This document shows, piece after piece, positions 1 through 64,000 of a DNA stretch of 64,000 nt. Made by a program: the position numbers and the translations under genes. Origin of the DNA: Pseudomonas sp. ML2-2023-3 (GTDB taxonomy: Bacteria; Pseudomonadota; Gammaproteobacteria; Pseudomonadales; Pseudomonadaceae); NCBI RefSeq assembly GCF_037055275.1, contig NZ_CP146343.1, forward strand, positions 4,400,001 to 4,464,000, given 5' to 3'. The notes under the pieces were generated by a model, which saw nothing but the letters and a program-made list of their open reading frames with translations, was not told the origin of the DNA and searched no databases. Numbering within the stretch: position 1 is the first letter of the stretch; every line of letters begins with the position of its first letter.

Positions 1-72
1 CACTATATTGCACATCCAGAATTACCCAAGCATCATGCCTGTCTTTAAACCTTCTGCCAGGCACACCTATCA

Positions 73-972
73 ATGATAAAGCCCCCCCATAGCTTCGTAG
101 CAACGCTATTCCCTGTTGGCTTGCTACTCATTGCCATGGCCTCGATCCAATCCGGCGCCTCGCTGGCAAAAAGCATGTTCCCTATTATCGGCGCACAAGG
201 AACAACCAGCCTGCGCCTGACATTCGCCAGCCTCATCATGCTTCTGATACTGCGACCATGGAGAGCCAAGTTCACCACCAAGTCCTTGAAGACCGTGATC
301 GTTTACGGGATTGCCCTGGGAGGAATGAATTTCCTCTTCTATATGTCACTGCGCACTGTTCCGCTGGGTATTGCAGTTGCTCTGGAGTTTACGGGTCCTT
401 TGGCAGTGGCTATTTATAGCTCCCGCAGACCTATCGACTTTATATGGATCGGCCTGGCCATCACGGGACTCCTACTGCTCATACCCATTGGTGAAAGCGT
501 TCAAGGCATTGATCCAACAGGCGCCGGCTACGCGCTAAGTGCCGGGGTCTGCTGGGCGCTGTACATCCTCTATGGACAGCGGGCCGGTGCGGACAATGGC
601 GTTCAGACCGCAGCATTGGGCGTCATTATTGCGGCTCTGTTTTTCGCACCTATCGGGGTTTACCACGCAGGGGCGGCATTGCTGAACCCTGGTCTGATCC
701 CAATAGCCATTGGTGTAGCACTCTTATCGACAGCACTGCCTTACACGCTTGAGATGATCGCTCTTACACGCATGCCCACCCGAACATTCGGCACTTTAAT
801 GAGCATAGAGCCTGCCTTTGGGGCGCTTTCAGGGCTGCTATTCCTGAATGAGGTCTTGTCGTTCACACAGTGGATGGCCATCTCTTGCATCATAATGGCC
901 TCAATCGGTGCGACCTTAACGATGCGCAACCACTCAAAACCGATCATCACCGACAATAAGCACGCCATTTAA
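73..972 (+). CDS. rhtA: EamA/RhtA-family amino-acid exporter
   Basis: This is an inner-membrane drug/metabolite transporter superfamily protein of 299 aa. About ten hydrophobic segments fill residues 12-285, arranged as the two tandem EamA halves. The internal sequence (GITGLLLLIP-like strand after residue 130, MSIEPAFGALSGLLFLNE near 240-257) resembles RhtA, the threonine/homoserine exporter of E. coli. Family members export small amino acids by proton exchange; the substrate here is inferred, not shown. The gene stands alone, with 72 bases of upstream sequence in the window and a weak RBS. Another EamA exporter subtype is possible. Confidence 0.8.
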   Translation: MIKPPHSFVATLFPVGLLLIAMASIQSGASLAKSMFPIIGAQGTTSLRLTFASLIMLLILRPWRAKFTTKSLKTVIVYGIALGGMNFLFYMSLRTVPLGIAVALEFTGPLAVAIYSSRRPIDFIWIGLAITGLLLLIPIGESVQGIDPTGAGYALSAGVCWALYILYGQRAGADNGVQTAALGVIIAALFFAPIGVYHAGAALLNPGLIPIAIGVALLSTALPYTLEMIALTRMPTRTFGTLMSIEPAFGALSGLLFLNEVLSFTQWMAISCIIMASIGATLTMRNHSKPIITDNKHAI

Positions 973-1124
973 CTCTGCTCTGGTAATTGACTCTCATTTA
1001 AGAGATGTTTGTCCCTTGAGAATCACATGAACCGATTCCGGATAAGGATATCCACTAAAACCATGGGGAGATGGTCACCGATTCTCGCATCCCGTAAATC
1101 CGACGCAAACGCTTAAGGACAGGA

Positions 1125-1406
1125 ATGAAACGAATTTTGGTAGCTTTAGCCGTACTCGTTGTAACCGGCTGCGCAGCAACCTCGGAAACTGCCGTCAAGC
1201 ATGGAAAACGAGGATTGCATATCAATTGCTCTGGATTGTCCTCATCGTGGAACAAGTGCTACGCCGAAGCCGTCAAATCCTGTGGAAGCAAGGGATACCG
1301 GGTGGTAGCCAAATCGGGCGATACCGCAGAAGAACCAGGGGACTATCCATTCGGCCTGAACCCAGCCGGCTATACCAGCCGCAGCATGATTGTTATCTGC
1401 AAGTAA
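1125..1406 (+). CDS. Small putative lipoprotein, unknown function
   Basis: The 93-aa product begins MKRILVALAVLVVTGC, a short lipoprotein signal with a lipobox (VTGC) that would be cut before Cys16. The mature part is small and polar, with three further cysteines (near 35, 45 and 53) and a fourth at 92, which could form disulfides in the periplasm. An AGGACAGGA purine stretch precedes the ATG. I do not recognise a named family, although short Pseudomonas lipoproteins of this shape are common. It sits between a transporter and a convergent peptidase gene. Confidence 0.7.
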   Translation: MKRILVALAVLVVTGCAATSETAVKHGKRGLHINCSGLSSSWNKCYAEAVKSCGSKGYRVVAKSGDTAEEPGDYPFGLNPAGYTSRSMIVICK

Positions 1407-1455
1407 CGCCCCGCCCAGCCATGCCGTCGAGCGAGCCGACAGCATGGCAAGGAGA

Positions 1456-3276
1456 TCAGGCAGTTATCGTAAGTGGTGCCGTACGCTCCAGCAGCCACTC
1501 AAGCGCAGACCCGACAAGGTGCGGGCTCAAACGCTCGCGAACCAGCGCATGATAGGCGTCAAACCATTCGCGCTCTTCCAGGGTCAGCAATGATGGCTCC
1601 AGACAGCGCGTGTCGATTGGGCACAGCGTCAGGGTTTCAAACTTCAAGAATGCCCCAAACTCCGAAGTTCCCGCCTCACGATTCAACACCAGATTCTCGA
1701 TTCGCACTCCCCAACGACCCGGGCGGTATGTTCCAGGCTCAATCGAGGTAATCATCCCTGGCTGCATCGCAGTATGTGGTGCCGGCGCAGCCTGATACGC
1801 AATAACTTGAGGCCCTTCATGCACATTCAGGAAGTAGCCGACCCCATGACCTGTCCCGTGCCCGTAATCGACGTGCTCAGCCCAAATCGGCGCCCTTGCG
1901 ATCGAATCCAGCAAAGGTGACAGGATCCCTTTTGGAAATTGAGCCCTGGACAAGGCGATCACACCTTTAAGCACACGGGTACAATCGTGTTTCTGCTCGC
2001 GGGTTGGCGTACCAACAGGGACCATACGCGTGATATCGGTTGTGCCTCCCAGGTACTGCCCACCCGAGTCGATCAACAACAAGCCATCACCTTCAATCAC
2101 AGCATGCTCTTGCTCCGTTGCGTGGTAATGCGGCATTGCGGCATTGGCATTAAAAGCCGCAATGGTGTTGAAGCTTAACGATACAAAGCCGGGGCGGCGG
2201 GCACGAGCAGCGGTCAACTGCTCATCAATAGTCAACTCGGTAATGCGCTCACGCCCAAGGGCTGTCTCCAGCCATGCAAAGAACTCACAGAGCGCAGCAC
2301 CATCCTGCTCCATAGCCTGACGGATATGGACAGCGTCCTCGAGGCTCTTCTGAGACTTGGCCAAGGTAGTTGGATTCAAGCCTTCAACCAGTTTCACCTC
2401 AGCCTGTAAATGACCGAGCAGCCCGCAGGTCACACGGGCAGGGTCCACCAATAGACGAGTTGAACCCGGCAAAGACGCCAGAGCCGCATTGATCTCAACG
2501 TAATCACGCAGCTCAACGCCATCAGCCTCAAGTGTCTCGCGCAGTTCGACACTGATTTTATTCAAGTCCAGAAACAAGGTAGCCCGCGAGGCCTCGACCA
2601 ATGCAAACGAAACGAACACTGGGTTGAAGGAGACATCCGAGCCTCGCAGATTAAACAACCAGGCGATGTCATCCAGAGTCGCAATAAAATGTGCATCCGC
2701 CTGGCGCTGCTTGAGTGTTTCTCGCAACTGCGCCAGTTTTACAGCCCGACTGACCGTCGCTTGCGGCGGCAGATGCTCATAAACCGGCTGTACCGGCAGT
2801 ATTGGACGGTCATCCCAAACCTGGCCAAGCAGATCGATATCCGTACGTAAAACGGCACCACGCTCTTTAAGCTTGCTCTCGAGTGTGCGTGCAGATGCCA
2901 GGGCGAGCACTGCGCCATCAACGGAAACCGTTGCACCTTCAGGTGTCTGCTCGGCCAGCCACTCAAGAGGACCCGATTGCCCGGGTAACAGCTTGACCAG
3001 CTCAATGGTACTGCCCTTCAGCTCTTTGGCCGCCTGCTCCCAGTAACGACTATCAGCCCACACTCCGGCAAAGGTTGGCGTCACAATCAATGTTCCAACC
3101 GAACCGTAAAAACCCGACAGCCATTGGCGTCCTTGCCAATACGCAGGCAAGTACTCTGAAAGATGGGGGTCAGCCGAGGGCACCAGCAGCGCATATATAC
3201 CGTTCTGGCTCATCAACGCCCGAGTACGCGCCAAACGCTCCACAACCGGTACTGGATTCAACGACTGAGTACTCAT
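1456..3276 (-). CDS. Xaa-Pro aminopeptidase (M24B family), long form
   Basis: This 606-aa cytosolic metallopeptidase probably removes N-terminal residues preceding proline. It has the three-part long aminopeptidase P layout: two creatinase-like N-terminal domains (about 10-310) and a C-terminal pita-bread domain (about 315-540). The metal site is visible: DSGGQYLGGTTDITR supplies two aspartates, HGTGHGVG the histidine, SIEPGTYRPG and VRIEN the glutamates. Length and C-terminal tail match the roughly 600-aa eukaryote-like aminopeptidase P rather than the 440-aa PepP. The start ATG has an AGGAG-type RBS. It is a single-gene unit upstream of the cysteine desulfurase gene. Confidence 0.88.
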   Translation of the reverse strand: MSTQSLNPVPVVERLARTRALMSQNGIYALLVPSADPHLSEYLPAYWQGRQWLSGFYGSVGTLIVTPTFAGVWADSRYWEQAAKELKGSTIELVKLLPGQSGPLEWLAEQTPEGATVSVDGAVLALASARTLESKLKERGAVLRTDIDLLGQVWDDRPILPVQPVYEHLPPQATVSRAVKLAQLRETLKQRQADAHFIATLDDIAWLFNLRGSDVSFNPVFVSFALVEASRATLFLDLNKISVELRETLEADGVELRDYVEINAALASLPGSTRLLVDPARVTCGLLGHLQAEVKLVEGLNPTTLAKSQKSLEDAVHIRQAMEQDGAALCEFFAWLETALGRERITELTIDEQLTAARARRPGFVSLSFNTIAAFNANAAMPHYHATEQEHAVIEGDGLLLIDSGGQYLGGTTDITRMVPVGTPTREQKHDCTRVLKGVIALSRAQFPKGILSPLLDSIARAPIWAEHVDYGHGTGHGVGYFLNVHEGPQVIAYQAAPAPHTAMQPGMITSIEPGTYRPGRWGVRIENLVLNREAGTSEFGAFLKFETLTLCPIDTRCLEPSLLTLEEREWFDAYHALVRERLSPHLVGSALEWLLERTAPLTITA

Positions 3277-3335
3277 TCTGTCTCCTGTTTATCACTGGGT
3301 ATTATTATTGATCGCTAGTGATCATGGATCAGCCA

Positions 3336-4505
3336 CTACCGTTGGGCAACCGCCCAAAACGGTGCCGGCGCGGCGACAGAAGCTTTAATCGCCTTCACTG
3401 CGGCATCTATATCCTGCTCGCTGGTGAAGCGCCCAAGACTCAGGCGGATTGTTCGGCTGGCTTTATCGGCATCATGCCCCAGGGCCAGCAGCACGTGGGA
3501 CGGTGCATTACTCGCCGAGTTGCACGCTGAAGTTGCCGAGTACGCGAGGGAAGCACTCAGGATTGCGCTGTTGAAGTGCCCTTCGCTGAAGGTCAGGCTC
3601 AAGGTATGGGGAATTCGCTCTGTCGGACAGCCATTACATTGCAGCCCTTGCACATCGACCAACTGCTCAAGCAAGCGCTGGCGAAGTCCGCGAATGTGAG
3701 CCAGCTCCTGAGCAAATGACTCACTGGCCACTGCAAATGCAGCGCCCATGCCTGCAATTTGATGAGTCGCCAGGGTTCCTGAGCGCAAACCGGACTCATG
3801 CCCGCCACCATGAATCTGTGCCTGTAGCCGATCCTGCGCACGCGGCCCCACATACAAGGCGCCGATACCTTTGGGACCATAGATCTTGTGCCCCGAGAAC
3901 GACATCAAGTCTACCGCCCACTCATCCAGGTCGATGGCAACCTTGCCCGCTCCCTGCGCGGCATCGACGTGGAACAGCGCACCATGCTCGCGGACCCGGC
4001 GCCCGATACCCGGAATATCGTTGACCGTGCCCAGTTCATTGTTGACCAGCATCAACGACACCAGCAGTGTGTCGTCGCGCAGAGCAGCATCTACCTGATC
4101 GGCACTTACGAGCCCATTGGCATCAGGGGCCAGATACGTCACCTCAAAACCCGCCTCTTGTAAAAAGCGTGCAGTGTCCAACACCGCCTTGTGCTCGATC
4201 TGACTGGTGATGATATGCCCGCGGGACTGACCACCCGCCTGGGCCACACCTTTTAGCGCCAGGTTATTGGACTCGGTCGCACCCGAGGTCCAGATAATCT
4301 GCTCAGGCCTGGCATTGATCAGTTTCGCGACCTGTTCACGGGCCAGTTCTACCGTCTGCCGGGCTTGCTGACCAAAGACATGGGAGCCAGAGGCCGGATT
4401 GCCAAAGTTGCCTTCAAAACCCAGGCAATCGACCATCACCTGAATGACACGAGCGTCCACGGGAGTGGTGGCCGCGTAATCGAAATAAATAGGTCGCTTG
4501 TTCAT
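3336..4505 (-). CDS. Cysteine desulfurase, IscS-like (class V aminotransferase fold)
   Basis: This PLP enzyme converts cysteine to alanine and passes a persulfide to acceptors. It has 389 aa. The key residues are present: His105 in SQIEHKAVLD, the PLP lysine Lys207 in SFSGHKIYGPKG, and the catalytic Cys328 in ATSACNSAS, at the same number as in E. coli IscS. It is not in an isc cluster: no iscU, iscA or hscBA is nearby. It is therefore probably a second, free-standing desulfurase. Its neighbour across 330 bases is an SfnR-like sulfur-starvation activator, transcribed away from it. Confidence 0.88.
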   Translation of the reverse strand: MNKRPIYFDYAATTPVDARVIQVMVDCLGFEGNFGNPASGSHVFGQQARQTVELAREQVAKLINARPEQIIWTSGATESNNLALKGVAQAGGQSRGHIITSQIEHKAVLDTARFLQEAGFEVTYLAPDANGLVSADQVDAALRDDTLLVSLMLVNNELGTVNDIPGIGRRVREHGALFHVDAAQGAGKVAIDLDEWAVDLMSFSGHKIYGPKGIGALYVGPRAQDRLQAQIHGGGHESGLRSGTLATHQIAGMGAAFAVASESFAQELAHIRGLRQRLLEQLVDVQGLQCNGCPTERIPHTLSLTFSEGHFNSAILSASLAYSATSACNSASNAPSHVLLALGHDADKASRTIRLSLGRFTSEQDIDAAVKAIKASVAAPAPFWAVAQR

Positions 4506-4835
4506 TGTTCAAATCCACTGAGCGCATTCCGGAAACAGGCAGTGCCTGGTACCGGAGAGTGAAGCCACGAGAAAATGCGGCCGTTAGAGATAACCGATTG
4601 AGCCAGGTGAAAAAAGGTGCATTCGACAGGAAGGCCGTAGGATATGTCTCAAATCTGGGCTATCTGGAAAGCAGGAGCTTATAAAGCGCTAAAAGCAGGT
4701 CATCACGCAAGTCAGATATGCAATATCGATATATAAATATGGAATTAGGTTAGTTTACGGAATAACAAAATGACTTTATAAAGCAGCCTTCGGCTTTCCT
4801 TTTGTGGGCAGAGCCCCTGTTAAAAGGAGCTGTCA
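4506..4835. other. Divergent intergenic region, desulfurase / sfnR-like gene
   Basis: This 330-base non-coding stretch lies between two divergent genes and must hold both promoters. It is AT-rich near 4720-4775. A strong AAAAGGAG RBS stands before the sfnR-like ATG. A small hairpin (AGCC-TTC-GGCT, about 4784-4797) followed by a pyrimidine tract lies in the sfnR-like leader. No convincing -35/-10 pair or CysB site could be assigned by eye. Confidence 0.4.
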
Positions 4836-5921
4836 ATGCAGCTTTTAACATTACCTGCCACCCCGGCACTGGCCACGTCCATACGCGCCACGGCACAAGT
4901 GTTTGAAGACCCCGCGTCCAAAGCCCTGTTGGCACACTTGCAACAGATAGCGCCCAGTGACGCCAGCGTACTGATCATTGGTGAAACCGGCACCGGCAAA
5001 GAACTGGTCGCCCGGCATATCCACCAACTCAGCCACCGTCACAACCAGCCATTTGTGGCCGTCAATTGCGGCGCCTTTGCCGAGTCATTGGTGGAAGCTG
5101 AACTGTTTGGCCATGAAAAAGGGGCTTTTACAGGCGCGCTGACTGCAAAAGCCGGATGGTTTGAAGAGGCCGATGGCGGCACATTATTTCTGGATGAGAT
5201 CGGCGACTTGCCGCTGACCATCCAGGTAAAGCTGCTACGCGTCCTGCAAGAGCAGGAGGTCGTGCGGTTGGGCTCGCGCAAAAGCACACCGATCAACGTG
5301 CGCGTACTGGCTGCCACAAACGTCAATCTGGAACAGGCCATAGACGCCGGGCATTTTCGAGAAGATCTGTACTACCGCCTCAATGTCGTCAGCCTTGCGC
5401 TGCTCCCGTTACGTGAGCGCCCCGGGGATATCCTTCCGTTAGCCAGACACTTCCTTAAAACCTATCGCCAACGGCTGCCTCATGGACCAACGGCACTCAG
5501 TGAATGTGCCGAACACGTACTGATCCACCATCCTTGGCAGGGCAATATTCGCGAGCTTGAAAATGTCGTGCATCACAGCCTGCTCCTGTGCCGCAATCAG
5601 ACCATTACGGTACAAGACCTGCGCCTGTCCCAATCACGCAGCAGACGCCAGGACTTCGCGCTGCAACAACCCGCCACGCATACCACCCGGGACTTGTTAC
5701 AACGCGCCTTTCGGAAACTGTTCGAAGAAGAGCCGGGCGCCCTGCATGAAGCCGTTGAAGATACCCTGCTGCGTACGGCCTATGAGTTTTGCCATTACAA
5801 TCAGGTACACACTGCAAAATTGCTGGGTTTGAGTCGCAACGTCACCCGAACACGCCTGATCAAGCTCGGAGCACTTTCAGTCAATGTGCGTCGCACGGAG
5901 CCCGACGCCCTCGCCTATTGA
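4836..5921 (+). CDS. sfnR: Sigma-54-dependent activator, SfnR-like (no sensor domain)
   Basis: This bacterial enhancer-binding protein of 361 aa starts almost directly with the AAA+ domain, so it has no N-terminal sensory module. Visible motifs are Walker A GETGTGKE (49-56), the sigma-54 contact loop GAFTGA (96-101), Walker B LFLDEIG (117-123) and a C-terminal Fis-type helix-turn-helix (about 326-346). The short architecture and the N-terminus resemble SfnR, which activates dimethyl sulfone use with RpoN under sulfur limitation in Pseudomonas. No sfnG or ssu genes are in the window, so targets must lie elsewhere. The SfnR assignment is from remembered similarity; the EBP class is certain. Confidence 0.78.
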   Translation: MQLLTLPATPALATSIRATAQVFEDPASKALLAHLQQIAPSDASVLIIGETGTGKELVARHIHQLSHRHNQPFVAVNCGAFAESLVEAELFGHEKGAFTGALTAKAGWFEEADGGTLFLDEIGDLPLTIQVKLLRVLQEQEVVRLGSRKSTPINVRVLAATNVNLEQAIDAGHFREDLYYRLNVVSLALLPLRERPGDILPLARHFLKTYRQRLPHGPTALSECAEHVLIHHPWQGNIRELENVVHHSLLLCRNQTITVQDLRLSQSRSRRQDFALQQPATHTTRDLLQRAFRKLFEEEPGALHEAVEDTLLRTAYEFCHYNQVHTAKLLGLSRNVTRTRLIKLGALSVNVRRTEPDALAY

Positions 5922-6120
5922 AAGCCTGCCCCCATCGCAGTTGCCTGACGATACCTCGGAACGTTTGGCAACATCGCTCGATGCCGGGTTGGGCGACCCA
6001 CGCGGGTTCAGTGGGTCCGATCAACCACAAAAGGCCTATCGCCGCTATTCACGCTTATCGGTAAGATGACGTCCTTCCTGCGCGTTTGCGCTGTACGTCC
6101 CGCCAAATTAAGTCGATCCC

Positions 6121-6900
6121 ATGCCTTTTGAACTCAGCGTAGATTTGACCACCCTCGCCATTCTGGCCGCCGTTGCCTTTGTTGCCGGATTCATCGACGC
6201 CATTGCCGGGGGCGGGGGGCTGCTCACCACCCCTGCCCTGCTCACCGCAGGCTTGCCGCCACATCTGGTGCTGGGCACCAACAAGCTCAGCTCGACATTC
6301 GGCGCAGCCACCGCGAGCCTTACCTTCTACCGACGCAAACTGTTCCATCCTCGCGAATGGAAACTGGCCATTTTCGGAACCCTCGCCGGTGCGCTGATCG
6401 GCGCAGTTGTCGCCCACTACATGCCCGCCGAATGGCTCAACAAAATGCTGCCGGTGATTGTTTTCGGCTGCGGGCTCTACCTGCTGTTTGGCGGCACACC
6501 CAAAACGCCTGTCGACAACGACGCGCCGATCAAAAAGAAATGGCAACTGCCCCAGGGCCTGGGCCTGGGATTTTATGATGGCGTAGCCGGGCCGGGTACG
6601 GGCGCGTTCTGGACCGTCAGCACCATGCTGATGTACCCGGTCGATCTGGTGAAGGCCAGCGGTGTGGCGCGCAGCATGAATTTCGTCAGCAACATTGCAG
6701 CGCTGTCGGTGTTCATATTCTCCGGCCATGTGGACTGGGTGATCGGTCTGACCATGGGCTTTGCAGTCATGGTCGGCGCCTTCTTCGGCGCCCGCAGCGC
6801 AATCAGCGGCGGGGCCAAATTCATTCGCCCGGTGTTTATCACCGTGGTATTGGGTTTGACCGTGCGCCTAGCCTGGCAGCACTGGTTCGGCATGGCCTAA
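6121..6900 (+). CDS. TauE/SafE-family permease (probable sulfite/sulfonate exporter)
   Basis: This 259-aa integral membrane protein has about eight hydrophobic helices and the TauE/SafE signature: [20 protein letters not shown] near the N-terminus and [15 protein letters not shown] at the start of the second half. Family members move sulfite, sulfoacetate or related anions across the inner membrane; the cargo here is unknown. It follows the SfnR-like regulator by 200 bases in the same direction. Its last 33 bases overlap the 3' end of the opposing nudC gene, so both strands are coding there. Confidence 0.85.
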
Positions 6901-7698
6901 ACGACGGGCTACATACAAGTCGATGAGATAACGCGCAATTGAGCGCGACGCCGGCAACGGCGGCAGCCGGTGCACATTGAACCACTGCGCATCTTCTATC
7001 TCGTCGGCCTGAGGCACGATATCGCCTCCCGCGTACTCGGCGTGAAAACCCAGCATCATGGAGTGCGGGAACGGCCAGCACTGGCTGCCCACATACTGGA
7101 TGTTCCTGACCTCCACCTGCACTTCTTCGCGCACTTCGCGAATCAGGCAATCCTCGGCCGACTCCCCCGGCTCGGCGAACCCCGCCAGAGTGCTGTAGAC
7201 CCCCGGTACAAAGCGCGGTGAACGGGCCAGAAGCACTTCATCGCCCCGGGTAATCAATACAATCATGCTGGGCGAGATACGTGGATAACTGCGCAAATCG
7301 CAGGCCGCGCAATACATCGCACGCTCCCTCGGCACCTGCGTCATGGCCTGCCCGCAGCTACCACAAAAGCGATGCTCACGAGCCCAGGTGCCAATTTGCG
7401 CGGCATAACCCAGCACCTTGTACAGCGTGTGGTCATCGCCCAGCATGAAGGCACGCAAGCCCTGCCAATCACAGCCCTCGACCTGGGCCGCACTTGCAAG
7501 CTCGAGCAGGTACACCGGCTCGCCGTCCAGGTGTCCGATGCCATGCTCCGCCAGCACAACAAGGTCCTGGCGCTTGAGCCACTCCCGGGAAAAGAGCGGG
7601 CCATTGTGACTGATCAAGAACCCGTCGGGGCCGCGCGCCACGGCCCAGCCTCCAGTCAGGTCTGTATCCAGTACTGCCGTGATCCAACGCGGTGTCAT
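6868..7698 (-). CDS. nudC: NAD+/NADH diphosphatase NudC (RNA deNADding)
   Basis: This Nudix hydrolase cleaves NADH to NMNH and AMP and removes NAD caps from RNA in E. coli. The 276-aa protein shows an N-terminal domain, a four-cysteine zinc ribbon (CGSC and CAAC in the middle third), and a Nudix box beginning [12 protein letters not shown] with REVREE. It differs from the consensus in two places: Gln replaces Gly near the end of the Nudix box, and the NudC signature SQPWPFPxS reads SQCWPFPHS. The catalytic glutamates are kept. It lies 30 bases downstream of the crotonase gene, so an operon is likely. Confidence 0.9.
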
Positions 7699-7728
7699 TA
7701 AATGATCCTTGTTCAGGTTACAAAGACT

Positions 7729-8541
7729 TCAATCCAGAAACTCGGGTTTTTGCTTGGTCATGTGCGCCGTCATCGCCAGCCGCAAGTCGCTGGACTGAAG
7801 CATCGCCGCGTTCCAGGTCGCAACATATTCCAGACCATCGTCCACACGGTGATCGCGCATATAGCTGATTATCTGCTTGGTGCCGGCAATGGCGATGGGG
7901 GATTTGCTGGCGATTTCCAGGGCAATTGCCATTACCCCGTCCAGCAACGCCTGATGATCGCTGTAGACGCGGTTGACCAGGCCGATAGCTCGGGCCTCAT
8001 CCGCCGCGACCATCCGCCCGGTGTAAGCCAGTTCGCGGAGCATGCCATCACCGATGATGCGCGGCAAACGTTGCAAAGTCCCCACGTCAGCGGCCATGCC
8101 CATGTCGATTTCCTTGATCGAGAACTGCGCATCCTCGGCGGCGTAGCGCATATCACAGGCCGCGATCAGGTCAATCGCCCCGCCCAGGCAATAGCCCTGA
8201 ACAGCCGCCAAAACGGGCTTGCGACAATGATCCACGGCATTGAACGAGGCCTGCATTTGCAGAATCTTGCGCCGCAGCATGCGGGCATTACGGCCCACAT
8301 CCTTGCCCATCTCATTGGCTACCGATGCCAGCAGCATCAAGTCGATACCGGCTGAAAAGTGCTTGCCTGCACCACTGAGCACGACAACCCGTACGGCATC
8401 GGTTTCATCAATCCACTGGAAGATCTCGATGATCTCGGTCCAGAACGCCGCGTTCATCGCATTGACCTTTTCAGGCCGGTTGATCTGAACGTGGGCAATG
8501 TTGCCGTTTAACTCAACCTGAAAAGCCTGGTAGTCGGACAT
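7729..8541 (-). CDS. Crotonase-family delta3,5-delta2,4-dienoyl-CoA isomerase
   Basis: The 270-aa protein has the crotonase fold: the oxyanion-hole segment FSAGIDL near residue 63 and YCLGGAIDLIAACD near 115-128. The segment EIDMGMAADVGTLQRLP carries the Glu and Asp of dienoyl-CoA isomerases (rat ECH1 type) rather than the Glu pair of enoyl-CoA hydratases. The likely role is shifting conjugated double bonds during beta-oxidation of unsaturated fatty acids. It precedes nudC by 30 bases on the same strand. The general family is certain; the isomerase call rests on this one motif. Confidence 0.82.
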   Translation of the reverse strand: MSDYQAFQVELNGNIAHVQINRPEKVNAMNAAFWTEIIEIFQWIDETDAVRVVVLSGAGKHFSAGIDLMLLASVANEMGKDVGRNARMLRRKILQMQASFNAVDHCRKPVLAAVQGYCLGGAIDLIAACDMRYAAEDAQFSIKEIDMGMAADVGTLQRLPRIIGDGMLRELAYTGRMVAADEARAIGLVNRVYSDHQALLDGVMAIALEIASKSPIAIAGTKQIISYMRDHRVDDGLEYVATWNAAMLQSSDLRLAMTAHMTKQKPEFLD

Positions 8542-8665
8542 AACCTGAATCCTTTATGGGGCGCTGTCGCCGCTCAATGAGCGGCGGACTATAACAAGCC
8601 TGACCGGCCCCAGGCAGGCCGCGATTGCGCCAAACTACGGACAAAATGACCTGCCTGAATAGCCC

Positions 8666-9484
8666 TCAACGCTGCAGGATAAAACGCTCTATCACCTGGG
8701 CAACGCCGTCTTCGACATTGCTGCCAGTGACCTGCATCGCCTGCTCGCGAACCTGCGCTTCGGCCTGCCCCATGGCGATCGACAGCCCGGCACGATGGAA
8801 CATCGCAGGGTCATTGCCGCCGTCGCCGATCGCTACCGTACGCTCAAGGGGCACACCCAAATGCTCGGCCAGCGCTGCAAGGGCATCGCCTTTGTTGGCC
8901 TTGAGTGCAGTGATGTCCAGATAACGGGCCTGCGACCGGCTGGCCGATGCCTCCCCGCTCAACACCTGCTGCAGACTCTGTTCAAGCTCCACCAGCAGTG
9001 GCGCATTGCTGGTAGTGGCCACGATCTTGTCCACTCGATGCAAATAAGGTTCAAAGCTCTCTACCACTAACGGCGCATAACCCAGCCCCTGTTGTTCGTG
9101 GGCAACCATCGGGCCCAACGGATCGCGCAACAGCCACTCATCGTCAGCAAACACCCAGATTTCAACGTCATGCCCGGACAACAGGGCCAGCGCCTTCAAC
9201 ACCGCCTCGTACGGCACATGATGGGACTGCAAATAGCTGCCATCGGCGTTTACCAGCGCTCCGCCGTTGAATCCTGCAGTGGGCAATTCAATACCCAACT
9301 GCCGGATGTACTCGCGCATGGCCCTGGGCGGGCGGCCGGTAGCCAGGGTGAAATGAATGCCTGCAGCCTGCAACGCCTTGACCGCAGCCAGGTTGCGCGG
9401 GCTGATGGTGTGGTCGGGCAACAGTAAGGTGCCATCCATGTCGCACAGCACCAATTCAACGGAGTCCAGCTTCACGTCACTCAT
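8666..9484 (-). CDS. Cof-type HAD-IIB sugar-phosphate phosphatase
   Basis: This haloacid dehalogenase-like hydrolase has 272 aa. Motif I is CDMDGTLL (Asp15 nucleophile, Asp17 acid), motif II is ATGRP, motif III is the lysine in KANKGDAL, and motif IV is GDGGNDPAMF. The large cap between motifs II and III places it in the IIB (Cof) subclass, which dephosphorylates sugar phosphates and cofactors; the substrate is unknown. It overlaps the end of zwf by four bases (ATGA), so it is translationally coupled as the third gene of the gnd-zwf operon. A role in relieving sugar-phosphate load is inferred from that context. Confidence 0.85.
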   Translation of the reverse strand: MSDVKLDSVELVLCDMDGTLLLPDHTISPRNLAAVKALQAAGIHFTLATGRPPRAMREYIRQLGIELPTAGFNGGALVNADGSYLQSHHVPYEAVLKALALLSGHDVEIWVFADDEWLLRDPLGPMVAHEQQGLGYAPLVVESFEPYLHRVDKIVATTSNAPLLVELEQSLQQVLSGEASASRSQARYLDITALKANKGDALAALAEHLGVPLERTVAIGDGGNDPAMFHRAGLSIAMGQAEAQVREQAMQVTGSNVEDGVAQVIERFILQR

Positions 9485-11004
9485 CCTATGTTGAGCCAGA
9501 CGCGACCATCGCGAGCCAGCAACTCTTTGGCCGCCTCCGGGCCGTCTTCCCCGGCCTTGTAAGGCTGAACGTCAGTGTGTTCACGCCACGCATCCAGAAA
9601 AGGCTGCACACCACGCCAGCCGTTTTCAATATTGTCGGCACGCTGGAACAAGGTCTGGTCACCGGTGAGGCAGTCGTAAATCAACGTCTCGTAGCCTGTG
9701 GAAGGCTGCATTTCGAAGAAGTCCTTGTACGCAAACCCCAACTCGATATTGGCCATTTTCAGCCCGGGGCCCGGGCGCTTGGCTTGAAGGTCAAACCACA
9801 TGCCTTCGTTGGGCTGGATCTGGATACGTAAATAATTGGGCTGCAAACGTTCAACTTCGGTGTCGCGGAACTGTGCATAAGGCGCAGGCTTGAAACAGAT
9901 GGCGATTTCAGTGTCGCGCGCACTCATGCGTTTGCCGGTGCGCAGGTAGAACGGCACACCGACCCAGCGCCAGTTGTCGATCATCACCTTGAGCGCCACA
10001 AAGGTTTCAGTGCTGCTGTCAGCAGCCACGTTGTTCTCTTCGCGGTATCCCACGACCGGCTTGCCGCCGGACTCACCCTGGGTGTACTGCCCGCGTACAG
10101 AATTTTTCAACGCCTCTTCTTTCGACCAGGGGCGGATTGCTCCAATCACCTTGGCTTTTTCACCGCGCACTGCATCGGCCCCAAAGGCTGCGGGGGGCTC
10201 CATCGCCACCATCGCCAGCAGTTGAAACAAATGATTGGGCAACATGTCGCGCAAGGCGCCGGTGTGTTCGTAAAAACTGCCACGTGTCTCAACCCCGACG
10301 GTTTCAGCCGCAGTGATCTGCACATGGTCAATGTAATGATTGTTCCAGAAGGCTTCGAAAAGCCCGTTGGAGAAACGGCTGACCAAAATATTCTGGACGG
10401 TTTCCTTGCCCAGGTAATGGTCAATCCGGTAGATCTGCTTCTCGCTCATGACATTGAGCAGGCACTCATTCAATGCTTGAGCTGTCTGCACGTCAGAGCC
10501 AAAAGGTTTTTCAATGACGACCCGGCGAAATGCATCGGGGGTTTCCTTGAGCAACCCGCTGGCACCCAGCCGCTGCACGACTTCGCTGAAAAAGCGTGGT
10601 GCAGTGGCCAGGTAGAACACCGCATTGCCAGTGCCGCTGGCGATGATTTTCTGCTCCAGCGCCCCGTAGGTGCTGTCATCCAGAAAATCGCCCTGCACGT
10701 AGCTGATGTTCTTCGCCAACGAGGCCCACAAATCGGCATTCAAGCCTTGCCCGTCAGGATGATCCACCTTGCTGGACGCTTCATTGCGAATGAAGTCCTC
10801 CAGCTTTTTGGCAAACCCCTCATCACTGATCCCATTGTGGTCAACGCCCACAATGCGCAGGCCACCGTCCAGTAAACCGTCTCGACTCAAGTTGTACAGC
10901 GCAGGCATCAGCAAGCGCTTTACCAGATCACCGTGGGCACCAAACAAGAACAGAGTGGTGGGCGGCGCGGGCTTGGCGTCAGGTTTACTGGACAGATCAA
11001 TCAT
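9481..11004 (-). CDS. zwf: Glucose-6-phosphate dehydrogenase
   Basis: It oxidises glucose 6-phosphate to 6-phosphogluconolactone, feeding the pentose-phosphate and Entner-Doudoroff routes and making NADPH. At 507 aa it has family length. The coenzyme motif GAHGDLVKR (22-30) and the substrate motif RIDHYLGKE (193-201, including the catalytic His region) are clear, as is EKPFG (165-169). It overlaps gnd at its 5' end and the HAD phosphatase at its 3' end by four bases each. It is not next to pgl, edd or hexR, so this is likely a second zwf copy paired with gnd. Confidence 0.95.
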
Positions 11005-11981
11005 TTTTTAGACGTCTCCACATGGCCACCGAAACCAAAGCGCATGGCCGATAGCATTTTGTCGCCATAGAGGCTTTGCTGGCGCGAACTGTAGCGGGCA
11101 AACAGGGCTTGCGACAACACCGGAACCGGCGTCGACTGCTCCATTGCAGCTTCGATGGTCCAGCGGCCTTCACCGCTATCTGCCACGGCGCCTGAGTAGC
11201 CATCCAGCGGCTCATCAGTGGCCAGGGCATCGGCAGTCAAATCCAGCAGCCAGGACGAAACAACGCTACCACGACGCCATACTTCGGCAATATCGCCCAG
11301 GTTCAGGTCAAAGCGCTGCTCTTCAGGCAGGTTCTCACCGCCCTTCATCTTCATCAGGTTGAAGCCTTCGGCGTAAGCCTGCATCAAACCGTATTCAATA
11401 CCGTTGTGCACCATCTTCACGAAATGACCAGCACCTGCCGGGCCCGCATGGATATAACCACGCTCGGCACGATCGTCGTCAGATACACGGTCCTTGGTGC
11501 GCGGGATGTCACCCATGCCCGGGGCCAGCGCTGCAAACAGCGGGTCCAGGTGCTTCACGACAGCGCTGTCTCCACCGATCATCATGCAATAACCGCGCTC
11601 CAGGCCCCACACGCCGCCCGAGGTACCGACGTCAACGTACTGGATGCCCTTTTCGGCCAGAGACTGCGAACGACGCATGTCATCTTTATAGAAGGTGTTA
11701 CCGCCATCGATGATGATGTCATCGGCGTCCAGCAGCTGGCTCAGGGTCTCGATGGTGTCTTCGGTCGGCGCACCTGAAGGCAGCATGACCCAGACAGCAC
11801 GGGGTTTGGCCAGGCCTGCGACCAGCGCTGGCAAATCGGCAACGCCGGTGGCGCCTTCCTGTTCCAGAGCGCTGACAAAGTCGGTATTGCGGTCAAAAAC
11901 CACGGTTGTATGCCCATTGAGCATCAGACGCCGTGCGATATTCCCGCCCATACGGCCCAATCCAATAATTCCCAACTGCAT
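11001..11981 (-). CDS. gnd: 6-phosphogluconate dehydrogenase, short decarboxylating form
   Basis: This enzyme converts 6-phosphogluconate to ribulose 5-phosphate with reduction of NAD(P). The N-terminal Rossmann motif [13 protein letters not shown] (7-19), the [13 protein letters not shown] substrate loop and [11 protein letters not shown] catalytic segment are visible. At 326 aa it belongs to the short class (GntZ/YqeC-like), not the 470-aa E. coli Gnd; short forms often prefer NAD. First gene of the gnd-zwf-HAD operon, with an AGCAACAG leader and candidate promoter just upstream. Confidence 0.93.
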
Positions 11982-12004
11982 GTACTGTTGCTCCCAACGA
12001 CAAA

Positions 12005-12032
12005 TAAATAGTTGTACAGCACCTTAGTGCAA
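12005..12032 (-). promoter_or_regulatory. Candidate sigma-70 promoter for gnd-zwf operon
   Basis: On the minus strand TTGCAC (12032-12027) and TATTTA (12010-12005) are separated by 16 bases and stand about 24 bases before the gnd start codon. The call is by eye only. Confidence 0.35.
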
Positions 12033-12345
12033 CATTGCCCAAGGTGCCCGGTCAGGATCAGTCCTGACACATGGTGCATAGTTTCGCACAAGGTGAAGGG
12101 CAGATTCCCGATTCAATACACTCAACAGACGGACGAAGCAGCAAAGATTGCAAAACCAATACCCCTCAAGGTCGCCGAATGCGCCGACACACCCCCCGCA
12201 AGCGCAGCTATTGGCGACAAAGTTTTCACATGCACTTGGAGATACTTGAACACTTTGTGGCTGCTCTTTCGTGAGGCAGCCCCCATGTGTTGTGCCTGGT
12301 TAATAGGCAACAACCATTCAAGTCAGTTATCAGCTGGAGCGCTGT
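12033..12345. other. Intergenic region upstream of cptA
   Basis: About 310 bases between the divergent gnd and cptA genes. It should hold the cptA promoter. Short open frames here lack credible starts and family features. No palindrome, terminator or RNA element stood out. Confidence 0.4.
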
Positions 12346-14088
12346 ATGGGGATGTTTAAACGCAGCAACACGTCTGCGAAAGGATTTGACTGGGCCGGCC
12401 TGGGTTGGCTGTTCCTGTTCTTCTGGTATTTTTCCGGCATCACCCAGCTACTGATCCAGCTGACCGGCACCTCCGGCTTCTCGGGGTTCCGCCAGGCCTT
12501 TGTGATGAGTGCCGTCTGGTTGGCCCCTATGCTGATGTTTCCCAAGCACACCCGCGTAATGGCTGCCGTGATTGGCGTCGTGCTGTGGGCCTGCTCGATG
12601 GCAAGCCTGGGCTACTTCTTTATCTATCAGCAAGAATTCTCGCAAAGCGTCATCTTCATCATGTTCGAATCGAACATCTCCGAAGCTGGCGAATACATGA
12701 CCCAGTATTTTGCCTGGTGGATGGTGCTGGCATTCGTGGCCCATACCGCTTTCGCCGTGTTCCTGTGGTCACGCTTGCGCCCGGTGTACCTGCCCCGCGT
12801 GCAGGCCTGGGCTGCAGCGGTTGCCATACTGGTGGCGGTTATCGGTTACCCGCTGATCAAACAGACAATGAAGCACGACTCTATGGCCTCCGCCATGGAA
12901 AGCTTCGAAAGCCGTGTCGAACCTGCAGTGCCGTGGCAGATGGTAGTGGCGTATCGCCGTTATCTGGAGCAACTGGATAACATGCAAGGCATGCTGGCCA
13001 GCGTCAGCAAGATTCCGCCCCTGACCAACCTCAAGGACAACGAAGCCGGCAAGCCAACCACCCTGGTGCTGGTCATAGGCGAATCGACCAATCGCCAGCG
13101 CATGAGCCTCTATGGCTACCCGCGCGAGACAACGCCAAACCTCGATAAATTGCGCGATCAACTGGCGATTTTCGACAACGTCGTCACTCCACGGCCCTAC
13201 ACCATTGAAGCCCTGCAACAAGTGCTGACGTTCGCTGACGAAGAAAACCCGGATCTGTATCTCAGTACTCCGTCACTGGTCAGTGTCATGAAGCAAGCGG
13301 GCTACAAGACTTTCTGGGTCACCAACCAGCAGACCATGACCAAGCGCAACACCATGCTCACCACCTTCTCCGAGCAGGCTGATGAACAGGTCTACCTCAA
13401 CAACAACCGCAACCAGAACGCTCGTCAGTACGACGGCGATGTCATTGAGCCGTTCAACAAGATCCTGGCCGACAGCGCCCCGCGCAAACTGATCGTGATC
13501 CACCTGCTCGGCACCCACATGAGCTACCAGTACCGTTACCCGCCGACCTTCGACAAGTTCGTGGACCGTACCGGTGTGCCAGCCGGACTGACCGACGACC
13601 AGGTACCGACTTACAACAGCTACGACAATGCCGTGTTGTATAACGATTTCGTGGTGTCGAGCCTGATCAAGGACTTCGCCAAGACCGACCCCAACGGCTT
13701 CCTGTTGTATCTGTCCGACCACGGCGAAGATGTATTCGATTCGGTCGGTCACAACACCCTGGGCCGTAACGAAGCCAAGCCGACAGCACCGATGTACACC
13801 ATTCCGTTCATGGCCTGGGCATCGCCAAAATGGCGTGAAAACCACACCTGGAATTTCGCCAGTGACCTCAGCCGTCCTTACAGCAGCTCGCAGTTCATCC
13901 ATACCTGGACTGATCTGGCCGGCCTGAGTGCCGATGAACTGGACGACAAGAAAAGCCTGGTCAGCGATCAGTTTGTCGCCCGCCCGCAACTGATTGGCGA
14001 TCCGTACTCGCGCCCGCAGAAAGCCTTGATCGACTTCAGCCTGATCAAGCCTAAACCTCCGGCTGCAGGCAATGTAGCCAAGCAATAA
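12346..14088 (+). CDS. cptA: Phosphoethanolamine transferase CptA
   Basis: This inner-membrane enzyme moves phosphoethanolamine from phosphatidylethanolamine to lipopolysaccharide core (heptose in E. coli CptA). The 580-aa protein has five N-terminal membrane helices (about 15-180) and a periplasmic sulfatase-fold domain. Visible are LVIGESTNRQRMSLYGYPRE, the nucleophile-region threonine in RPYTIEALQQ, LLGTHMSY and LSDHGEDVFD. Length and motifs match E. coli CptA (577 aa) far better than EptA or EptB. The start was chosen at 12346 with GGAG upstream; ATG at 12352 is also possible. A strong terminator follows. Confidence 0.9.
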   Translation: MGMFKRSNTSAKGFDWAGLGWLFLFFWYFSGITQLLIQLTGTSGFSGFRQAFVMSAVWLAPMLMFPKHTRVMAAVIGVVLWACSMASLGYFFIYQQEFSQSVIFIMFESNISEAGEYMTQYFAWWMVLAFVAHTAFAVFLWSRLRPVYLPRVQAWAAAVAILVAVIGYPLIKQTMKHDSMASAMESFESRVEPAVPWQMVVAYRRYLEQLDNMQGMLASVSKIPPLTNLKDNEAGKPTTLVLVIGESTNRQRMSLYGYPRETTPNLDKLRDQLAIFDNVVTPRPYTIEALQQVLTFADEENPDLYLSTPSLVSVMKQAGYKTFWVTNQQTMTKRNTMLTTFSEQADEQVYLNNNRNQNARQYDGDVIEPFNKILADSAPRKLIVIHLLGTHMSYQYRYPPTFDKFVDRTGVPAGLTDDQVPTYNSYDNAVLYNDFVVSSLIKDFAKTDPNGFLLYLSDHGEDVFDSVGHNTLGRNEAKPTAPMYTIPFMAWASPKWRENHTWNFASDLSRPYSSSQFIHTWTDLAGLSADELDDKKSLVSDQFVARPQLIGDPYSRPQKALIDFSLIKPKPPAAGNVAKQ

Positions 14089-14095
14089 ATAACCT

Positions 14096-14125
14096 GCAGG
14101 GCGCCAATGGCGCCCTGCTCGTTTT
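14096..14125 (+). terminator. Rho-independent terminator after cptA
   Basis: A perfect 10-bp stem, GCAGGGCGCC (14096-14105) and GGCGCCCTGC (14109-14118), with loop AAT, is followed by TCGTTTTC. It starts eight bases past the cptA stop. Confidence 0.85.
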
Positions 14126-14140
14126 CAGGCACACACATCA

Positions 14141-14157
14141 CAAATAATTCTCTTTAC
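14141..14157 (+). promoter_or_regulatory. Possible Fur box upstream of siderophore receptor
   Basis: CAAATAATTCTCTTTAC keeps the AATAATTCTC core often seen in Pseudomonas Fur sites and lies 73 bases before the receptor start. The second half is a poor match to the 19-bp consensus. Confidence 0.35.
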
Positions 14158-14229
14158 CCCTAAACCTTCTCCTTGTCATTCGTTTGAAGCACTAGACAAC
14201 TTCATAACAACGACAAGGAGTCGGCAGCG

Positions 14230-16473
14230 ATGTTCGCGCCATTTACCCGTTCCATGACCCTGACACTCGGGCTTATCGGCACTACCGTCAGCCCGCAATT
14301 GTTGGCCGACACCGAGCAGGATGACGTAGAGAAAACCTCCCGTTCACTGGAACTGGGCAGTACCAGTGTCACCGCCCAAGGCCTGGGCGCCAGCACCGAA
14401 AATACCGGTTCCTACACCACGGGCTCGACCAGCACCGCGACCAAACTCAACCTGAGTATTCGCGAAACTCCGCAGTCGATCTCAGTCGTCACCCGTCAGG
14501 AGATGGATGACTTCAACCTCAACACCCTGACCGAGGCCATGCGCCATACCACGGGGATTGTGGTGCAGCACAACGACTCCGACCGGGTCAGTTATTCATC
14601 ACGCGGCTACACCATCTCCAATTTCCAGATTGACGGGATGCTCAATACGTTCAGTTTTATGAAGACTGATGCCGACACCATCATCTACGACCGAATTGAA
14701 GTGGTGCGCGGCGCCACCGGCCTCACAACCGGCGCGGGCGATCCGTCGGGCACCATCAACATGATCCGCAAACGCCCCACCCACCAATTGCAGGCCAAGG
14801 CCGGGGCAACAGGCGGCAGTTACGATGACTATTACAGCTATGTCGACGTGGGCGGCCCGCTGGCTTTCGACGGTCGTTTGCGCGGGCGCACCGTGTTGTC
14901 TTATCGCGACAGCAAGTCGTTTCGCGATATCTATGCACTCAAGCGTGAAGTGGCCTACGGCATTCTGGAAGCAGACCTGACCGACACCACCCTCCTGGCA
15001 GTGGGTTACGACTACCAGGACAAACAGGTAAAAGGGTCGTCCTGGGGGACCACTCCCTATTGGACCGGTTCGGGCGAGAAAGCCAAATTTGGCCGCTCAA
15101 CCAACCTGGCCACCTCCTGGAGTTCATGGCCGATGAAGGACAAGACCGCCTTCGCCACCCTGGACCAGCAACTGTCCAATGACTGGCACCTCAAAGCGGC
15201 CTATACCCATCGCACCAGTGACGCCGAAGGCAAGGTCTACTACGCCGGGGGCGGTTTCCCCAATGCCGATGGCACAGGTATGTCGGCCTATAACAGCCAT
15301 TTTATCGGCGAAGAAAAAATGACCGCCGTCGACGTCAATATCTCAGGCACTTACCCCTTGTTCGGGCGTGACCACGAGTTGATGGTGGGTTACGGCCAGG
15401 CCAAAAACGACAACACGTCACCCTTGATGATTAACCTCAACCCAGAGACCTACGACACCATTCCAAACTGGCAGGACATGAGTTCGATTCCCAAGTATCA
15501 GGACTTTAATACCGGCATTGAGGGCAGCCAAAACATCGTCAAACAAAAGTCCGGTTACCTGGCTACACGCTTCAACCTGACGGATGAATGGCATGCCGTA
15601 CTCGGCACCCGTTATGGCAGCTGGAAAAGCTCCAACGCCAACACCGTGTTTGTTGAGAACAATTCAGGCCCTCTCAAGCACACAAAAGTCAGCCAGACAC
15701 AAAACGACATCATTACGCCTTACGCGGGCTTGCTGTATGACTTCACCGAGGAGTTGACGGTCTACGCGAGCTACACCGATATTTTCAAACCTACAACCAA
15801 CAAGGGCGTAGGCGATGCTTATCTTGAACCGGTGGTGGGTAGCAATTATGAACTGGGCTTGAAGGGCAGCTTCTTGCAAGAACGCCTCAACCTGTCGACA
15901 GCCGTGTTCTGGAGCAAGCAGGACAACGTACCGGAAATCGACGACTCAGTGCCTCGCGGCCCCAAGGGCGAGGAATATTACAAATCCGGTGGCAAGGGCA
16001 ACAAGATCAATGGCTTTGAGGTCGAACTGGCCGGTGAGGTCATGCAGGACTGGAACATGGTCGCCGGTTACACCTACACCCATTCACGCAACGCCGCAGG
16101 CCAACGCATGAATACCGCGTCGCCATTGAATCTGGTCAAGATTTCGAGCACCTACCGCCTGCCAGGTGAGTGGAATGCCATGACCGTGGGCGCCGCCGTC
16201 AACTGGCAAAGCGATATCTATCGCGCTGCCAACCGTCCTACCGGACAGAAAAATGCAGCGGGTTATCCGATCACCTTTAAAGAAGACATCACCCAAAAGT
16301 CCTACACCCTCGTCGACCTGATGGCCCGCTACACATTCGACGAACACGTCTCGGCATCATTGAACGTCAAGAACCTGCTCGATCAGAAGTATTACGAAAA
16401 CGTCGGCTTCTATAACGGCGTGTTCTGGGGCGAACCGCGAACGGTGAGTGTTGGCCTGGAGTGGACGCTCTAA
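14230..16473 (+). CDS. TonB-dependent ferric siderophore receptor
   Basis: This outer-membrane gated channel is 747 aa. Signal peptide is about residues 1-26 (cut near LLA-DTE). The plug domain begins around 75 with LSIRETPQSISVVTRQEM, and the rest is a 22-strand barrel ending in SVGLEWTL. The N-terminal signalling (STN) domain of FpvA/FecA-type transducers is absent, so it should not signal to a FecIR pair itself. The RETPQSISVVTRQ plug resembles FhuE, FoxA and ferripyoverdine receptors, which take hydroxamate siderophores. The ligand cannot be read from sequence. AAGGAG precedes the start, and a possible Fur box lies upstream. Confidence 0.88.
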   Translation: MFAPFTRSMTLTLGLIGTTVSPQLLADTEQDDVEKTSRSLELGSTSVTAQGLGASTENTGSYTTGSTSTATKLNLSIRETPQSISVVTRQEMDDFNLNTLTEAMRHTTGIVVQHNDSDRVSYSSRGYTISNFQIDGMLNTFSFMKTDADTIIYDRIEVVRGATGLTTGAGDPSGTINMIRKRPTHQLQAKAGATGGSYDDYYSYVDVGGPLAFDGRLRGRTVLSYRDSKSFRDIYALKREVAYGILEADLTDTTLLAVGYDYQDKQVKGSSWGTTPYWTGSGEKAKFGRSTNLATSWSSWPMKDKTAFATLDQQLSNDWHLKAAYTHRTSDAEGKVYYAGGGFPNADGTGMSAYNSHFIGEEKMTAVDVNISGTYPLFGRDHELMVGYGQAKNDNTSPLMINLNPETYDTIPNWQDMSSIPKYQDFNTGIEGSQNIVKQKSGYLATRFNLTDEWHAVLGTRYGSWKSSNANTVFVENNSGPLKHTKVSQTQNDIITPYAGLLYDFTEELTVYASYTDIFKPTTNKGVGDAYLEPVVGSNYELGLKGSFLQERLNLSTAVFWSKQDNVPEIDDSVPRGPKGEEYYKSGGKGNKINGFEVELAGEVMQDWNMVAGYTYTHSRNAAGQRMNTASPLNLVKISSTYRLPGEWNAMTVGAAVNWQSDIYRAANRPTGQKNAAGYPITFKEDITQKSYTLVDLMARYTFDEHVSASLNVKNLLDQKYYENVGFYNGVFWGEPRTVSVGLEWTL

Positions 16474-16492
16474 ACCGGAGCTTTATCAAGCA

Positions 16493-16538
16493 CAGCGGGA
16501 GCAGGCTTGCTCGCGATGCAATCGCCGCGGCAAGCCTG
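16493..16538. repeat. REP-type palindromic repeat
   Basis: CAGCGGGAGCAGGCTTGCTC is the Pseudomonas REP core, followed by CGCGATGC and an inverted partner CGGCAAGCCTG. It lies between the converging receptor and GNAT genes, a usual REP position. Confidence 0.7.
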
Positions 16539-16603
16539 AAACACCGCCCCACCTGCATGACGGGCAAGCACCGTTCCCGCAGGACGTGTGAAACCCGCCG
16601 CGC

Positions 16604-17089
16604 TTACAAATATTTGTTCCAGAACATCATGCGCCCGTGAGCAGGGTCGAGCTGACCATCGCTGAAACCAAACTTGCGATAGGAACCTTGAGCCACGGGG
16701 TTGCCCTCAAGCACTTCCAGGGTGATCTTGCAGCAGCCTCGCTCACGGGCAATGTCTTCGACCTTGAGCAACATTTTCTGACTCAGGCCCAGACCGCGAA
16801 ACGTATCCACCACTGACACATCATGTACGTTGACTAACGGTTTGCCAGCAAACGTCGAAAAACCTTCAAAACAGTTCACCAGACCTGCCGCCTCGCCGTT
16901 GACGAACGCCAGCACGCTAAACGCATGAGGGCGTCTGGCAAGCTCTGCCGGCAATTGCGCCAACACGTCCTGCGACAACTCTTCACCTCCACCCATGGGG
17001 TCTTTGGCGTAGTGGTTCAACACGTCTCTCAGCGCTTGAGCATGAACCGGGTTTGTATAATCAGCTTGAACTACCACGACATCCGACAT
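16604..17089 (-). CDS. GNAT-family N-acetyltransferase
   Basis: This acyl-CoA-dependent acetyltransferase is 161 aa from the chosen start. The GNAT core is clear: VHDVSVVDTFRGLGLSQKML (motif A, with the R-G-x-G-x acetyl-CoA loop) and YRKFGFSDGQ (motif B). The target is unknown. I used the ATG at 17089 because GAGGA lies nine bases before it; the frame is open further upstream to 17164 but has no better start. It is a single gene convergent with the TonB receptor. Confidence 0.78.
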   Translation of the reverse strand: MSDVVVVQADYTNPVHAQALRDVLNHYAKDPMGGGEELSQDVLAQLPAELARRPHAFSVLAFVNGEAAGLVNCFEGFSTFAGKPLVNVHDVSVVDTFRGLGLSQKMLLKVEDIARERGCCKITLEVLEGNPVAQGSYRKFGFSDGQLDPAHGRMMFWNKYL

Positions 17090-17175
17090 TACGGGCATTC
17101 CTCGACCAATCCTGGTTCTGTTTATGAGAACACCAGACCTTAGCGCGGCCCCTGTGAAGCACACAAGTATCCGTT

Positions 17176-17505
17176 TCAGGGCAAGTGCGTGGAATCAAGC
17201 ATCGACATCCGGGTGGCGAGCTGATTTGAAAAACTCTCAGCATCCGTATAAATCAGTACATGGCGAAACTGCGAATTTTCCTTGTGGAATTGAGCTTCAT
17301 CCGCAATGCCCCCTCCTGCCATTTTCTGGCTGATCAGCAGCACGTCATACTCATTGGTCCGGGCTGCTCTCAAGCTCACCAAGGCCTCAGGGTTGTACAA
17401 AGGCGCGATCCGGTAATAGCCCAGAAGGTTAAGAGCCCTTTCCATTTTCAGCGCTTGTACTGGATCATCATCGGCAATCAATATTCGTAATGTTTTTGTT
17501 GGCAT
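17176..17505 (-). CDS. Stand-alone degenerate receiver domain protein
   Basis: The 109-aa product looks like a CheY-type receiver: ILIADDDP at the start (acidic pocket Asp12-14) and the conserved Thr in VLIYTDAES. The phosphoacceptor position is changed: YDVLLISQKM has Ser59 where receivers have Asp, and the C-terminal lysine/proline switch is missing because the protein stops early. It therefore probably cannot be phosphorylated normally. Start at 17505 (GAGG five bases upstream); the frame could start at 17523, overlapping the kinase stop. It is the last gene of the response-regulator/hybrid-kinase operon. Confidence 0.7.
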   Translation of the reverse strand: MPTKTLRILIADDDPVQALKMERALNLLGYYRIAPLYNPEALVSLRAARTNEYDVLLISQKMAGGGIADEAQFHKENSQFRHVLIYTDAESFSNQLATRMSMLDSTHLP

Positions 17506-17515
17506 TTTGGCCTCG

Positions 17516-20500
17516 TCATTCATGAGACTCATCGGCTTGAGCATAACGGTCCAGCTCGTCGGCCAGTTGCTCCATGCTGTAGTGCAGTGCATCGACAGCA
17601 CCAGCAAGACCTTGTGGTTCCGCCATCCTGCAAATCTCTTCCAGTTGCTCGCAACACTCAATCAGCTTCCTGGCTTGAATGAGCTTGCCTCCTCCTTTGA
17701 CACCATGTGCCAGAGCACTCAATCCCTCATAATCATCTTTCACAAACAGCTCGATCAGTGCGCCGAGGTCCTGGCGATTACTGATGGCCAGTTCAGCGAG
17801 CAGTTTGTGGACCACCCCATCATCACCTTGGCTCAACTGTTTAAGATAAGTCAGATCAATCTGCCCGTCAGACTCATCGGCACTCTTGCCTGATGGCCCC
17901 TGCGGTACCCCAGACGCCAGGCAGGCACTCAAGTCCTTCAAACTGATGGGCTTGAACAAGCATTGATCCATTCCAGCTTCCCGGCAACGCACAGCTTCCT
18001 CTGGTTGTGCGTTGGCCGTAAAACCAAAAATCTGGCAGGGCGCTCGCCCCAACGCGACCTCCTCTGACCGCACTGCCCGTGCCAGCTCATAGCCATCCAT
18101 GACCGGCATGGAACAATCAGTGATGACCACGTCAAACTGCCCCATCCGCCATGCCTTCAGACCCAGCGCACCATTTTCGGCGTCGGCCACGCGGTGCCCC
18201 AGGTAGCTGAGTTGTTGGGCCAGCAGCATCCGATTCGCCGGATAATCATCCACCACCAATACATTCAGCGAGCGTGTGCTCCCGACTTCTTGCTGCGCCT
18301 CGTCGACGGCGATTTCTTCAGGTTCAAGCAATGGCACCACCATCGTGATCTCAACCTGAGTTCCGGCCCCCTGCACGCTACTGAGGTGCAACTGCCCGCC
18401 CATCATTTCGCAGAGTTCACGGCTAATCACCAAGCCCAACCCTGAGCCACTACGCGCAGACTGGGTGTTGTTGCTGGCCTGAACAAATGGACTGAACAGT
18501 CGAGACTGGTCTTCGTCAGAAATACCGACGCCCGTATCCTCAACGCGCAAACACACCGACACCTGCTGCCCATCGTGAGCAGGCTCTACGTTCAGTTTCA
18601 GCCGAACTGCGCCCACATTCGTGAACTTGATGGCATTGCTCAACATGTTGGAGACGACTTGTTTAAAACGCATCGGATCGATCATGACATCTGTGTCCGA
18701 CGCAGGGCTCAATTCGCATATCAGGCTCAAGTGCTTCTGGCGTGCAAGCCCATCGAACATCCGTGCCACGGCCTCTACCAGGGACTTGAGATTGGAGCGC
18801 TTGGGGGTCAATGACAAATAACCGGATTCAATACGCGCGATATCCAGAATATCGCCAATCAAGTCGAGTAACTCGCGGGCCGAGACGGATGCCACTTCGA
18901 TTGCAAACCGATCCATGACACCCTGGTCGGCTTTTTTCATGGCCAGTTCAAGCATGCCGATTACCGCATTCATGGGTGTGCGTATTTCATGACTCATGGT
19001 CGCCAGGAATGTTGTCTTCGCCCGATTAGCCTCATCGGCACTTTGTTTGGCGACGTTCAACTCGTTCATTAGCTGCTGGCGCCTGGCAATCACTCGCTGC
19101 AAGTAAGTAATCCAGGCAACCGCCACCAAGAGCAGGGCCGCCGCAATGGCGAACCCTTGAATAATTGCCGCACGATTACGCAGCCAATAGCTTTCAACGA
19201 CGGGTATGTCAGTGCGCCAACGGCCGGTCAGCTCACTCATTTCTCCTGGGGTAATGCTCATGAGCGCCTTGCCCAGAATGGAGTTCAGCTGCGGATCATT
19301 GCTGGCTGTGGCAAAGCCGATCTGCTCGGGTTGTGTGCCTACCGTGCTGGTGATTTGCAGCTGTTTACTAAATCGCCTCGAGACCAGATAGCGTGCACTG
19401 ACCAGCGCACTGACCGCCGCATCAGCTGCGCCTTCTGCCACCATGCTCAGGGCCGCAGGAGGGTTGTCAGCCTCCACCACCTGAATGCCGGGGTAGTTCT
19501 GCTCAATAAACTCGCGCAACACGTTGCCCCGCACCAATGCCACCCGCCGGCCCGACATTTCATCCAGGGTTTCAGGCACATCAGAACCAATACGGGTGGT
19601 CAGCACAAAAGGCGTTGTGAGGTAAGGTCTGGTAAAGCGCAGTTGATTCTCTCGGGCAGTACCGCTCGTGATCCCTCCCAGCATGTGTGCCTTGCCCGAA
19701 CTGACCAGCTTAACCCCCTCAGCCACCGTGCTCTCGCGCACGGCTTCGAACTCAAGTCCTGTGTGTGCACTGATCTTGGTTAACAGATCAGCAATCAAAC
19801 CCTTGAACGTGCCCTGCTCATCAAAGAATGACAACGGTACAAACTGATCATTGATCGCCACCTTTATCCTGGGGTGCATAGCCATCCATCGTTGCTCGCC
19901 AGGGCTGGGGTTAAAGCGCCAGGGGTTGGTGATTTGAGGCCCGTCGGAGCTCCAGCGCCGCAGGATCGTCATGCGCGCACTGGGCGGAATCACCGCCAGC
20001 GCCGCATTAACAACGCGCAGCAATCTGGGGTTATCGCGGCGTACCGCAAAAGAGAACGGGTTGTCTTCCAGCCGGGAAAAGTCAGCCAGTTGCACGTTGT
20101 TCAGGTAGTTTTTGTTGATCAGGTAATTGGCACTGATGTAATCCCCGAGGTAGACGTCGGCCTGGCCAAACGCTACGGCGCCGATCGCCGTCAGGGTTGA
20201 GGGATACAACTGCAAGGTAGCCTTGGGGTAAAAATCCTTGACCTTTTGGGGCGGTAAATAGTGATCAAGCATGGCCACACGCAACCCTGCCAGATCGACA
20301 GGTGGACGCTCACGATTACTGATGCGCGTCACCAGCGCAGGCGAATCGTCTGCGTAGGCAAGGCTTAGCACCAACTGGGGATCTTGTGCCTCGAAACCAT
20401 TGGAGCTGCTTAATAAGTCCAGCTCGCCCTGCTTGAGTGCTTCTATCGCCAACGGCCTCGAGGGATACCGTTTGACCTCAATATCGATGTGCAGCAACTG

Positions 20501-20776
20501 TGACAGCAACTGCGCATAATCGGCGGTCAAGCCTTCGAAGTCCTGGCCATTGACGGCCAGGTCAAACGGACCGTAATCGGGGGCCGAGATGCCAAGACGC
20601 AAGGGGCCCTGTTGTTTGAGCCATTGCACTTCGGAAGGCTCAAGTACCACGCTGTACTCTTCAACACTCGAACGTCCCAACAGGCGCAATGTCTGCACCG
20701 ATGTTTCAGCGGCTGCGACGTACTGGCCAAGGACAAGCAGCAGCCCAGCAAGTCCCAGACATGCAAGAGTTTTCAA
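17516..20776 (-). CDS. BvgS/EvgS-like unorthodox hybrid sensor kinase
   Basis: This 1086-aa inner-membrane phosphorelay sensor has these domains in order: signal peptide (1-23, AAA-ET), two tandem periplasmic SBP_bac_3 Venus-flytrap domains (about 45-275 and 290-530), a membrane helix (about 537-560), HisKA with His596 in MSHEIRTPMN, HATPase (NAIKFTN, EDTGVGIS, GSGLGL), a receiver with its Asp in VVITDCSMP (830-945), and a C-terminal Hpt domain with AHGVKGGG. This is the BvgS layout, so signals flow His-Asp-His-Asp to the regulator encoded just upstream. The ORF begins with TTG at the base after the regulator stop, suggesting coupling. The ligand is unknown. Confidence 0.88.
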   Translation of the reverse strand: MKTLACLGLAGLLLVLGQYVAAAETSVQTLRLLGRSSVEEYSVVLEPSEVQWLKQQGPLRLGISAPDYGPFDLAVNGQDFEGLTADYAQLLSQLLHIDIEVKRYPSRPLAIEALKQGELDLLSSSNGFEAQDPQLVLSLAYADDSPALVTRISNRERPPVDLAGLRVAMLDHYLPPQKVKDFYPKATLQLYPSTLTAIGAVAFGQADVYLGDYISANYLINKNYLNNVQLADFSRLEDNPFSFAVRRDNPRLLRVVNAALAVIPPSARMTILRRWSSDGPQITNPWRFNPSPGEQRWMAMHPRIKVAINDQFVPLSFFDEQGTFKGLIADLLTKISAHTGLEFEAVRESTVAEGVKLVSSGKAHMLGGITSGTARENQLRFTRPYLTTPFVLTTRIGSDVPETLDEMSGRRVALVRGNVLREFIEQNYPGIQVVEADNPPAALSMVAEGAADAAVSALVSARYLVSRRFSKQLQITSTVGTQPEQIGFATASNDPQLNSILGKALMSITPGEMSELTGRWRTDIPVVESYWLRNRAAIIQGFAIAAALLLVAVAWITYLQRVIARRQQLMNELNVAKQSADEANRAKTTFLATMSHEIRTPMNAVIGMLELAMKKADQGVMDRFAIEVASVSARELLDLIGDILDIARIESGYLSLTPKRSNLKSLVEAVARMFDGLARQKHLSLICELSPASDTDVMIDPMRFKQVVSNMLSNAIKFTNVGAVRLKLNVEPAHDGQQVSVCLRVEDTGVGISDEDQSRLFSPFVQASNNTQSARSGSGLGLVISRELCEMMGGQLHLSSVQGAGTQVEITMVVPLLEPEEIAVDEAQQEVGSTRSLNVLVVDDYPANRMLLAQQLSYLGHRVADAENGALGLKAWRMGQFDVVITDCSMPVMDGYELARAVRSEEVALGRAPCQIFGFTANAQPEEAVRCREAGMDQCLFKPISLKDLSACLASGVPQGPSGKSADESDGQIDLTYLKQLSQGDDGVVHKLLAELAISNRQDLGALIELFVKDDYEGLSALAHGVKGGGKLIQARKLIECCEQLEEICRMAEPQGLAGAVDALHYSMEQLADELDRYAQADESHE

Positions 20777-21400
20777 TTAAATCAAATCATTGCGCTTGGC
20801 AAAATCTGCCAAATAAACGACCGACTTTATATTCAACTTCTCAATCAACCTCGCCTTGTAAGTACTGATGGTCTTACTGCTCAATATCATGTCTTCAGCA
20901 ATCTTCTTGTTACTCAAGCCACGGGCGAGCTGTTGCAATATGTACAACTCCCGGGCCGACAAGTGCTGAATCAACTCAACGTCGCTCATGTTTGCATCAC
21001 TGTTGCGTACCGAACTGGCCGCCAGGTACGGAAAAAACGTGTAACCATCCATGATTATTTTCACGGCCCTCAACAACTCGGTGAGATCCTGGCTTTTACT
21101 GATGAACCCTGCCGCCCCGGCTTTCATGCACCGTTGGGAATAAAACAGGGGGGACTGAGACGTCAGCACCAGAATACGGGTGTCCAGCCCTGCGACCCTG
21201 ATTCGATTGATCACCTCCAGGCCATCAAGGCCGGGCATGGTGATATCCAGGACAATCAGGTCAACATGATGCAAACGCGCCAATTGAACAGTGTCAGTGC
21301 CATTGGCCGCCTCAGCCACGACTTCATAACCCTGGCTTTCCAGCAGTACTTTCATGGCTGACCGAATAAGTGAATGATCATCCGCAATCAACACTTTCAT
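20777..21400 (-). CDS. NarL/FixJ-family response regulator (BvgA/EvgA-like)
   Basis: The 207-aa protein has an N-terminal receiver (acidic pair DD at 7-8, phosphoacceptor Asp52 in IVLDITMP) and a C-terminal LuxR-type helix-turn-helix (about 143-200, with GLSNKKIAEDM and SSKTISTYKARL). It is the expected final acceptor of the adjacent BvgS-like kinase, whose gene starts one base after its stop. CGGAGG lies nine bases before the ATG. An IS5-family element begins immediately upstream of that RBS, so the native promoter has been cut off. Confidence 0.88.
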   Translation of the reverse strand: MKVLIADDHSLIRSAMKVLLESQGYEVVAEAANGTDTVQLARLHHVDLIVLDITMPGLDGLEVINRIRVAGLDTRILVLTSQSPLFYSQRCMKAGAAGFISKSQDLTELLRAVKIIMDGYTFFPYLAASSVRNSDANMSDVELIQHLSARELYILQQLARGLSNKKIAEDMILSSKTISTYKARLIEKLNIKSVVYLADFAKRNDLI

Positions 21401-21415
21401 ACATTTAATCCTCCG

Positions 21416-21419
21416 CTAG
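21416..21419. repeat. IS5 target-site duplication, left copy (CTAG)
   Basis: CTAG fits the YTAR target duplicated by IS5-group elements. The right copy is at 23937-23940 and is itself split from its flank by the IS630 element. Confidence 0.6.
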
Positions 21420-21989
21420 GGAAACTCCGAACAAGTCTCCAAGTATGCTGAAATACAGCCTCACCACCTGCCCCGAGTGCGTCATGAGCCAGATGAGCTT
21501 TTCCGATTTCGAATACGCGGGCAAGCGCAAGCAAACACGCCGCGAACGGTTCCTCGCCGAGATGGATCAGGTCGTGCCCTGGAGCGGTTTACTGGCGTTG
21601 ATCGAGCCGTATTATCCGAAGGCTGGTGGTGGCCGAAAACCGTATCCGCTGGAAACCATGCTGCGCATTCACTTGCTGCAAAACTGGTTCTCGCTGAGCG
21701 ATCCTGCCATGGAAGAAGCGCTGTATGAAATCACGCCCATGCGCCAGTTTGCGCACTTGACCCTGAGCGCGCCGATCCCTGAAGACACCACGATCATGAA
21801 CTTCCGACACCTGCTGGAGAATCATAAGTTGGCGCCGGCGATCCTGGCGGTCATCAACGGTTATTTGCAGGAGAAAGGCCTCTCGCTGCGCCAGGGCACC
21901 ATCGTCGATGCGACGATTATCCACGCGCCCAGTTCGACTAAAAACGAGCACGGTAAACGCGATCCAGAGATGCATCAGACGAAGATGTA

Positions 21990-22234
21990 TGGTCAGCCCA
22001 CCTCCCGCAAGCCAGCGTGATGAACGGTAAAACATGCTTGCGCTAATGTATCCGGGCTCATTGTGAGCACGGTCATTAGTGCTCGGCCCTTGATGAGAAG
22101 TCGCTCCCAACAGTCCTTGATAAAAGGATCAGCTACGAAAAAAGCTATCTTCGTCTTCAGGTTTTCAGTCGGGATGTTTGCCGTTTATCGTCATCATCAC
22201 TGTCGTCGCAAAAGCCGGTGGTAATTCGGTTAGA
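21990..22234 (-). ncRNA. Candidate seekRNA/bridge RNA of the IS1111 element
   Basis: IS1111-group elements are known to encode a guide RNA in the long non-coding end downstream of the transposase. This segment holds hairpins (GAGCAC/GTGCTC at 22065-22084; TCCTT/AAGGA near 22115-22131). Its RNA-sense strand contains AGACGAAGAT (22156-22147), identical to the left insertion junction at 21977-21986. RNA limits are not defined; the feature spans the whole non-coding end. Confidence 0.5.
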
Positions 22235-23251
22235 TCAAGCCGTTTGTTCCACGTTGTAGCTACCGCCTCGGGCTAACACAGCCCAGACGATTCTTGCCAT
22301 TTTGTTGGCTAGCGCACAGGCGACCTTGTTCGGCGGCTTGCGAGCCAAAAGCTTTCTTACCCAGGCTCCGAGCGCATCGTTTCGCTTGTCGATTCGGATC
22401 ATCAGTGCGTGAGCGCCTTGCACCAGTAGGCTGCGCAGATACTTGTCGCCGCGTTTGCTGATGCCGAGCAAGCTCGTCTTGCCACCGGTTGAATACTGTC
22501 GAGGCACCAACCCGAGTGAGGCGGCAAAGTCGCGCGAGCTTTTGTAAGTCGAAGCGTCGCCGACATCGGCCAGCAGCGCGCTAGCGGTGAGAGGGCCGAT
22601 GCCGGGGATGCTCAACAAGCGCATGCCGGCTGCGTCCTCGGACAGTTGCTGTTTGATCTCGACATCGATGGTTTTGATATCTCGAGTCAGGCGTTGAATA
22701 TCGAGCAGCATTCGCTCAACCGCATTGCGCAGTCGAATCGGCAGTTCGTGGTTTTCCATTAACGCCGGTACCTGCTCCAGAGCCGCATATCCAACGGGGA
22801 AAATGATGCCGAACTCCAACAGAAAGCCGTGCACCTGGTTGATGATTCCCGTGCGATTATCCACCCAAGACTTGCGCAGCTTGTGCTCGGTCGACAGGAT
22901 CTGCTGTTCAAGGGTCTTTACCGGAACCGAGTGGGTTCTGGGTCGCGACGCTGCTTCGCAGATGGCCTCTGCATCGATAAAGTCATTCTTGTTGCCGGTG
23001 ACGTAGGCCTTTACATGCTGCGCCGCGATTAATTGCACTCGATGGCCTAAGCTTTCGATCTGCCTAGCCAGCCACTGCGAGCCGCCGCAGGACTCCATGG
23101 CAATTTTGCAGGTTGGCAACTGCGTCAGATACGGCAGCAATTGGCTACGATTGAGCTTCTTGCGCAAGAGCTGGTTTCCTCTGGCGTCCTGGCCATGCAA
23201 GTGGAAGGTATTCTTGCCGATATCAATACCCAGAAGCGTCACGGTATTCAT
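22235..23251 (-). CDS. IS110-family (IS1111 group) transposase
   Basis: This 338-aa DEDD recombinase has a RuvC-like N-terminal domain: LLGIDIGKNTFHLHG with the first Asp, KIAMESCGGSQWLA with the Glu, and NKNDFIDAEAICEAA with the last Asp pair. The C-terminal Tnp_20 domain contains LLSIPGIGPLTASALLADVGD and the serine-bearing GGKTSLLGISKRGDKYLR. Length is typical and no defect is seen, so it may be active. It is encoded opposite to the host IS5 transposase. Confidence 0.92.
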   Translation of the reverse strand: MNTVTLLGIDIGKNTFHLHGQDARGNQLLRKKLNRSQLLPYLTQLPTCKIAMESCGGSQWLARQIESLGHRVQLIAAQHVKAYVTGNKNDFIDAEAICEAASRPRTHSVPVKTLEQQILSTEHKLRKSWVDNRTGIINQVHGFLLEFGIIFPVGYAALEQVPALMENHELPIRLRNAVERMLLDIQRLTRDIKTIDVEIKQQLSEDAAGMRLLSIPGIGPLTASALLADVGDASTYKSSRDFAASLGLVPRQYSTGGKTSLLGISKRGDKYLRSLLVQGAHALMIRIDKRNDALGAWVRKLLARKPPNKVACALANKMARIVWAVLARGGSYNVEQTA

Positions 23252-23939
23252 GAGAGATCCTCCTTCGGTAAAGAGAGAAACCCAGTAAGTCTAGACTCAC
23301 TGGGTTTCTCGAGCAGGGCTGACCATCTCATTAAAGGCAATCAATATTTCTTCGGAATGAAGGCCCATATTGGTGCCGACGTTGAGTCGGGGCTGGTTCA
23401 CCACGTTCACGGCACCGCGGCGAATGTAGCCGATGTCACTCAGGTTGCCGAACTGCTGCACGGCGAGGAAAACGCGGTCTACGCTGATGCTGGTTACACC
23501 GGTGTCGAGAAGCGCGAAGAGCATGAAAACCGTGAAGTGGTTTGGCAAATCGCCGCGCGACGCAGCACCTATTCCAAGCTGAGCAAGCGCAGCGTGCTGT
23601 ACAAAGCCAAGCGCAAAATCGAGTACCTCAAGGCCCAGACACGGGCCAAGGTCGAACACCCATTTCGGGTGATCAAACGTCAGTTCGGTTATGTGAAAGT
23701 GCGCTTTCGCGGCCTGATGAAAAACACCGCTCAATTGACCACGCTGTTTGCCTTGTCCAATTTATGGATGGCTCGAAAAAAGCTGATGGGTATGGGCTAA
23801 TTACGCACGTAACACGGAGAAATGGGCTGACAAGCTCGCCAAGGCGGCGCGTACGGGATATTTCGCGATCAATAGCGCCAAATTCAGCGGGATTTTCAAC
23901 TTACTGCGCGGTTGCGGCAAGTTGATCGGAGCTTCCCTA

Positions 23940-25120
23940 GTGTCGTGAGCGGTTAGTTTATTTTCTAACGTACCACGATATACTGTGCACCCCTCGCCCC
24001 GAGATGGTTCCAGGCATGCCTCGTCCAATTGCTCCCTTTGCACTACAGCCCGCCGACGTTCTTACGCTTCAAGGTTGGCTGCGCATGAGTACGCTGGAGC
24101 AGAGCCTTGCTCAGCGGGCGCGGATACTGCTTTTGCTCAATGAAGGGGTGACGCCCATTGCCATCTGTGGGCAATTACTGATCACGACACCGACCGTGTT
24201 CAAGTGGCGAAAGCGTTATCTGGCGTCGGGCATCGACGGCCTGAACGACCTGCCGCGTAGCGGTCAGCCTTTGAAGCTGGGTGCTGAGAAAGTCAAAGAA
24301 ATCCTGACCCTGACAACGCACCGGGTTCCCAAGGAAGCAACGCACTGGAGCGTCCGGTTGATGGCCAAGTACGCTCGCGTTACCACCTGGCAAGTCCGGC
24401 AGATATGGGCTGCGTCGGATCTCAAGCCGCACCGACTGAAGACATTCAAGATCAGCAACGATCCGCACTTCGCTGAGAAGGTCATCGATGTGGTCGGGCT
24501 GTACCTGAGCCCTCCGGACAACGCCATGGTGCTGTCGGTTGACGAGAAAACTCAGATCCAAGCGCTGGATCGTACTCAGCCAATGCTGCAACTTCGGCCT
24601 GGGCAGATCGAGCGGCGAACCCATGATTACAAGCGCCATGGCACGGCGAGCTTGTACGCCGCGTTCGACATCATGACCGGTGAAGTAATGGGCCGGATTA
24701 CCCAGCGGCACCGGGCCAAGGAGTTCCTGGATTTCCTCCGGCAGATTGATAAGAACACGCCTGCCGAGTTGGATCTCCATGTGATCCTGGATAACAGTTC
24801 GACCCACAAAACCCCAGCGATCAAGGCCTGGCTGGAAAAACATCCGCGCTTCAAGCTGCACTTCACGCCGACCAGTGCGTCCTGGCTAAACGCGGTGGAA
24901 GGCTGGTTTTCACAGCTGGAGAGACGCGCACTGTATCGAGGTGTCTTCACCAGTGTTACTGATCTGAAAGTCGCGATCCGCCAGTTCATTACTGCTCATA
25001 ACGAGCATTCAGCCAAGCCGTTCAAGTGGACAAAGACCGCAGCGGCCATCATCAGCTCGGTACATATGGCAAAGCTGAGTGTGATGAAGAATAAGCTAAT
25101 GAACTAACCGCTCGAGACAC
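23940..25120 (+). mobile_element. IS630-family insertion sequence, intact
   Basis: The 23-base terminal inverted repeats begin GTGTC and share GAGCGGTTAGTT, agreeing at 20 of 23 positions. They are flanked by TA on both sides (23938-23939 and 25121-25122), the IS630 target. Length is 1181 bp with one complete transposase. The TA lies inside the CTAG duplication at the right end of the IS5 element, so this insertion came after it. Confidence 0.85.
24004..25107 (+). CDS. IS630-family transposase
   Basis: The 367-aa protein has an N-terminal helix-turn-helix (about 20-90, GVTPIAICGQLLITTPTVFKW) and a DDE catalytic domain. The acidic residues are Asp in VLSVDEKTQIQALDR, Asp in LHVILDNSSTHKTP and Glu in SWLNAVEGWFSQLERRAL. 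It is a single unshifted frame of normal size and looks functional. The stop lies 13 bases inside the right end of the element. Confidence 0.92.
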   Translation: MVPGMPRPIAPFALQPADVLTLQGWLRMSTLEQSLAQRARILLLLNEGVTPIAICGQLLITTPTVFKWRKRYLASGIDGLNDLPRSGQPLKLGAEKVKEILTLTTHRVPKEATHWSVRLMAKYARVTTWQVRQIWAASDLKPHRLKTFKISNDPHFAEKVIDVVGLYLSPPDNAMVLSVDEKTQIQALDRTQPMLQLRPGQIERRTHDYKRHGTASLYAAFDIMTGEVMGRITQRHRAKEFLDFLRQIDKNTPAELDLHVILDNSSTHKTPAIKAWLEKHPRFKLHFTPTSASWLNAVEGWFSQLERRALYRGVFTSVTDLKVAIRQFITAHNEHSAKPFKWTKTAAAIISSVHMAKLSVMKNKLMN

Positions 25121-25221
25121 TAGCTAGCCGAGCATCAGCGTATATCAGGCACAAACATATCGTTTTGAATAGGTACGGCAAGCCAAAGCCTGGAAAAAAC
25201 GACCTGATGAATGACACTGAA

Positions 25222-25242
25222 AGTATAGGACAGTTCTTACGA
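25222..25242 (-). promoter_or_regulatory. Possible displaced native promoter of the two-component operon
   Basis: On the minus strand TATACT (25227-25222) is a good -10 hexamer overlapping the imperfect palindrome TAAGAACTGTCCTA (25239-25226). Removing the IS stack would place it about 115 bases before the response-regulator start. No clear -35 was found. The assignment is inference. Confidence 0.35.
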
Positions 25243-25390
25243 ACATAATCTCCAAAGTCCACAATATCTATGCGCAACATACCGTACCCCGTTCGAAATC
25301 GAGCCGGGGATGATCGCTAATCGGAGACGATCTACGAGAAGGGAAAACACCATCTGATTTGTAGGTTTTTTCCCAAGATATGGATCCAAA

Positions 25391-25410
25391 AGCCGAATAA
25401 CGATTCGGCT
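25391..25410 (-). terminator. Rho-independent terminator of mgtA
   Basis: Perfect 8-bp stem AGCCGAAT/ATTCGGCT with a four-base loop, followed on the minus strand by TTTTGG. It lies about 25 bases past the mgtA stop. The rest of 25128-25434 holds no gene. Confidence 0.8.
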
Positions 25411-25434
25411 CCCTTTAGATGTCAAAGTTAATTC

Positions 25435-28197
25435 TTATTGCCATCCAAACTTGCGAATGTAGAACCCTTTTACCGCCTGGGTCAGCGCCATGTAGGCCAG
25501 CAAAATCATTGGTAAGAACACAAAGTACAACCCCGGCAACGCCTGCAACTTGAAGTAGCCTGCCAAAGGCCCCATTGGCAGGAAAATGCCAACGGCCATG
25601 ATTATCCCCGTCATGACCATCAACGGCATTGCCGCGCGGCTTTGAAGGAACGGGATTTTCGGTGTACGTATCATGTGGACGATCAGGGTTTGGGTCAGCA
25701 AACCGACCACAAACCAGCCTGACTGAAACAGGGTCTGGTGTTCGGGTGTGTTGGCTTTGAAGACGTACCACATCAGCCCAAAAGTCAGGATGTCGAAGAC
25801 CGAGCTGATCGGCCCAAAGAACAACATGAAACGCCCGACATCAGCAGGCTGCCAGCGCTGCGGTTTTTTCAGCATTTCCTCATCGACGTTATCGAACGGG
25901 ATGGCAATTTGTGACACGTCGTAAAGCAGGTTCTGCACCAGCAAGTGCATTGGCAACATTGGCAGAAACGGAATAAACGCACTGGCGACCAACACCGAGA
26001 ACACATTGCCGAAGTTCGAGCTGGCAGTCATTTTGATGTACTTGAGCATGTTGGCAAAGGTGCGGCGCCCTTCCAGCACACCCTCCTCCAGCACCATGAG
26101 GCTTTTTTCCAACAGAATGATGTCAGCTGCCTCCTTGGCGATGTCTACCGCACTGTCCACCGAAATCCCGATATCTGCCGTGCGCAACGCCGGGGCATCG
26201 TTGATCCCGTCGCCCATAAAGCCGACCACATGACCATTGGCCTTGAGCAAACGCACGATACGTTCCTTGTGCGTGGGGGTAAGCCGGGCAAATACGTTGG
26301 TGGTTTCCACTGCCTCCGCCAACTGGGCATCACTCATGCGCTCAATGTCGTTGCCCATCAGCAGGCCCTGTTGCTCCAGGCCGACCTCCCGACAGATTTT
26401 GGCCGTAACCAATTCGTTATCGCCGGTCAGCACTTTTACGGCAACGCCATGCTCGGCCAACGCCTTGAGCGCCGGGGCGGTGCTCTCCTTGGGAGGGTCC
26501 AGGAACGCCACATAGCCAATCAGCGTCAGTTCCTGTTCATCCGCCAGGCTGTAAGTGTCCCGCCCCCCGGTCATTGGCCGCGCAGCCACGGCCACAACCC
26601 GCAAGCCTTCCTCGTTGAATTCGGCGGTCACCTGGCGAATACGCGCCAGCAACGGGTCACTCAGGGCTTCTTCCTGATCGCCATGGCGCACGGTGTTACA
26701 CACGGACAGCACTTCTTCGACAGCCCCCTTGCAGATCAGCAGATGAGGCTGATCCTGCTCGGCCACCACCACCGACATGCGTCGGCGGGTAAAGTCGAAC
26801 GGGATTTCATCCACCTTGCTGAAAGCCGTGCCCACGTTCAGCTCACGGTGAACCTCAACATGCTCCAGCACCGCCACGTCCAGCAGGTTCTTCAAGCCGG
26901 TCTGGTAGTAGCTATTGAGATAGGCCATTTCCAGCACATCGTCAGACTCTTGCCCCCACACATCAACGTGTCGGGCCAGAAAAATCTTGTCCTGGGTCAG
27001 GGTGCCGGTCTTGTCGGTGCACAGCACATCCATCGCGCCAAAGTTCTGAATCGCATCCAGGCGTTTGACGATGACTTTTTTACGGGACAAAAACACCGCA
27101 CCCTTGGCCAGGGTCGAGGTCACAATCATCGGCAACATTTCCGGGGTCAGCCCCACGGCCACCGACAACGCGAACAGCAAGGCTTCGGTCCAGTCCCCCT
27201 TGGTAAAACCATTGATAAAGAGCACCAGCGGCGCCATCACAAACATGAAGCGGATGAGTAGCCAACTGATGTTGTTGACCCCGGTCTGAAACGAAGTCGG
27301 GCCACGATCGGTCGCACCCACCCGTTGGGCCAGCGCGCCAAAATAGGTGTTATTACCCGTGGTCAGTACCACCGCCGTCGCCGCACCGGAGACCACGTTG
27401 GTGCCCATGAACAAGATATTTTCCAGCTCCAGCGGGTTGCTGGTCTGGTTGTCAAACTGACGCGAAAACTTCTCCACCGGCATGGACTCACCGGTCATCG
27501 CCGCCTGGCTGACAAACAAGTCCTTGGCACTTAGCACCCGGCAATCGGCCGGAATCATGTCGCCTGCCGACAACACAATCAGATCACCCGGCACCAGTTG
27601 CTTGATCGGCAATTCGATACGCTGCGCGTCCCTGATTTGCCGAGCGGCTCCCGAAAACCGGCCAAACATCGGCGAAGTGTCAGCACCAAAGTCTCGGCGC
27701 ATCACCGTGGCGGTGTTGCTCACCATTTCCTTGAGCGCGTCAGCCGCCTTGTTGGACTTTGCCTCCTGCCAAAAACGCAGCACGGTCGACAGCACCACCA
27801 TGGTGCTGATCACCACGGCCGCCTGTACGTCATCGGTGGCCAGCGACACACCTGCGAGCAAGGTCAGCAGCAGGTTGAACGGGTTTTTGTAGCAGTGCCA
27901 CAAATGCACCCAGCGACTGAGCGGCTGTTCGTGCTCAACCTCATTGAGCCCGTGTTGCTGACGCAACGCATCGACCTCGGCATCACTCAACCCGTCGGTG
28001 TGGGTGCCCAGGTTGTCGATCAATAACGCGCTGTCGCTGTTGGCAGCGACCACCAGGGTTTGCGCCAGAGTCGGTGGTACTTCCCGACTGACCGTGGTGT
28101 TGGTCAGGCTGTCGAGCAAGGCCAGGCGCCGAAAGTGCCGGCCGAAATGGCGAGTACGCAAAAAGCCTGCGAAGAATTCTTTCAGGGCGAGTTTCAT
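25435..28197 (-). CDS. mgtA: Magnesium-translocating P-type ATPase
   Basis: This inner-membrane P3B ATPase imports Mg2+ under limitation. From the chosen start it is 920 aa. Features in order are the actuator TGESMPVEK, the phosphorylated aspartate in DKTGTLTQD, the hinge GDGINDAPALR and about ten membrane helices. The N-terminus MKLALKEFFAGFLRTRHF matches Pseudomonas MgtA, and AGGAG lies seven bases before this ATG. The same frame is open upstream to 28254 (an extension starting MSEVPQWHVRSRRRSST), which I consider leader or unused. A 10-bp hairpin lies just upstream, and a terminator follows. Confidence 0.9.
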   Translation of the reverse strand: MKLALKEFFAGFLRTRHFGRHFRRLALLDSLTNTTVSREVPPTLAQTLVVAANSDSALLIDNLGTHTDGLSDAEVDALRQQHGLNEVEHEQPLSRWVHLWHCYKNPFNLLLTLLAGVSLATDDVQAAVVISTMVVLSTVLRFWQEAKSNKAADALKEMVSNTATVMRRDFGADTSPMFGRFSGAARQIRDAQRIELPIKQLVPGDLIVLSAGDMIPADCRVLSAKDLFVSQAAMTGESMPVEKFSRQFDNQTSNPLELENILFMGTNVVSGAATAVVLTTGNNTYFGALAQRVGATDRGPTSFQTGVNNISWLLIRFMFVMAPLVLFINGFTKGDWTEALLFALSVAVGLTPEMLPMIVTSTLAKGAVFLSRKKVIVKRLDAIQNFGAMDVLCTDKTGTLTQDKIFLARHVDVWGQESDDVLEMAYLNSYYQTGLKNLLDVAVLEHVEVHRELNVGTAFSKVDEIPFDFTRRRMSVVVAEQDQPHLLICKGAVEEVLSVCNTVRHGDQEEALSDPLLARIRQVTAEFNEEGLRVVAVAARPMTGGRDTYSLADEQELTLIGYVAFLDPPKESTAPALKALAEHGVAVKVLTGDNELVTAKICREVGLEQQGLLMGNDIERMSDAQLAEAVETTNVFARLTPTHKERIVRLLKANGHVVGFMGDGINDAPALRTADIGISVDSAVDIAKEAADIILLEKSLMVLEEGVLEGRRTFANMLKYIKMTASSNFGNVFSVLVASAFIPFLPMLPMHLLVQNLLYDVSQIAIPFDNVDEEMLKKPQRWQPADVGRFMLFFGPISSVFDILTFGLMWYVFKANTPEHQTLFQSGWFVVGLLTQTLIVHMIRTPKIPFLQSRAAMPLMVMTGIIMAVGIFLPMGPLAGYFKLQALPGLYFVFLPMILLAYMALTQAVKGFYIRKFGWQ

Positions 28198-28252
28198 GGT
28201 GCTACTCCTGCGACGCGAGCGCACATGCCACTGAGGGACTTCGCTCATGATC

Positions 28253-28282
28253 AAAACGCCGGTAGCTGATGCCCGGCGTTTT
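28253..28282 (-). terminator. Strong hairpin between the giant gene and mgtA (terminator or attenuator)
   Basis: Perfect 10-bp stem AAAACGCCGG/CCGGCGTTTT around a 10-base loop; read on the minus strand it ends in GTTTTGATC. It could simply terminate the giant upstream gene, 80 bases away. Because it also lies only 56 bases before the mgtA start, an attenuator role in an mgtA leader is possible. Confidence 0.6.
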
Positions 28283-28362
28283 AAAGAGTAAGCCGTAAGA
28301 AGGATGACGTTTTATCTATCAGAATATTCTTCAGGATCGGTTCAGCCCGGGATGGGCCCGGA

Positions 28363-31300
28363 CTAAATGTCCCCTGGGGCCAGTAGCCTGAAAATCATCA
28401 CCTGGCCATCCCGCGTCACCCCGGCCAACAGTTTGAACAACCGGTGGCGCTCATGGGCTTCGCGCAAGGCTTTGACCACAGAGTTGTCAGGTAACTCCCA
28501 TATCTGATTGGCAATCACAGAATCGATCCAGGCATCAGAAAAGTGCAAACCACGTCGCGACTCATTCAGCACCACTGGCTTCAACCCGACGCCCGTCCTG
28601 CGAGGTGGCAGGAACTTTGTCGTCATCACATACAAGTCTCCATTAGGGCTTTTGAATATCTGGCTGAACAAACCTCGTCTAAACAGTGCTTCGTTCCCGC
28701 GGCCTAATGACACATAGCCTTTACGCCTCAGCACACTGCGCAAAAATTGATTCATTGGCATTTGCGTCGACAACATTATGTTTGTTCGACTGTTCAGTAA
28801 GGTGCTCAGGTCGGCCAATAGCGCAGACTCTTCGGTGGACAGGGGCAAGATGCTCAGGAAATCACCCAAAACCATAGCCTCATGGATATAGAGGGTATTG
28901 CGCGTAGACAAGGACAAGGGCGCCAGGCCCTGTAGCTCATCGTAAACCGGTAAACCCTCTGGCACGGGCAAACCATTGATTTGCGCCTCGAAGATCCGGA
29001 TCAGCGTTTCAATCGGCAAGCCGTGGCGATAGGTATGCTGCCTGGCCAATCGCTCCAGCTCCGGCACACTGCGGGCCAGGAGCAGCTCAGGCACCGTGGA
29101 TTTGATCAGTTGATGCCCATAGCGCGAAACATATCGGGCGACTTGCTGATCAGTCGCCGGTAACGGCATTAACTGGCGTGCCAGTGCGTCAAGCCGGGCG
29201 GAGAGATCCAGCTGCGCCACCGGGGACTGCAGCAATTGCCATTCGCCCATCCGCCGAAAGATCCCTTGGGGCTCCACCACCAGCATATGCCCCACCCTTC
29301 CACCGGGCTTGTTGATGGTGAGTCGATTGAGGTTCTCATTGAAGTGCGCCTCGTAAAAATGCCCATCAATCGAGATGTAATCCATTTCAACAGGTACTTC
29401 GAGGTGGTAGACACCTTCTGGAGAGAGACGCCCGCAGACCTGCAGTTGCCCGGCATCAAGGGGATTGGGTTGATACAACGGGTAAAAACCATCCGCATCT
29501 GTGCCTTGGGCAACAAACAGATCATGGTCACCTATTACAACCCGATCCATCGACAGCTCGCTGCTGGCTATGGTCTGGGTGACACGGGGCGTCACAACAT
29601 AGTCTTCCAGCCCCGGGGTGACCGGTCGGCTTGTCGCTGGACGATGGGAGGGGCCGGCCATGGGCTCTGCACTGACGGCACGGAATTTGTTGGCCCACTC
29701 GGGCCTGATACCGTCTCGCTGCACGCTCATGGCAAACAAATGCTCCAGCCCTGAGTTGGCCGGAAAGTCGTAATCGGCCAATAATCCCTGGGCCACCTCC
29801 AGCGACATGCCGCAATTCATCAAGATGGTTTCTGCCTCTTTCACCCCACCCGGCAACCCATAGCCTGAAGCAAAGTGCCATTCACCCGACTCGGCCAGCC
29901 GGACAGGCGGCCCCAGGCGCTGAGTCTGCGGATTTTGCAAATGCAGGGTTTGGGCATTTTTTGGGCGTGTCACGCGGTAGCTTTTGCCCTTTTGAACAAT
30001 AAATTGCACGCCATCCTTGCGATAACTGCCCAGATCGTATTGTCCGGTCAGTGCACAGGCGTCCTGCGGGGCCAGAGAGATTTCATAGCCGCCGAAGTCA
30101 GGCATCACAAAGGGTTGGGGCTCGGGCGCAATGGCCCGTGCCGCCCAGCCCTCACGCGCCAGGGTTTGTCGCGCCTTGAAGGTCTGCAATAACAATCGGG
30201 GCGGTACAGGATCATGGGTGACAACGCTTTGCCACTTGCTCGGTTGCGGGCTTTCCAGGCCCAGCATCGCGAAAGTGAGGATCATATCAACCAGGCACAT
30301 TCCTATTTGCAGCACCTGCTGTGCTGCTTCATAAGCGGAATTGGCATTGCGCAATGCCTTGAATCCCTGGTCGATGAAATAAATATCGGATAACAGGTTC
30401 AATCCCGGAATAAACCCGATCAACGCAAAAAAGTTCGCGAACCATTGCTGACGATTGCGCTCCTCGCGCAAGAGATCGCGCTTGGCAGTGGACCGGGACG
30501 TCAATCGCAGCACCTTGATCATGCGTTCAGGACGATCAGTACTCAGGCTCCAGCCCATATCAACCTCGCCCTTGAACTCGGCAGCGATCCAGTCCTGCGG
30601 TGCCTGGTTCGCGGCTTCGGCCAGGCGGCCTTGAATCTGCGCCGCGTCCTCACCGGGTTCCGTGCGTTGCGCAAGGTAAGCCAACAACTCCGGGCTTTTG
30701 CCCATGCTTGCCAATGCCGCGTTGGCCAACTCCAGGCTGGGATACATGACCAGGCTATTGCCGTGAGCGGTGCCGGGCATATAGATCAGTGTCATATCCG
30801 ACAGGGTGTCGCGAATGACGCGCACCCCCTCCACCGAGCTCATGGCATAGCGTTCGACATCGCTGCTGTAAGTGACATGGCCAACGCTGATGTCCATCCC
30901 CGCGACTTTAAGATCCGCTGACGTTCGCGCCCTGATGGTGTGAGCGAACAGCGCCTGGGCGGTTGCATCCATGCCCTGAAGTCGGGCCTGCCATAGCACC
31001 ATCTCCAGTGTCTGCCGGTACGGCCGGGCCATGAGCTGAATCTGCACGTCGCTGCCCGGCGCTTGCAAGAAATGGTTTTGTTCAATCACCGCCCGGCCAT
31101 AAAACGCCAGATTGATCTGCTGCTCGTAGGCACCTCCGATATCCAGAGCAGGCATGATCCGGCTCAGGTACTCAACGGTCAGGCGCGAGCTCCACTCGGG
31201 TTTCAACACCTGCAAATACTTGAGGCGCAGTGCTATCTGCGGGTCGTCCGGGTCGAAGTTCTCCAGGGCCAGCTGCACCAGGTTGTAGGTGCGCATCCCC

Positions 31301-33840
31301 AGAGGCCGTTGCGCCAGCTCGACGCTCGGCACGACGTTGGTGGGGGTAGGCAAATTGGGAGTGCCCAGGGTCTTGATGACCTCCACCTGATCCGGGATGC
31401 TGAACATATCCTCAAGCGGGTCCAGATCCTCCTCAAAACCATCGTGCTTGAACTGTTCACGCAATTTTTGCGTGGCGAACTCCGTGACAGAAGGCAAGCG
31501 CCTGGACAAATACTCTTCAACCGCCAGCTGATTTTCGTTGATCTGCCTGGACCGCCGCGCATAGTCAGCCTGGACCTCATTGGGCGCTGCCAGTAACCAG
31601 GGCCCAAGCCGCTGCTGGAGTGCCATGGCCTGGCGCTGCATCACCACATGAGCAAGTGCCACCTCACGGGCCGCATGCCCGGGCACTTGCAATTGCATCG
31701 CACTGGTCTGAGCCAGCAGGCGCAGCGCGGTCTGCCGATCTGCGCCGATAATCACCAGCAAGAACTTGTTGATGGCCTGCAGGGTTTTCTTGTGGGCCTT
31801 GATTTGCGCTTTGACGCTGTACTCGACAATTCCGAGGGTAATTTCGCTCAATTGCAGTTCAACCTGCGAGCGCAAAGGCACCGCGCCGACCCAGGCCCGC
31901 GCTGGCGCCTGCTCCTCCAGCGCCACTGTCAGCCACAGCGAACAGTCAGCACGGCGGGACAGGGTTTTACCCACGTGCTCGCGCAACTGCGCCAATGAAT
32001 CGAATCTGAGCAAACCACCGTCCTGACCGGGTACAAACAGCAAGGTCGACGCTTGAAGCGATGGCGTGAGCAACCCTTGGCGCGAAGTGATCACAAAGCA
32101 GCCGACCAAGGGGTAGGACAGTTGTTCAGTACCCAGTGCAATGGCCACCAGACGCAACTCGGTGGCGGTGTCATGGCCTGCGAGATTGAGTTTCAGCGCC
32201 TGGGTCAGCAAGGCAAAATCCGCAGCGGTCAGTTGCTTTTGCAACACTTGCAACTGGCCTTCAAGCAGCAGTGCCAGATTGCGACTGGCGATCAACCGGC
32301 TCTGGGGCGAACCCTGCCCGCCATCAAGCGTCAACACGTCGGCATTTTCAAGATTTGCCTCGCTGGCCAATTCCTTCAAACAGGCCAACGACCATTCGCG
32401 CTCGTTGTTCAAGGCTTGTTGGTGGGTCAGAAATTCATTGAACTGCGGAGTGTCTTGACCCACCTGACCCGGTTTCAACATCTGCAAAATGCTGTGTTCG
32501 TGCAGTTCGATTTTTTCCTTGCGAATACGCAATGCCAACTCAGGTGCCAGGCTGCCAAAAGAAATATCCTGCTCATGCCAGCGTGCGTCACGGCGGATAA
32601 ATTCAGTCACCACGGCGCTCAACTCTGACGACAAACCTTTGCCTGCCACCTCCAGGCGCCATTGCTCGGTGGTTTGCGCATAACTCAAGGCCACACCACT
32701 GGCATCAATCGGCTCCAGGGTCGCTTCGCCGGTTACCATCGCCGGACTGACCATAACGGCACAAAGCAACTCATTGGCGTGCTGTGTGTACACACTGGCC
32801 GTGGCGCTGTGCTCAAAAATATTGTCCGCTACCGCGCGGTAATCGAGGTCGGCCAATGGCCGTCTGTTACCCGACTCATACAGCACCGAACGGCTGTGAT
32901 AGGGCAACAGTTGCCATAACAACCAGCCTGGCCCCGCATCGCTGTCGATCCAGCGCACCATCTGTGCCAGTAACTCCGTACGCGAAGAGAACTCAAACAG
33001 TTCGGTATCCATACCCGGCACAAACAATAGCTCGCGGGCGTTTTGCCCGGCGTCACGCCCGTGGATCACAAACGCCCCTTTGAACACCACCCCGTTACCA
33101 TTTCCATGACCATTGGCCCAGGCGATTTCACTGACCTGCAGATCGCCAGATTCCCCCCCTGCCTCCAGGCGTTGCTGATCAGTCGGGGCATCCACCACCT
33201 GCAACCACATGCCAAGGCCATCATTGCTCAATTGCCCCGCAGCATGAGCCAGCAGCGCCCGGGTTTTAATCAGCTGGCGGCGCAACACACCCACATACTC
33301 GCAACAACTAACGCTTTGACCTTGGGCAATGCCCTGCCAGTAATCGCGCACAGCCTTGTTGTAGCGGCCTTTCAAATTCAGTGAATTCAGCTGGTTCAAT
33401 ACCTGCTCGGGGATGAGCATAACTGGCTGGCCCGTAGTGCCTTCATCAGCGACCAGACTGACTCGCTGATTGAGATCAGCCTCGGCAAAATCGTCGCGCA
33501 GGCTCTCGACCGCAACTTGAGTCAAGGTCAACGTGACCGGCGCATCAGGCCGCAGCGCGCTGGTCCATGACAGGTTATCGGGGTCGACCCCCAGAGCCTG
33601 GAGCACCTGGCCATGCACCACCTGATACAGAGTCGGCGCCGCACTGAACAAAGCCTGTACCTCGCCCAACGCATGCTGGTTCACGGTCACTGCAGCCTGT
33701 AATCGATTAAGCAGTTCGCTGGGGTACGCAGCCTCCTCAATCGCGCGGCTCAATTCGATCACGAACCGCTCGCGGCGAGTCAAGGTACTGGGCAAGTCTG
33801 GGCGGGGAGGTGCGGCAGAAGGCGTTTGGGAGTCAGTCAT
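28363..33840 (-). CDS. Giant dermonecrotic-toxin-like protein (DUF6543-type), unknown activity
   Basis: About 1825 aa with no signal peptide. The N-terminal region (about 20-200, TRRERFVIELSRAIEEAAYP onward) and overall layout resemble the very large Pseudomonas proteins annotated as dermonecrotic toxin domain-containing (DUF6543); this is remembered similarity. One hydrophobic zone at about 1125-1190 (FFALIGFIPGLNLLSDIYF and QIGMCLVDMILTFAML) could insert in a membrane. The C-terminal third (about 1300-1825) should carry the effector but shows no catalytic motif I recognise. No immunity or secretion gene is adjacent. It follows an ECF sigma gene by 89 bases on the same strand. ATG at 33840 chosen; GTG at 33849 is possible. 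Confidence 0.75.
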   Translation of the reverse strand: MTDSQTPSAAPPRPDLPSTLTRRERFVIELSRAIEEAAYPSELLNRLQAAVTVNQHALGEVQALFSAAPTLYQVVHGQVLQALGVDPDNLSWTSALRPDAPVTLTLTQVAVESLRDDFAEADLNQRVSLVADEGTTGQPVMLIPEQVLNQLNSLNLKGRYNKAVRDYWQGIAQGQSVSCCEYVGVLRRQLIKTRALLAHAAGQLSNDGLGMWLQVVDAPTDQQRLEAGGESGDLQVSEIAWANGHGNGNGVVFKGAFVIHGRDAGQNARELLFVPGMDTELFEFSSRTELLAQMVRWIDSDAGPGWLLWQLLPYHSRSVLYESGNRRPLADLDYRAVADNIFEHSATASVYTQHANELLCAVMVSPAMVTGEATLEPIDASGVALSYAQTTEQWRLEVAGKGLSSELSAVVTEFIRRDARWHEQDISFGSLAPELALRIRKEKIELHEHSILQMLKPGQVGQDTPQFNEFLTHQQALNNEREWSLACLKELASEANLENADVLTLDGGQGSPQSRLIASRNLALLLEGQLQVLQKQLTAADFALLTQALKLNLAGHDTATELRLVAIALGTEQLSYPLVGCFVITSRQGLLTPSLQASTLLFVPGQDGGLLRFDSLAQLREHVGKTLSRRADCSLWLTVALEEQAPARAWVGAVPLRSQVELQLSEITLGIVEYSVKAQIKAHKKTLQAINKFLLVIIGADRQTALRLLAQTSAMQLQVPGHAAREVALAHVVMQRQAMALQQRLGPWLLAAPNEVQADYARRSRQINENQLAVEEYLSRRLPSVTEFATQKLREQFKHDGFEEDLDPLEDMFSIPDQVEVIKTLGTPNLPTPTNVVPSVELAQRPLGMRTYNLVQLALENFDPDDPQIALRLKYLQVLKPEWSSRLTVEYLSRIMPALDIGGAYEQQINLAFYGRAVIEQNHFLQAPGSDVQIQLMARPYRQTLEMVLWQARLQGMDATAQALFAHTIRARTSADLKVAGMDISVGHVTYSSDVERYAMSSVEGVRVIRDTLSDMTLIYMPGTAHGNSLVMYPSLELANAALASMGKSPELLAYLAQRTEPGEDAAQIQGRLAEAANQAPQDWIAAEFKGEVDMGWSLSTDRPERMIKVLRLTSRSTAKRDLLREERNRQQWFANFFALIGFIPGLNLLSDIYFIDQGFKALRNANSAYEAAQQVLQIGMCLVDMILTFAMLGLESPQPSKWQSVVTHDPVPPRLLLQTFKARQTLAREGWAARAIAPEPQPFVMPDFGGYEISLAPQDACALTGQYDLGSYRKDGVQFIVQKGKSYRVTRPKNAQTLHLQNPQTQRLGPPVRLAESGEWHFASGYGLPGGVKEAETILMNCGMSLEVAQGLLADYDFPANSGLEHLFAMSVQRDGIRPEWANKFRAVSAEPMAGPSHRPATSRPVTPGLEDYVVTPRVTQTIASSELSMDRVVIGDHDLFVAQGTDADGFYPLYQPNPLDAGQLQVCGRLSPEGVYHLEVPVEMDYISIDGHFYEAHFNENLNRLTINKPGGRVGHMLVVEPQGIFRRMGEWQLLQSPVAQLDLSARLDALARQLMPLPATDQQVARYVSRYGHQLIKSTVPELLLARSVPELERLARQHTYRHGLPIETLIRIFEAQINGLPVPEGLPVYDELQGLAPLSLSTRNTLYIHEAMVLGDFLSILPLSTEESALLADLSTLLNSRTNIMLSTQMPMNQFLRSVLRRKGYVSLGRGNEALFRRGLFSQIFKSPNGDLYVMTTKFLPPRRTGVGLKPVVLNESRRGLHFSDAWIDSVIANQIWELPDNSVVKALREAHERHRLFKLLAGVTRDGQVMIFRLLAPGDI

Positions 33841-33929
33841 GGCGCTCACTTTCTAAGGAAAAGAGCACCCAGTAAAACAGCGGGGATTGGCGCAGGAGCG
33901 TTACTTATCTAAGCCCAAAAACGGACGAT

Positions 33930-34442
33930 TCAGGCGTTGTCCCACTGCCGGATTCGAACCCGGCAATGCTTCATGGCGTTGACGATGTGCTTCTCCACCA
34001 CGCTGCGCGATACGCCGAGGCGCTCGGCAATTTCGGGGTGTGACAAGCCTTCGATCTTGCGCAGCAAAAAACACTCGCGACACGCTGCAGGCAGCTCGGC
34101 GAGCGCCTTCTGGATCATGTCCAGCCGCTGACCCTGATCCAGCAGTACCTGGGGTGAGGGGCTGAAAAAACGTTCCTCACCATCGAGCACTTCCAGCGGC
34201 TCGGACTGGCGCAAGGTGCTGCGTCGATGGCCATCAATCACCAGGTTGAGTGCCGTGCGGTACAGAAAGGCACGGGGCTGCTCTATCGGCTCGCCCCGTG
34301 TACGTTCCAGCACCCGCACATAAGCGTCATGCACCACATCTTCGGCCGCCTGGGCATTACCCAGCCTGGCACTCAAAAAACCCACCAGTTCTCGATAGTA
34401 GTTTTCCAACAGGACTCCAGGCCGCGACGGCAGCGGCAACAC
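33930..34442 (-). CDS. ECF RNA polymerase sigma factor, FpvI/FecI type
   Basis: This 170-aa group IV sigma factor has region 2 (YYRELVGFLSARLGNAQAAEDVVHDAYVRV) and region 4 (ALAELPAACRECFLLRKIEGL, helix-turn-helix SHPEIAERLGVSRSVVEKHI). It belongs to the iron-starvation group. In P. aeruginosa the order fpvI-fpvR-pvdR-pvdT-opmQ is known; here the sigma gene is divergent from a pvdR-like gene and no fpvR lies between, so an FpvI-like identity is inferred. The frame starts with GTG and a weak RBS; a TTG twelve codons in is an alternative. A Fur-like box stands upstream. Confidence 0.78.
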   Translation of the reverse strand: MLPLPSRPGVLLENYYRELVGFLSARLGNAQAAEDVVHDAYVRVLERTRGEPIEQPRAFLYRTALNLVIDGHRRSTLRQSEPLEVLDGEERFFSPSPQVLLDQGQRLDMIQKALAELPAACRECFLLRKIEGLSHPEIAERLGVSRSVVEKHIVNAMKHCRVRIRQWDNA

Positions 34443-34506
34443 TCCATGAGCGCAGAAACAGATCTAATGGGATAGCGGCGTGATGATGGCATTTTTGCGG
34501 ATGTAA

Positions 34507-34526
34507 TTTATAGTAATTCTCATATA
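34507..34526 (-). promoter_or_regulatory. Candidate Fur box upstream of the ECF sigma gene
   Basis: ATTTATAGTAATTCTCATAT (plus strand) keeps the TAATTCTCAT core typical of Fur sites before fecI-type genes. It begins about 65 bases before the sigma start codon. The other 270 bases up to pvdR hold no further recognisable element. Confidence 0.55.
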
Positions 34527-34712
34527 GATTTAAACCCCGCACGCTTAAACATTGTCGAAACATCCAGTAACAGACGCATCATCCAATACCTAAATCCCCC
34601 GCCAAATCATTCGTTTACTCAACAGCTCCCCGTATCTGTTGCCAGGGCGACAGCGTTTGCCTAGCCCCTTCAGGCATGACGACGGGCCGATTTTCACTGG
34701 CTGGATCCCCCC

Positions 34713-35879
34713 ATGAAACGCCCTCGACAGACCCGCCGTGCGCTGCTTGTCACCCTGTGTTTATTACTGGTCGCAGCCGTTTTAGTCTGGCTATTACTGA
34801 GCCCGGGACGGGACGCGTATGACACCGTGCCCGTCACCCGGGGCGATATCGAAAGCAGCGTGACCGCACTGGGCACTCTGCAGCCCCGGCAATACGTCGA
34901 TGTGGGCGCGCAGGCATCAGGGCAAATTCAAAACATTCACGTGGACGTCGGCACTGAAGTCAAAGAAGGCCAGCTGCTGGTCGAAATCGACCCCTCCACC
35001 CAGACCGCCAAGCTCGATGCCAGCCGCTTTGCCATTGAAAACCTCAAGGCCCAGTTGCAGGAGCAACGTGCCCTGCATGACCTGGCAAAACAGAAGTTCC
35101 AGCGCCAGCAACATCTGGCCAAAGGCGGCGCCACCCGGGAAGAGGACGTTCAGGCCGCACGGGCTGAAGTACGAACCACCCAGGCCCGGATCAACATGTT
35201 CGAGGCCCAGATCAATCAGGCCAGGGCCAGTTTGCGCAGTGATGAGGCCGAGCTGGGTTACACCCGCATCTATGCGCCCATGTCCGGCACCGTGGTAGCA
35301 CTGGATGCCCGCGAGGGTCAGACCCTCAATGCCCAACAGCAAACGCCGCTGATTCTGCGCATTGCCAAACTCTCGCCCATGACGGTGTGGGCCGAAGTGT
35401 CGGAAGCTGATATCGGCCATGTCAAACCCGGCATGCACGCCTGGTTCACGACTTTGAGTGGCGGCAACAGGCGCTGGAACAGCACGGTGCGCCAAGTCCT
35501 GCCCGTACCGCCCAAACCCCTCAACGAGACCAGTCAGGGCGGCGGCAGCCCCGCCAGCAAAAGCGGCAGCGCCCGGGTTGTGCTGTACACCGTGCTGCTG
35601 GATGTCGACAACACCGATCAGGCACTGATGCCCGAGATGACCACCCAGGTATTCTTCGTCGCCGACCAGGCCCGGGACGTACTGCTGGCCCCGATCATCG
35701 CGCTGCAGGGCACCACGCAGGACAACCGCCAGACCGCCTACGTCGTGACTGAAAACGGCAAGGTCGAGCCCCGCGAGATCCGCACCGGCATCAGCGACCG
35801 TCTACGCCTCGAGATCATCGACGGCTTGAATGAAGGCGATCACCTGCTGATCGGCCCCGCTACCGGCAGCGGAGGTTAA
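34713..35879 (+). CDS. pvdR: Efflux periplasmic adaptor, PvdR/MacA-like
   Basis: This HlyD-type membrane fusion protein is 388 aa. It has one N-terminal anchor helix (about 9-31), a lipoyl/barrel-sandwich half beginning ASGQIQNIHVDVGTEVKEGQ, a long helical hairpin (about 100-175) and the matching C-terminal half GYTRIYAPMSGTVVALD. It would bridge the inner-membrane ABC pump encoded next to the outer-membrane channel. The gene ends one base before pvdT starts. In Pseudomonas this trio recycles or exports pyoverdine; without pyoverdine genes in view, MacA is the neutral alternative name. Confidence 0.8.
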   Translation: MKRPRQTRRALLVTLCLLLVAAVLVWLLLSPGRDAYDTVPVTRGDIESSVTALGTLQPRQYVDVGAQASGQIQNIHVDVGTEVKEGQLLVEIDPSTQTAKLDASRFAIENLKAQLQEQRALHDLAKQKFQRQQHLAKGGATREEDVQAARAEVRTTQARINMFEAQINQARASLRSDEAELGYTRIYAPMSGTVVALDAREGQTLNAQQQTPLILRIAKLSPMTVWAEVSEADIGHVKPGMHAWFTTLSGGNRRWNSTVRQVLPVPPKPLNETSQGGGSPASKSGSARVVLYTVLLDVDNTDQALMPEMTTQVFFVADQARDVLLAPIIALQGTTQDNRQTAYVVTENGKVEPREIRTGISDRLRLEIIDGLNEGDHLLIGPATGSGG

Positions 35880-37850
35880 ATGCCCACTCCCTTGATCGAC
35901 CTGCAGGCTATTCGCAAGGTCTACGGCGGCATCGATACTCCAGAAGTTCACGTGCTCAAGGGCATCAGCCTGTCGATTCATGCCGGGGAATTTGTCGCCA
36001 TCGTCGGCGCTTCGGGCTCGGGCAAGTCAACCCTGATGAACATCCTTGGCTGCCTCGACCGCCCAACGTCAGGCCGCTATCTGTTTGCTGGCGAAGACGT
36101 CGCCCACCTCGACAGTGACGAACTGGCCTGGCTGCGCCGCGAAGCCTTTGGTTTCGTGTTCCAGGGCTACCACTTGATTCCCTCGGCCTCGGCCCAGGAG
36201 AACGTCGAAATGCCGGCCATCTATGCTGGCACCCCGGCCGCTGAACGCCATGCACGCGCCGCCGCCCTGCTCAATCGCCTGGGGCTGGCCGAGCGCACTG
36301 CCAATCGCCCGCACCAATTGTCCGGAGGCCAGCAACAGCGGGTGTCCATCGCGCGTGCCTTGATGAACGGCGGGCATATCATTCTCGCCGACGAACCCAC
36401 CGGCGCCCTCGACAGCCACAGCGGTGCCGAGGTCATGACCTTGCTCGACGAACTGGCGAGCCAGGGGCACGTCGTCATCCTGATCACCCATGATCGTGAA
36501 GTGGCAGCACGGGCCAACCGGATCATCGAGGTGCGCGATGGTGAAGTGATCAGCGACAGTGCCAACGGCAAGCAACCCCCCACGACCGACAACCCCGACG
36601 CCTTGCAGGCCATCGACCTGCGCAAGCGCCTGAGCGAAGGCAGCGAAGCGCGGGGCGCCTGGAAAGGCGAGCTGGTCGATGCGGTTCATGCCGCCTGGCG
36701 GGTGATGTGGATCAACCGTTTCCGCACCGCACTGACGCTGCTCGGCATCGTCATCGGGGTGGCTTCTGTCGTGGTCATGCTGGCGGTGGGTGAAGGCAGC
36801 AAGCGCCAGGTGATGGCCGAAATGGGCGCCTTTGGCTCAAACATTATTTACCTCAGCGGCATGCCACCCAGACCAAGGGCACCGCTGGGCATCATCACCC
36901 TCAATGACGTGGCGGCCCTGTCGACCTTGCCCCAGGTCAAGATGATCATGCCGGTCAATGGCGCCGAAATCGGCGTGCGTTTCGGCAATGTCGACCACAC
37001 GATGTACACCGGCGGCAACGGCATCGACTTCTCGGCCATCTTCAATTGGCCGGTGGTGCAAGGCAGCTTCTTCACCCAGGCCGACGAAAACGCCGCGGCC
37101 GCCGTGGCGGTGATTGGCAAGAAGGTGCGCGATAAAGTCCTCAAGGATGTGCCCAACCCGATCGGCCAGTACATCCTGCTGGAAAACGTGCCGTTTCGCG
37201 TGGTCGGCGTCCTGGCCGAAAAAGGCGCCAGCTCCGGTGACTCGGACAGCGACACGCGCATCGTGGTGCCCTACTCCGCTGCCAGCGTGCGCCTGTTCGG
37301 CAGCCACAATCCGGAATACGTGGTCATCGCGGCTGCGGATGCCAGCAGGGTCCAGCAAACCGAAAAGGCCATTGAGCAACTGATGCTCAAGCTGCACCAC
37401 GGTACACGCGACTTCGAAATCACCAACAACGCGGCGATGATCCAGGCCGAAGCCAAAACCCGTAACACCCTGTCGCTGATGCTCGGTTCGATTGCCGCCA
37501 TCTCGCTGCTGGTAGGTGGCATCGGGGTGATGAACATCATGCTGATGACCGTGCGCGAGCGCACCCGCGAAATCGGCATCCGCATGGCCACCGGCGCCCG
37601 TCAGCGGGACATTCTGCGCCAGTTTTTGACCGAGGCCCTGATGCTGTCGGTGGTTGGCGGCGTCGCCGGCATCACCCTGGCCTTTATGGTCGGCGGGGTG
37701 CTGTTGCTGTGCGATGTTGCCGTTGCGTTCTCCCTGGCCGCAGTCCTCGGCGCCTTTGGTTGCGCGCTGGTAACCGGCGTCATTTTCGGCTTTATGCCGG
37801 CCCGCAAAGCTGCCCGGCTCGACCCGGTCACGGCCCTAACCAGTGAATGA
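35880..37850 (+). CDS. pvdT: ABC transporter ATP-binding/permease, PvdT/MacB-like
   Basis: This 656-aa fusion has an N-terminal ABC ATPase (Walker [10 protein letters not shown] near 42-50, signature [15 protein letters not shown], Walker [12 protein letters not shown]) and a C-terminal MacB permease: one helix about 285-305, a large periplasmic domain, and three helices after about 535 with the FtsX-like [20 protein letters not shown]. It energises export of siderophores or macrolides through the tripartite complex. It is fused in operon with the adaptor and overlaps or abuts the outer-membrane factor gene. Confidence 0.88.
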
Positions 37851-37857
37851 TCTATTG

Positions 37858-39273
37858 ATGAAGCCGTCCTTGAGCCTGTTGACCCTGTGCCTGCTACTGA
37901 GCGCATGCAGCCATTCCACGCCTGACGACCACAACGACATCATTGCGCCAGCAACCTGGCAATCGGCACAGGTCCAGACTCGCCATCAGGTCAATCAGCA
38001 ATGGTGGCAACAGTTTGGCAGCTCCGACCTGGATCATCTGATCAACCAGGCGCGGCTTGCCAGCTACGACTTGGCCGCGGCAATGGCGCGGGTACAGCAA
38101 GCCCGGGCCTCTGCCGTGATTGCCGGTGCACCGTTGCTGCCCGAGGTAAAAGTGGGCAGCACCGCCAATCGTGAAAAACTACTGCGCGGCAGCGGCTACA
38201 GCCAGCTGGATACCGGTGACGACAACAAGGCGGTGGACTATTTCGATGCCCGCCTGAGCGCCAGTTACGAGGTCGATTTCTGGGGTGGCAAGGCAGCGGC
38301 CCACGACAGCGCGCTGCAGGCACTCAAGGCCAGTGAATTTGATCGGGACACCGTTGAGCTGACGCTGCTCAGCGGCGTCGCCAACAGTTACGTCCAGACC
38401 CTGGCACTTGATGAACAACTGCGCATTGCCCGACTCAATCTGGCCAATGCGCAAAGCGTGCTGCAGGTCGTACAGACCCGTCATGACGCAGGTTCAGCAA
38501 CAGCCCTGGAACTGGCCCAGCAACAAAGCCTGGTTGCCAGTCAGCAACGCCAGGTCCCGCGGGTGGAGCAACAGGCCCGAGAGGCCCGGATCACCCTTGC
38601 CGTCCTGCTCGGCCAGCCCGTTCAGAACCTGAGAGTGGGCGATACGCCTTTCGCAAGTCTGCATTGGCCTGCCATTGGCGCCGGGCTGCCCAGTGAGTTA
38701 CTGAATCGACGCCCTGATATCGCAAGCGCCGAAGCCAGGCTTGTCGCCGCCCGGGCCGATATCACTGTCGCCCGCGCCGCCATGTTGCCCAGTCTGACCC
38801 TGAGCGCCAGCCTGGGCTCGGGGGCAGATCGATTCAGCGATATCCTGCGCAGCCCGTTCTACACCCTCACCGCCGGGCTGGCGGCGCCGATTTTCAACAA
38901 TGGCCGTCTCGGCGCCGAACGCGACAAAGCCACCGCCCGCCAGCAAGAACTGCTGCAAACCTATCGGGCAAGCATCATCAGCGCTTTTGCCGACGTCGAA
39001 AAAGCCCTCAACAGCGCCAGCGGCCTGGACCAGCAACGTCAATGGCAGGATGAAGAGCTCAAGCAGGCGCAACTGGCCTTCGATATCGCGCAAAACCGCT
39101 ACAGGGCCGGTGCCGAGATGCTGCTGACGGTGCTGGAAACCCAGCGCACGCTTTATCAGGCCCAGGACCAGCACGTACAGCTGCGCCTGGCGAGGCTGCA
39201 AGCCAGTATTGCGTTGTACAAGGCAATGGGGGGCGGCTGGGGCGCTACTGCACTGGACCACGGGCACCCATAA
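37858..39273 (+). CDS. opmQ: Outer-membrane efflux lipoprotein, OpmQ/NodT family
   Basis: This TolC-like channel is 471 aa from the chosen ATG. MKPSLSLLTLCLLLSAC ends in a lipobox (Cys17). Two OEP repeats of coiled-coil and barrel strands follow, with LLNRRPDIASAEARL and the second-half NRYRAGAEMLLTVLETQRTLY typical of the NodT class. It completes the PvdRT-OpmQ-like complex. The frame also allows GTG at 37843, overlapping the pvdT stop by eight bases; neither start has a good RBS, so coupling to pvdT translation is likely. Confidence 0.85.
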   Translation: MKPSLSLLTLCLLLSACSHSTPDDHNDIIAPATWQSAQVQTRHQVNQQWWQQFGSSDLDHLINQARLASYDLAAAMARVQQARASAVIAGAPLLPEVKVGSTANREKLLRGSGYSQLDTGDDNKAVDYFDARLSASYEVDFWGGKAAAHDSALQALKASEFDRDTVELTLLSGVANSYVQTLALDEQLRIARLNLANAQSVLQVVQTRHDAGSATALELAQQQSLVASQQRQVPRVEQQAREARITLAVLLGQPVQNLRVGDTPFASLHWPAIGAGLPSELLNRRPDIASAEARLVAARADITVARAAMLPSLTLSASLGSGADRFSDILRSPFYTLTAGLAAPIFNNGRLGAERDKATARQQELLQTYRASIISAFADVEKALNSASGLDQQRQWQDEELKQAQLAFDIAQNRYRAGAEMLLTVLETQRTLYQAQDQHVQLRLARLQASIALYKAMGGGWGATALDHGHP

Positions 39274-39299
39274 ACAACTGCACCCGTAGCAGAGGGTGT

Positions 39300-40415
39300 T
39301 TAGAGACCAAACCGCTGCAATTGCATTTCCTGCAGCCGGCTCAAGGTCCGGCGAAAGGCGAACTCCAGATAACCCTGGGTGTAGAGCTGATCCATCGGCA
39401 CTTGAGCTTCGATGCACACAGGTACTTTTCGGTCGTAGCACTCGTCGATCAGCGCAATGAAACGTCGCACGCTGTCATCGTATTTGGACAACTGCGGCAG
39501 TTCACGATCACCGGCCTCGACTTTCACCGCGCCGTCTTCCGTACCTCGGGCAATTTTGCCCTCGCGCTGTTCGGCACTCAGGCAGGGCACGCCGCTGAGC
39601 AACATCATCTTGTAACGGTCACAGATTTCCATGAACTCCGTAGCGGCCAGCGGCTGTTCGCACAGTTCGTGAAAGTTGCACCACAACACTGCATCGCTGG
39701 CCTGCACCACATTCAACGAACGATGGCCCACGGCAATGGGCTGGTCTGACACCGCCTGCCCTTGGGTCAACTCCTTGAACACCGGTTCAATCGCACTCGG
39801 CTGCCCCGTATCAGTCACCCAATAACGTTGATGAGCAATGCCGGGGTGCAGGCGATGGTCCTCAATCCCGTTCACCGAAACGACGTCCATATGCTTGAGA
39901 ATGGCAGTGATCCCGGGTGCAAAGCGATCCCGGTTGAAACCATGACCGTAGAGGTCTTCAGGTGGCTGGTTAGAGGTGCAGACCAGCACCACGCCTTCGT
40001 CGAACATGACCTGAAACAAGCGCCCAAGGATGATCGCATCGGCAATGTCATTGACGAACAGTTCGTCAAAACACAGCACTTTCACTTCCGCACCCAGGCC
40101 TTTGGCCAAGGCTTTGAGCGGGTCTGCGGTCCCGGTCAGCTGGAACAGCCGCTGATGCACCCATTGCATGAAATGATGGAAATGCTGGCGCCGGGCCGGC
40201 ACCTGCAGGCTTTGGTAGAAGCGATCCATCAACCAGGTTTTACCCCGCCCCACCGGCCCCCACAGATACACGCCATTAACCGGCTGCGCCCCTGAGTGCA
40301 GGGTCTCATGGCAGCGTTGCAGCGCTTGGACTGCAACCCACTGGGCAGGGTCATGGACAAACCCCTGCCGCTCGATGGCCTGTTGATATGCACTGAGGGG
40401 CGACTCGATATTCAT
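39300..40415 (-). CDS. zapE: Cell division ATPase ZapE (AFG1-like)
   Basis: This P-loop ATPase associated with the Z ring is 371 aa from the ATG at 40415. The N-terminus MNIESPLSAYQQAIERQGF is family-like. Walker A is GPVGRGKT (53-60), and VLCFDELFVNDIADAIILG holds Walker B. ERKVP-type C-terminal strand and YLEFAFRRTLSRLQEMQ close the domain. The frame is open upstream to 40490, but that extension does not look like family sequence. It is convergent with opmQ, 26 bases apart. A second zapE copy elsewhere (next to rplM-rpsI) would be normal in Pseudomonas. Confidence 0.87.
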   Translation of the reverse strand: MNIESPLSAYQQAIERQGFVHDPAQWVAVQALQRCHETLHSGAQPVNGVYLWGPVGRGKTWLMDRFYQSLQVPARRQHFHHFMQWVHQRLFQLTGTADPLKALAKGLGAEVKVLCFDELFVNDIADAIILGRLFQVMFDEGVVLVCTSNQPPEDLYGHGFNRDRFAPGITAILKHMDVVSVNGIEDHRLHPGIAHQRYWVTDTGQPSAIEPVFKELTQGQAVSDQPIAVGHRSLNVVQASDAVLWCNFHELCEQPLAATEFMEICDRYKMMLLSGVPCLSAEQREGKIARGTEDGAVKVEAGDRELPQLSKYDDSVRRFIALIDECYDRKVPVCIEAQVPMDQLYTQGYLEFAFRRTLSRLQEMQLQRFGL

Positions 40416-40584
40416 ACGGATGACTGACTCCTGAATCAGAGGTGCCAGTATGCCAGCAAGGAGACGCACGGAGCACTTGAAAAAAGCCACACCACCACCA
40501 CATTGTTACCCGAGCGGTAACAGAGCGTTTTGCCATCCACTCTTTTTCCTTGGGTGGATCAGCGTAACATTGCTTACATGCTTC

Positions 40585-40717
40585 AAACATTGATTGACAC
40601 CGATACACGGTACTTCGTACGCACATGAAAACTTTGACAGGTGCCGTAACTTCTTCCCGCCTCACCGGCAAATGAAGTCAGTCAGTTTTAACGCTTGATT
40701 ACTTTAGAGGCCTTACT
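40585..40717 (+). promoter_or_regulatory. Structured leader of first DUF2790 gene (copy 1 of a duplicated element)
   Basis: It shares GGTACTTCGTA (40609-40619), a stem ACTTC/GAAGT (40649-40653 with 40674-40678) enclosing CCCGCC and ACCGGCAA, and TTTAGAGGCCT before the ATG with the second DUF2790 gene. The spacing is nearly the same in both copies. Confidence 0.55.
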
Positions 40718-40972
40718 ATGAAAACTTTAATTGCACTTTTTCTTGCTGGCTTTGCAACGCTGGCCGTTGCAGGTGAAACTTCCGCCGTCCAGCCTTCAAC
40801 TGTCGAATCGTACAGCTACGGCACAAAACTGGATATTGCACGGGTCATCAGCCTGTCGACCATTCCCGATGTGTGTGAAGTCGTACCGGCAACCATGATC
40901 TATGAAGACTCCCAGGGCCAGCGTCACACCCTTGAATACAAGGCTATGGGCGACGGTTGCAGTTCGCACTGA
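40718..40972 (+). CDS. Small exported DUF2790 protein, copy 1
   Basis: The 84-aa protein has a signal peptide (about 1-18, ending AVA-GET) and a 65-residue mature domain: SYGTKLDIARVISLSTIP, DVCEVVPATMIYEDSQGQRHTLEY and a last cysteine in MGDGCSSH. The two cysteines could pair in the periplasm. This is the Pseudomonas-restricted DUF2790 family of unknown function. About 290 bases downstream is a paralogue with the same motif order and a related leader. A strong terminator follows. Confidence 0.85.
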   Translation: MKTLIALFLAGFATLAVAGETSAVQPSTVESYSYGTKLDIARVISLSTIPDVCEVVPATMIYEDSQGQRHTLEYKAMGDGCSSH

Positions 40973-41004
40973 TCTTCAGTGGCTGCACCCACGGATGCGA
41001 CCCC

Positions 41005-41030
41005 AGCCCCCTCTTCAGAGGGGGCTTTTT
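41005..41030 (+). terminator. Rho-independent terminator after DUF2790 copy 1
   Basis: Perfect 9-bp stem AGCCCCCTC/GAGGGGGCT with loop TTCA and a run of T (41026-41030). Confidence 0.92.
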
Positions 41031-41141
41031 ATTGGGCGTCGAAAAAACAATGACGATTGTTACTGATCTGGAAAGACTGCTTGGCGATCTTGTGACTTTA
41101 ATAACGGTGCAAGGGGCGTATTCTATGTTCATCCCTCAACG

Positions 41142-41261
41142 CAACATTGAAACAGGGCACGGTACTTCGTATTGCGTCACGCTCCCCCGATGACGTAATA
41201 ACTTCTCCCGCCAAACCGGCAATTGAAGTCAGTGATTCGTGATTGTTTTAAGGCCTCGATA
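41142..41261 (+). promoter_or_regulatory. Structured leader of second DUF2790 gene (copy 2)
   Basis: GGTACTTCGTA (41161-41171), stem ACTTC/GAAGT (41201-41205 with 41225-41229) around CCCGCC and ACCGGCAA, then TTTTAAGGCCT before the ATG. The match to the leader of copy 1 is clear although the intervening bases have diverged. Confidence 0.55.
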
Positions 41262-41519
41262 ATGAAACGTTTGATTGTTCTTGCTCTCCTTGCTTTTTCA
41301 ACACTGGCGGCGGCTGAAGACGTTAAAGTTGCGCCACAACAACCGGCTGTTGAACATTACACTTACGCCACCGACCTTGATATTGCCACTGTCATCAGCG
41401 TGACCCCCATCGCGGATGTCTGCGAAGTTGTACCGGCGCAAATGACTTACGAAGACCATCAGGGTCAGCGTCATATTCTCGAGTACCGTGTGATGGGTAA
41501 TGGTTGCAGCAACGGCTAA
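41262..41519 (+). CDS. Small exported DUF2790 protein, copy 2
   Basis: From the ATG at 41262 the product has 85 aa, starting MKRLIVLALLAFSTLAAAED (signal peptide) and continuing TYATDLDIATVISVTPIADV, EVVPAQMTYEDHQGQRH and VMGNGCSNG. It matches copy 1 along its length, including both cysteines. The open frame extends upstream to 41223, but that part corresponds to the conserved leader, so the shorter start is right. It has its own terminator, so the two paralogues are separate units. Confidence 0.85.
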   Translation: MKRLIVLALLAFSTLAAAEDVKVAPQQPAVEHYTYATDLDIATVISVTPIADVCEVVPAQMTYEDHQGQRHILEYRVMGNGCSNG

Positions 41520-41548
41520 TACCCGCTCCCGAGGTAACGATCTACCAG

Positions 41549-41573
41549 GCCTCCGTTTAACGGGGGCTTTTTT
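41549..41573 (+). terminator. Rho-independent terminator after DUF2790 copy 2
   Basis: An 8-bp stem GCCTCCGT/ACGGGGGC (one T-G pair), loop TTA, followed by six T. Confidence 0.9.
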
Positions 41574-41630
41574 ATGGGTGCCATTGGGCGGTACTCTCGA
41601 CTCAAACCATTGGCAAGGAGCCATCCCCCC

Positions 41631-42188
41631 ATGCAGACCTCACCCACACTGCAGACCCAGCGACTCATACTGCAGCCACTGCAACTGAGTGACGCTCCCG
41701 CGGTCCAGAAACACTTTGCCCAGTGGGAGGTCGTGCGCTACTTGAATGCACTCGTGCCCTGGCCCTATCCAGCCCATGGAGCAATGGACTATTTGCGCGA
41801 TGTCGCGCTACCGGCCATTGCACGCGGCGAAGAGTGGCACTGGACGATTCGCCTGTTGTCGCAGCCTGACGAATTGATTGGCTGTATCAGTTTGATGGAT
41901 GCCGTCGACAACAATCGTGGATTCTGGCTGGCACCGCAGTGGCAAGGCCAGGGCCTGATGAGCGAAGCGTGCGGGACAGTCGACCGCTTTTGGTTCGAGA
42001 CCTTGGGGCGCGAACGTATGCGGGTGCCAAAAGCCGCCCCCAATGTGGCGTCGCGACGAATTTCCGAACGGGGCGGAATGCATTGGGTCAGCAGCGAAGA
42101 AAAGGATTTTGTCAGCGGCAGGTTTACCTGCGACCTATGGGAAATGACCCGGGAACACTGGTTGTCGCGGCACAAGCGCAACAATTAA
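41631..42188 (+). CDS. GNAT acetyltransferase, RimJ/RimL-like
   Basis: The 185-aa protein begins MQTSPTLQTQRLILQPLQLSD, the usual start of the RimJ/RimL group that acetylates protein N-termini or small molecules. RGFWLAPQWQGQGLMSEA is the acetyl-CoA-binding motif A. AAGGAG lies ten bases before this ATG, so I reject the longer frame from 41574. The substrate is unknown. It is a single gene following the terminator of DUF2790 copy 2. Confidence 0.82.
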   Translation: MQTSPTLQTQRLILQPLQLSDAPAVQKHFAQWEVVRYLNALVPWPYPAHGAMDYLRDVALPAIARGEEWHWTIRLLSQPDELIGCISLMDAVDNNRGFWLAPQWQGQGLMSEACGTVDRFWFETLGRERMRVPKAAPNVASRRISERGGMHWVSSEEKDFVSGRFTCDLWEMTREHWLSRHKRNN

Positions 42189-42203
42189 AGCGGGAGTAAA
42201 AAC

Positions 42204-42239
42204 ACCCGGTCCTGTCAAAGGTTACGATCAGGGCCGGGT
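42204..42239 (-). terminator. Rho-independent terminator of the PepSY-like gene
   Basis: An 11-bp stem with one mismatch (ACCCGGTCCTG, CAGGGCCGGGT on the plus strand); on the minus strand it is followed by GTTTTTAC. Confidence 0.75.
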
Positions 42240-42278
42240 TAAAACGCTCAGCGGGCGATTCGTCTCAGGTGAAGAGAA

Positions 42279-42554
42279 TCAGTCTTTCTTCTCGGAAATC
42301 ACCTTGCCGGTCGAATCGAAGATAATTTCATATTCCAGGCCATCGACCTTCTTGATCCCTTCTGCTTTCCAGATACCGGCGGCAGGATCCTGAGCTTCGA
42401 TTTTCTTGATGACGGTGTAGCCGTTCTTGTTCTTGAGCACTTCTACCAGTTCTTTGGAGAATGCCCAGTTGGGGTCAACAGGCTGAGCCATCGCTGCACC
42501 GGCACTCAACAAAGCAGCAGTAGTGATCACAGCAGCAAAGGTTTTCTTCAACAT
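42279..42554 (-). CDS. Small exported PepSY-like protein
   Basis: The 91-aa product has a clear signal peptide (1-23, AMA-QPV). The mature part reads like a single PepSY/BLIP-type unit: VLKNKNGYTVIKKIEAQDPA, WKAEGIKKVDGLEYEIIFDSTGKVI. Such small periplasmic proteins are common beside regulators or as putative inhibitors; the role here is unknown. GGAG precedes the start by eight bases and a terminator follows, so it is a monocistronic gene, divergent from the fecR-like gene. Confidence 0.75.
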   Translation of the reverse strand: MLKKTFAAVITTAALLSAGAAMAQPVDPNWAFSKELVEVLKNKNGYTVIKKIEAQDPAAGIWKAEGIKKVDGLEYEIIFDSTGKVISEKKD

Positions 42555-42718
42555 TGTCTTAACTCCATTAATTGATGTTGCGTCTGGTACTCAATGTGAC
42601 TGGAACAACCGTAGCAGAGAAAATCCCGGCCATAGGGCTAATTGACATGCTTTTGACCTGGCTCATGTTCTCGTTACCTCCAGTGCGGGGTTAGAATGCG
42701 CAAAACCTGGAAAATTCA

Positions 42719-43714
42719 ATGAGTGAAGCACGCCCCACAGAAGCCGAAAACGATGCCATCACTGAAGCTGCGGCTCAGTGGTGCATGCGTTTGCACGAGC
42801 CCGATTGCACAAACCAGGAACGTGAAGCTTTTGCTGCGTGGCTAAATGCCGATCCCCGGCACGCCGTTGAATATGAAGCGATGCTGGACATCTGGGATGT
42901 CAGTGAGCACCTGACGCGCTCCGCGCCTGCCGAGGCCCGGGTGGTTGCATTGCCCAGCGCGCCACGTCGAAGCGCCTGGCAGCGTGTTGCCGTGGCCGCG
43001 GCCATCACTCTGCTCGCCGCCCCGGTAGCGGCTTATAGCGGCTGGCAGCTGGGCTGGATTCCCAATGCCCATGAACGCTTTGCGGCCGATACCAGCGCGA
43101 AGACGGTGACACTGCCCGATGGCAGTCAAGTCGAGCTCAATCTGGGTACACACCTGACGTTCAGCAACTTCAAGGATGAACGCCGGGTGACCCTGAGCAA
43201 GGGCGAAGCGTTTTTCAAGGTCAGCCATGATGCCTCGCACCCGTTCCTGGTCCGGGCCGCAGAGGGACAGGTTCGGGTCACAGGCACCGAGTTCAATGTG
43301 TGGATGTACGAGGATCAGGTACGGGTCACGCTGCTGGAGGGCTCCGTGCTGGTGACCAGCAACAAGAGTCTGAGTGGCGACGGCTTGCGCCTGGAGCCGG
43401 GGATGCAGGCGCGCTACAAGGCGGGAGACTACGCAGCGCAAATCAGCCAGACCCCAGCCGGCACGCCGGATCTGGCGTGGCGTAACGGCAAGCTGGTACT
43501 CGACAACCTGTCACTGGCCGATGCCTTGCCCCTGATCAACCGCTACCTGGATCGCCCTCTGTCCGTGGCCGACAGCGCCACGGGCAAGCTGCGTATCGGC
43601 GGGGTGTTCAATACTCGCGAAATCGATCACCTGGTCACGTCCCTGCCCAAGGTCTTGCCGGTGTACCTGAGTATCAATGCGCAAGGCTCGCCGGTGCTGA
43701 ACGCCCGGCCCTGA
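42719..43714 (+). CDS. FecR-family anti-sigma factor, orphan
   Basis: This 331-aa inner-membrane regulator has an N-terminal cytosolic DUF4880-type domain (QWCMRLHEPDCTNQEREAFAAWLNADPRHAVEYEAML), one membrane helix (about 90-110), then the periplasmic FecR domain (DTSAKTVTLPDGSQVELN, GEAFFKVSHDASHPFLV, TGTEFNVWMYEDQVRVTLLEGSV) and a C-terminal STN-like tail (NRYLDRPLSVAD). FecR proteins hold or activate an ECF sigma factor according to a TonB receptor. Unusually, no fecI lies directly upstream and no receptor downstream. The nearest ECF gene is 8.3 kb away on the other strand. Confidence 0.88.
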   Translation: MSEARPTEAENDAITEAAAQWCMRLHEPDCTNQEREAFAAWLNADPRHAVEYEAMLDIWDVSEHLTRSAPAEARVVALPSAPRRSAWQRVAVAAAITLLAAPVAAYSGWQLGWIPNAHERFAADTSAKTVTLPDGSQVELNLGTHLTFSNFKDERRVTLSKGEAFFKVSHDASHPFLVRAAEGQVRVTGTEFNVWMYEDQVRVTLLEGSVLVTSNKSLSGDGLRLEPGMQARYKAGDYAAQISQTPAGTPDLAWRNGKLVLDNLSLADALPLINRYLDRPLSVADSATGKLRIGGVFNTREIDHLVTSLPKVLPVYLSINAQGSPVLNARP

Positions 43715-43926
43715 AAACTCAGCGTGCCTGTGAAAGACCGCACAGATTAAAAAAATTTAATAATCAGTCCAAACCCCCGTCCACACTGGACGCGTACGCG
43801 TTTGAGATGAATTCACGACAAAATTTCTACATTCCAATGTTCATGATTTCAGCCGCTCATTCGTCTAGTTAACCAAGAGCGCTTTTTTATTTTTTCCTGA
43901 TCAGGCTCTGAAAAGGAGTTTTTTGC

Positions 43927-44313
43927 ATGCACAACCAGCACATACCAACGGATGGTAGCCACCAGCATCGCGACGCAGCTTTCCAGCCCGACTCGGGGTT
44001 GTTGCAAACGCTGACTCCCTTGCAGGGCAACGAACGGATTCGCCACTTACTCAAGTGCTTCGGGCTGCGTACCAGCCTGGTGCGCCTCAAGGTCATTGAC
44101 GCACTGCTCACGGCTGCCGGCAATGATCGCAGGCTGGGGGTGCGGGGCATGCACAGCCATTTGCAGGCACTGGATATTCCACTGTCATTTCTGAGTGTGC
44201 GCGAGGTACTCAAGCGCTTGTGCAGCGAAGGGGTGGTGGTGCTCAACAGCGACAAGAGCTACAGCCTGCATCCGCAGGCTGAAGCCGTTTTGACAGGGAA
44301 GATCGAAGCTTAA
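43927..44313 (+). CDS. Fur-like winged-helix protein without metal domain
   Basis: The 128-aa protein has a His-rich N-terminal arm (HNQHIPTDGSHQHRD) and then a single winged helix resembling the Fur DNA-binding half: LKCFGLRTSLVRLKVIDALL, MHSHLQALDIPLSFLSVREVLKRLCSEGVV. The Fur C-terminal dimer/metal domain is missing, so it is about 20-25 residues shorter than Fur and differently built. Similar Pseudomonas proteins are annotated as Fe2+/Zn2+ uptake regulation proteins. AAGGAG precedes the start. Its stop overlaps that of the opposing gene by four bases. Confidence 0.72.
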   Translation: MHNQHIPTDGSHQHRDAAFQPDSGLLQTLTPLQGNERIRHLLKCFGLRTSLVRLKVIDALLTAAGNDRRLGVRGMHSHLQALDIPLSFLSVREVLKRLCSEGVVVLNSDKSYSLHPQAEAVLTGKIEA

Positions 44314-44498
44314 ATCTTGGTCTTGCGGCGCATCACGCCATTGATCACGACCACGATCACGGCCACGCCGATAGCGACGTACTGGAACATTTTTTCAGTG
44401 ATCATGCCGGCGTTTTGCATGTACGAAAGACCAAACATGATTCCCAGAACCACCAGTGAAATCAAAATCGAGTATTTCAAGCGCTGCGAAGGGGTCAT
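44310..44498 (-). CDS. Small two-helix inner-membrane protein
   Basis: This is a 62-aa product from the ATG at 44498 (MTPSQRLKYSILISLVVLGI). Two hydrophobic helices (about 11-28 and 36-55) and a basic tail (RRKTKI) suggest an inner-membrane protein with both ends in the cytosol. No function is known to me. The frame extends upstream to 44591, but CAGG-AACAGG before the shorter ATG and the membrane-protein start favour 62 aa. Confidence 0.65.
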   Translation of the reverse strand: MTPSQRLKYSILISLVVLGIMFGLSYMQNAGMITEKMFQYVAIGVAVIVVVINGVMRRKTKI

Positions 44499-44646
44499 AA
44501 CCTGTTCCTGAAAGTAAGTCTGAAAGCGAAAACCGGGACCTGACAAATATGTTCGGTTTTCGATAATAAATTGAAACATTCGAGGTCTCATCTTACAGCC
44601 AGAACAGTTTTTTAGCTGCTATGGCTCTAACCATGAGGATCCACAC

Positions 44647-44784
44647 ATGTTACGTCGAGTCACCAGGCTGGTTCCGTTGTTGCTCATCCTGGCCATGAGC
44701 GGATGCGTGATTTTTCCAGGCCATGGATGGCATGACGGTCACCGTCATCATGATGGCGGTCCAGGCTATTACAACCGTTACTGA
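44647..44784 (+). CDS. 45-aa His/Gly-rich lipoprotein
   Basis: It starts MLRRVTRLVPLLLILAMSGC, a typical lipoprotein signal with Cys20, followed by only 25 residues, rich in Gly and His (HGWHDGHRHHDGG) and ending GYYNRY. GAGG lies nine bases upstream. Its length is below most gene-finder limits. The His cluster could bind metal, but that is only a suggestion. A REP element follows. Confidence 0.65.
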   Translation: MLRRVTRLVPLLLILAMSGCVIFPGHGWHDGHRHHDGGPGYYNRY

Positions 44785-44800
44785 AACGCCCCCTGCCCTT

Positions 44801-44823
44801 GTGGGAGCGGGCTTGCCCGCTTT
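44801..44823. repeat. REP element
   Basis: GTGGGAGCGGGCTTGCCCGC, the canonical Pseudomonas REP head, lies between the small lipoprotein gene and the 3' end of tamB. Confidence 0.85.
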
Positions 44824-44855
44824 CACACAGGGTGGGGAGTCACATTTCACAGCGG

Positions 44856-47800
44856 TCAGAAGTCCCGCTTGTAGAAGATATCCAGCGAGCTCGCAAAGCC
44901 GCTCGCCACTTCGACATACACCCGCTTGCTCAACTTGTAACGCAGGGCAATGGTGCTGGCAGGTTCAAACACACCCACTCCGTAACGCACGCTCAGGCGC
45001 TCGTTGATCTTGCCACTGGCCACCACTGACGTGTTGTTGCCACTGCCTTCGGTGTCGAGTTCAAACTCCTTGATCCCCAAATGATTCGCCAAACTGGTGG
45101 TGATCCCCGAGCTGCCCAACAACCCCAGGCCCAGGGCCGCTTGAGCCAGCAGGTTTTCATCTTCGCCGGTGCCTGTCAGCGGACGCCCCAGAATCAGGTA
45201 CGACAACGCCTGCTCCTGGCTCATGGCCGGTTCCGAGAATATTTGCGTGGTTGGCTGTTCGGCGCTGCCCGTCAGACGGATACCCGCGATCACGTCGTCA
45301 GTCTGGCGAATCGCTTCGATATCCAGATACGGCTGATCGATCGGCCCTGCAAACAACAGACGCGCCCGGCGAATGGTCAGCTTCTGGCCATAGGCGCGGT
45401 AGCGACCATTGTTCAGGCGCAACTCGCCGCGGGTATCCAGGTTGTTGCCGATATGGACCTGCCCCGCCAGATCGGCGCTCAGACCAAAGCCCGAGAACGT
45501 CAGCAGTTCCTGGCCCACTACCACGGTGATATCCATGTCGACCTGCATCGGCGACGCCTCATCAGCGGCCTGCTGGCCCACGATGACAGTGTCATCCGAA
45601 ACCTTCACCGTCGAAGGCGGCAATTCGCGAACTACGATTTCACCTTTGGGAACATTGACCCGACCCGCGATCAACAACGTGTTGTCGGGACTGAGGGTGA
45701 TTTTCAGATCCGGAGCGACTTCCAGCTTGGCGTAGGGCTCGACCGTTACCGGCAGGCTGTTGCCCTTGACCAGGACGTTGACCGCCATGGTCTGGCCCCA
45801 CGCCACATTACCGCTGACGCTGCCCTGTCCTTTCTCGCCGCTGGTCCAGCCGCCATTGAGCAGAGCTGTCTCGCCATTGATAGCCACCGAAAGCTGCACA
45901 TTTTCGAAGTTGGTCGGCAACTGCGGTCCAGAGATTTCACCCTCACTGAGGGCCACATTACCGATGACATGGGGCGCCAGCAAAGCCCCCGAAATGGTGC
46001 CCGTACCGTTCAACTGACCGGTGAGCTTTTCTACCATCGGCGCAAACGGACGGATCATCGAGATGTCCAGCCCGGTCAGGCGGAACTCCCCGCTGATCGG
46101 TTTGCTTTTAGGCAGCGGATTGATTCGCGCCGACAGCATCAGTTGCCCCAGCTTGCCACCGTCGAAATCCAGGCGGGAATCGACACGGTTGGGGGTCAGG
46201 TTGCTGGTCAGCTTGAACGCCTGGTACGGGAAGTCGACCCACTGCCCCTTGTCCTTGAAGAGCAGCGTGCCACCGCTGGCATCGACCACGATCTGACCTT
46301 TGGGCCCGCTGGCAGGCAGGTCCAGGATCAAATCGGCATTGAGGTCGCCCTGCCATTGAAAGTCCTTGGGCAGCCACTCGGCCAGGCTGTCGAGGGGGAA
46401 CTGCTTGAGGTGCAGGCGCAGTTTTGGATCAGGCATCAAACGCTGTTCTTCGCTGCACAAACTGGCCGGGCCTGAAATCCAGCACTGCGAGCCCAGATTG
46501 ACTCGGCCATCGGCCAGACGCTCCAGCCTTGCCGGATTTTGCAGCACCCAGGCCTGCCCACCGGCCTTGACGTCACCGCTGGCCAATCGACCGCGCCAAT
46601 TGTCCTTGTCCAGGCCGCCATCCAGTGCCAGGGCCAGTTGCAGCATCGGCCCTTGCACACCCAGCTTGAGCTGCTGGCGCTTGATATCGCCACTGGCGTT
46701 GGCGGTCAGCACACCGAGCTGAGTGTCCCCGACCTGAATCCCGCTGCCCTTGAGGTCAAGGCGGCCACGCTGATTTCGATCGAGGTTGGCATCCAGGGTC
46801 AGGTTTTGCAGCTGATTATCGGCGAAAGCCAACTGCTGGCCATTAAGCTTCACCGTGCCTTGGGGCGCTTTCAGGGTGCCTCCAGCATCGACACGACCCT
46901 TGAGCTGGCCACGCAGTTGCGGCCAGAGCTGCCCCAGACGCGGCAGGTTGAGATCCAGTTGGGCCTTGAGTTGCTGCTGCAACGTGGCGGTGCCATTGAT
47001 CCGGTTGTCACCCAGGCGAATATCCAGCGCACTGAGCGTCCAGGCTTCTCCCGCACCGTTGGCCTTGGCCTGCAACACTGCTGGCAAGCCGCGTAAACGG
47101 CCTTTGAGATCAAGGTTGGCATCCAGCTCAAGACGCTCATTTTTGAACGAGCCTTTGCTGCGCAGCGGGCCTGCCAGCGTACCCGGCAATTCGGCCACCC
47201 AATACGCAGGGTTGATGGCACTCAAGTCCAGTGCCGTGTCCCAGGCCACACCCTCGGCGAACTGCACATTGACGTGCCCCTCGGCCTTGCCCTGCCCGGC
47301 GACCAGTTTCAGCTGTGGCAAAAATATCTTGCCCAGATCGCCGCTGAACGGGCTGCCGAGGCTGAACTTGCCTGCTGGGCCATCGAGATCGGCCTGGAAG
47401 TTGCCCAGATATTTGCCATCGCGATAGGACACTTCGCCGACAAACTTGCGCAAATCCACATCGGGCTTGTCGATCACCGGGTACAGGTTGTGCCACGGGA
47501 ATTCCAGCCAGTCGATTTTCGCCTCGGCACTCAAGCCCTCCTGCCAGTCCACTTGCCCTGACAGCTTCAAGCGCTGCAGCGGACTGGCGGTCAAGTCCAG
47601 CGCTGCGATTTGCGCGCCCTTGGCATCTACCCGACCTTTGAGCAGCAGATTCACCGGCTCTTTTTCAGCGGGCAATGTGGCGCTGCCATTGAGTTCATAA
47701 CCGTCTTTAAGATCGCCCTTGGCTGTCAGCAACAGCTGGTTGAGCACCAGAGTAGCCGGCAGGTCGGGACTGGCCTTGAACGGCTCGGCGGTGATTTTCA

Positions 47801-48530
47801 ACTGCGCCGGCAGATTGTCCGCCAACGGCTGGATCTCCCCCGTCAGGTGTGCAGTGAGATACCCGCTGGTGTCGGCCGCAAGGTTGAGGGTGGTGCGCAG
47901 ATTGCCTTCAACCTTGAGCACCACCTCCAGCGTCTTGTCGTCCGGTGCAGGCAGGCTGATAGTGCCTTGCAGGGTCAACGGCCAATCGCCATAGGGTTGT
48001 AGCAACCCGGACAATTCAACGTTCAGGTCTTCACGCTCGACCTGTACCGACTCGATTTCCAGGCCCTTGGCTGTCCATTGCGCCGACATCTGCATGCCTT
48101 TGAGCTGTTCGATGCCGTTGAACAGCACATTGCCGACTTTGACCACCCCCACCTCAATCGCCAGGGGCAGTTTCAGTTCCGGCAGACTGACCGGACCGCT
48201 GCTGCTGTCTTCACTGGGCGGGAATTGCAGGCTGATAGTCTCGGCCTGCAACTGATCGATACACAGGGTCATACGGGCCAGGCAACCCGGCGACCAGGCA
48301 AATATGGGCCTGCTGACCTCTACCCGACTGGTGCCTTGCTCCCACAGCAGGTGATCGGCACCCCACTGACCGCCCAGGCGCCCGGCAAAATTTTCAACCT
48401 GCAAGCCTGGCACCTGACCCAGCACCCAGCGGCTGCCCGCCTGCGTACCGAGAATCACGCCCACGCTCACCACCACCAGCAGAACCAGCGCCAACAGCAC
48501 CAGACCCGCTATTTTCAAACCACGAATCAC
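44856..48530 (-). CDS. tamB: Translocation and assembly module subunit TamB
   Basis: This 1224-aa AsmA-like bridge protein has an N-terminal signal anchor (about 5-30), a very long repetitive beta-groove that carries lipids or assists outer-membrane assembly, and a C-terminal TamB/DUF490 domain (FELDTEGSGNNTSVVASGKI, LSVRYGVGVFEPASTIALRY, ending IFYKRDF) that contacts TamA. It begins with GTG overlapping the tamA stop (GTGA), so the two are coupled. Length matches the family (1,200-1,300 aa). Confidence 0.93.
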   Translation of the reverse strand: MIRGLKIAGLVLLALVLLVVVSVGVILGTQAGSRWVLGQVPGLQVENFAGRLGGQWGADHLLWEQGTSRVEVSRPIFAWSPGCLARMTLCIDQLQAETISLQFPPSEDSSSGPVSLPELKLPLAIEVGVVKVGNVLFNGIEQLKGMQMSAQWTAKGLEIESVQVEREDLNVELSGLLQPYGDWPLTLQGTISLPAPDDKTLEVVLKVEGNLRTTLNLAADTSGYLTAHLTGEIQPLADNLPAQLKITAEPFKASPDLPATLVLNQLLLTAKGDLKDGYELNGSATLPAEKEPVNLLLKGRVDAKGAQIAALDLTASPLQRLKLSGQVDWQEGLSAEAKIDWLEFPWHNLYPVIDKPDVDLRKFVGEVSYRDGKYLGNFQADLDGPAGKFSLGSPFSGDLGKIFLPQLKLVAGQGKAEGHVNVQFAEGVAWDTALDLSAINPAYWVAELPGTLAGPLRSKGSFKNERLELDANLDLKGRLRGLPAVLQAKANGAGEAWTLSALDIRLGDNRINGTATLQQQLKAQLDLNLPRLGQLWPQLRGQLKGRVDAGGTLKAPQGTVKLNGQQLAFADNQLQNLTLDANLDRNQRGRLDLKGSGIQVGDTQLGVLTANASGDIKRQQLKLGVQGPMLQLALALDGGLDKDNWRGRLASGDVKAGGQAWVLQNPARLERLADGRVNLGSQCWISGPASLCSEEQRLMPDPKLRLHLKQFPLDSLAEWLPKDFQWQGDLNADLILDLPASGPKGQIVVDASGGTLLFKDKGQWVDFPYQAFKLTSNLTPNRVDSRLDFDGGKLGQLMLSARINPLPKSKPISGEFRLTGLDISMIRPFAPMVEKLTGQLNGTGTISGALLAPHVIGNVALSEGEISGPQLPTNFENVQLSVAINGETALLNGGWTSGEKGQGSVSGNVAWGQTMAVNVLVKGNSLPVTVEPYAKLEVAPDLKITLSPDNTLLIAGRVNVPKGEIVVRELPPSTVKVSDDTVIVGQQAADEASPMQVDMDITVVVGQELLTFSGFGLSADLAGQVHIGNNLDTRGELRLNNGRYRAYGQKLTIRRARLLFAGPIDQPYLDIEAIRQTDDVIAGIRLTGSAEQPTTQIFSEPAMSQEQALSYLILGRPLTGTGEDENLLAQAALGLGLLGSSGITTSLANHLGIKEFELDTEGSGNNTSVVASGKINERLSVRYGVGVFEPASTIALRYKLSKRVYVEVASGFASSLDIFYKRDF

Positions 48531-50254
48531 AGTTCTGGCCCCATCGAGAAGTGCAAACGAACACCGCCATCGTCATCCAGCGCATGGGCCAGATCCAGAC
48601 GAATCGGGCCTACCGGCGAGATCCAGCGAATACCCACGCCGACCCCGGTTTTCAGACTCGGGAAGTCCAGCGTATTGAACGCATTGCCCTGATCGACAAA
48701 GGTCGCCCAACGCCATTTTTCGGCGAACTGATACTGATATTCGAGACTGCCGGCCAGCATGTAGCGCCCGCCGATACGATCACCTTCTGCGTTTCTCGGT
48801 GACAGGCTCTGGTAGTCATAGCCACGCACGCTTTGATCACCACCTGCGAAAAAGCGCAGGGACGGCGGAATCGACTTGTAGCCGTTGGTGGCGCTGCCGC
48901 CAAACTGAATTCGCCCCAAAAAGCGGTGCTTGTCCCACAACGTGGTCAATGCCTTGAATTTCACATCGCCGTGAAACAGGTTGGTGTCAGACAACAGCCC
49001 CTCCTTGGCCACTTGCATCTCCGTGACCACGCTGTAGCCGTGGCTGGGATCGATACGGTTGTCACTGCGCAATACCGAATAGCTGACACCCGGCATCAAC
49101 AGGGTGCTAAGACCCGAGTCGTCGCCCAGACGGTATTCTTCGTGCTGCCATTTGAGCGACACGATTCGCGTCCAGCCATTGTCCAGTTTGCTGTGCCACT
49201 CGGGGCCGACCGTGAGCAGTTTGCTCAGGGTATCGGTGTTGGCGATTTCTTCGTTTTGATAGCCCGCGGCAAGACGCAGCTTGTCGGTCAGCGGCGGATC
49301 CAGCGGAATGTCATACCAGGCGCCGACGTTTTGCTTGGGCTGGGAAATTTCGGATTCAAAGCCATAACTGTCGCCCCGGGGATTGCCCCAATGACGCATC
49401 CAGCTGGCTTTGCCACGGGCTCCGGTGTCGGTCGAATAGCCAAGGCCCAGGGTCATGGTGCGCGGCTTGCGGGTTTCCAGATCAACATCAATCGGAATCA
49501 CTTGCCCCACTGCGGTACTGGGCGCGGCATCGACGCGCACGACTTCAAAATACCCACTGCTTTGCAGATTCTGATTGAGTTCGGCGACCAGTTCAGAGTC
49601 GTAAGGGGTGTCCGGCTTGAAAGGCACCATGCGGTCAAGCAGGGTTTGGTCAAAAGGTGCATCGCCCGCAAAAGTGACTTTGCCAAGCAAAAAACGCGGC
49701 CCGCTTTCGTAGACCAGATTGATATCCGCAAACCCGCCCTTGGGGTCGACCAGAAGTTCGTGCTGAGTAAATTTGCCGTTGAAAAAACCGTAACGCAGGG
49801 CACGGTTTTGAATCATTCGCTTGGCGTCTTCGTAATTGCCCTGATTGAGCACCGCACCCGGTTTCAGATCATCACTGGCCGGAATTTGAAAGGCTTTAAG
49901 AGCGGCTGCCGGGCCTTCGACGCGCACGTTGACGTTGCGCAGATGCACCGGCTCGCCGGGATCAATGCTCAACACCAGACGCGGCGGATCGCCGGGTTTG
50001 ACCTCGGCTTCTATAGAGGGATGGTAGTAGCCCAAGGCCTGGGAAGCTTTGAGGGCCTGCTCCTGAGCGCCACGTTGAAAGCGCAATAACGCTTTCTCGT
50101 CACGATCACCGAGACTGCCTATGTAGCCTTCCACGTTGGCCTTTAGGGCATCGTTTGCCGGTTTGACTCTGACCACCAACTCGCTTTGGGCAGACACCGC
50201 AAAGCTGCTGAGCAGCAGGACAACACCACTGGTAAATCTTCCTGAGAACTTCAT
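48527..50254 (-). CDS. tamA: Translocation and assembly module subunit TamA (Omp85)
   Basis: This outer-membrane barrel partner of TamB is 575 aa from the ATG at 50254. A signal peptide (MKFSGRFTSGVVLLLSSFAVSA) is followed by three POTRA domains (about 25-255) and a 16-strand Omp85 barrel with the LARIR/VRGYDYQSLSP-type conserved loop (FFAGGDQSVRGYDY) near the end. A GTG at 50272 is an alternative start six codons upstream. It lies in operon with tamB, and a GNAT gene begins upstream on the same strand. Confidence 0.92.
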   Translation of the reverse strand: MKFSGRFTSGVVLLLSSFAVSAQSELVVRVKPANDALKANVEGYIGSLGDRDEKALLRFQRGAQEQALKASQALGYYHPSIEAEVKPGDPPRLVLSIDPGEPVHLRNVNVRVEGPAAALKAFQIPASDDLKPGAVLNQGNYEDAKRMIQNRALRYGFFNGKFTQHELLVDPKGGFADINLVYESGPRFLLGKVTFAGDAPFDQTLLDRMVPFKPDTPYDSELVAELNQNLQSSGYFEVVRVDAAPSTAVGQVIPIDVDLETRKPRTMTLGLGYSTDTGARGKASWMRHWGNPRGDSYGFESEISQPKQNVGAWYDIPLDPPLTDKLRLAAGYQNEEIANTDTLSKLLTVGPEWHSKLDNGWTRIVSLKWQHEEYRLGDDSGLSTLLMPGVSYSVLRSDNRIDPSHGYSVVTEMQVAKEGLLSDTNLFHGDVKFKALTTLWDKHRFLGRIQFGGSATNGYKSIPPSLRFFAGGDQSVRGYDYQSLSPRNAEGDRIGGRYMLAGSLEYQYQFAEKWRWATFVDQGNAFNTLDFPSLKTGVGVGIRWISPVGPIRLDLAHALDDDGGVRLHFSMGPEL

Positions 50255-50318
50255 AGGCGCGGATGCTATCACGGGCTGGGGGGCTCATAGAGCGCGCCAA
50301 CGGGCAAAAATTTCGTCT

Positions 50319-50969
50319 TCAGGCCGTTGCTGTATGCGACACCTGCGGATTGGCATGGAAGAACACATGTTCTACAACGGGCCCAATGGCAACTTCACCG
50401 ATTTCCACATAGCCCTGGCGTTTGTAGAACTCCAGGTAATGCGGGTTGCCGGTGTCGAGTACCACGCCTTCGGAATGCTCATCCTCGGCGCACCAGTTAT
50501 GCACCGCTTCAAGCAACTGTTCACCGTAGTGCTTACCCTGGAACTCGGGGTGAATCCCCACCAACGGCAGCATATGCACCGCATCCCCCGGAACGCAGGC
50601 CTGCACCGCCTCGTGATAGGCCAGATAGCGCCTCGTACAGTTCAAGCCGGTACTGAGCACCATACGCAACTGCCACGCCCAGCTTTCAGTGATACCCAGG
50701 CGCCGTTGCGGTGGGGCAATCAGGGCAATGCCCAACAGACGGTCGTCCACCAGCAACCCCAGCGCTGGCAAATCCTGCAGAAAATGCTGTTTGACCAACT
50801 CCCGTACCGTAGCCCGAACCCGCTGCTCGTAACCACTGCGCTCGGCGTTGAACAGAAAGCGAAACGTCGGCTCATGGCGATAAGCCTGATACAGCAAGGA
50901 ACGCGCTTCTCTTGAATAACCACTGTCGAGCAACTGAATCTGACTGGTGGCGTTCGACGTTTGCGTCAT
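50319..50969 (-). CDS. GNAT-family N-acetyltransferase
   Basis: The 216-aa protein has the acetyl-CoA site MLPLVGIHPEFQGKHYGEQL and the C-terminal GNAT strand-helix VVLDTGNPHYLEFYKRQGY. The N-terminal half is longer than the minimal fold, as in the Pseudomonas group often found next to tamA. The target is unknown. It lies 64 bases upstream of tamA on the same strand and may be co-transcribed; it is divergent from xthA. Confidence 0.83.
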   Translation of the reverse strand: MTQTSNATSQIQLLDSGYSREARSLLYQAYRHEPTFRFLFNAERSGYEQRVRATVRELVKQHFLQDLPALGLLVDDRLLGIALIAPPQRRLGITESWAWQLRMVLSTGLNCTRRYLAYHEAVQACVPGDAVHMLPLVGIHPEFQGKHYGEQLLEAVHNWCAEDEHSEGVVLDTGNPHYLEFYKRQGYVEIGEVAIGPVVEHVFFHANPQVSHTATA

Positions 50970-51136
50970 GCGATCAACCTCCCCGGCGCGGCCTCAATAG
51001 CGGCGCTTCCAATGGGTACGAACCCCCGAGGGCCACAACAGTTCAATCATGGCCAAGTGCATCCTACGTTAGCAGTGCATTTGCCCTACTGCACGCTGGC
51101 AGCTAGCATCGCAGTTTTGCTCAGGACTGCCCGCCC

Positions 51137-51949
51137 ATGAAAATCGTTTCATTCAACATCAATGGCCTGCGCGCTCGGCCGCATCAGCTGGCAGCGCTGA
51201 TCGAGAAACATCAGCCTGACGTGATCGGCCTGCAAGAAACCAAAGTCCATGACGACCAGTTCCCCCTCGCCGACATCGAAGCGCTAGGCTACCACGTTCA
51301 CTACCATGGCCAAAAAGGCCATTACGGCGTGGCCCTGCTCTCGCGTCAGGCGCCCCTGGAACTGCACAAAGGCTTTGCCAGCGATGAAGAAGACGCACAG
51401 CGGCGTTTTATCTGGGGCACTTTCGCTGACGAAAACGGCCAACCCGTCACCATCATGAATGGTTACTTCCCACAGGGCGAAAGCCGCGATCACCCTACCA
51501 AGTTCCCGGCCAAACAGCGTTTCTACAGCGACCTGCAGCAGTTGCTCGAAAGCCGGTTCAGCAACGAACAACCGTTGGTGGTGATGGGCGACATCAATAT
51601 TTCGCCACAAGACTGTGATATCGGCATTGGCCCGGACAACGCCAAGCGCTGGCTGAAAACCGGCAAGTGCAGCTTTTTGCCGGAAGAGCGCGAATGGCTG
51701 GAGCGCCTCAAGGGTTGGGGATTGGTAGACAGCTTCCGCTACCTGCATCCGGATGTGGCCGACCGTTTCAGCTGGTTTGACTACCGCAGCCGCGGCTTTG
51801 AAGACGAGCCCAAGCGTGGCCTGCGCATTGACGTGATCCTTGCCTCCCAGGGGCTGGTGCCACGAATCAAGGCAGCAGGCGTCGACTACGACCTGCGCGG
51901 CATGGAAAAACCGTCAGACCATGCGCCGATCTGGCTGGAATTGAGCTGA
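51137..51949 (+). CDS. xthA: Exodeoxyribonuclease III
   Basis: This Mg-dependent AP endonuclease and 3'-5' exonuclease of base-excision repair is 270 aa. The EEP fold residues are visible: [16 protein letters not shown] (metal Glu34), [17 protein letters not shown] (catalytic Asp/Asn pair), LRIDVILAS and the catalytic histidine in [10 protein letters not shown]. Length is standard. It is monocistronic. Confidence 0.95.
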
Positions 51950-52038
51950 CCCACAATCCCGGAACTTTGCGTCATCGGTTTGAAACGTTCCTGACTTAAA
52001 TTGCAGACATTTCTATGGCTCCAGGAAGGTGCCCCTCA

Positions 52039-53346
52039 ATGCTGCGCTTTATGTCGTTGACCCTGTTATGCACGATGGCCACCCTGGCCATCGCTGCAGA
52101 CTTGCGGATCCAGGGCTCCAACACTATCGGTGCCAACCTCGGGCCATCACTGGTGGCAGCCATGCTGGCCGAGCAAGGTCTGCACGACATCCACAGCGTC
52201 CCGGTCATGCCTCCCAACGAGCACAGCATTGTCGGCACCAACGCCCAGGGTCAGCAGATTCGTGTGGATGTCGCGGCTCACGGTTCTGGCACCGGCTTCA
52301 CTGCCCTTGCAGCCGGCCAAGCGGATCTGGTGGCCTCATCTCGGCCCATCAAGGACCGTGAACTGGTCGACCTCGAACGCCTCGGGGACTTGAAAAGCCC
52401 GGACGCCGAGCAAGTCATCGCCATCGACGGCCTGGCGATTATTCTTCACCCGCGCAACCCGCTGAATCAGCTCAATACCGAACAACTGGCACAGGTTTTC
52501 AGCGGCCAGATCAACCGCTGGGAACAAGTGGGCGGTGTCGGCGGCACGATCCACCTGTATGCCCGGGATGAACAGTCCGGCACCTGGGACACGTTTAAAG
52601 AGTTGGTACTGAACCGCAACAGGCTCGCCCTGAGCCGCACCGCGCAGCGCTTCGAATCCAGCGAGCAGCTATCGGATGCCGTGAGCCACGACCCCCAGGC
52701 CATCGGTTTCATCGGCCTGCCTTATATCCGCCAAGCCAAAGCCGTCGCCATCGTCGACGGTGCATCCCAGCCCATGTTGCCGCTCTCCAGCCTGATCGCC
52801 AGCGAGGACTACCCCTTGTCGCGACGACTGTTCTTTTACTTGCCGCCCTCCTCCAGCAACCCTTGGGCCAGGGCGCTGGTGACGTTCACCCAAAGCCCGC
52901 AGGGTCAGGCCATCGTCGCGCAGAACGGCTTCGTCGCCCAAAGCGTGCAGGCCGCACGTGTTCTGCCCGGTGCCCATATGCCCGCGCAGTACCAGACGCT
53001 GACCAGGCAGGCCCAGCGCCTGACGGTCAACTTTCGCTTTGAAGAAGGCAGTGCATCACTGGACAACAAGGCGCACCAGGACTTGCTGCGAGTCATCGAC
53101 TACTTGAAGACCCACGAGAAGATGATCAATCAGGTGACGCTGGTGGGTTTTGGCGATGCCAAGGACGATCCCGAGCGGGCACAACTGCTGTCAAAGTTGC
53201 GGGCAATGGCCGTGCGCCGCGAGCTGGTTAAAAGCGGCGTGATACTGCGCGAAATTCGTGGTTACGGTCAGCAAATGCCCGTGGCGGCCAACACCGAAGA
53301 TGAAGGCCGCATCAAGAATCGTCGGGTTGAGGTGTGGGTATATTGA
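52039..53346 (+). CDS. PstS-like substrate-binding domain fused to OmpA domain
   Basis: This 435-aa exported protein has a signal peptide (1-20, AIA-ADL). It contains a PBP-like domain (about 22-300: RIQGSNTIGANLGPSLV, GSGTGFTALAAGQADLVASSR, and YARDEQSGTWDTF-KELVL, the phosphate-binding type loops) and a C-terminal OmpA peptidoglycan-binding domain (about 315-435: LTVNFRFEEGSASLDNKA, GFGDAKDD, RAMAVRRELVKSG, NRRVEVW). No pst or ABC permease genes adjoin. It could tether an anion-binding domain to the cell wall. AGGAAGG precedes the ATG at 52039; the ATG at 52015 is less likely. Confidence 0.85.
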   Translation: MLRFMSLTLLCTMATLAIAADLRIQGSNTIGANLGPSLVAAMLAEQGLHDIHSVPVMPPNEHSIVGTNAQGQQIRVDVAAHGSGTGFTALAAGQADLVASSRPIKDRELVDLERLGDLKSPDAEQVIAIDGLAIILHPRNPLNQLNTEQLAQVFSGQINRWEQVGGVGGTIHLYARDEQSGTWDTFKELVLNRNRLALSRTAQRFESSEQLSDAVSHDPQAIGFIGLPYIRQAKAVAIVDGASQPMLPLSSLIASEDYPLSRRLFFYLPPSSSNPWARALVTFTQSPQGQAIVAQNGFVAQSVQAARVLPGAHMPAQYQTLTRQAQRLTVNFRFEEGSASLDNKAHQDLLRVIDYLKTHEKMINQVTLVGFGDAKDDPERAQLLSKLRAMAVRRELVKSGVILREIRGYGQQMPVAANTEDEGRIKNRRVEVWVY

Positions 53347-53372
53347 CCAGACTCCCTCCGGCAGAAACCTGA

Positions 53373-54572
53373 TTACCACTTGTCCAGCTCAAATTTGCCC
53401 ACCGCCGCACGGTGTACCTCATCCGGGCCATCGGCCAGGCGTAACGTGCGCTGCATGGCGTACATGTAGGCCAGGGGGAAATCTCCCGACACCCCGGCCC
53501 CGCCATGAATCTGAATCGCCCGGTCGATGACGTTCAAGGCAACATTCGGGGCGATAACCTTGATCTGGGCGATTTCGCTTTTCGCCACCTTGTTGCCCAC
53601 GGTGTCCATCATGTACGCGGCCTTGAGCGTCAACAGCCGCGCCATATCGATTTCCATGCGAGAGTCGGCGATTTTGTCGATATTGGCCCCCAGACGTGCC
53701 AGCGGTTTGCCAAACGCCGTGCGCTTCAGGGCGCGCTTGCACATCAGCTCCAATGCCCGCTCGGCCATGCCGATGGAGCGCATGCAGTGATGAATACGTC
53801 CGGGGCCGAGACGACCCTGAGCAATTTCAAAACCCCGGCCCTCACCCAGCAAGACGTTTTCGCAGGGCACTCGCACGTTTTCAAACAACACTTCAGCGTG
53901 CCCGTGGGGTGCATCGTCGTAACCGAACACCGGCAGTGGCCGCACGATGTTCACTCCGGGTGTGTCAACGGGCACCAGGATCATCGAGTGCTGCTGATGA
54001 CGCGGGTTCTCAGGATTGCTCAAGCCCATGAAGATCATGATTTTGCAGCGCGGGTCACAGGCGCCCGAAGTCCACCATTTGCGGCCATTGATCACCCACT
54101 CGTCACCCTCGCGCACAGCGCGGGCTGCCATGTTGGTTGCATCCGATGACGCCACGTCCGGCTCGGTCATGGCGAACGCCGAGCGAATTTCGCCACGTAG
54201 CAACGGGTCCAGCCACTGTTTTTTTTGTGCATCACTGGCATAGCGCACCAGCACTTCCATGTTGCCGGTATCAGGCGCCGAGCAATTGAACGGTTCGGAA
54301 CCCAGCATCGAGCGGCCCATGATTTCAGCCAAGGGGGCGTATTCCAGGTTGGTCAAACCGGCGCCCCGCTCGGACTCGGGCAGAAACAGATTCCACAGGC
54401 CTTCGGCACGGGCCTTGAGTTTCAACTCTTCCATAATCGCGGTCGGCTGCCAGCGGTCGCCTGCAGCCACCTGCTGCTCGAAAATCGCCTCCGCCGGGTA
54501 GACATGGGCGTCCATAAACGCTGTCACACGCTCGCGCAGTGCCTGAACTTTCGGGGAATAAGCGAAATCCAT
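53373..54572 (-). CDS. Acyl-CoA dehydrogenase family protein
   Basis: This FAD enzyme makes trans-2-enoyl-CoA. The 399-aa protein shows [15 protein letters not shown] (FAD/substrate site), [13 protein letters not shown], and the C-terminal [22 protein letters not shown], which places it in the ACAD10/11-like group acting on longer or unusual acyl-CoAs; the exact chain length is unknown. It is divergent from a LysR gene 155 bases away, the usual arrangement for regulator and target. It is convergent with the PstS-OmpA gene. Confidence 0.87.
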
Positions 54573-54727
54573 AGGTGGCTACCTTCTACCGGGAATGTCG
54601 AAAAGTGATGCCCGATGCTAGAGCAGCCACCCTTTATTTGCGCCACCTATTAGCAGCGTGTATTACCATTCATAAGCAATATATGATTCGCCCGTGTCAC
54701 CGCCCCTGACAATAAGAGCCAAGCGCC

Positions 54728-55693
54728 ATGAATCTGAACAAGGTTGATCTCAATCTGTTTGTCGTCTTCGACGCCATCTACACCGAAGCCAACCTGACCC
54801 GCGCCGGGCAAATCATCGGTATCACTCAGCCTGCCGTGTCCAACGCGCTGGCGCGATTGCGCGAGAGTTTCAACGACCCGCTGTTCGTACGCACGGCCCA
54901 AGGCATGGTGCCAACGCCGATGGCGCAGAACATCATCAGCCCGGTGCGCAGTGCCTTGGCGCTTTTGCGCGTGTCAGTGCAAGAAAGCCGCACCTTCAAC
55001 CCCCTGCAAGCCAACAAGACCTACCGCATCAGCATGACGGACCTGACCGAGGCGGTCATTTTGCCGCCACTGTTTCAGCGTCTGCGGCGTCAGGCACCCT
55101 CGGTGGTGATCGAGAGTTTTCTGTCCCATCGACGAGAGACCACTAGCGATCTTGCTGCCGGACGTCTGGATTTTGCGGTGGATGCACCGCTCAATACCGA
55201 TCCCCAGGTGCGCCACGTCAAGTTGATGGAAGACCGGTACGTGTGCGCCATGCGTCAAGGCCATCCGTTAGCCAGTCAGACCACCCTGTCCCTGGATGAC
55301 TATCTGGCCATGTCCCATATTCATATCTCGACCCGTCGCAATGGCCTGGGTGAGGTGGACCTGGCGCTGGGCAAAATGGGCCTGCAACGCAAAGTCACCT
55401 TGCGCTCCCAGCATTACCTGATGGCTTCCAATGTGCTGCAACAGACCGACATGGTGATGACCGTGCCCGAACGCTTTGCCCGCCGCCATGCCTTGCACTT
55501 TGTGCCCTTGCCACTCAATGAACTCCCCAACGTGGAAACCCATTTGTACTGGCACGAAAGCACCGAACAAGACCCGGCAAATCGCTGGATGCGCGAGCAA
55601 CTGATCGAACTGTGCCAGCAGCAGGCAACCCTGGAAAAGAAATCCTGCGCTGCCAGCTTGCTTGACGTAAACGTCAACCAGCCATTAGTTTAA
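54728..55693 (+). CDS. LysR-family transcriptional regulator
   Basis: The 321-aa protein has an N-terminal winged helix (NLFVVFDAIYTEANLTRAGQIIGITQPAVSNALARLR) and a LysR effector-binding domain (about 95-300). The helix sequence is of the NodD/LeuO-like branch seen near fatty-acid genes. It probably controls the divergent acyl-CoA dehydrogenase gene. The codons for its last residues (LDVNVNQ) overlap a LiuR-type palindrome that belongs to the downstream liuR gene. Confidence 0.87.
   Translation: MNLNKVDLNLFVVFDAIYTEANLTRAGQIIGITQPAVSNALARLRESFNDPLFVRTAQGMVPTPMAQNIISPVRSALALLRVSVQESRTFNPLQANKTYRISMTDLTEAVILPPLFQRLRRQAPSVVIESFLSHRRETTSDLAAGRLDFAVDAPLNTDPQVRHVKLMEDRYVCAMRQGHPLASQTTLSLDDYLAMSHIHISTRRNGLGEVDLALGKMGLQRKVTLRSQHYLMASNVLQQTDMVMTVPERFARRHALHFVPLPLNELPNVETHLYWHESTEQDPANRWMREQLIELCQQQATLEKKSCAASLLDVNVNQPLV
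55662..55677 (+). promoter_or_regulatory. LiuR-type operator upstream of liuR
   Basis: TTGACGTAAACGTCAA is a near-perfect 16-bp palindrome centred 50 bases before liuR and lying inside the LysR gene's last codons. It matches the two sites at 59523 and 59565 in both half-sites, so autoregulation of liuR is likely. Confidence 0.75.
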
Positions 55694-55719
55694 GAATACG
55701 AATTTTCCAGAGCCCGCCC

Positions 55720-56118
55720 ATGAGCAGCCAGACGTACAGTATTTCCGACCTTGCCCGCGAGCTCGACATCACCACCCGTGCCATTCGTTTTTATGAAGAA
55801 CAAGGGCTGCTCGCCCCTGAGCGACGCGGCCAGGAGCGGGTGTACAGCGCTCGGGACAAAGTCAGCCTGAAATTGATCCTGCGCGGCAAGCGCATTGGTT
55901 TTTCCCTGGCCGAATGCCGCGAGCTGATTGAGCTTTACGACCCCACCAGCGGCAACCAAAAGCAACTCAACAGCATGCTGGCCAAGATTGCCGAACGCCG
56001 CGAGCAGCTTGAACAACAGTTACTGGATATCCAGCAGATGCAACTGGAACTCGATACCGCTGAAGAGCGGTGTCTCCAGGCGCTGGAACAGACGCTGCAA
56101 AGCCAGATACCCCATTAG
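55720..56118 (+). CDS. liuR: MerR-family regulator of leucine/isovalerate catabolism
   Basis: The 132-aa protein has an N-terminal MerR winged helix (YSISDLARELDITTRAIRFYEEQGLL) and a C-terminal dimerising coiled coil (about 80-120), with no metal-binding cysteines. This matches LiuR, which represses branched-chain amino-acid catabolic genes. A palindromic operator lies in front, and the same palindrome controls liuA 3.9 kb downstream. The gene is followed by a BIME and then liuE on the same strand. Confidence 0.88.
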   Translation: MSSQTYSISDLARELDITTRAIRFYEEQGLLAPERRGQERVYSARDKVSLKLILRGKRIGFSLAECRELIELYDPTSGNQKQLNSMLAKIAERREQLEQQLLDIQQMQLELDTAEERCLQALEQTLQSQIPH

Positions 56119-56128
56119 ACGCTGATAC

Positions 56129-56207
56129 CTTCAGTGGAAGCGGGCGACGCGGTACATCATGCGGACTGCAGCGATGCCATCGCGAACAGGCCCGCTCCCA
56201 CTGAAGG
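56129..56207. repeat. BIME (paired REP) between liuR and liuE
   Basis: CTTCAGTGGAAGCGGGC (56129-56145) and GCCCGCTCCCACTGAAGG (56190-56207) form a 17-base inverted repeat with one mismatch around a loop containing further REP-like bases. A transcript crossing it could form a large hairpin between the two genes. Confidence 0.75.
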
Positions 56208-56233
56208 GTAACTACTCGCAGAAGGTGACCCCC

Positions 56234-57130
56234 ATGACACTTCCAACCCATGTGCGCCTGATCGAAGTTGGCCCGCGCGACGGTTTGCAAAATGAAGCCC
56301 TGCCCATCAGCGTCGCTGACAAGGTGCAACTGGTTGACGCCCTGACTGATGCCGGGTTGGGCTATATCGAAGTCGGCAGTTTTGTGTCGCCCAAGTGGGT
56401 GCCGCAAATGGCCGGATCGGCCGAAGTCTTTGCGCAAATCCGCCGCAAGGCGGGCGTGGTCTACGGAGCACTGGCGCCCAACATGCGCGGGTTTGAAGAT
56501 GCCGTGGCGGCAGGCGTAAAAGAAGTGGCGGTATTTGCAGCCGCTTCCGAGGCGTTCTCGCAGCGCAACATCAATTGCTCGATCAGCGAAAGCCTGGCGC
56601 GCTTTATCCCCATTATCGAGGCCGCCCGACAGCACGGCATCAGCGTTCGCGGCTATGTATCCTGCGTGCTCGGGTGCCCCTATGAAGGTCAGGTCAGCGC
56701 GCAACAGGTGGCACAGGTGGCCAACGAGTTGTACGCCATGGGCTGCTATGAGGTGTCGCTGGGCGACACCATCGGCACCGGAACACCAACGGCCACGCGC
56801 ACCCTGTTTGAAGCTGTAACGGCTTACGTACCACGGGAAAAACTCGCCGGGCATTTTCACGACACCTACGGTCAGGCGCTGGTGAATATCTACGCCAGCC
56901 TGCAAGAAGGCATTGCCGTGTTCGACAGTTCCATCGCCGGGCTCGGCGGTTGTCCTTACGCCAAGGGCGCCAGCGGTAACGTGGCCACGGAAGATGTGCT
57001 GTACATGCTCAATGGCATGGGCATCGAAACCGGAGTCGACATGGACAAGCTGCTCCTGGCAGGCGAGCACATCTGCAACGTGCTGGGACGTGTTACCGGG
57101 TCACGGGTAGCAAAGGCCCGCCAGGGCTAA
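56234..57130 (+). CDS. liuE: Hydroxymethylglutaryl-CoA lyase
   Basis: It cleaves HMG-CoA to acetyl-CoA and acetoacetate, the last step of leucine breakdown. From the ATG at 56234 (GAAGGTG upstream) it has 298 aa. The HMGL-like TIM barrel shows VGPRDGLQNE at the start, metal ligands in HFHDTYGQA, and the signature SIAGLGGCPYAKGASGNVATED with the catalytic cysteine. It is detached from liuABCD: crcY and an acyl-CoA synthetase gene lie between. A terminator follows. Confidence 0.94.
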   Translation: MTLPTHVRLIEVGPRDGLQNEALPISVADKVQLVDALTDAGLGYIEVGSFVSPKWVPQMAGSAEVFAQIRRKAGVVYGALAPNMRGFEDAVAAGVKEVAVFAAASEAFSQRNINCSISESLARFIPIIEAARQHGISVRGYVSCVLGCPYEGQVSAQQVAQVANELYAMGCYEVSLGDTIGTGTPTATRTLFEAVTAYVPREKLAGHFHDTYGQALVNIYASLQEGIAVFDSSIAGLGGCPYAKGASGNVATEDVLYMLNGMGIETGVDMDKLLLAGEHICNVLGRVTGSRVAKARQG

Positions 57131-57186
57131 AAAGTGTTCCATGGTGTTACCTCACCTCCCCACAAACGAGTAACACGGAAACAAAC

Positions 57187-57213
57187 CGGCCATCCCACTG
57201 GCCGATTTTTTAT
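57187..57213 (+). terminator. Rho-independent terminator after liuE
   Basis: Stem CGGCCA/TGGCCG with six-base loop followed by ATTTTTTATT. It separates liuE from the crcY promoter. Confidence 0.85.
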
Positions 57214-57257
57214 TGCCAAGAAATACAAGCCTTTGATTTATAAGGATTTTTAAAAGT

Positions 57258-57273
57258 TGGCACGGCTCCTGCT
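57258..57273 (+). promoter_or_regulatory. Sigma-54 promoter of crcY
   Basis: TGGCACGGCTCCTGCT has the -24 GG (57259-57260) and -12 GC (57271-57272) ten bases apart, as RpoN requires. Transcription would begin near 57284. In Pseudomonas crcZ/crcY promoters this class is driven by CbrB. Confidence 0.85.
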
Positions 57274-57283
57274 ATCTCTATGG

Positions 57284-57668
57284 CATAACAAGAATAAAAA
57301 CCGCAGCAACATAATAAAAACAATACGAAACGACTCTGACATAACAAAAACAACACGGCAGAGACGCAGCTAACAGATTTTTTTGGAGAAGGTTTACTTT
57401 TCCGAGGCGCCTAAAAACCACCTCGCAACCGGGCAGAGAATAATAAAACTACCTTCAGGTAGCACCCGCACAGGTTGGATCACAGGTTTGATAGCCCGTG
57501 ATGAAAGTGGATCAGCGCTCAAAAAAATACGTTTGCTCTTGATCCCGGATGGGGATCGCAAAAAAACGCAGTAAAGGGTGAGTTCCAAAAACAACAATAA
57601 ACCGCCCTTCAATAATAAAAAAAGAGCATGCACGACATATTAAAGGGGAGCCCAGGCTCCCCTTTGTG
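57284..57668 (+). ncRNA. crcY: CrcY-type sRNA sequestering Hfq/Crc
   Basis: This AT-rich, non-coding transcript of about 385 nt titrates Hfq (with Crc) and so relieves catabolite repression. At least five AANAANAA-type motifs are visible: near 57287 (AACAAGAATAAAAA), 57308 (AACATAATAAAAACAA), 57341 (ATAACAAAAACAACA), 57437 (AGAATAATAAAA), 57587 (AAAAACAACAATAA), with another at 57611. It has an RpoN promoter and ends in a strong terminator. P. putida crcY is, as I recall, next to mvaB (the liuE equivalent), matching this position. The short open frame inside it is not a gene. Confidence 0.87.
57642..57668 (+). terminator. Terminator of crcY
   Basis: Perfect 11-bp stem AAAGGGGAGCC/GGCTCCCCTTT with a minimal loop; the 3' arm supplies the TTT. 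The AGGGGAGCC hairpin is typical of the CrcZ/Y/X 3' end. Confidence 0.85.
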
Positions 57669-57698
57669 TTGTCCGGGATTCGAGATTTTGCCTGTTTC

Positions 57699-57740
57699 TG
57701 TGGCGCGGGCTTGCTCGCGATGCACGCCCGCTCCCACTGG
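57699..57740. repeat. REP pair after crcY
   Basis: TGTGGCGCGGGCTTGCTCGC and GCCCGCTCCCACTGG make an inverted REP pair between the crcY terminator and the 3' end of the acyl-CoA synthetase gene. Confidence 0.75.
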
Positions 57741-57743
57741 GTT

Positions 57744-59432
57744 TCAGTTTTGGGACACGCATTCCAGAATGCTGATCTCGCGCATTTTGAACTTCTGGAT
57801 CTTGCCGGTCACGGTCATCGGGAATGCATCAACAAATTTGAAGTAACGCGGCGTTTTAAAGTGGGCAATACGGGACTTGCACCAGGTTTGCAGCTCAAGC
57901 TCATTGGCCGTGTGGCCAGGGTGAAACTTGATCCAGGCCACGATTTCCTCGCCATACCTGGCGTCCGGAATACCCACCACCTGCACATCCGCCACTGCCG
58001 GATGGGTAAAAAAGAACTCCTCCAGCTCCCGCGGGTAAATGTTCTCGCCACCACGAATGATCATGTCCTTGTTGCGCCCCACAATGCGCACGTACCCCTG
58101 CTCATCCATCTGCGCCAGATCACCGGTGTGCATCCAGCCCTCGCTGTCGATGGCATCACGGGTCGCCTGCGGGTTGTTCCAGTAACCCAGCATCACGCTG
58201 TAACCACGAGTACACAATTCGCCAATCTCACCGCGTTCAACGGTGTTTCCCTCGGCGTCGATCAGCTTGCTCTCCAGTTGCGGCTGGGTACGCCCCACAG
58301 TGGTAACACGTAATTCAAGCTCGTCTGCCGGACCTGTCTGAATCGAGACCGGGCTGGTTTCAGTCATGCCATAGGCAATTTGTACTTCTCCCATATGCAT
58401 TTCACTGATGACGCGACGCATCACCTCGATCGGGCACGTGGCGCCCGCCATGATCCCCGTGCGCAGGCTCGACAGATCGAACCCGGCACGTTGCGGATGA
58501 TCCAACATCGCGATAAACATGGTCGGTACGCCGTACAGCGCAGTGGCCCGCTCATCTGTCACCGCTTGCAGAGTCAGGCCCGGGTCAAAGGCTTCACCGG
58601 GATAGATCATTGTCGTCCCGTGAGTCACACACCCCAGGTTGCCCATGACCATGCCAAAGCAGTGGTACAGCGGTACCGGGATTACCAGCCGGTCATTGGC
58701 CGTCAAACCCAGGCTTTCGCCAACCATATAGCCGTTGTTGAGAATATTGTGATGACTAAGGGTCGCGCCCTTGGGAAACCCTGTCGTACCTGAGGTGTAC
58801 TGGATGTTGACCGGCTGATCGAAGTGCAGGCTGTCTTGGCGGGCATGGAGTTGATCAGCCGTAACCTCACCCCCCAATTCGGCAAGTCGCGACCACGGCA
58901 AAAACCCTGCAGGCGGCTCAGGCGCGAGGCTGATGACCCCGCGCAGATCGGCAAAGCGCGCACATTCCAGTGAGCCGACCGATTGCCCGGCCAGCTCCGG
59001 GATCAGTTCCTGGAGCATTGCGTGATAATTGGATGTCTTGAACGCACCCGCGCACACCAGCCACTGACACGCCGATTGCTTGAGTACGTACTCCAGCTCC
59101 GAGAGCCGATACGCAGGGTTGATATTGACCAGAATCACGCCGATCTTGGCGCTGGCAAACTGGCTGATAAACCATTCGGCGCCATTGGGAGCCCACACGC
59201 CCAGCCGGTCCCCCACCTTCAAACCCAAAGCCAGTAACGCCCTGGCATGCAGATCAACTGCCCGGGCCAATTGCGCCCAGTTGTAGCGCTGCTGTTGATG
59301 GCGCAGCACCACCAGCGCTTCTCCCTCGGGATAAAGCGCAGCTGTCTGATCGAAGGCCTGACCTATGGTCATTGCCAGCAGTGACTTGTCCAGCGCACCC
59401 TGGCTGTAACTGGGGACGGATTGCTGCTTCAT
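57744..59432 (-). CDS. AMP-forming acyl-CoA synthetase
   Basis: This adenylating enzyme of 562 aa activates a carboxylic acid to its CoA ester. Motifs are the P-loop-like [48 protein letters not shown] and the C-terminal [16 protein letters not shown] with the catalytic lysine in [10 protein letters not shown]. It belongs to the medium-chain/FadD-like group; a branched or short acid such as isovalerate is inferred from context. GAGGAG precedes the ATG at 59432. It is divergent from liuA, sharing a region with two LiuR-type operators. Confidence 0.88.
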
Positions 59433-59522
59433 GACAACTCCTCTTGTGATTGTTCTGGGAGCATGAGCAAGGCGCACGTGCGCGCCCGCTCATTTGAAGA
59501 ATTGCAATTACTCTGGCCTAAG

Positions 59523-59538
59523 TTGACGTTAACGTAAA
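59523..59538 (+). promoter_or_regulatory. LiuR-type operator 1, acyl-CoA synthetase/liuA region
   Basis: TTGACGTTAACGTAAA, a 16-bp near palindrome 91 bases upstream of the synthetase start. It is the exact reverse complement of the site at 59565. Confidence 0.78.
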
Positions 59539-59564
59539 GGTCATTGACAGCGTTAAGCCCCAAG

Positions 59565-59580
59565 TTTACGTTAACGTCAA
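59565..59580 (+). promoter_or_regulatory. LiuR-type operator 2, acyl-CoA synthetase/liuA region
   Basis: TTTACGTTAACGTCAA, 57 bases before liuA. Its centre is 42 bp from that of operator 1, four helical turns, so dimers would lie on the same face of the DNA. Confidence 0.78.
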
Positions 59581-59636
59581 GGCTATCAATGGCGACGCAG
59601 TAAACGCCTCCATAAGAACAACGATCAAGGTGCCAC

Positions 59637-60800
59637 ATGAGCTACCCGACTTTGAACTTCGCCCTGGGCGAAACCATCGACATGCTGCGCGATCAGGTGC
59701 AGAACTTCGTCGCCGCCGAACTGGCGCCACGGGCGGCGCAAATCGACAAGGACAACCTGTTCCCGGTAGACATGTGGCGCAAGTTCGGTGACATGGGCTT
59801 GCTCGGCATCACAGTCCCTGAAGAGTACGGCGGCACCGGCCTGAGCTATCTGGCCCACGTGGTGGCGATGGAAGAAATCAGCCGCGGTTCGGCCTCGGTC
59901 GCCCTCTCCTACGGCGCCCACTCCAATCTGTGCGTCAATCAAATCAACCGCAACGGCACCCACGAACAAAAACTCAAGTACCTGCCCAAACTGATCAGCG
60001 GCGAGCACGTCGGTGCACTGGCCATGAGCGAACCGAACGCCGGTTCCGACGTGGTATCGATGAAACTGCGCGCCGACAAGCGCGGCGACCACTTTGTGCT
60101 GAACGGTAGCAAAACCTGGATCACCAATGGTCCGGATGCCAGTACCTACGTGATCTATGCCAAGACCGATCTGGAAAAAGGCGCACACGGCATCAGTGCA
60201 TTTATCGTCGAGCGTGACTGGAAAGGCTTCAGCCGAAGCAGCCATTTCGACAAGCTCGGCATGCGCGGTTCCAACACCAGCGAACTTTTTTTCGACGACG
60301 TTGAAGTGCCGGAAGAAAACCTGCTGGGTACGCTCAATGCCGGGGTCAAGGTATTGATGAGCGGTCTGGACTACGAGCGCGTGGTGCTCTCGGGCGGCCC
60401 CACCGGGATCATGCAGGCATGCATGGATCTGATCGTGCCGTACATCCACGACCGTAAACAGTTCGGCCAGAGCATCGGCGAGTTTCAACTGATCCAGGGC
60501 AAGGTTGCCGACATGTACACCCAGCTCAATGCCAGCCGCGCCTACCTGTATGCCGTCGCAGCCGCATGCGAACGGGGCGAAACCACGCGCAAGGACGCCG
60601 CCGGGGTGATTCTGTACAGCGCCGAACGCGCCACACAAATGGCCCTCGATGCGATCCAGATTCTGGGCGGTAACGGTTACATCAACGAATTCCCGGCCGG
60701 CCGCCTGCTGCGTGACGCCAAGCTATATGAGATCGGCGCCGGCACCAGCGAAATCCGCCGCATGCTGATCGGGCGTGAACTCTTCAACGAAACTCGCTAA
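59637..60800 (+). CDS. liuA: Isovaleryl-CoA dehydrogenase
   Basis: It oxidises isovaleryl-CoA to 3-methylcrotonyl-CoA in leucine catabolism, passing electrons to ETF. The 387-aa protein has the FAD site [14 protein letters not shown] and [36 protein letters not shown] carries the catalytic Glu at the position that marks isovaleryl-CoA dehydrogenases, and the C-terminal [14 protein letters not shown] is kept. It is the first gene of liuABCD, preceded by two operators, with 11 bases to liuB. Confidence 0.95.
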
Positions 60801-60811
60801 GGAGCGTAGGC

Positions 60812-62419
60812 ATGTCCATCTTGCATACGACGATCAACCCGCGCTCGGCCGAGTTCAGCCTCAACCGTGATGCCATGCTCAAACAGGTTGATGCCCTGCA
60901 TGCCCTGCTTGAGCAGGTGCAACAGGGTGGCGGGGCCAAGGCCCAGGAGCGTCACACTTCACGGGGCAAGTTGCTGCCTCGCGAGCGCATTGATCGCCTG
61001 CTGGACAGCGGTTCGCCCTTCCTTGAGCTGAGTCAGTTGGCGGCATACAACGTGTACGGCGAAGACGTTCCAGCTGCCGGAATAATCGCCGGCATTGGCC
61101 GGGTCGAAGGCGTGGAATGCATGATTGTGGCCAACGATGCCACCGTCAAAGGCGGCTCGTACTACCCGCTGACGGTCAAAAAACACCTGCGGGCGCAAAC
61201 CATCGCCGAACAGAACCGCTTGCCGTGCATCTACCTGGTGGATTCCGGTGGCGCCAACCTGCCACGCCAGGATGAAGTGTTCCCTGATCGCGAGCACTTT
61301 GGGCGCATCTTCTTCAATCAGGCGAACATGAGTGCCGCGGGCATTCCGCAAATTGCCGTGGTCATGGGGTCATGCACCGCTGGCGGCGCCTATGTGCCCG
61401 CCATGGCCGACGAAGCCATCATGGTTCGCCAGCAGGCCACGATTTTTCTGGCTGGCCCGCCACTGGTCAAGGCTGCCACGGGTGAAGTCGTCAGCGCCGA
61501 GGACTTGGGCGGCGCCGATGTGCACTGCAAGATTTCAGGGGTGGCCGACCACTACGCCGACAGTGACGAACACGCGCTGGCACTGGCCCGGCGCAGCGTT
61601 GCCAATCTTAACTGGCGCAAGCTGGGCCAGTTGCAACTGCGTACGCCGCTGGCACCGTTGTATGGCCGCGAAGAGCTGTACGGCATCGTCCCGGCTGATG
61701 CCAAGCAGCCTTTTGATGTGCGTGAAGTCATTGCCCGGCTGGTGGACGGCTCAGTGTTCGATGAGTTCAAGGCCTTGTTCGGCACCACGCTGGTGTGCGG
61801 CTTTGCCCATTTACACGGCTACCCGGTAGCGATTCTGGCCAATAACGGGATTCTGTTTGCAGAGGCCGCACAAAAAGGCGCGCACTTTATCGAGTTGGCG
61901 TGCCAGCGCGGTATTCCCCTGGTCTTTCTGCAAAACATCACGGGGTTTATGGTCGGTCAAAAGTACGAAGCCGGTGGCATTGCCAAGCACGGGGCCAAAT
62001 TGGTGACGGCCGTGGCGTGCGCCAAAGTACCGAAGTTCACCGTCATCATCGGCGGCAGCTTTGGTGCCGGTAACTACGGGATGTGCGGCCGCGCCTACGA
62101 TCCCCGCTTTCTGTGGATGTGGCCAAACGCCCGAATTGGCGTGATGGGTGCCGAACAGGCGGCCGGGGTGCTGGTGCAGGTCAAGCGTGAACAGGCTGAA
62201 CGCAATGGCGTGGCGTTCTCGGCACGGGAAGAAACCGAGATCAAACAGCCGATCCTCGATCAGTACGAACACCAGGGCCACCCCTACTACTCCAGCGCGC
62301 GCTTGTGGGATGACGGCGTGATCGACCCGGCGCAAACCCGCGACGTATTGGCCCTGGGCCTGTCGGCGGCACTCAATGCCCCGATCGACGCCACGCGCTT
62401 TGGCGTGTTCCGGATGTAA
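60812..62419 (+). CDS. liuB: Methylcrotonoyl-CoA carboxylase beta subunit
   Basis: This carboxyltransferase transfers CO2 from biotin to 3-methylcrotonyl-CoA. It has 535 aa with two crotonase-fold halves: [20 protein letters not shown] and [21 protein letters not shown] in the N-half, [23 protein letters not shown] and [16 protein letters not shown] in the C-half, the acyl-CoA carboxylase oxyanion sites. It pairs with LiuD, encoded two genes on. GGAG lies nine bases before the start. Confidence 0.95.
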
Positions 62420-62447
62420 CTCCCACAGCCATTAAGGACTGACGGAC

Positions 62448-63266
62448 ATGATTGATTTCAACACCCTCGAACTGCACACCGATCCCCGGGGTTTCGCCAC
62501 CCTGTGGTTGAGCCGCGAGCAGAAGAACAACGCTTTCAACGCCGAGATGATCCGCGAGCTGATTCTTGCTCTGGACGCTGTGCAGTCTGATCCTGCCCTG
62601 CGCTTTTTGGTGCTGCGCGGGCGCGGGAAACATTTCAGCGCCGGTGCCGATCTGGCCTGGATGCAGCAATCGGCCGAACTCGACTACCACACCAATCTCG
62701 ACGACGCCCGCCATCTGGCTGAATTGATGTACAACCTGGCCAAGCTGAAAATGCCAACCCTGGCCGTTGTGCAAGGTGCAGCCTACGGCGGTGCGCTGGG
62801 CCTGATCAGTGCCTGCGACATGGCCATCGGCGCGGATGACGCGCAGTTCTGCCTGTCTGAAGTGCGCATCGGCCTGGCACCTGCCGTGATCAGTCCCTTC
62901 GTGGTGCAAGCCATCGGTGAGCGTGCGGCGCGGCGCTACGCCCTGACCGCTGAGCGCTTCAGCGGCCAACGTGCCCGCGAGCTGGGCTTGCTGTCAGAAT
63001 GCTACCCCATCGCCGAGCTTGAGCAGCAAATCGACCACTGGACCGAAAACCTGCTGCTCAACAGTCCGCACGCGATGCGTTCGTGCAAAGACCTGCTGCG
63101 GGAAGTCAGTCATGGTGCACCGACTCTGGCCATTCGCCGCTATTGCGAAAACGCCATTGCAAGGATTCGTGTCAGCCCTGAAGGTCAGGAAGGCTTGCGT
63201 GCCTTTCTGCAAAAACGCGCTCCCAGCTGGCAAGCCGATCCATCGACCCAGGAGTCGCGCCCATGA
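62448..63266 (+). CDS. liuC: Methylglutaconyl-CoA hydratase
   Basis: This crotonase of 272 aa hydrates 3-methylglutaconyl-CoA to HMG-CoA. RGRGKHFSAGADLAWMQQ and VQGAAYGGALGLISACDMAI are the two oxyanion loops, and FCLSEVRIGLAPAVISPFV holds the catalytic acid. The ALAWMQ-type segment and the position between liuB and liuD fix the assignment. Its stop overlaps the liuD start by four bases (ATGA). Confidence 0.93.
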   Translation: MIDFNTLELHTDPRGFATLWLSREQKNNAFNAEMIRELILALDAVQSDPALRFLVLRGRGKHFSAGADLAWMQQSAELDYHTNLDDARHLAELMYNLAKLKMPTLAVVQGAAYGGALGLISACDMAIGADDAQFCLSEVRIGLAPAVISPFVVQAIGERAARRYALTAERFSGQRARELGLLSECYPIAELEQQIDHWTENLLLNSPHAMRSCKDLLREVSHGAPTLAIRRYCENAIARIRVSPEGQEGLRAFLQKRAPSWQADPSTQESRP

Positions 63267-64000
63267 CTGCCGGTCTAACCTCTGTGCTGGTCGCCAACCG
63301 TGGCGAAATTGCCTGTCGGGTCATGCGTACCGCCAAAGCCCTGGGTCTCACAACCGTCGCCGTTCACAGCTCGACCGACCGCGATGCACGGCATTGCCGT
63401 GAAGCTGATATCTGTGTGGACCTGGGAGGCAGCAAGGCCGCCGACAGCTACCTGAAAATCGATAAGATCATCGCAGCAGCGAAGGCCAGCGGTGCTCAGG
63501 CCATTCATCCCGGCTACGGTTTTCTGTCGGAGAACGCAGGCTTTGCCCGCGCCATCGAAGCCGCAGGGCTGATTTTTCTCGGACCGCCCGCCAGCGCCAT
63601 TGATGCAATGGGCAGCAAGTCCGCGGCCAAGGCCTTGATGGAAGTGGCGGGTGTACCTTTGGTGCCGGGCTATCACGGCGAAGACCAGGACCTGGAGACC
63701 TTTCGCCTGGCCGCCGAGCGCATCGGTTATCCGGTGCTGCTCAAAGCCACGGCGGGCGGTGGTGGCAAAGGCATGAAAGTCGTCGAAGAGGTCAGTCAGC
63801 TGGCTGAGGCACTGGCTTCGGCCCAGCGTGAAGCCCTGTCATCGTTTGGCGATGGGCGGATGCTGGTTGAAAAGTACGTGCTCAAACCACGTCATGTGGA
63901 AATCCAGATTTTTGCCGACCAACACGGTAACTGCCTGTACCTCAATGAACGTGACTGCTCGATCCAGCGTCGCCACCAGAAGGTCGTGGAGGAAGCGCCA
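63263..64000 (+). CDS. liuD: Methylcrotonoyl-CoA carboxylase alpha subunit (partial, runs off the window)
   Basis: This biotin carboxylase/BCCP subunit is truncated at 246 codons by the window edge. Visible are the biotin-carboxylase N-domain (VLVANRGEIACRVMRTAKALG, IHPGYGFLSENAGFA), the ATP-grasp start (GSKSAAKALMEVAGVPLVPGY, and the glycine-rich KATAGGGGKGMKVVEE) and EKYVLKPRHVEIQIFADQHG, ending at CSIQRRHQKVVEEAP. The biotinyl domain must lie beyond 64000. It partners LiuB; GGAG precedes the start. Confidence 0.95.
   Translation, partial: MTAGLTSVLVANRGEIACRVMRTAKALGLTTVAVHSSTDRDARHCREADICVDLGGSKAADSYLKIDKIIAAAKASGAQAIHPGYGFLSENAGFARAIEAAGLIFLGPPASAIDAMGSKSAAKALMEVAGVPLVPGYHGEDQDLETFRLAAERIGYPVLLKATAGGGGKGMKVVEEVSQLAEALASAQREALSSFGDGRMLVEKYVLKPRHVEIQIFADQHGNCLYLNERDCSIQRRHQKVVEEAP

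Follow-up and report, generated by a model that had tools for sequence, protein, structure and literature searches.

An IS1111-type insertion sequence of Pseudomonas with a candidate guide RNA that matches its insertion site in an IS5-type transposase gene

Introduction

The closest described counterparts of the element reported here are the IS1111 seekRNA systems ISEc11, ISPa11, ISKpn4 and ISPst6 (PMC11187229). Our element shares with them (i) a downstream non-coding end, (ii) sub-terminal inverted repeats with 7 bp and 3 bp extensions and insertion without duplication, (iii) an RNA in which the top-strand match lies 5' of the bottom-strand match, and (iv), at the level of its clade, natural retargeting among relatives. 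It departs from them, as far as the accessible text of that paper describes them, in its target (an IS5-type transposase gene) and in a donor-end module that covaries within the clade.

The bridge RNA of IS621 (IS110 group; PMC11208160) is likewise bispecific, with target and donor guides that share a core base. Unlike the RNA described here, IS110-type RNAs lie upstream of the transposase gene, and the IS110-type element ISEc21 has its two matches in the opposite order to ours (PMC11187229). ISEc21 targets the second-D codons of IS3-family transposases, and thus resembles our element in being guided by RNA to a conserved motif within the coding sequence of a different insertion sequence, while differing from it in family, target family and guide order (PMC11187229). 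Finally, ISPpu9 of Pseudomonas putida encodes Ssr9, a ~180-nt RNA seen by Northern blot that, like ours, lies downstream of the transposase gene, and it inserts into REP sequences; it differs in being classed as an IS110/IS492 element, and Ssr9 is treated as a regulator in the available sections of that report (PMC8450116).

Here we analyze an element in a 64,000-nucleotide stretch of the Pseudomonas sp. ML2-2023-3 chromosome (NZ_CP146343.1, positions 4,400,001–4,464,000; hereafter the window, in whose coordinates all positions are given). Taken as a whole, the locus is very probably an IS1111-type element with a downstream seekRNA/bridge RNA that would guide insertion into IS5-type genes.

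Results and Discussion

An IS1111-type element interrupts an IS5-type transposase gene

Application of the 7-bp/3-bp terminal-extension rule for IS1111 elements (PMC11187229) places the element at 21986–23333. Its parts, and those of the interrupted gene, are:

21986–23333, minus strand: IS1111-type insertion sequence, 1348 bp, ends TAATGAG...ACA in transposase sense (supported by the 7/3 extension rule, by uninterrupted sites elsewhere in the genome and by a second copy of 100% identity)
22235–23251, minus strand: transposase, 338 aa, DEDD_Tnp_IS110 and Transposase_20 (Pfam; NCBIfam NF033542, 'IS110 family RNA-guided transposase')
21986–22234, minus strand: 249-nt long non-coding end, downstream of the transposase gene
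23327–23333, minus strand: left 7-bp extension TAATGAG, its first T being the base common to element and target
23316–23326, minus strand: left sub-terminal inverted repeat ATGGTCAGCCC
21989–21999, minus strand: right sub-terminal inverted repeat GGGCTGACCAT
21986–21988, minus strand: right 3-bp extension ACA
21445–21985, plus strand: interrupted IS5-type transposase gene, 5' part (NF033581; PF05598 on 21445–22020)
23334–23800, plus strand: interrupted IS5-type transposase gene, 3' part (NF033581; PF01609 on 23141–23800)

The transposase matches PF01548 (E 5.8e-16), PF02371 (E 9.9e-25) and NF033542 (339 bits), and inspection of the translation by eye finds the IS1111 motif GL-P----S/TG in the C-terminal domain, as GLVPRQYSTG. 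Further structural hallmarks of the IS1111 family are present: ATGGTCAGCCC and GGGCTGACCAT form perfect 11-bp sub-terminal inverted repeats (~11–13 bp expected), the extensions measure 7 bp on the left and 3 bp on the right around a target without duplication, and the longer non-coding stretch lies downstream of the transposase gene (249 nt, against 82 nt upstream). The downstream position of the RNA, and the order of its guides, do not fit the IS110 group (IS621 type). When the element ends are joined on paper, they read TTGCGG-17-CATAAT, matching 8 of 12 promoter consensus bases. Separately, an 18-bp near-perfect palindrome (94%) occupies 23275–23310, inside the left end and ahead of the transposase ribosome-binding site; it is possibly a guard against read-through.

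In transposase sense, the junctions read GATTGCCTT/TAATGAG...ACA/TCTTCGTCTGATG, and the empty site is therefore GCCTT^TCTTCGTCT (^ marks the insertion point), without duplication; the site codes for H-Q-T-K-K-G-N-Q. The same genome holds eight uninterrupted CCTTTCTTCGTCT sites in addition to two occupied ones, while a backward control pattern is found nowhere. All eight lie in stretches resembling the interrupted IS5-type gene (four at ≥99% and four at ~72–75% DNA identity).

Two further copies of the element were compared. The second chromosomal copy is 100% identical to that in the window, with left flank ATTACCTT as opposed to ATTGCCTT. Since the two copies share IS5-type surroundings, extending ~540 and ~600 bp on the two sides with 5 mismatches altogether, they may descend from a single insertion event duplicated together with its host; an earlier reading of them as separate insertions was withdrawn on the same grounds. 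The other copy, 98.4% identical, lies on a Pseudomonas mandelii plasmid (L117; NZ_CP005961.1) at the site TTTCCTT^TCTTCGTCTG. Its left flank is IS5-like (~70% DNA identity), and its right flank departs from IS5-like sequence directly after TCTTCGTCTG, entering another hairpin-forming stretch; the site appears to be either rearranged or a chance fit. Close copies at unrelated targets with an unchanged guide, which would have spoken against guided insertion, were not seen among these copies, a weak test given how few independent insertions they represent: the chromosomal pair is perhaps one event, and the plasmid right flank is non-IS5 beyond the guided bases.

The non-coding end has a conserved RNA fold among relatives

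Relatives were collected by a DNA search of the genus, in which 61 of 398 genomes had matches, most of them distant or incomplete, and by a protein search of genome contigs, from which the best 80 of 429 loci were kept. The non-coding ends of 45 of 67 relatives, with near-duplicates and more distant ones omitted, were aligned to build covariance model R1, and this model matched 71 of the 398 genomes. From these, 100 of the 134 matches listed were taken further and re-aligned with the earlier loci. The resulting 184 model matches include some loci twice; 51 have no usable ends or flanks, and the 133 that do reduce to 119 unique insertions. The guide test used 116 of these (L078, L073 and L250 dropped, L257 kept despite doubtful ends), and the donor and terminator counts 117 (L250 and L257 dropped). 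In end calling, a typical left extension and a typical right triplet each earned a candidate a small bonus, and the guides were never used; this motif-anchored calling replaced end finding by best inverted repeat, which mis-called L008, L013, L046 and others.

The model and the segments discussed below map onto the window as follows:

22041–22182, minus strand: guide RNA region, covariance model R1 (135 positions, 24 pairs), 115.6 bits (L001:1555-1696), the window sequence being part of the training alignment
22148–22156, minus strand: T guide AGACGAAGA, complementary to the right flank TCTTCGTCT (22147–22156 in the sequence-only reading, as a 10-mer)
22131–22146, minus strand: small hairpin AGCU...AGCU between the two target guides (consensus helix 4, 99.4% of cells paired)
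22123–22128, minus strand: B guide UCCUUU, in the sense of the target top strand (CCTT^T)
22091–22097, minus strand: putative donor guide, 5' half CUCAUCA, near-complement of the left end TAATGAG (the weaker, left-end covariation)
22046–22051, minus strand: putative donor guide, 3' half AUACAU, equal to the right end AT-ACA plus the core T (triplet covariation)

The fold is conserved among relatives. In the consensus structure of the 45 ends, the 24 pairs are paired in 94.0% of cells (76.0% when shuffled), 17 of the 24 show double changes, and the covariation score is 0.514, as compared with 0.198 for shuffles (none of 500 as high) and only 0.047–0.095 for slid structures. Folded as a single sequence, the window RNA is no more stable than its shuffles (z -1.06, with 27 of 200 shuffles folding equally well), and the consensus target loop is absent from its minimum-energy structure. 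A scan of 19500–25500 against Rfam gave no match at E up to 1.

A further RNA with this fold, the third in the genome of the window, lies at G000:C1:1408072-1408205 (L003, L239), and its transposase is ~53% identical. Elsewhere, matches around which no element ends were found (L183, L187, L196–L199, L202–L205, L208, L253, L254 and others) may include orphan guide RNAs without a transposase, comparable to the ssr9 copies described in PMC8450116, or fragments.

Two RNA segments covary with the insertion site

From 5' to 3', the target module consists of a loop-closing stem, the T guide, the small hairpin and the B guide. The T and B matches overlap in the target by the base immediately right of the junction, as is typical of IS1111 seekRNAs. 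At their own sites, the guides of the window RNA fit at 9/9 (T) and 5/7 (B) positions, and those of the plasmid copy at 9 and 6; the first U of the B guide fits the target of the plasmid copy and not that of the window.

Both guides follow their targets across the clade. Over 77 guide classes (116 insertions), 7.16 of the 9 T-guide positions fit the element's own right flank, while permuted guide–site pairs give 4.01 (sd 0.16; maximum of 3000 permutations, 4.62), and the B guide fits its junction at 6.23 of 7 positions, against 2.67 (sd 0.14; maximum 3.21). Since roughly half of the classes have the T guide shifted by one base, two registers were scored and the higher value taken, in own as in permuted pairs; this superseded a one-register score (own 5.12, permuted 3.28). 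The pattern holds between elements with close scaffolds and different guides, in 107 overlapping and hence not independent pairs: among 246 differing T positions, 127 fit both own sites, 3 fit swapped and 64 have the same base in the two sites, and among 238 differing B positions the counts are 186, 0 and 21.

An individual case is provided by L096, whose transposase is 93% identical over the part present. Its guide is AGACCAAGA and its right flank TCTTGGTCT, the flank change being a synonymous Thr codon in its IS5-type host; this is a natural compensatory guide/target pair. Together, the clade-wide covariation and this pair support the identification of the AGACGAAGA segment as a target guide. 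The sequence-only reading had proposed as much, calling it the left guide and suggesting that a weaker CCUUU pairs with the other half of the target; 'left' holds in window coordinates, and in transposase sense the segment is the right-flank, top-strand guide. The CCUUU proposal is borne out by the B guide.

Five of the 77 classes fit their sites poorly (T plus B at most 9 of 16: L210, L257, L014, L008 and L107). Among these is the nearest relative, L008 (transposase 94% identical), in which the T guide fits its site at 2/9 positions and the B guide at 7/7, and which has an expanded GAAAACCT repeat ahead of the guide. In L008 and L037, the host is an IS5-type gene with a site one codon shorter, which the T guide no longer fits.

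A second pair of segments covaries with the element ends

Downstream of the target guides, the segments CUCAUCA and AUACAU flank a second conserved stem. The RNA triplet in the latter is identical to that of the right end in all 117 insertions, with four triplets represented (AGA 69, ACA 34, ATA 13, GTA 1), and both bases preceding it also follow the repeat end without exception (AT 111, AC 6). When L250 and L257 are included and the rows read by eye, agreement is 118/119, the miss being L250, whose ends are apparently mis-called. On a tree of 86 transposases, the end triplet and the RNA triplet each require at least six changes; independent pairs number 3+2+2 and all change in the same direction, which is not enough for a sign test. 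The 5' segment (CUCAUC and variants) matches the complement of the left end at 4.52 of 6 positions, as opposed to 3.90 in permuted pairs (1 of 5000 as high), counted by classes and uncorrected for kinship. Furthermore, in 110 of 117 insertions the left end and the right flank begin with the same base (mostly T/T, the informative cases being C/C in 7 and A/A in 2, with 7 exceptions), and this suggests a one-base core common to target and left end.

The resemblance of AUACAU to an element end had been pointed out before, and the triplet copy bears it out. AAUGAG, noted at the same time as resembling the other end, was rejected as a donor segment: it is present in only 5 of 119 relatives, the plasmid copy having CCATGAG. 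CUCAUCA is the likely left-end guide in its place. A second guide pair matching the element's own ends, as expected of a bispecific bridge RNA, is found here by covariation alone.

A seekRNA that reads only the target, in which the conserved AUACAU and CUCAUCA help the transposase to bind or the RNA to be processed or folded, without pairing to the element ends, is in our judgment unlikely, though several points speak for it. An 82-nt ISEc11 seekRNA is sufficient for transposition, and no donor loop or other donor part is described in the accessible text of PMC11187229; the donor module may therefore not be essential. Among the chains matched in the PDB there are only those of IS621 and ISCro4, and no IS1111-type complex to settle the matter. 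Against it stand the agreement of the triplets, with its repeated changes on the tree, that of the two preceding bases, and the left-end covariation; moreover, Durrant et al., inspecting six diverse elements (three per group) by hand for donor pairing, predicted donor-binding nucleotides in IS1111 RNAs (PMC11208160). The covariation thus favours a donor guide, without proving the need for one.

Other origins of the repeated 10-mer

The observation from which this work started is that AGACGAAGAT occurs at the left insertion junction (21977–21986, plus strand) and again in the non-coding end (22147–22156, minus strand). Both places are confirmed, and there is no third occurrence in the window; in 100 shuffles of the window the mean is 0.08, and none contains two. 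As also predicted, nine of the ten bases (AGACGAAGA) derive from the target and are found in the genome's uninterrupted CCTTTCTTCGTCT copies, while the tenth (T) belongs to the element's own end (RE ...ACA).

The 10-mer pair makes a perfect inverted repeat across the element end, as would a captured IS5 fragment: a recombination scar without any guide role. This account is refuted by the relatives, in which the segment holds a fixed place in the conserved RNA scaffold and carries each element's own target; we regard it as highly improbable.

A second possibility is coincidence: 250 nt of non-coding DNA might contain the 10-mer again by accident. The original reading considered such a match unlikely by chance, and that stands in weakened form: of 20000 dinucleotide-shuffled versions of the 249-nt end, 45 contain the anchored 9-mer, and when every 9-mer of the 24-bp site is allowed, whichever its sense, 175 of 5000 contain a match. 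Taken alone, then, the match is only moderately improbable as a chance event. The guide role is accepted because the relatives decide the question; the proof is comparative, and the covariation of guide and target over 77 classes, and in L096, refutes chance, which we now consider exceedingly improbable.

That the RNA silences IS5 as an antisense transcript is hardly credible: it does pair with one strand of the IS5-type gene, but the T guide is in the mRNA sense of that gene (transposase on the plus strand, AGACGAAGA at 21977–21985), only the short B guide is antisense, and the guides flank the insertion point exactly.

Sister elements lie at REP-like repeats and intrinsic terminators

Targets in the clade extend beyond IS5-type genes. 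Some sites, including those of the window element's nearest cousins, resemble a repeat of the GCTTACTTTT/GGTTACTTTT type, and some (TGTGGGAGCG...) resemble Pseudomonas REP sequences. In addition, in 26 of 117 insertions, from 16 guide classes, the insertion point coincides with the border between hairpin and T-tract of a strictly defined intrinsic terminator; in the flanks, such a border is found at 9 of 4540 random positions and at 64 of 889 positions ahead of TTTT. Forty insertions have a right flank starting with TTTT, and 23 of these conform to the strict pattern. A laxer pattern proved too loose (49/117; controls, 7/681 random and 76/258 ahead of TTTT), and both patterns were devised after terminators had been noticed among the flanks. 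One element occupies six different terminators within one genome (L172–L177); in these and the 20 other terminator insertions, the guides match the hairpin arm and the T-tract. Elements sitting between a terminator hairpin and its T-tract may also gain read-through transcription. A literature search, conducted without bioRxiv and most subscription journals, did not find terminators described as IS110/IS1111 targets. The two less expected results of this analysis are these sister guides aimed at intrinsic terminators and the perfect donor-end covariation in IS1111-type RNAs.

A model for guided insertion

The proposed mechanism is that published for seekRNAs and bridge RNAs; what is new is the element itself, targeting IS5-type transposase genes. 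A structured guide RNA (seekRNA/bridge RNA) would be transcribed from the region downstream of the transposase gene and form an RNP with the transposase, and this complex would locate the codons Q-T-K-K-G in IS5-type transposase genes. The element, presumably as a circle intermediate, would then be inserted in a single orientation and without duplication. The second module (CUCAUCA...AUACAU) probably reads the element's own joined ends by pairing with them, in the same order as the target guides: the complement of the right half (LE) first, the copy of the left half (RE) second. The ends, the target, the guide–target and RE-triplet covariation and the conservation of the fold can be read from the genomes themselves.

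On a broader reading, which we think probable, the IS1111-type RNAs of this clade would be full bispecific bridge RNAs—with two target guides, a same-order second pair for both ends, and a crossover base common to target, left end and guides—and swaps of short guides would repeatedly have redirected the clade among rival transposons, REP-like repeats and intrinsic terminators.

Several consequences follow. Firstly, the insertion address and the guide of a natural IS1111 element are readable from genome sequence alone, and a covariance model recovers about a hundred related guides together with their targets. Secondly, the presence of a donor guide in IS1111 RNAs, an unsettled point, becomes directly testable. 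Thirdly, insertion into other transposons and at terminators hints at how a guide can limit harm to the host.

Two features of the surrounding window are recorded here. To the right of the IS5-type gene, 24004–25107 holds a 367-aa open reading frame whose translation resembles, by eye, an IS630-type transposase. On the other side, the nested insertion sequences adjoin a stretch (17516–21400) encoding a response regulator and a sensor kinase, the latter with two periplasmic parts that are solute-binding-like; by eye, the pair resembles BvgS/EvgA.
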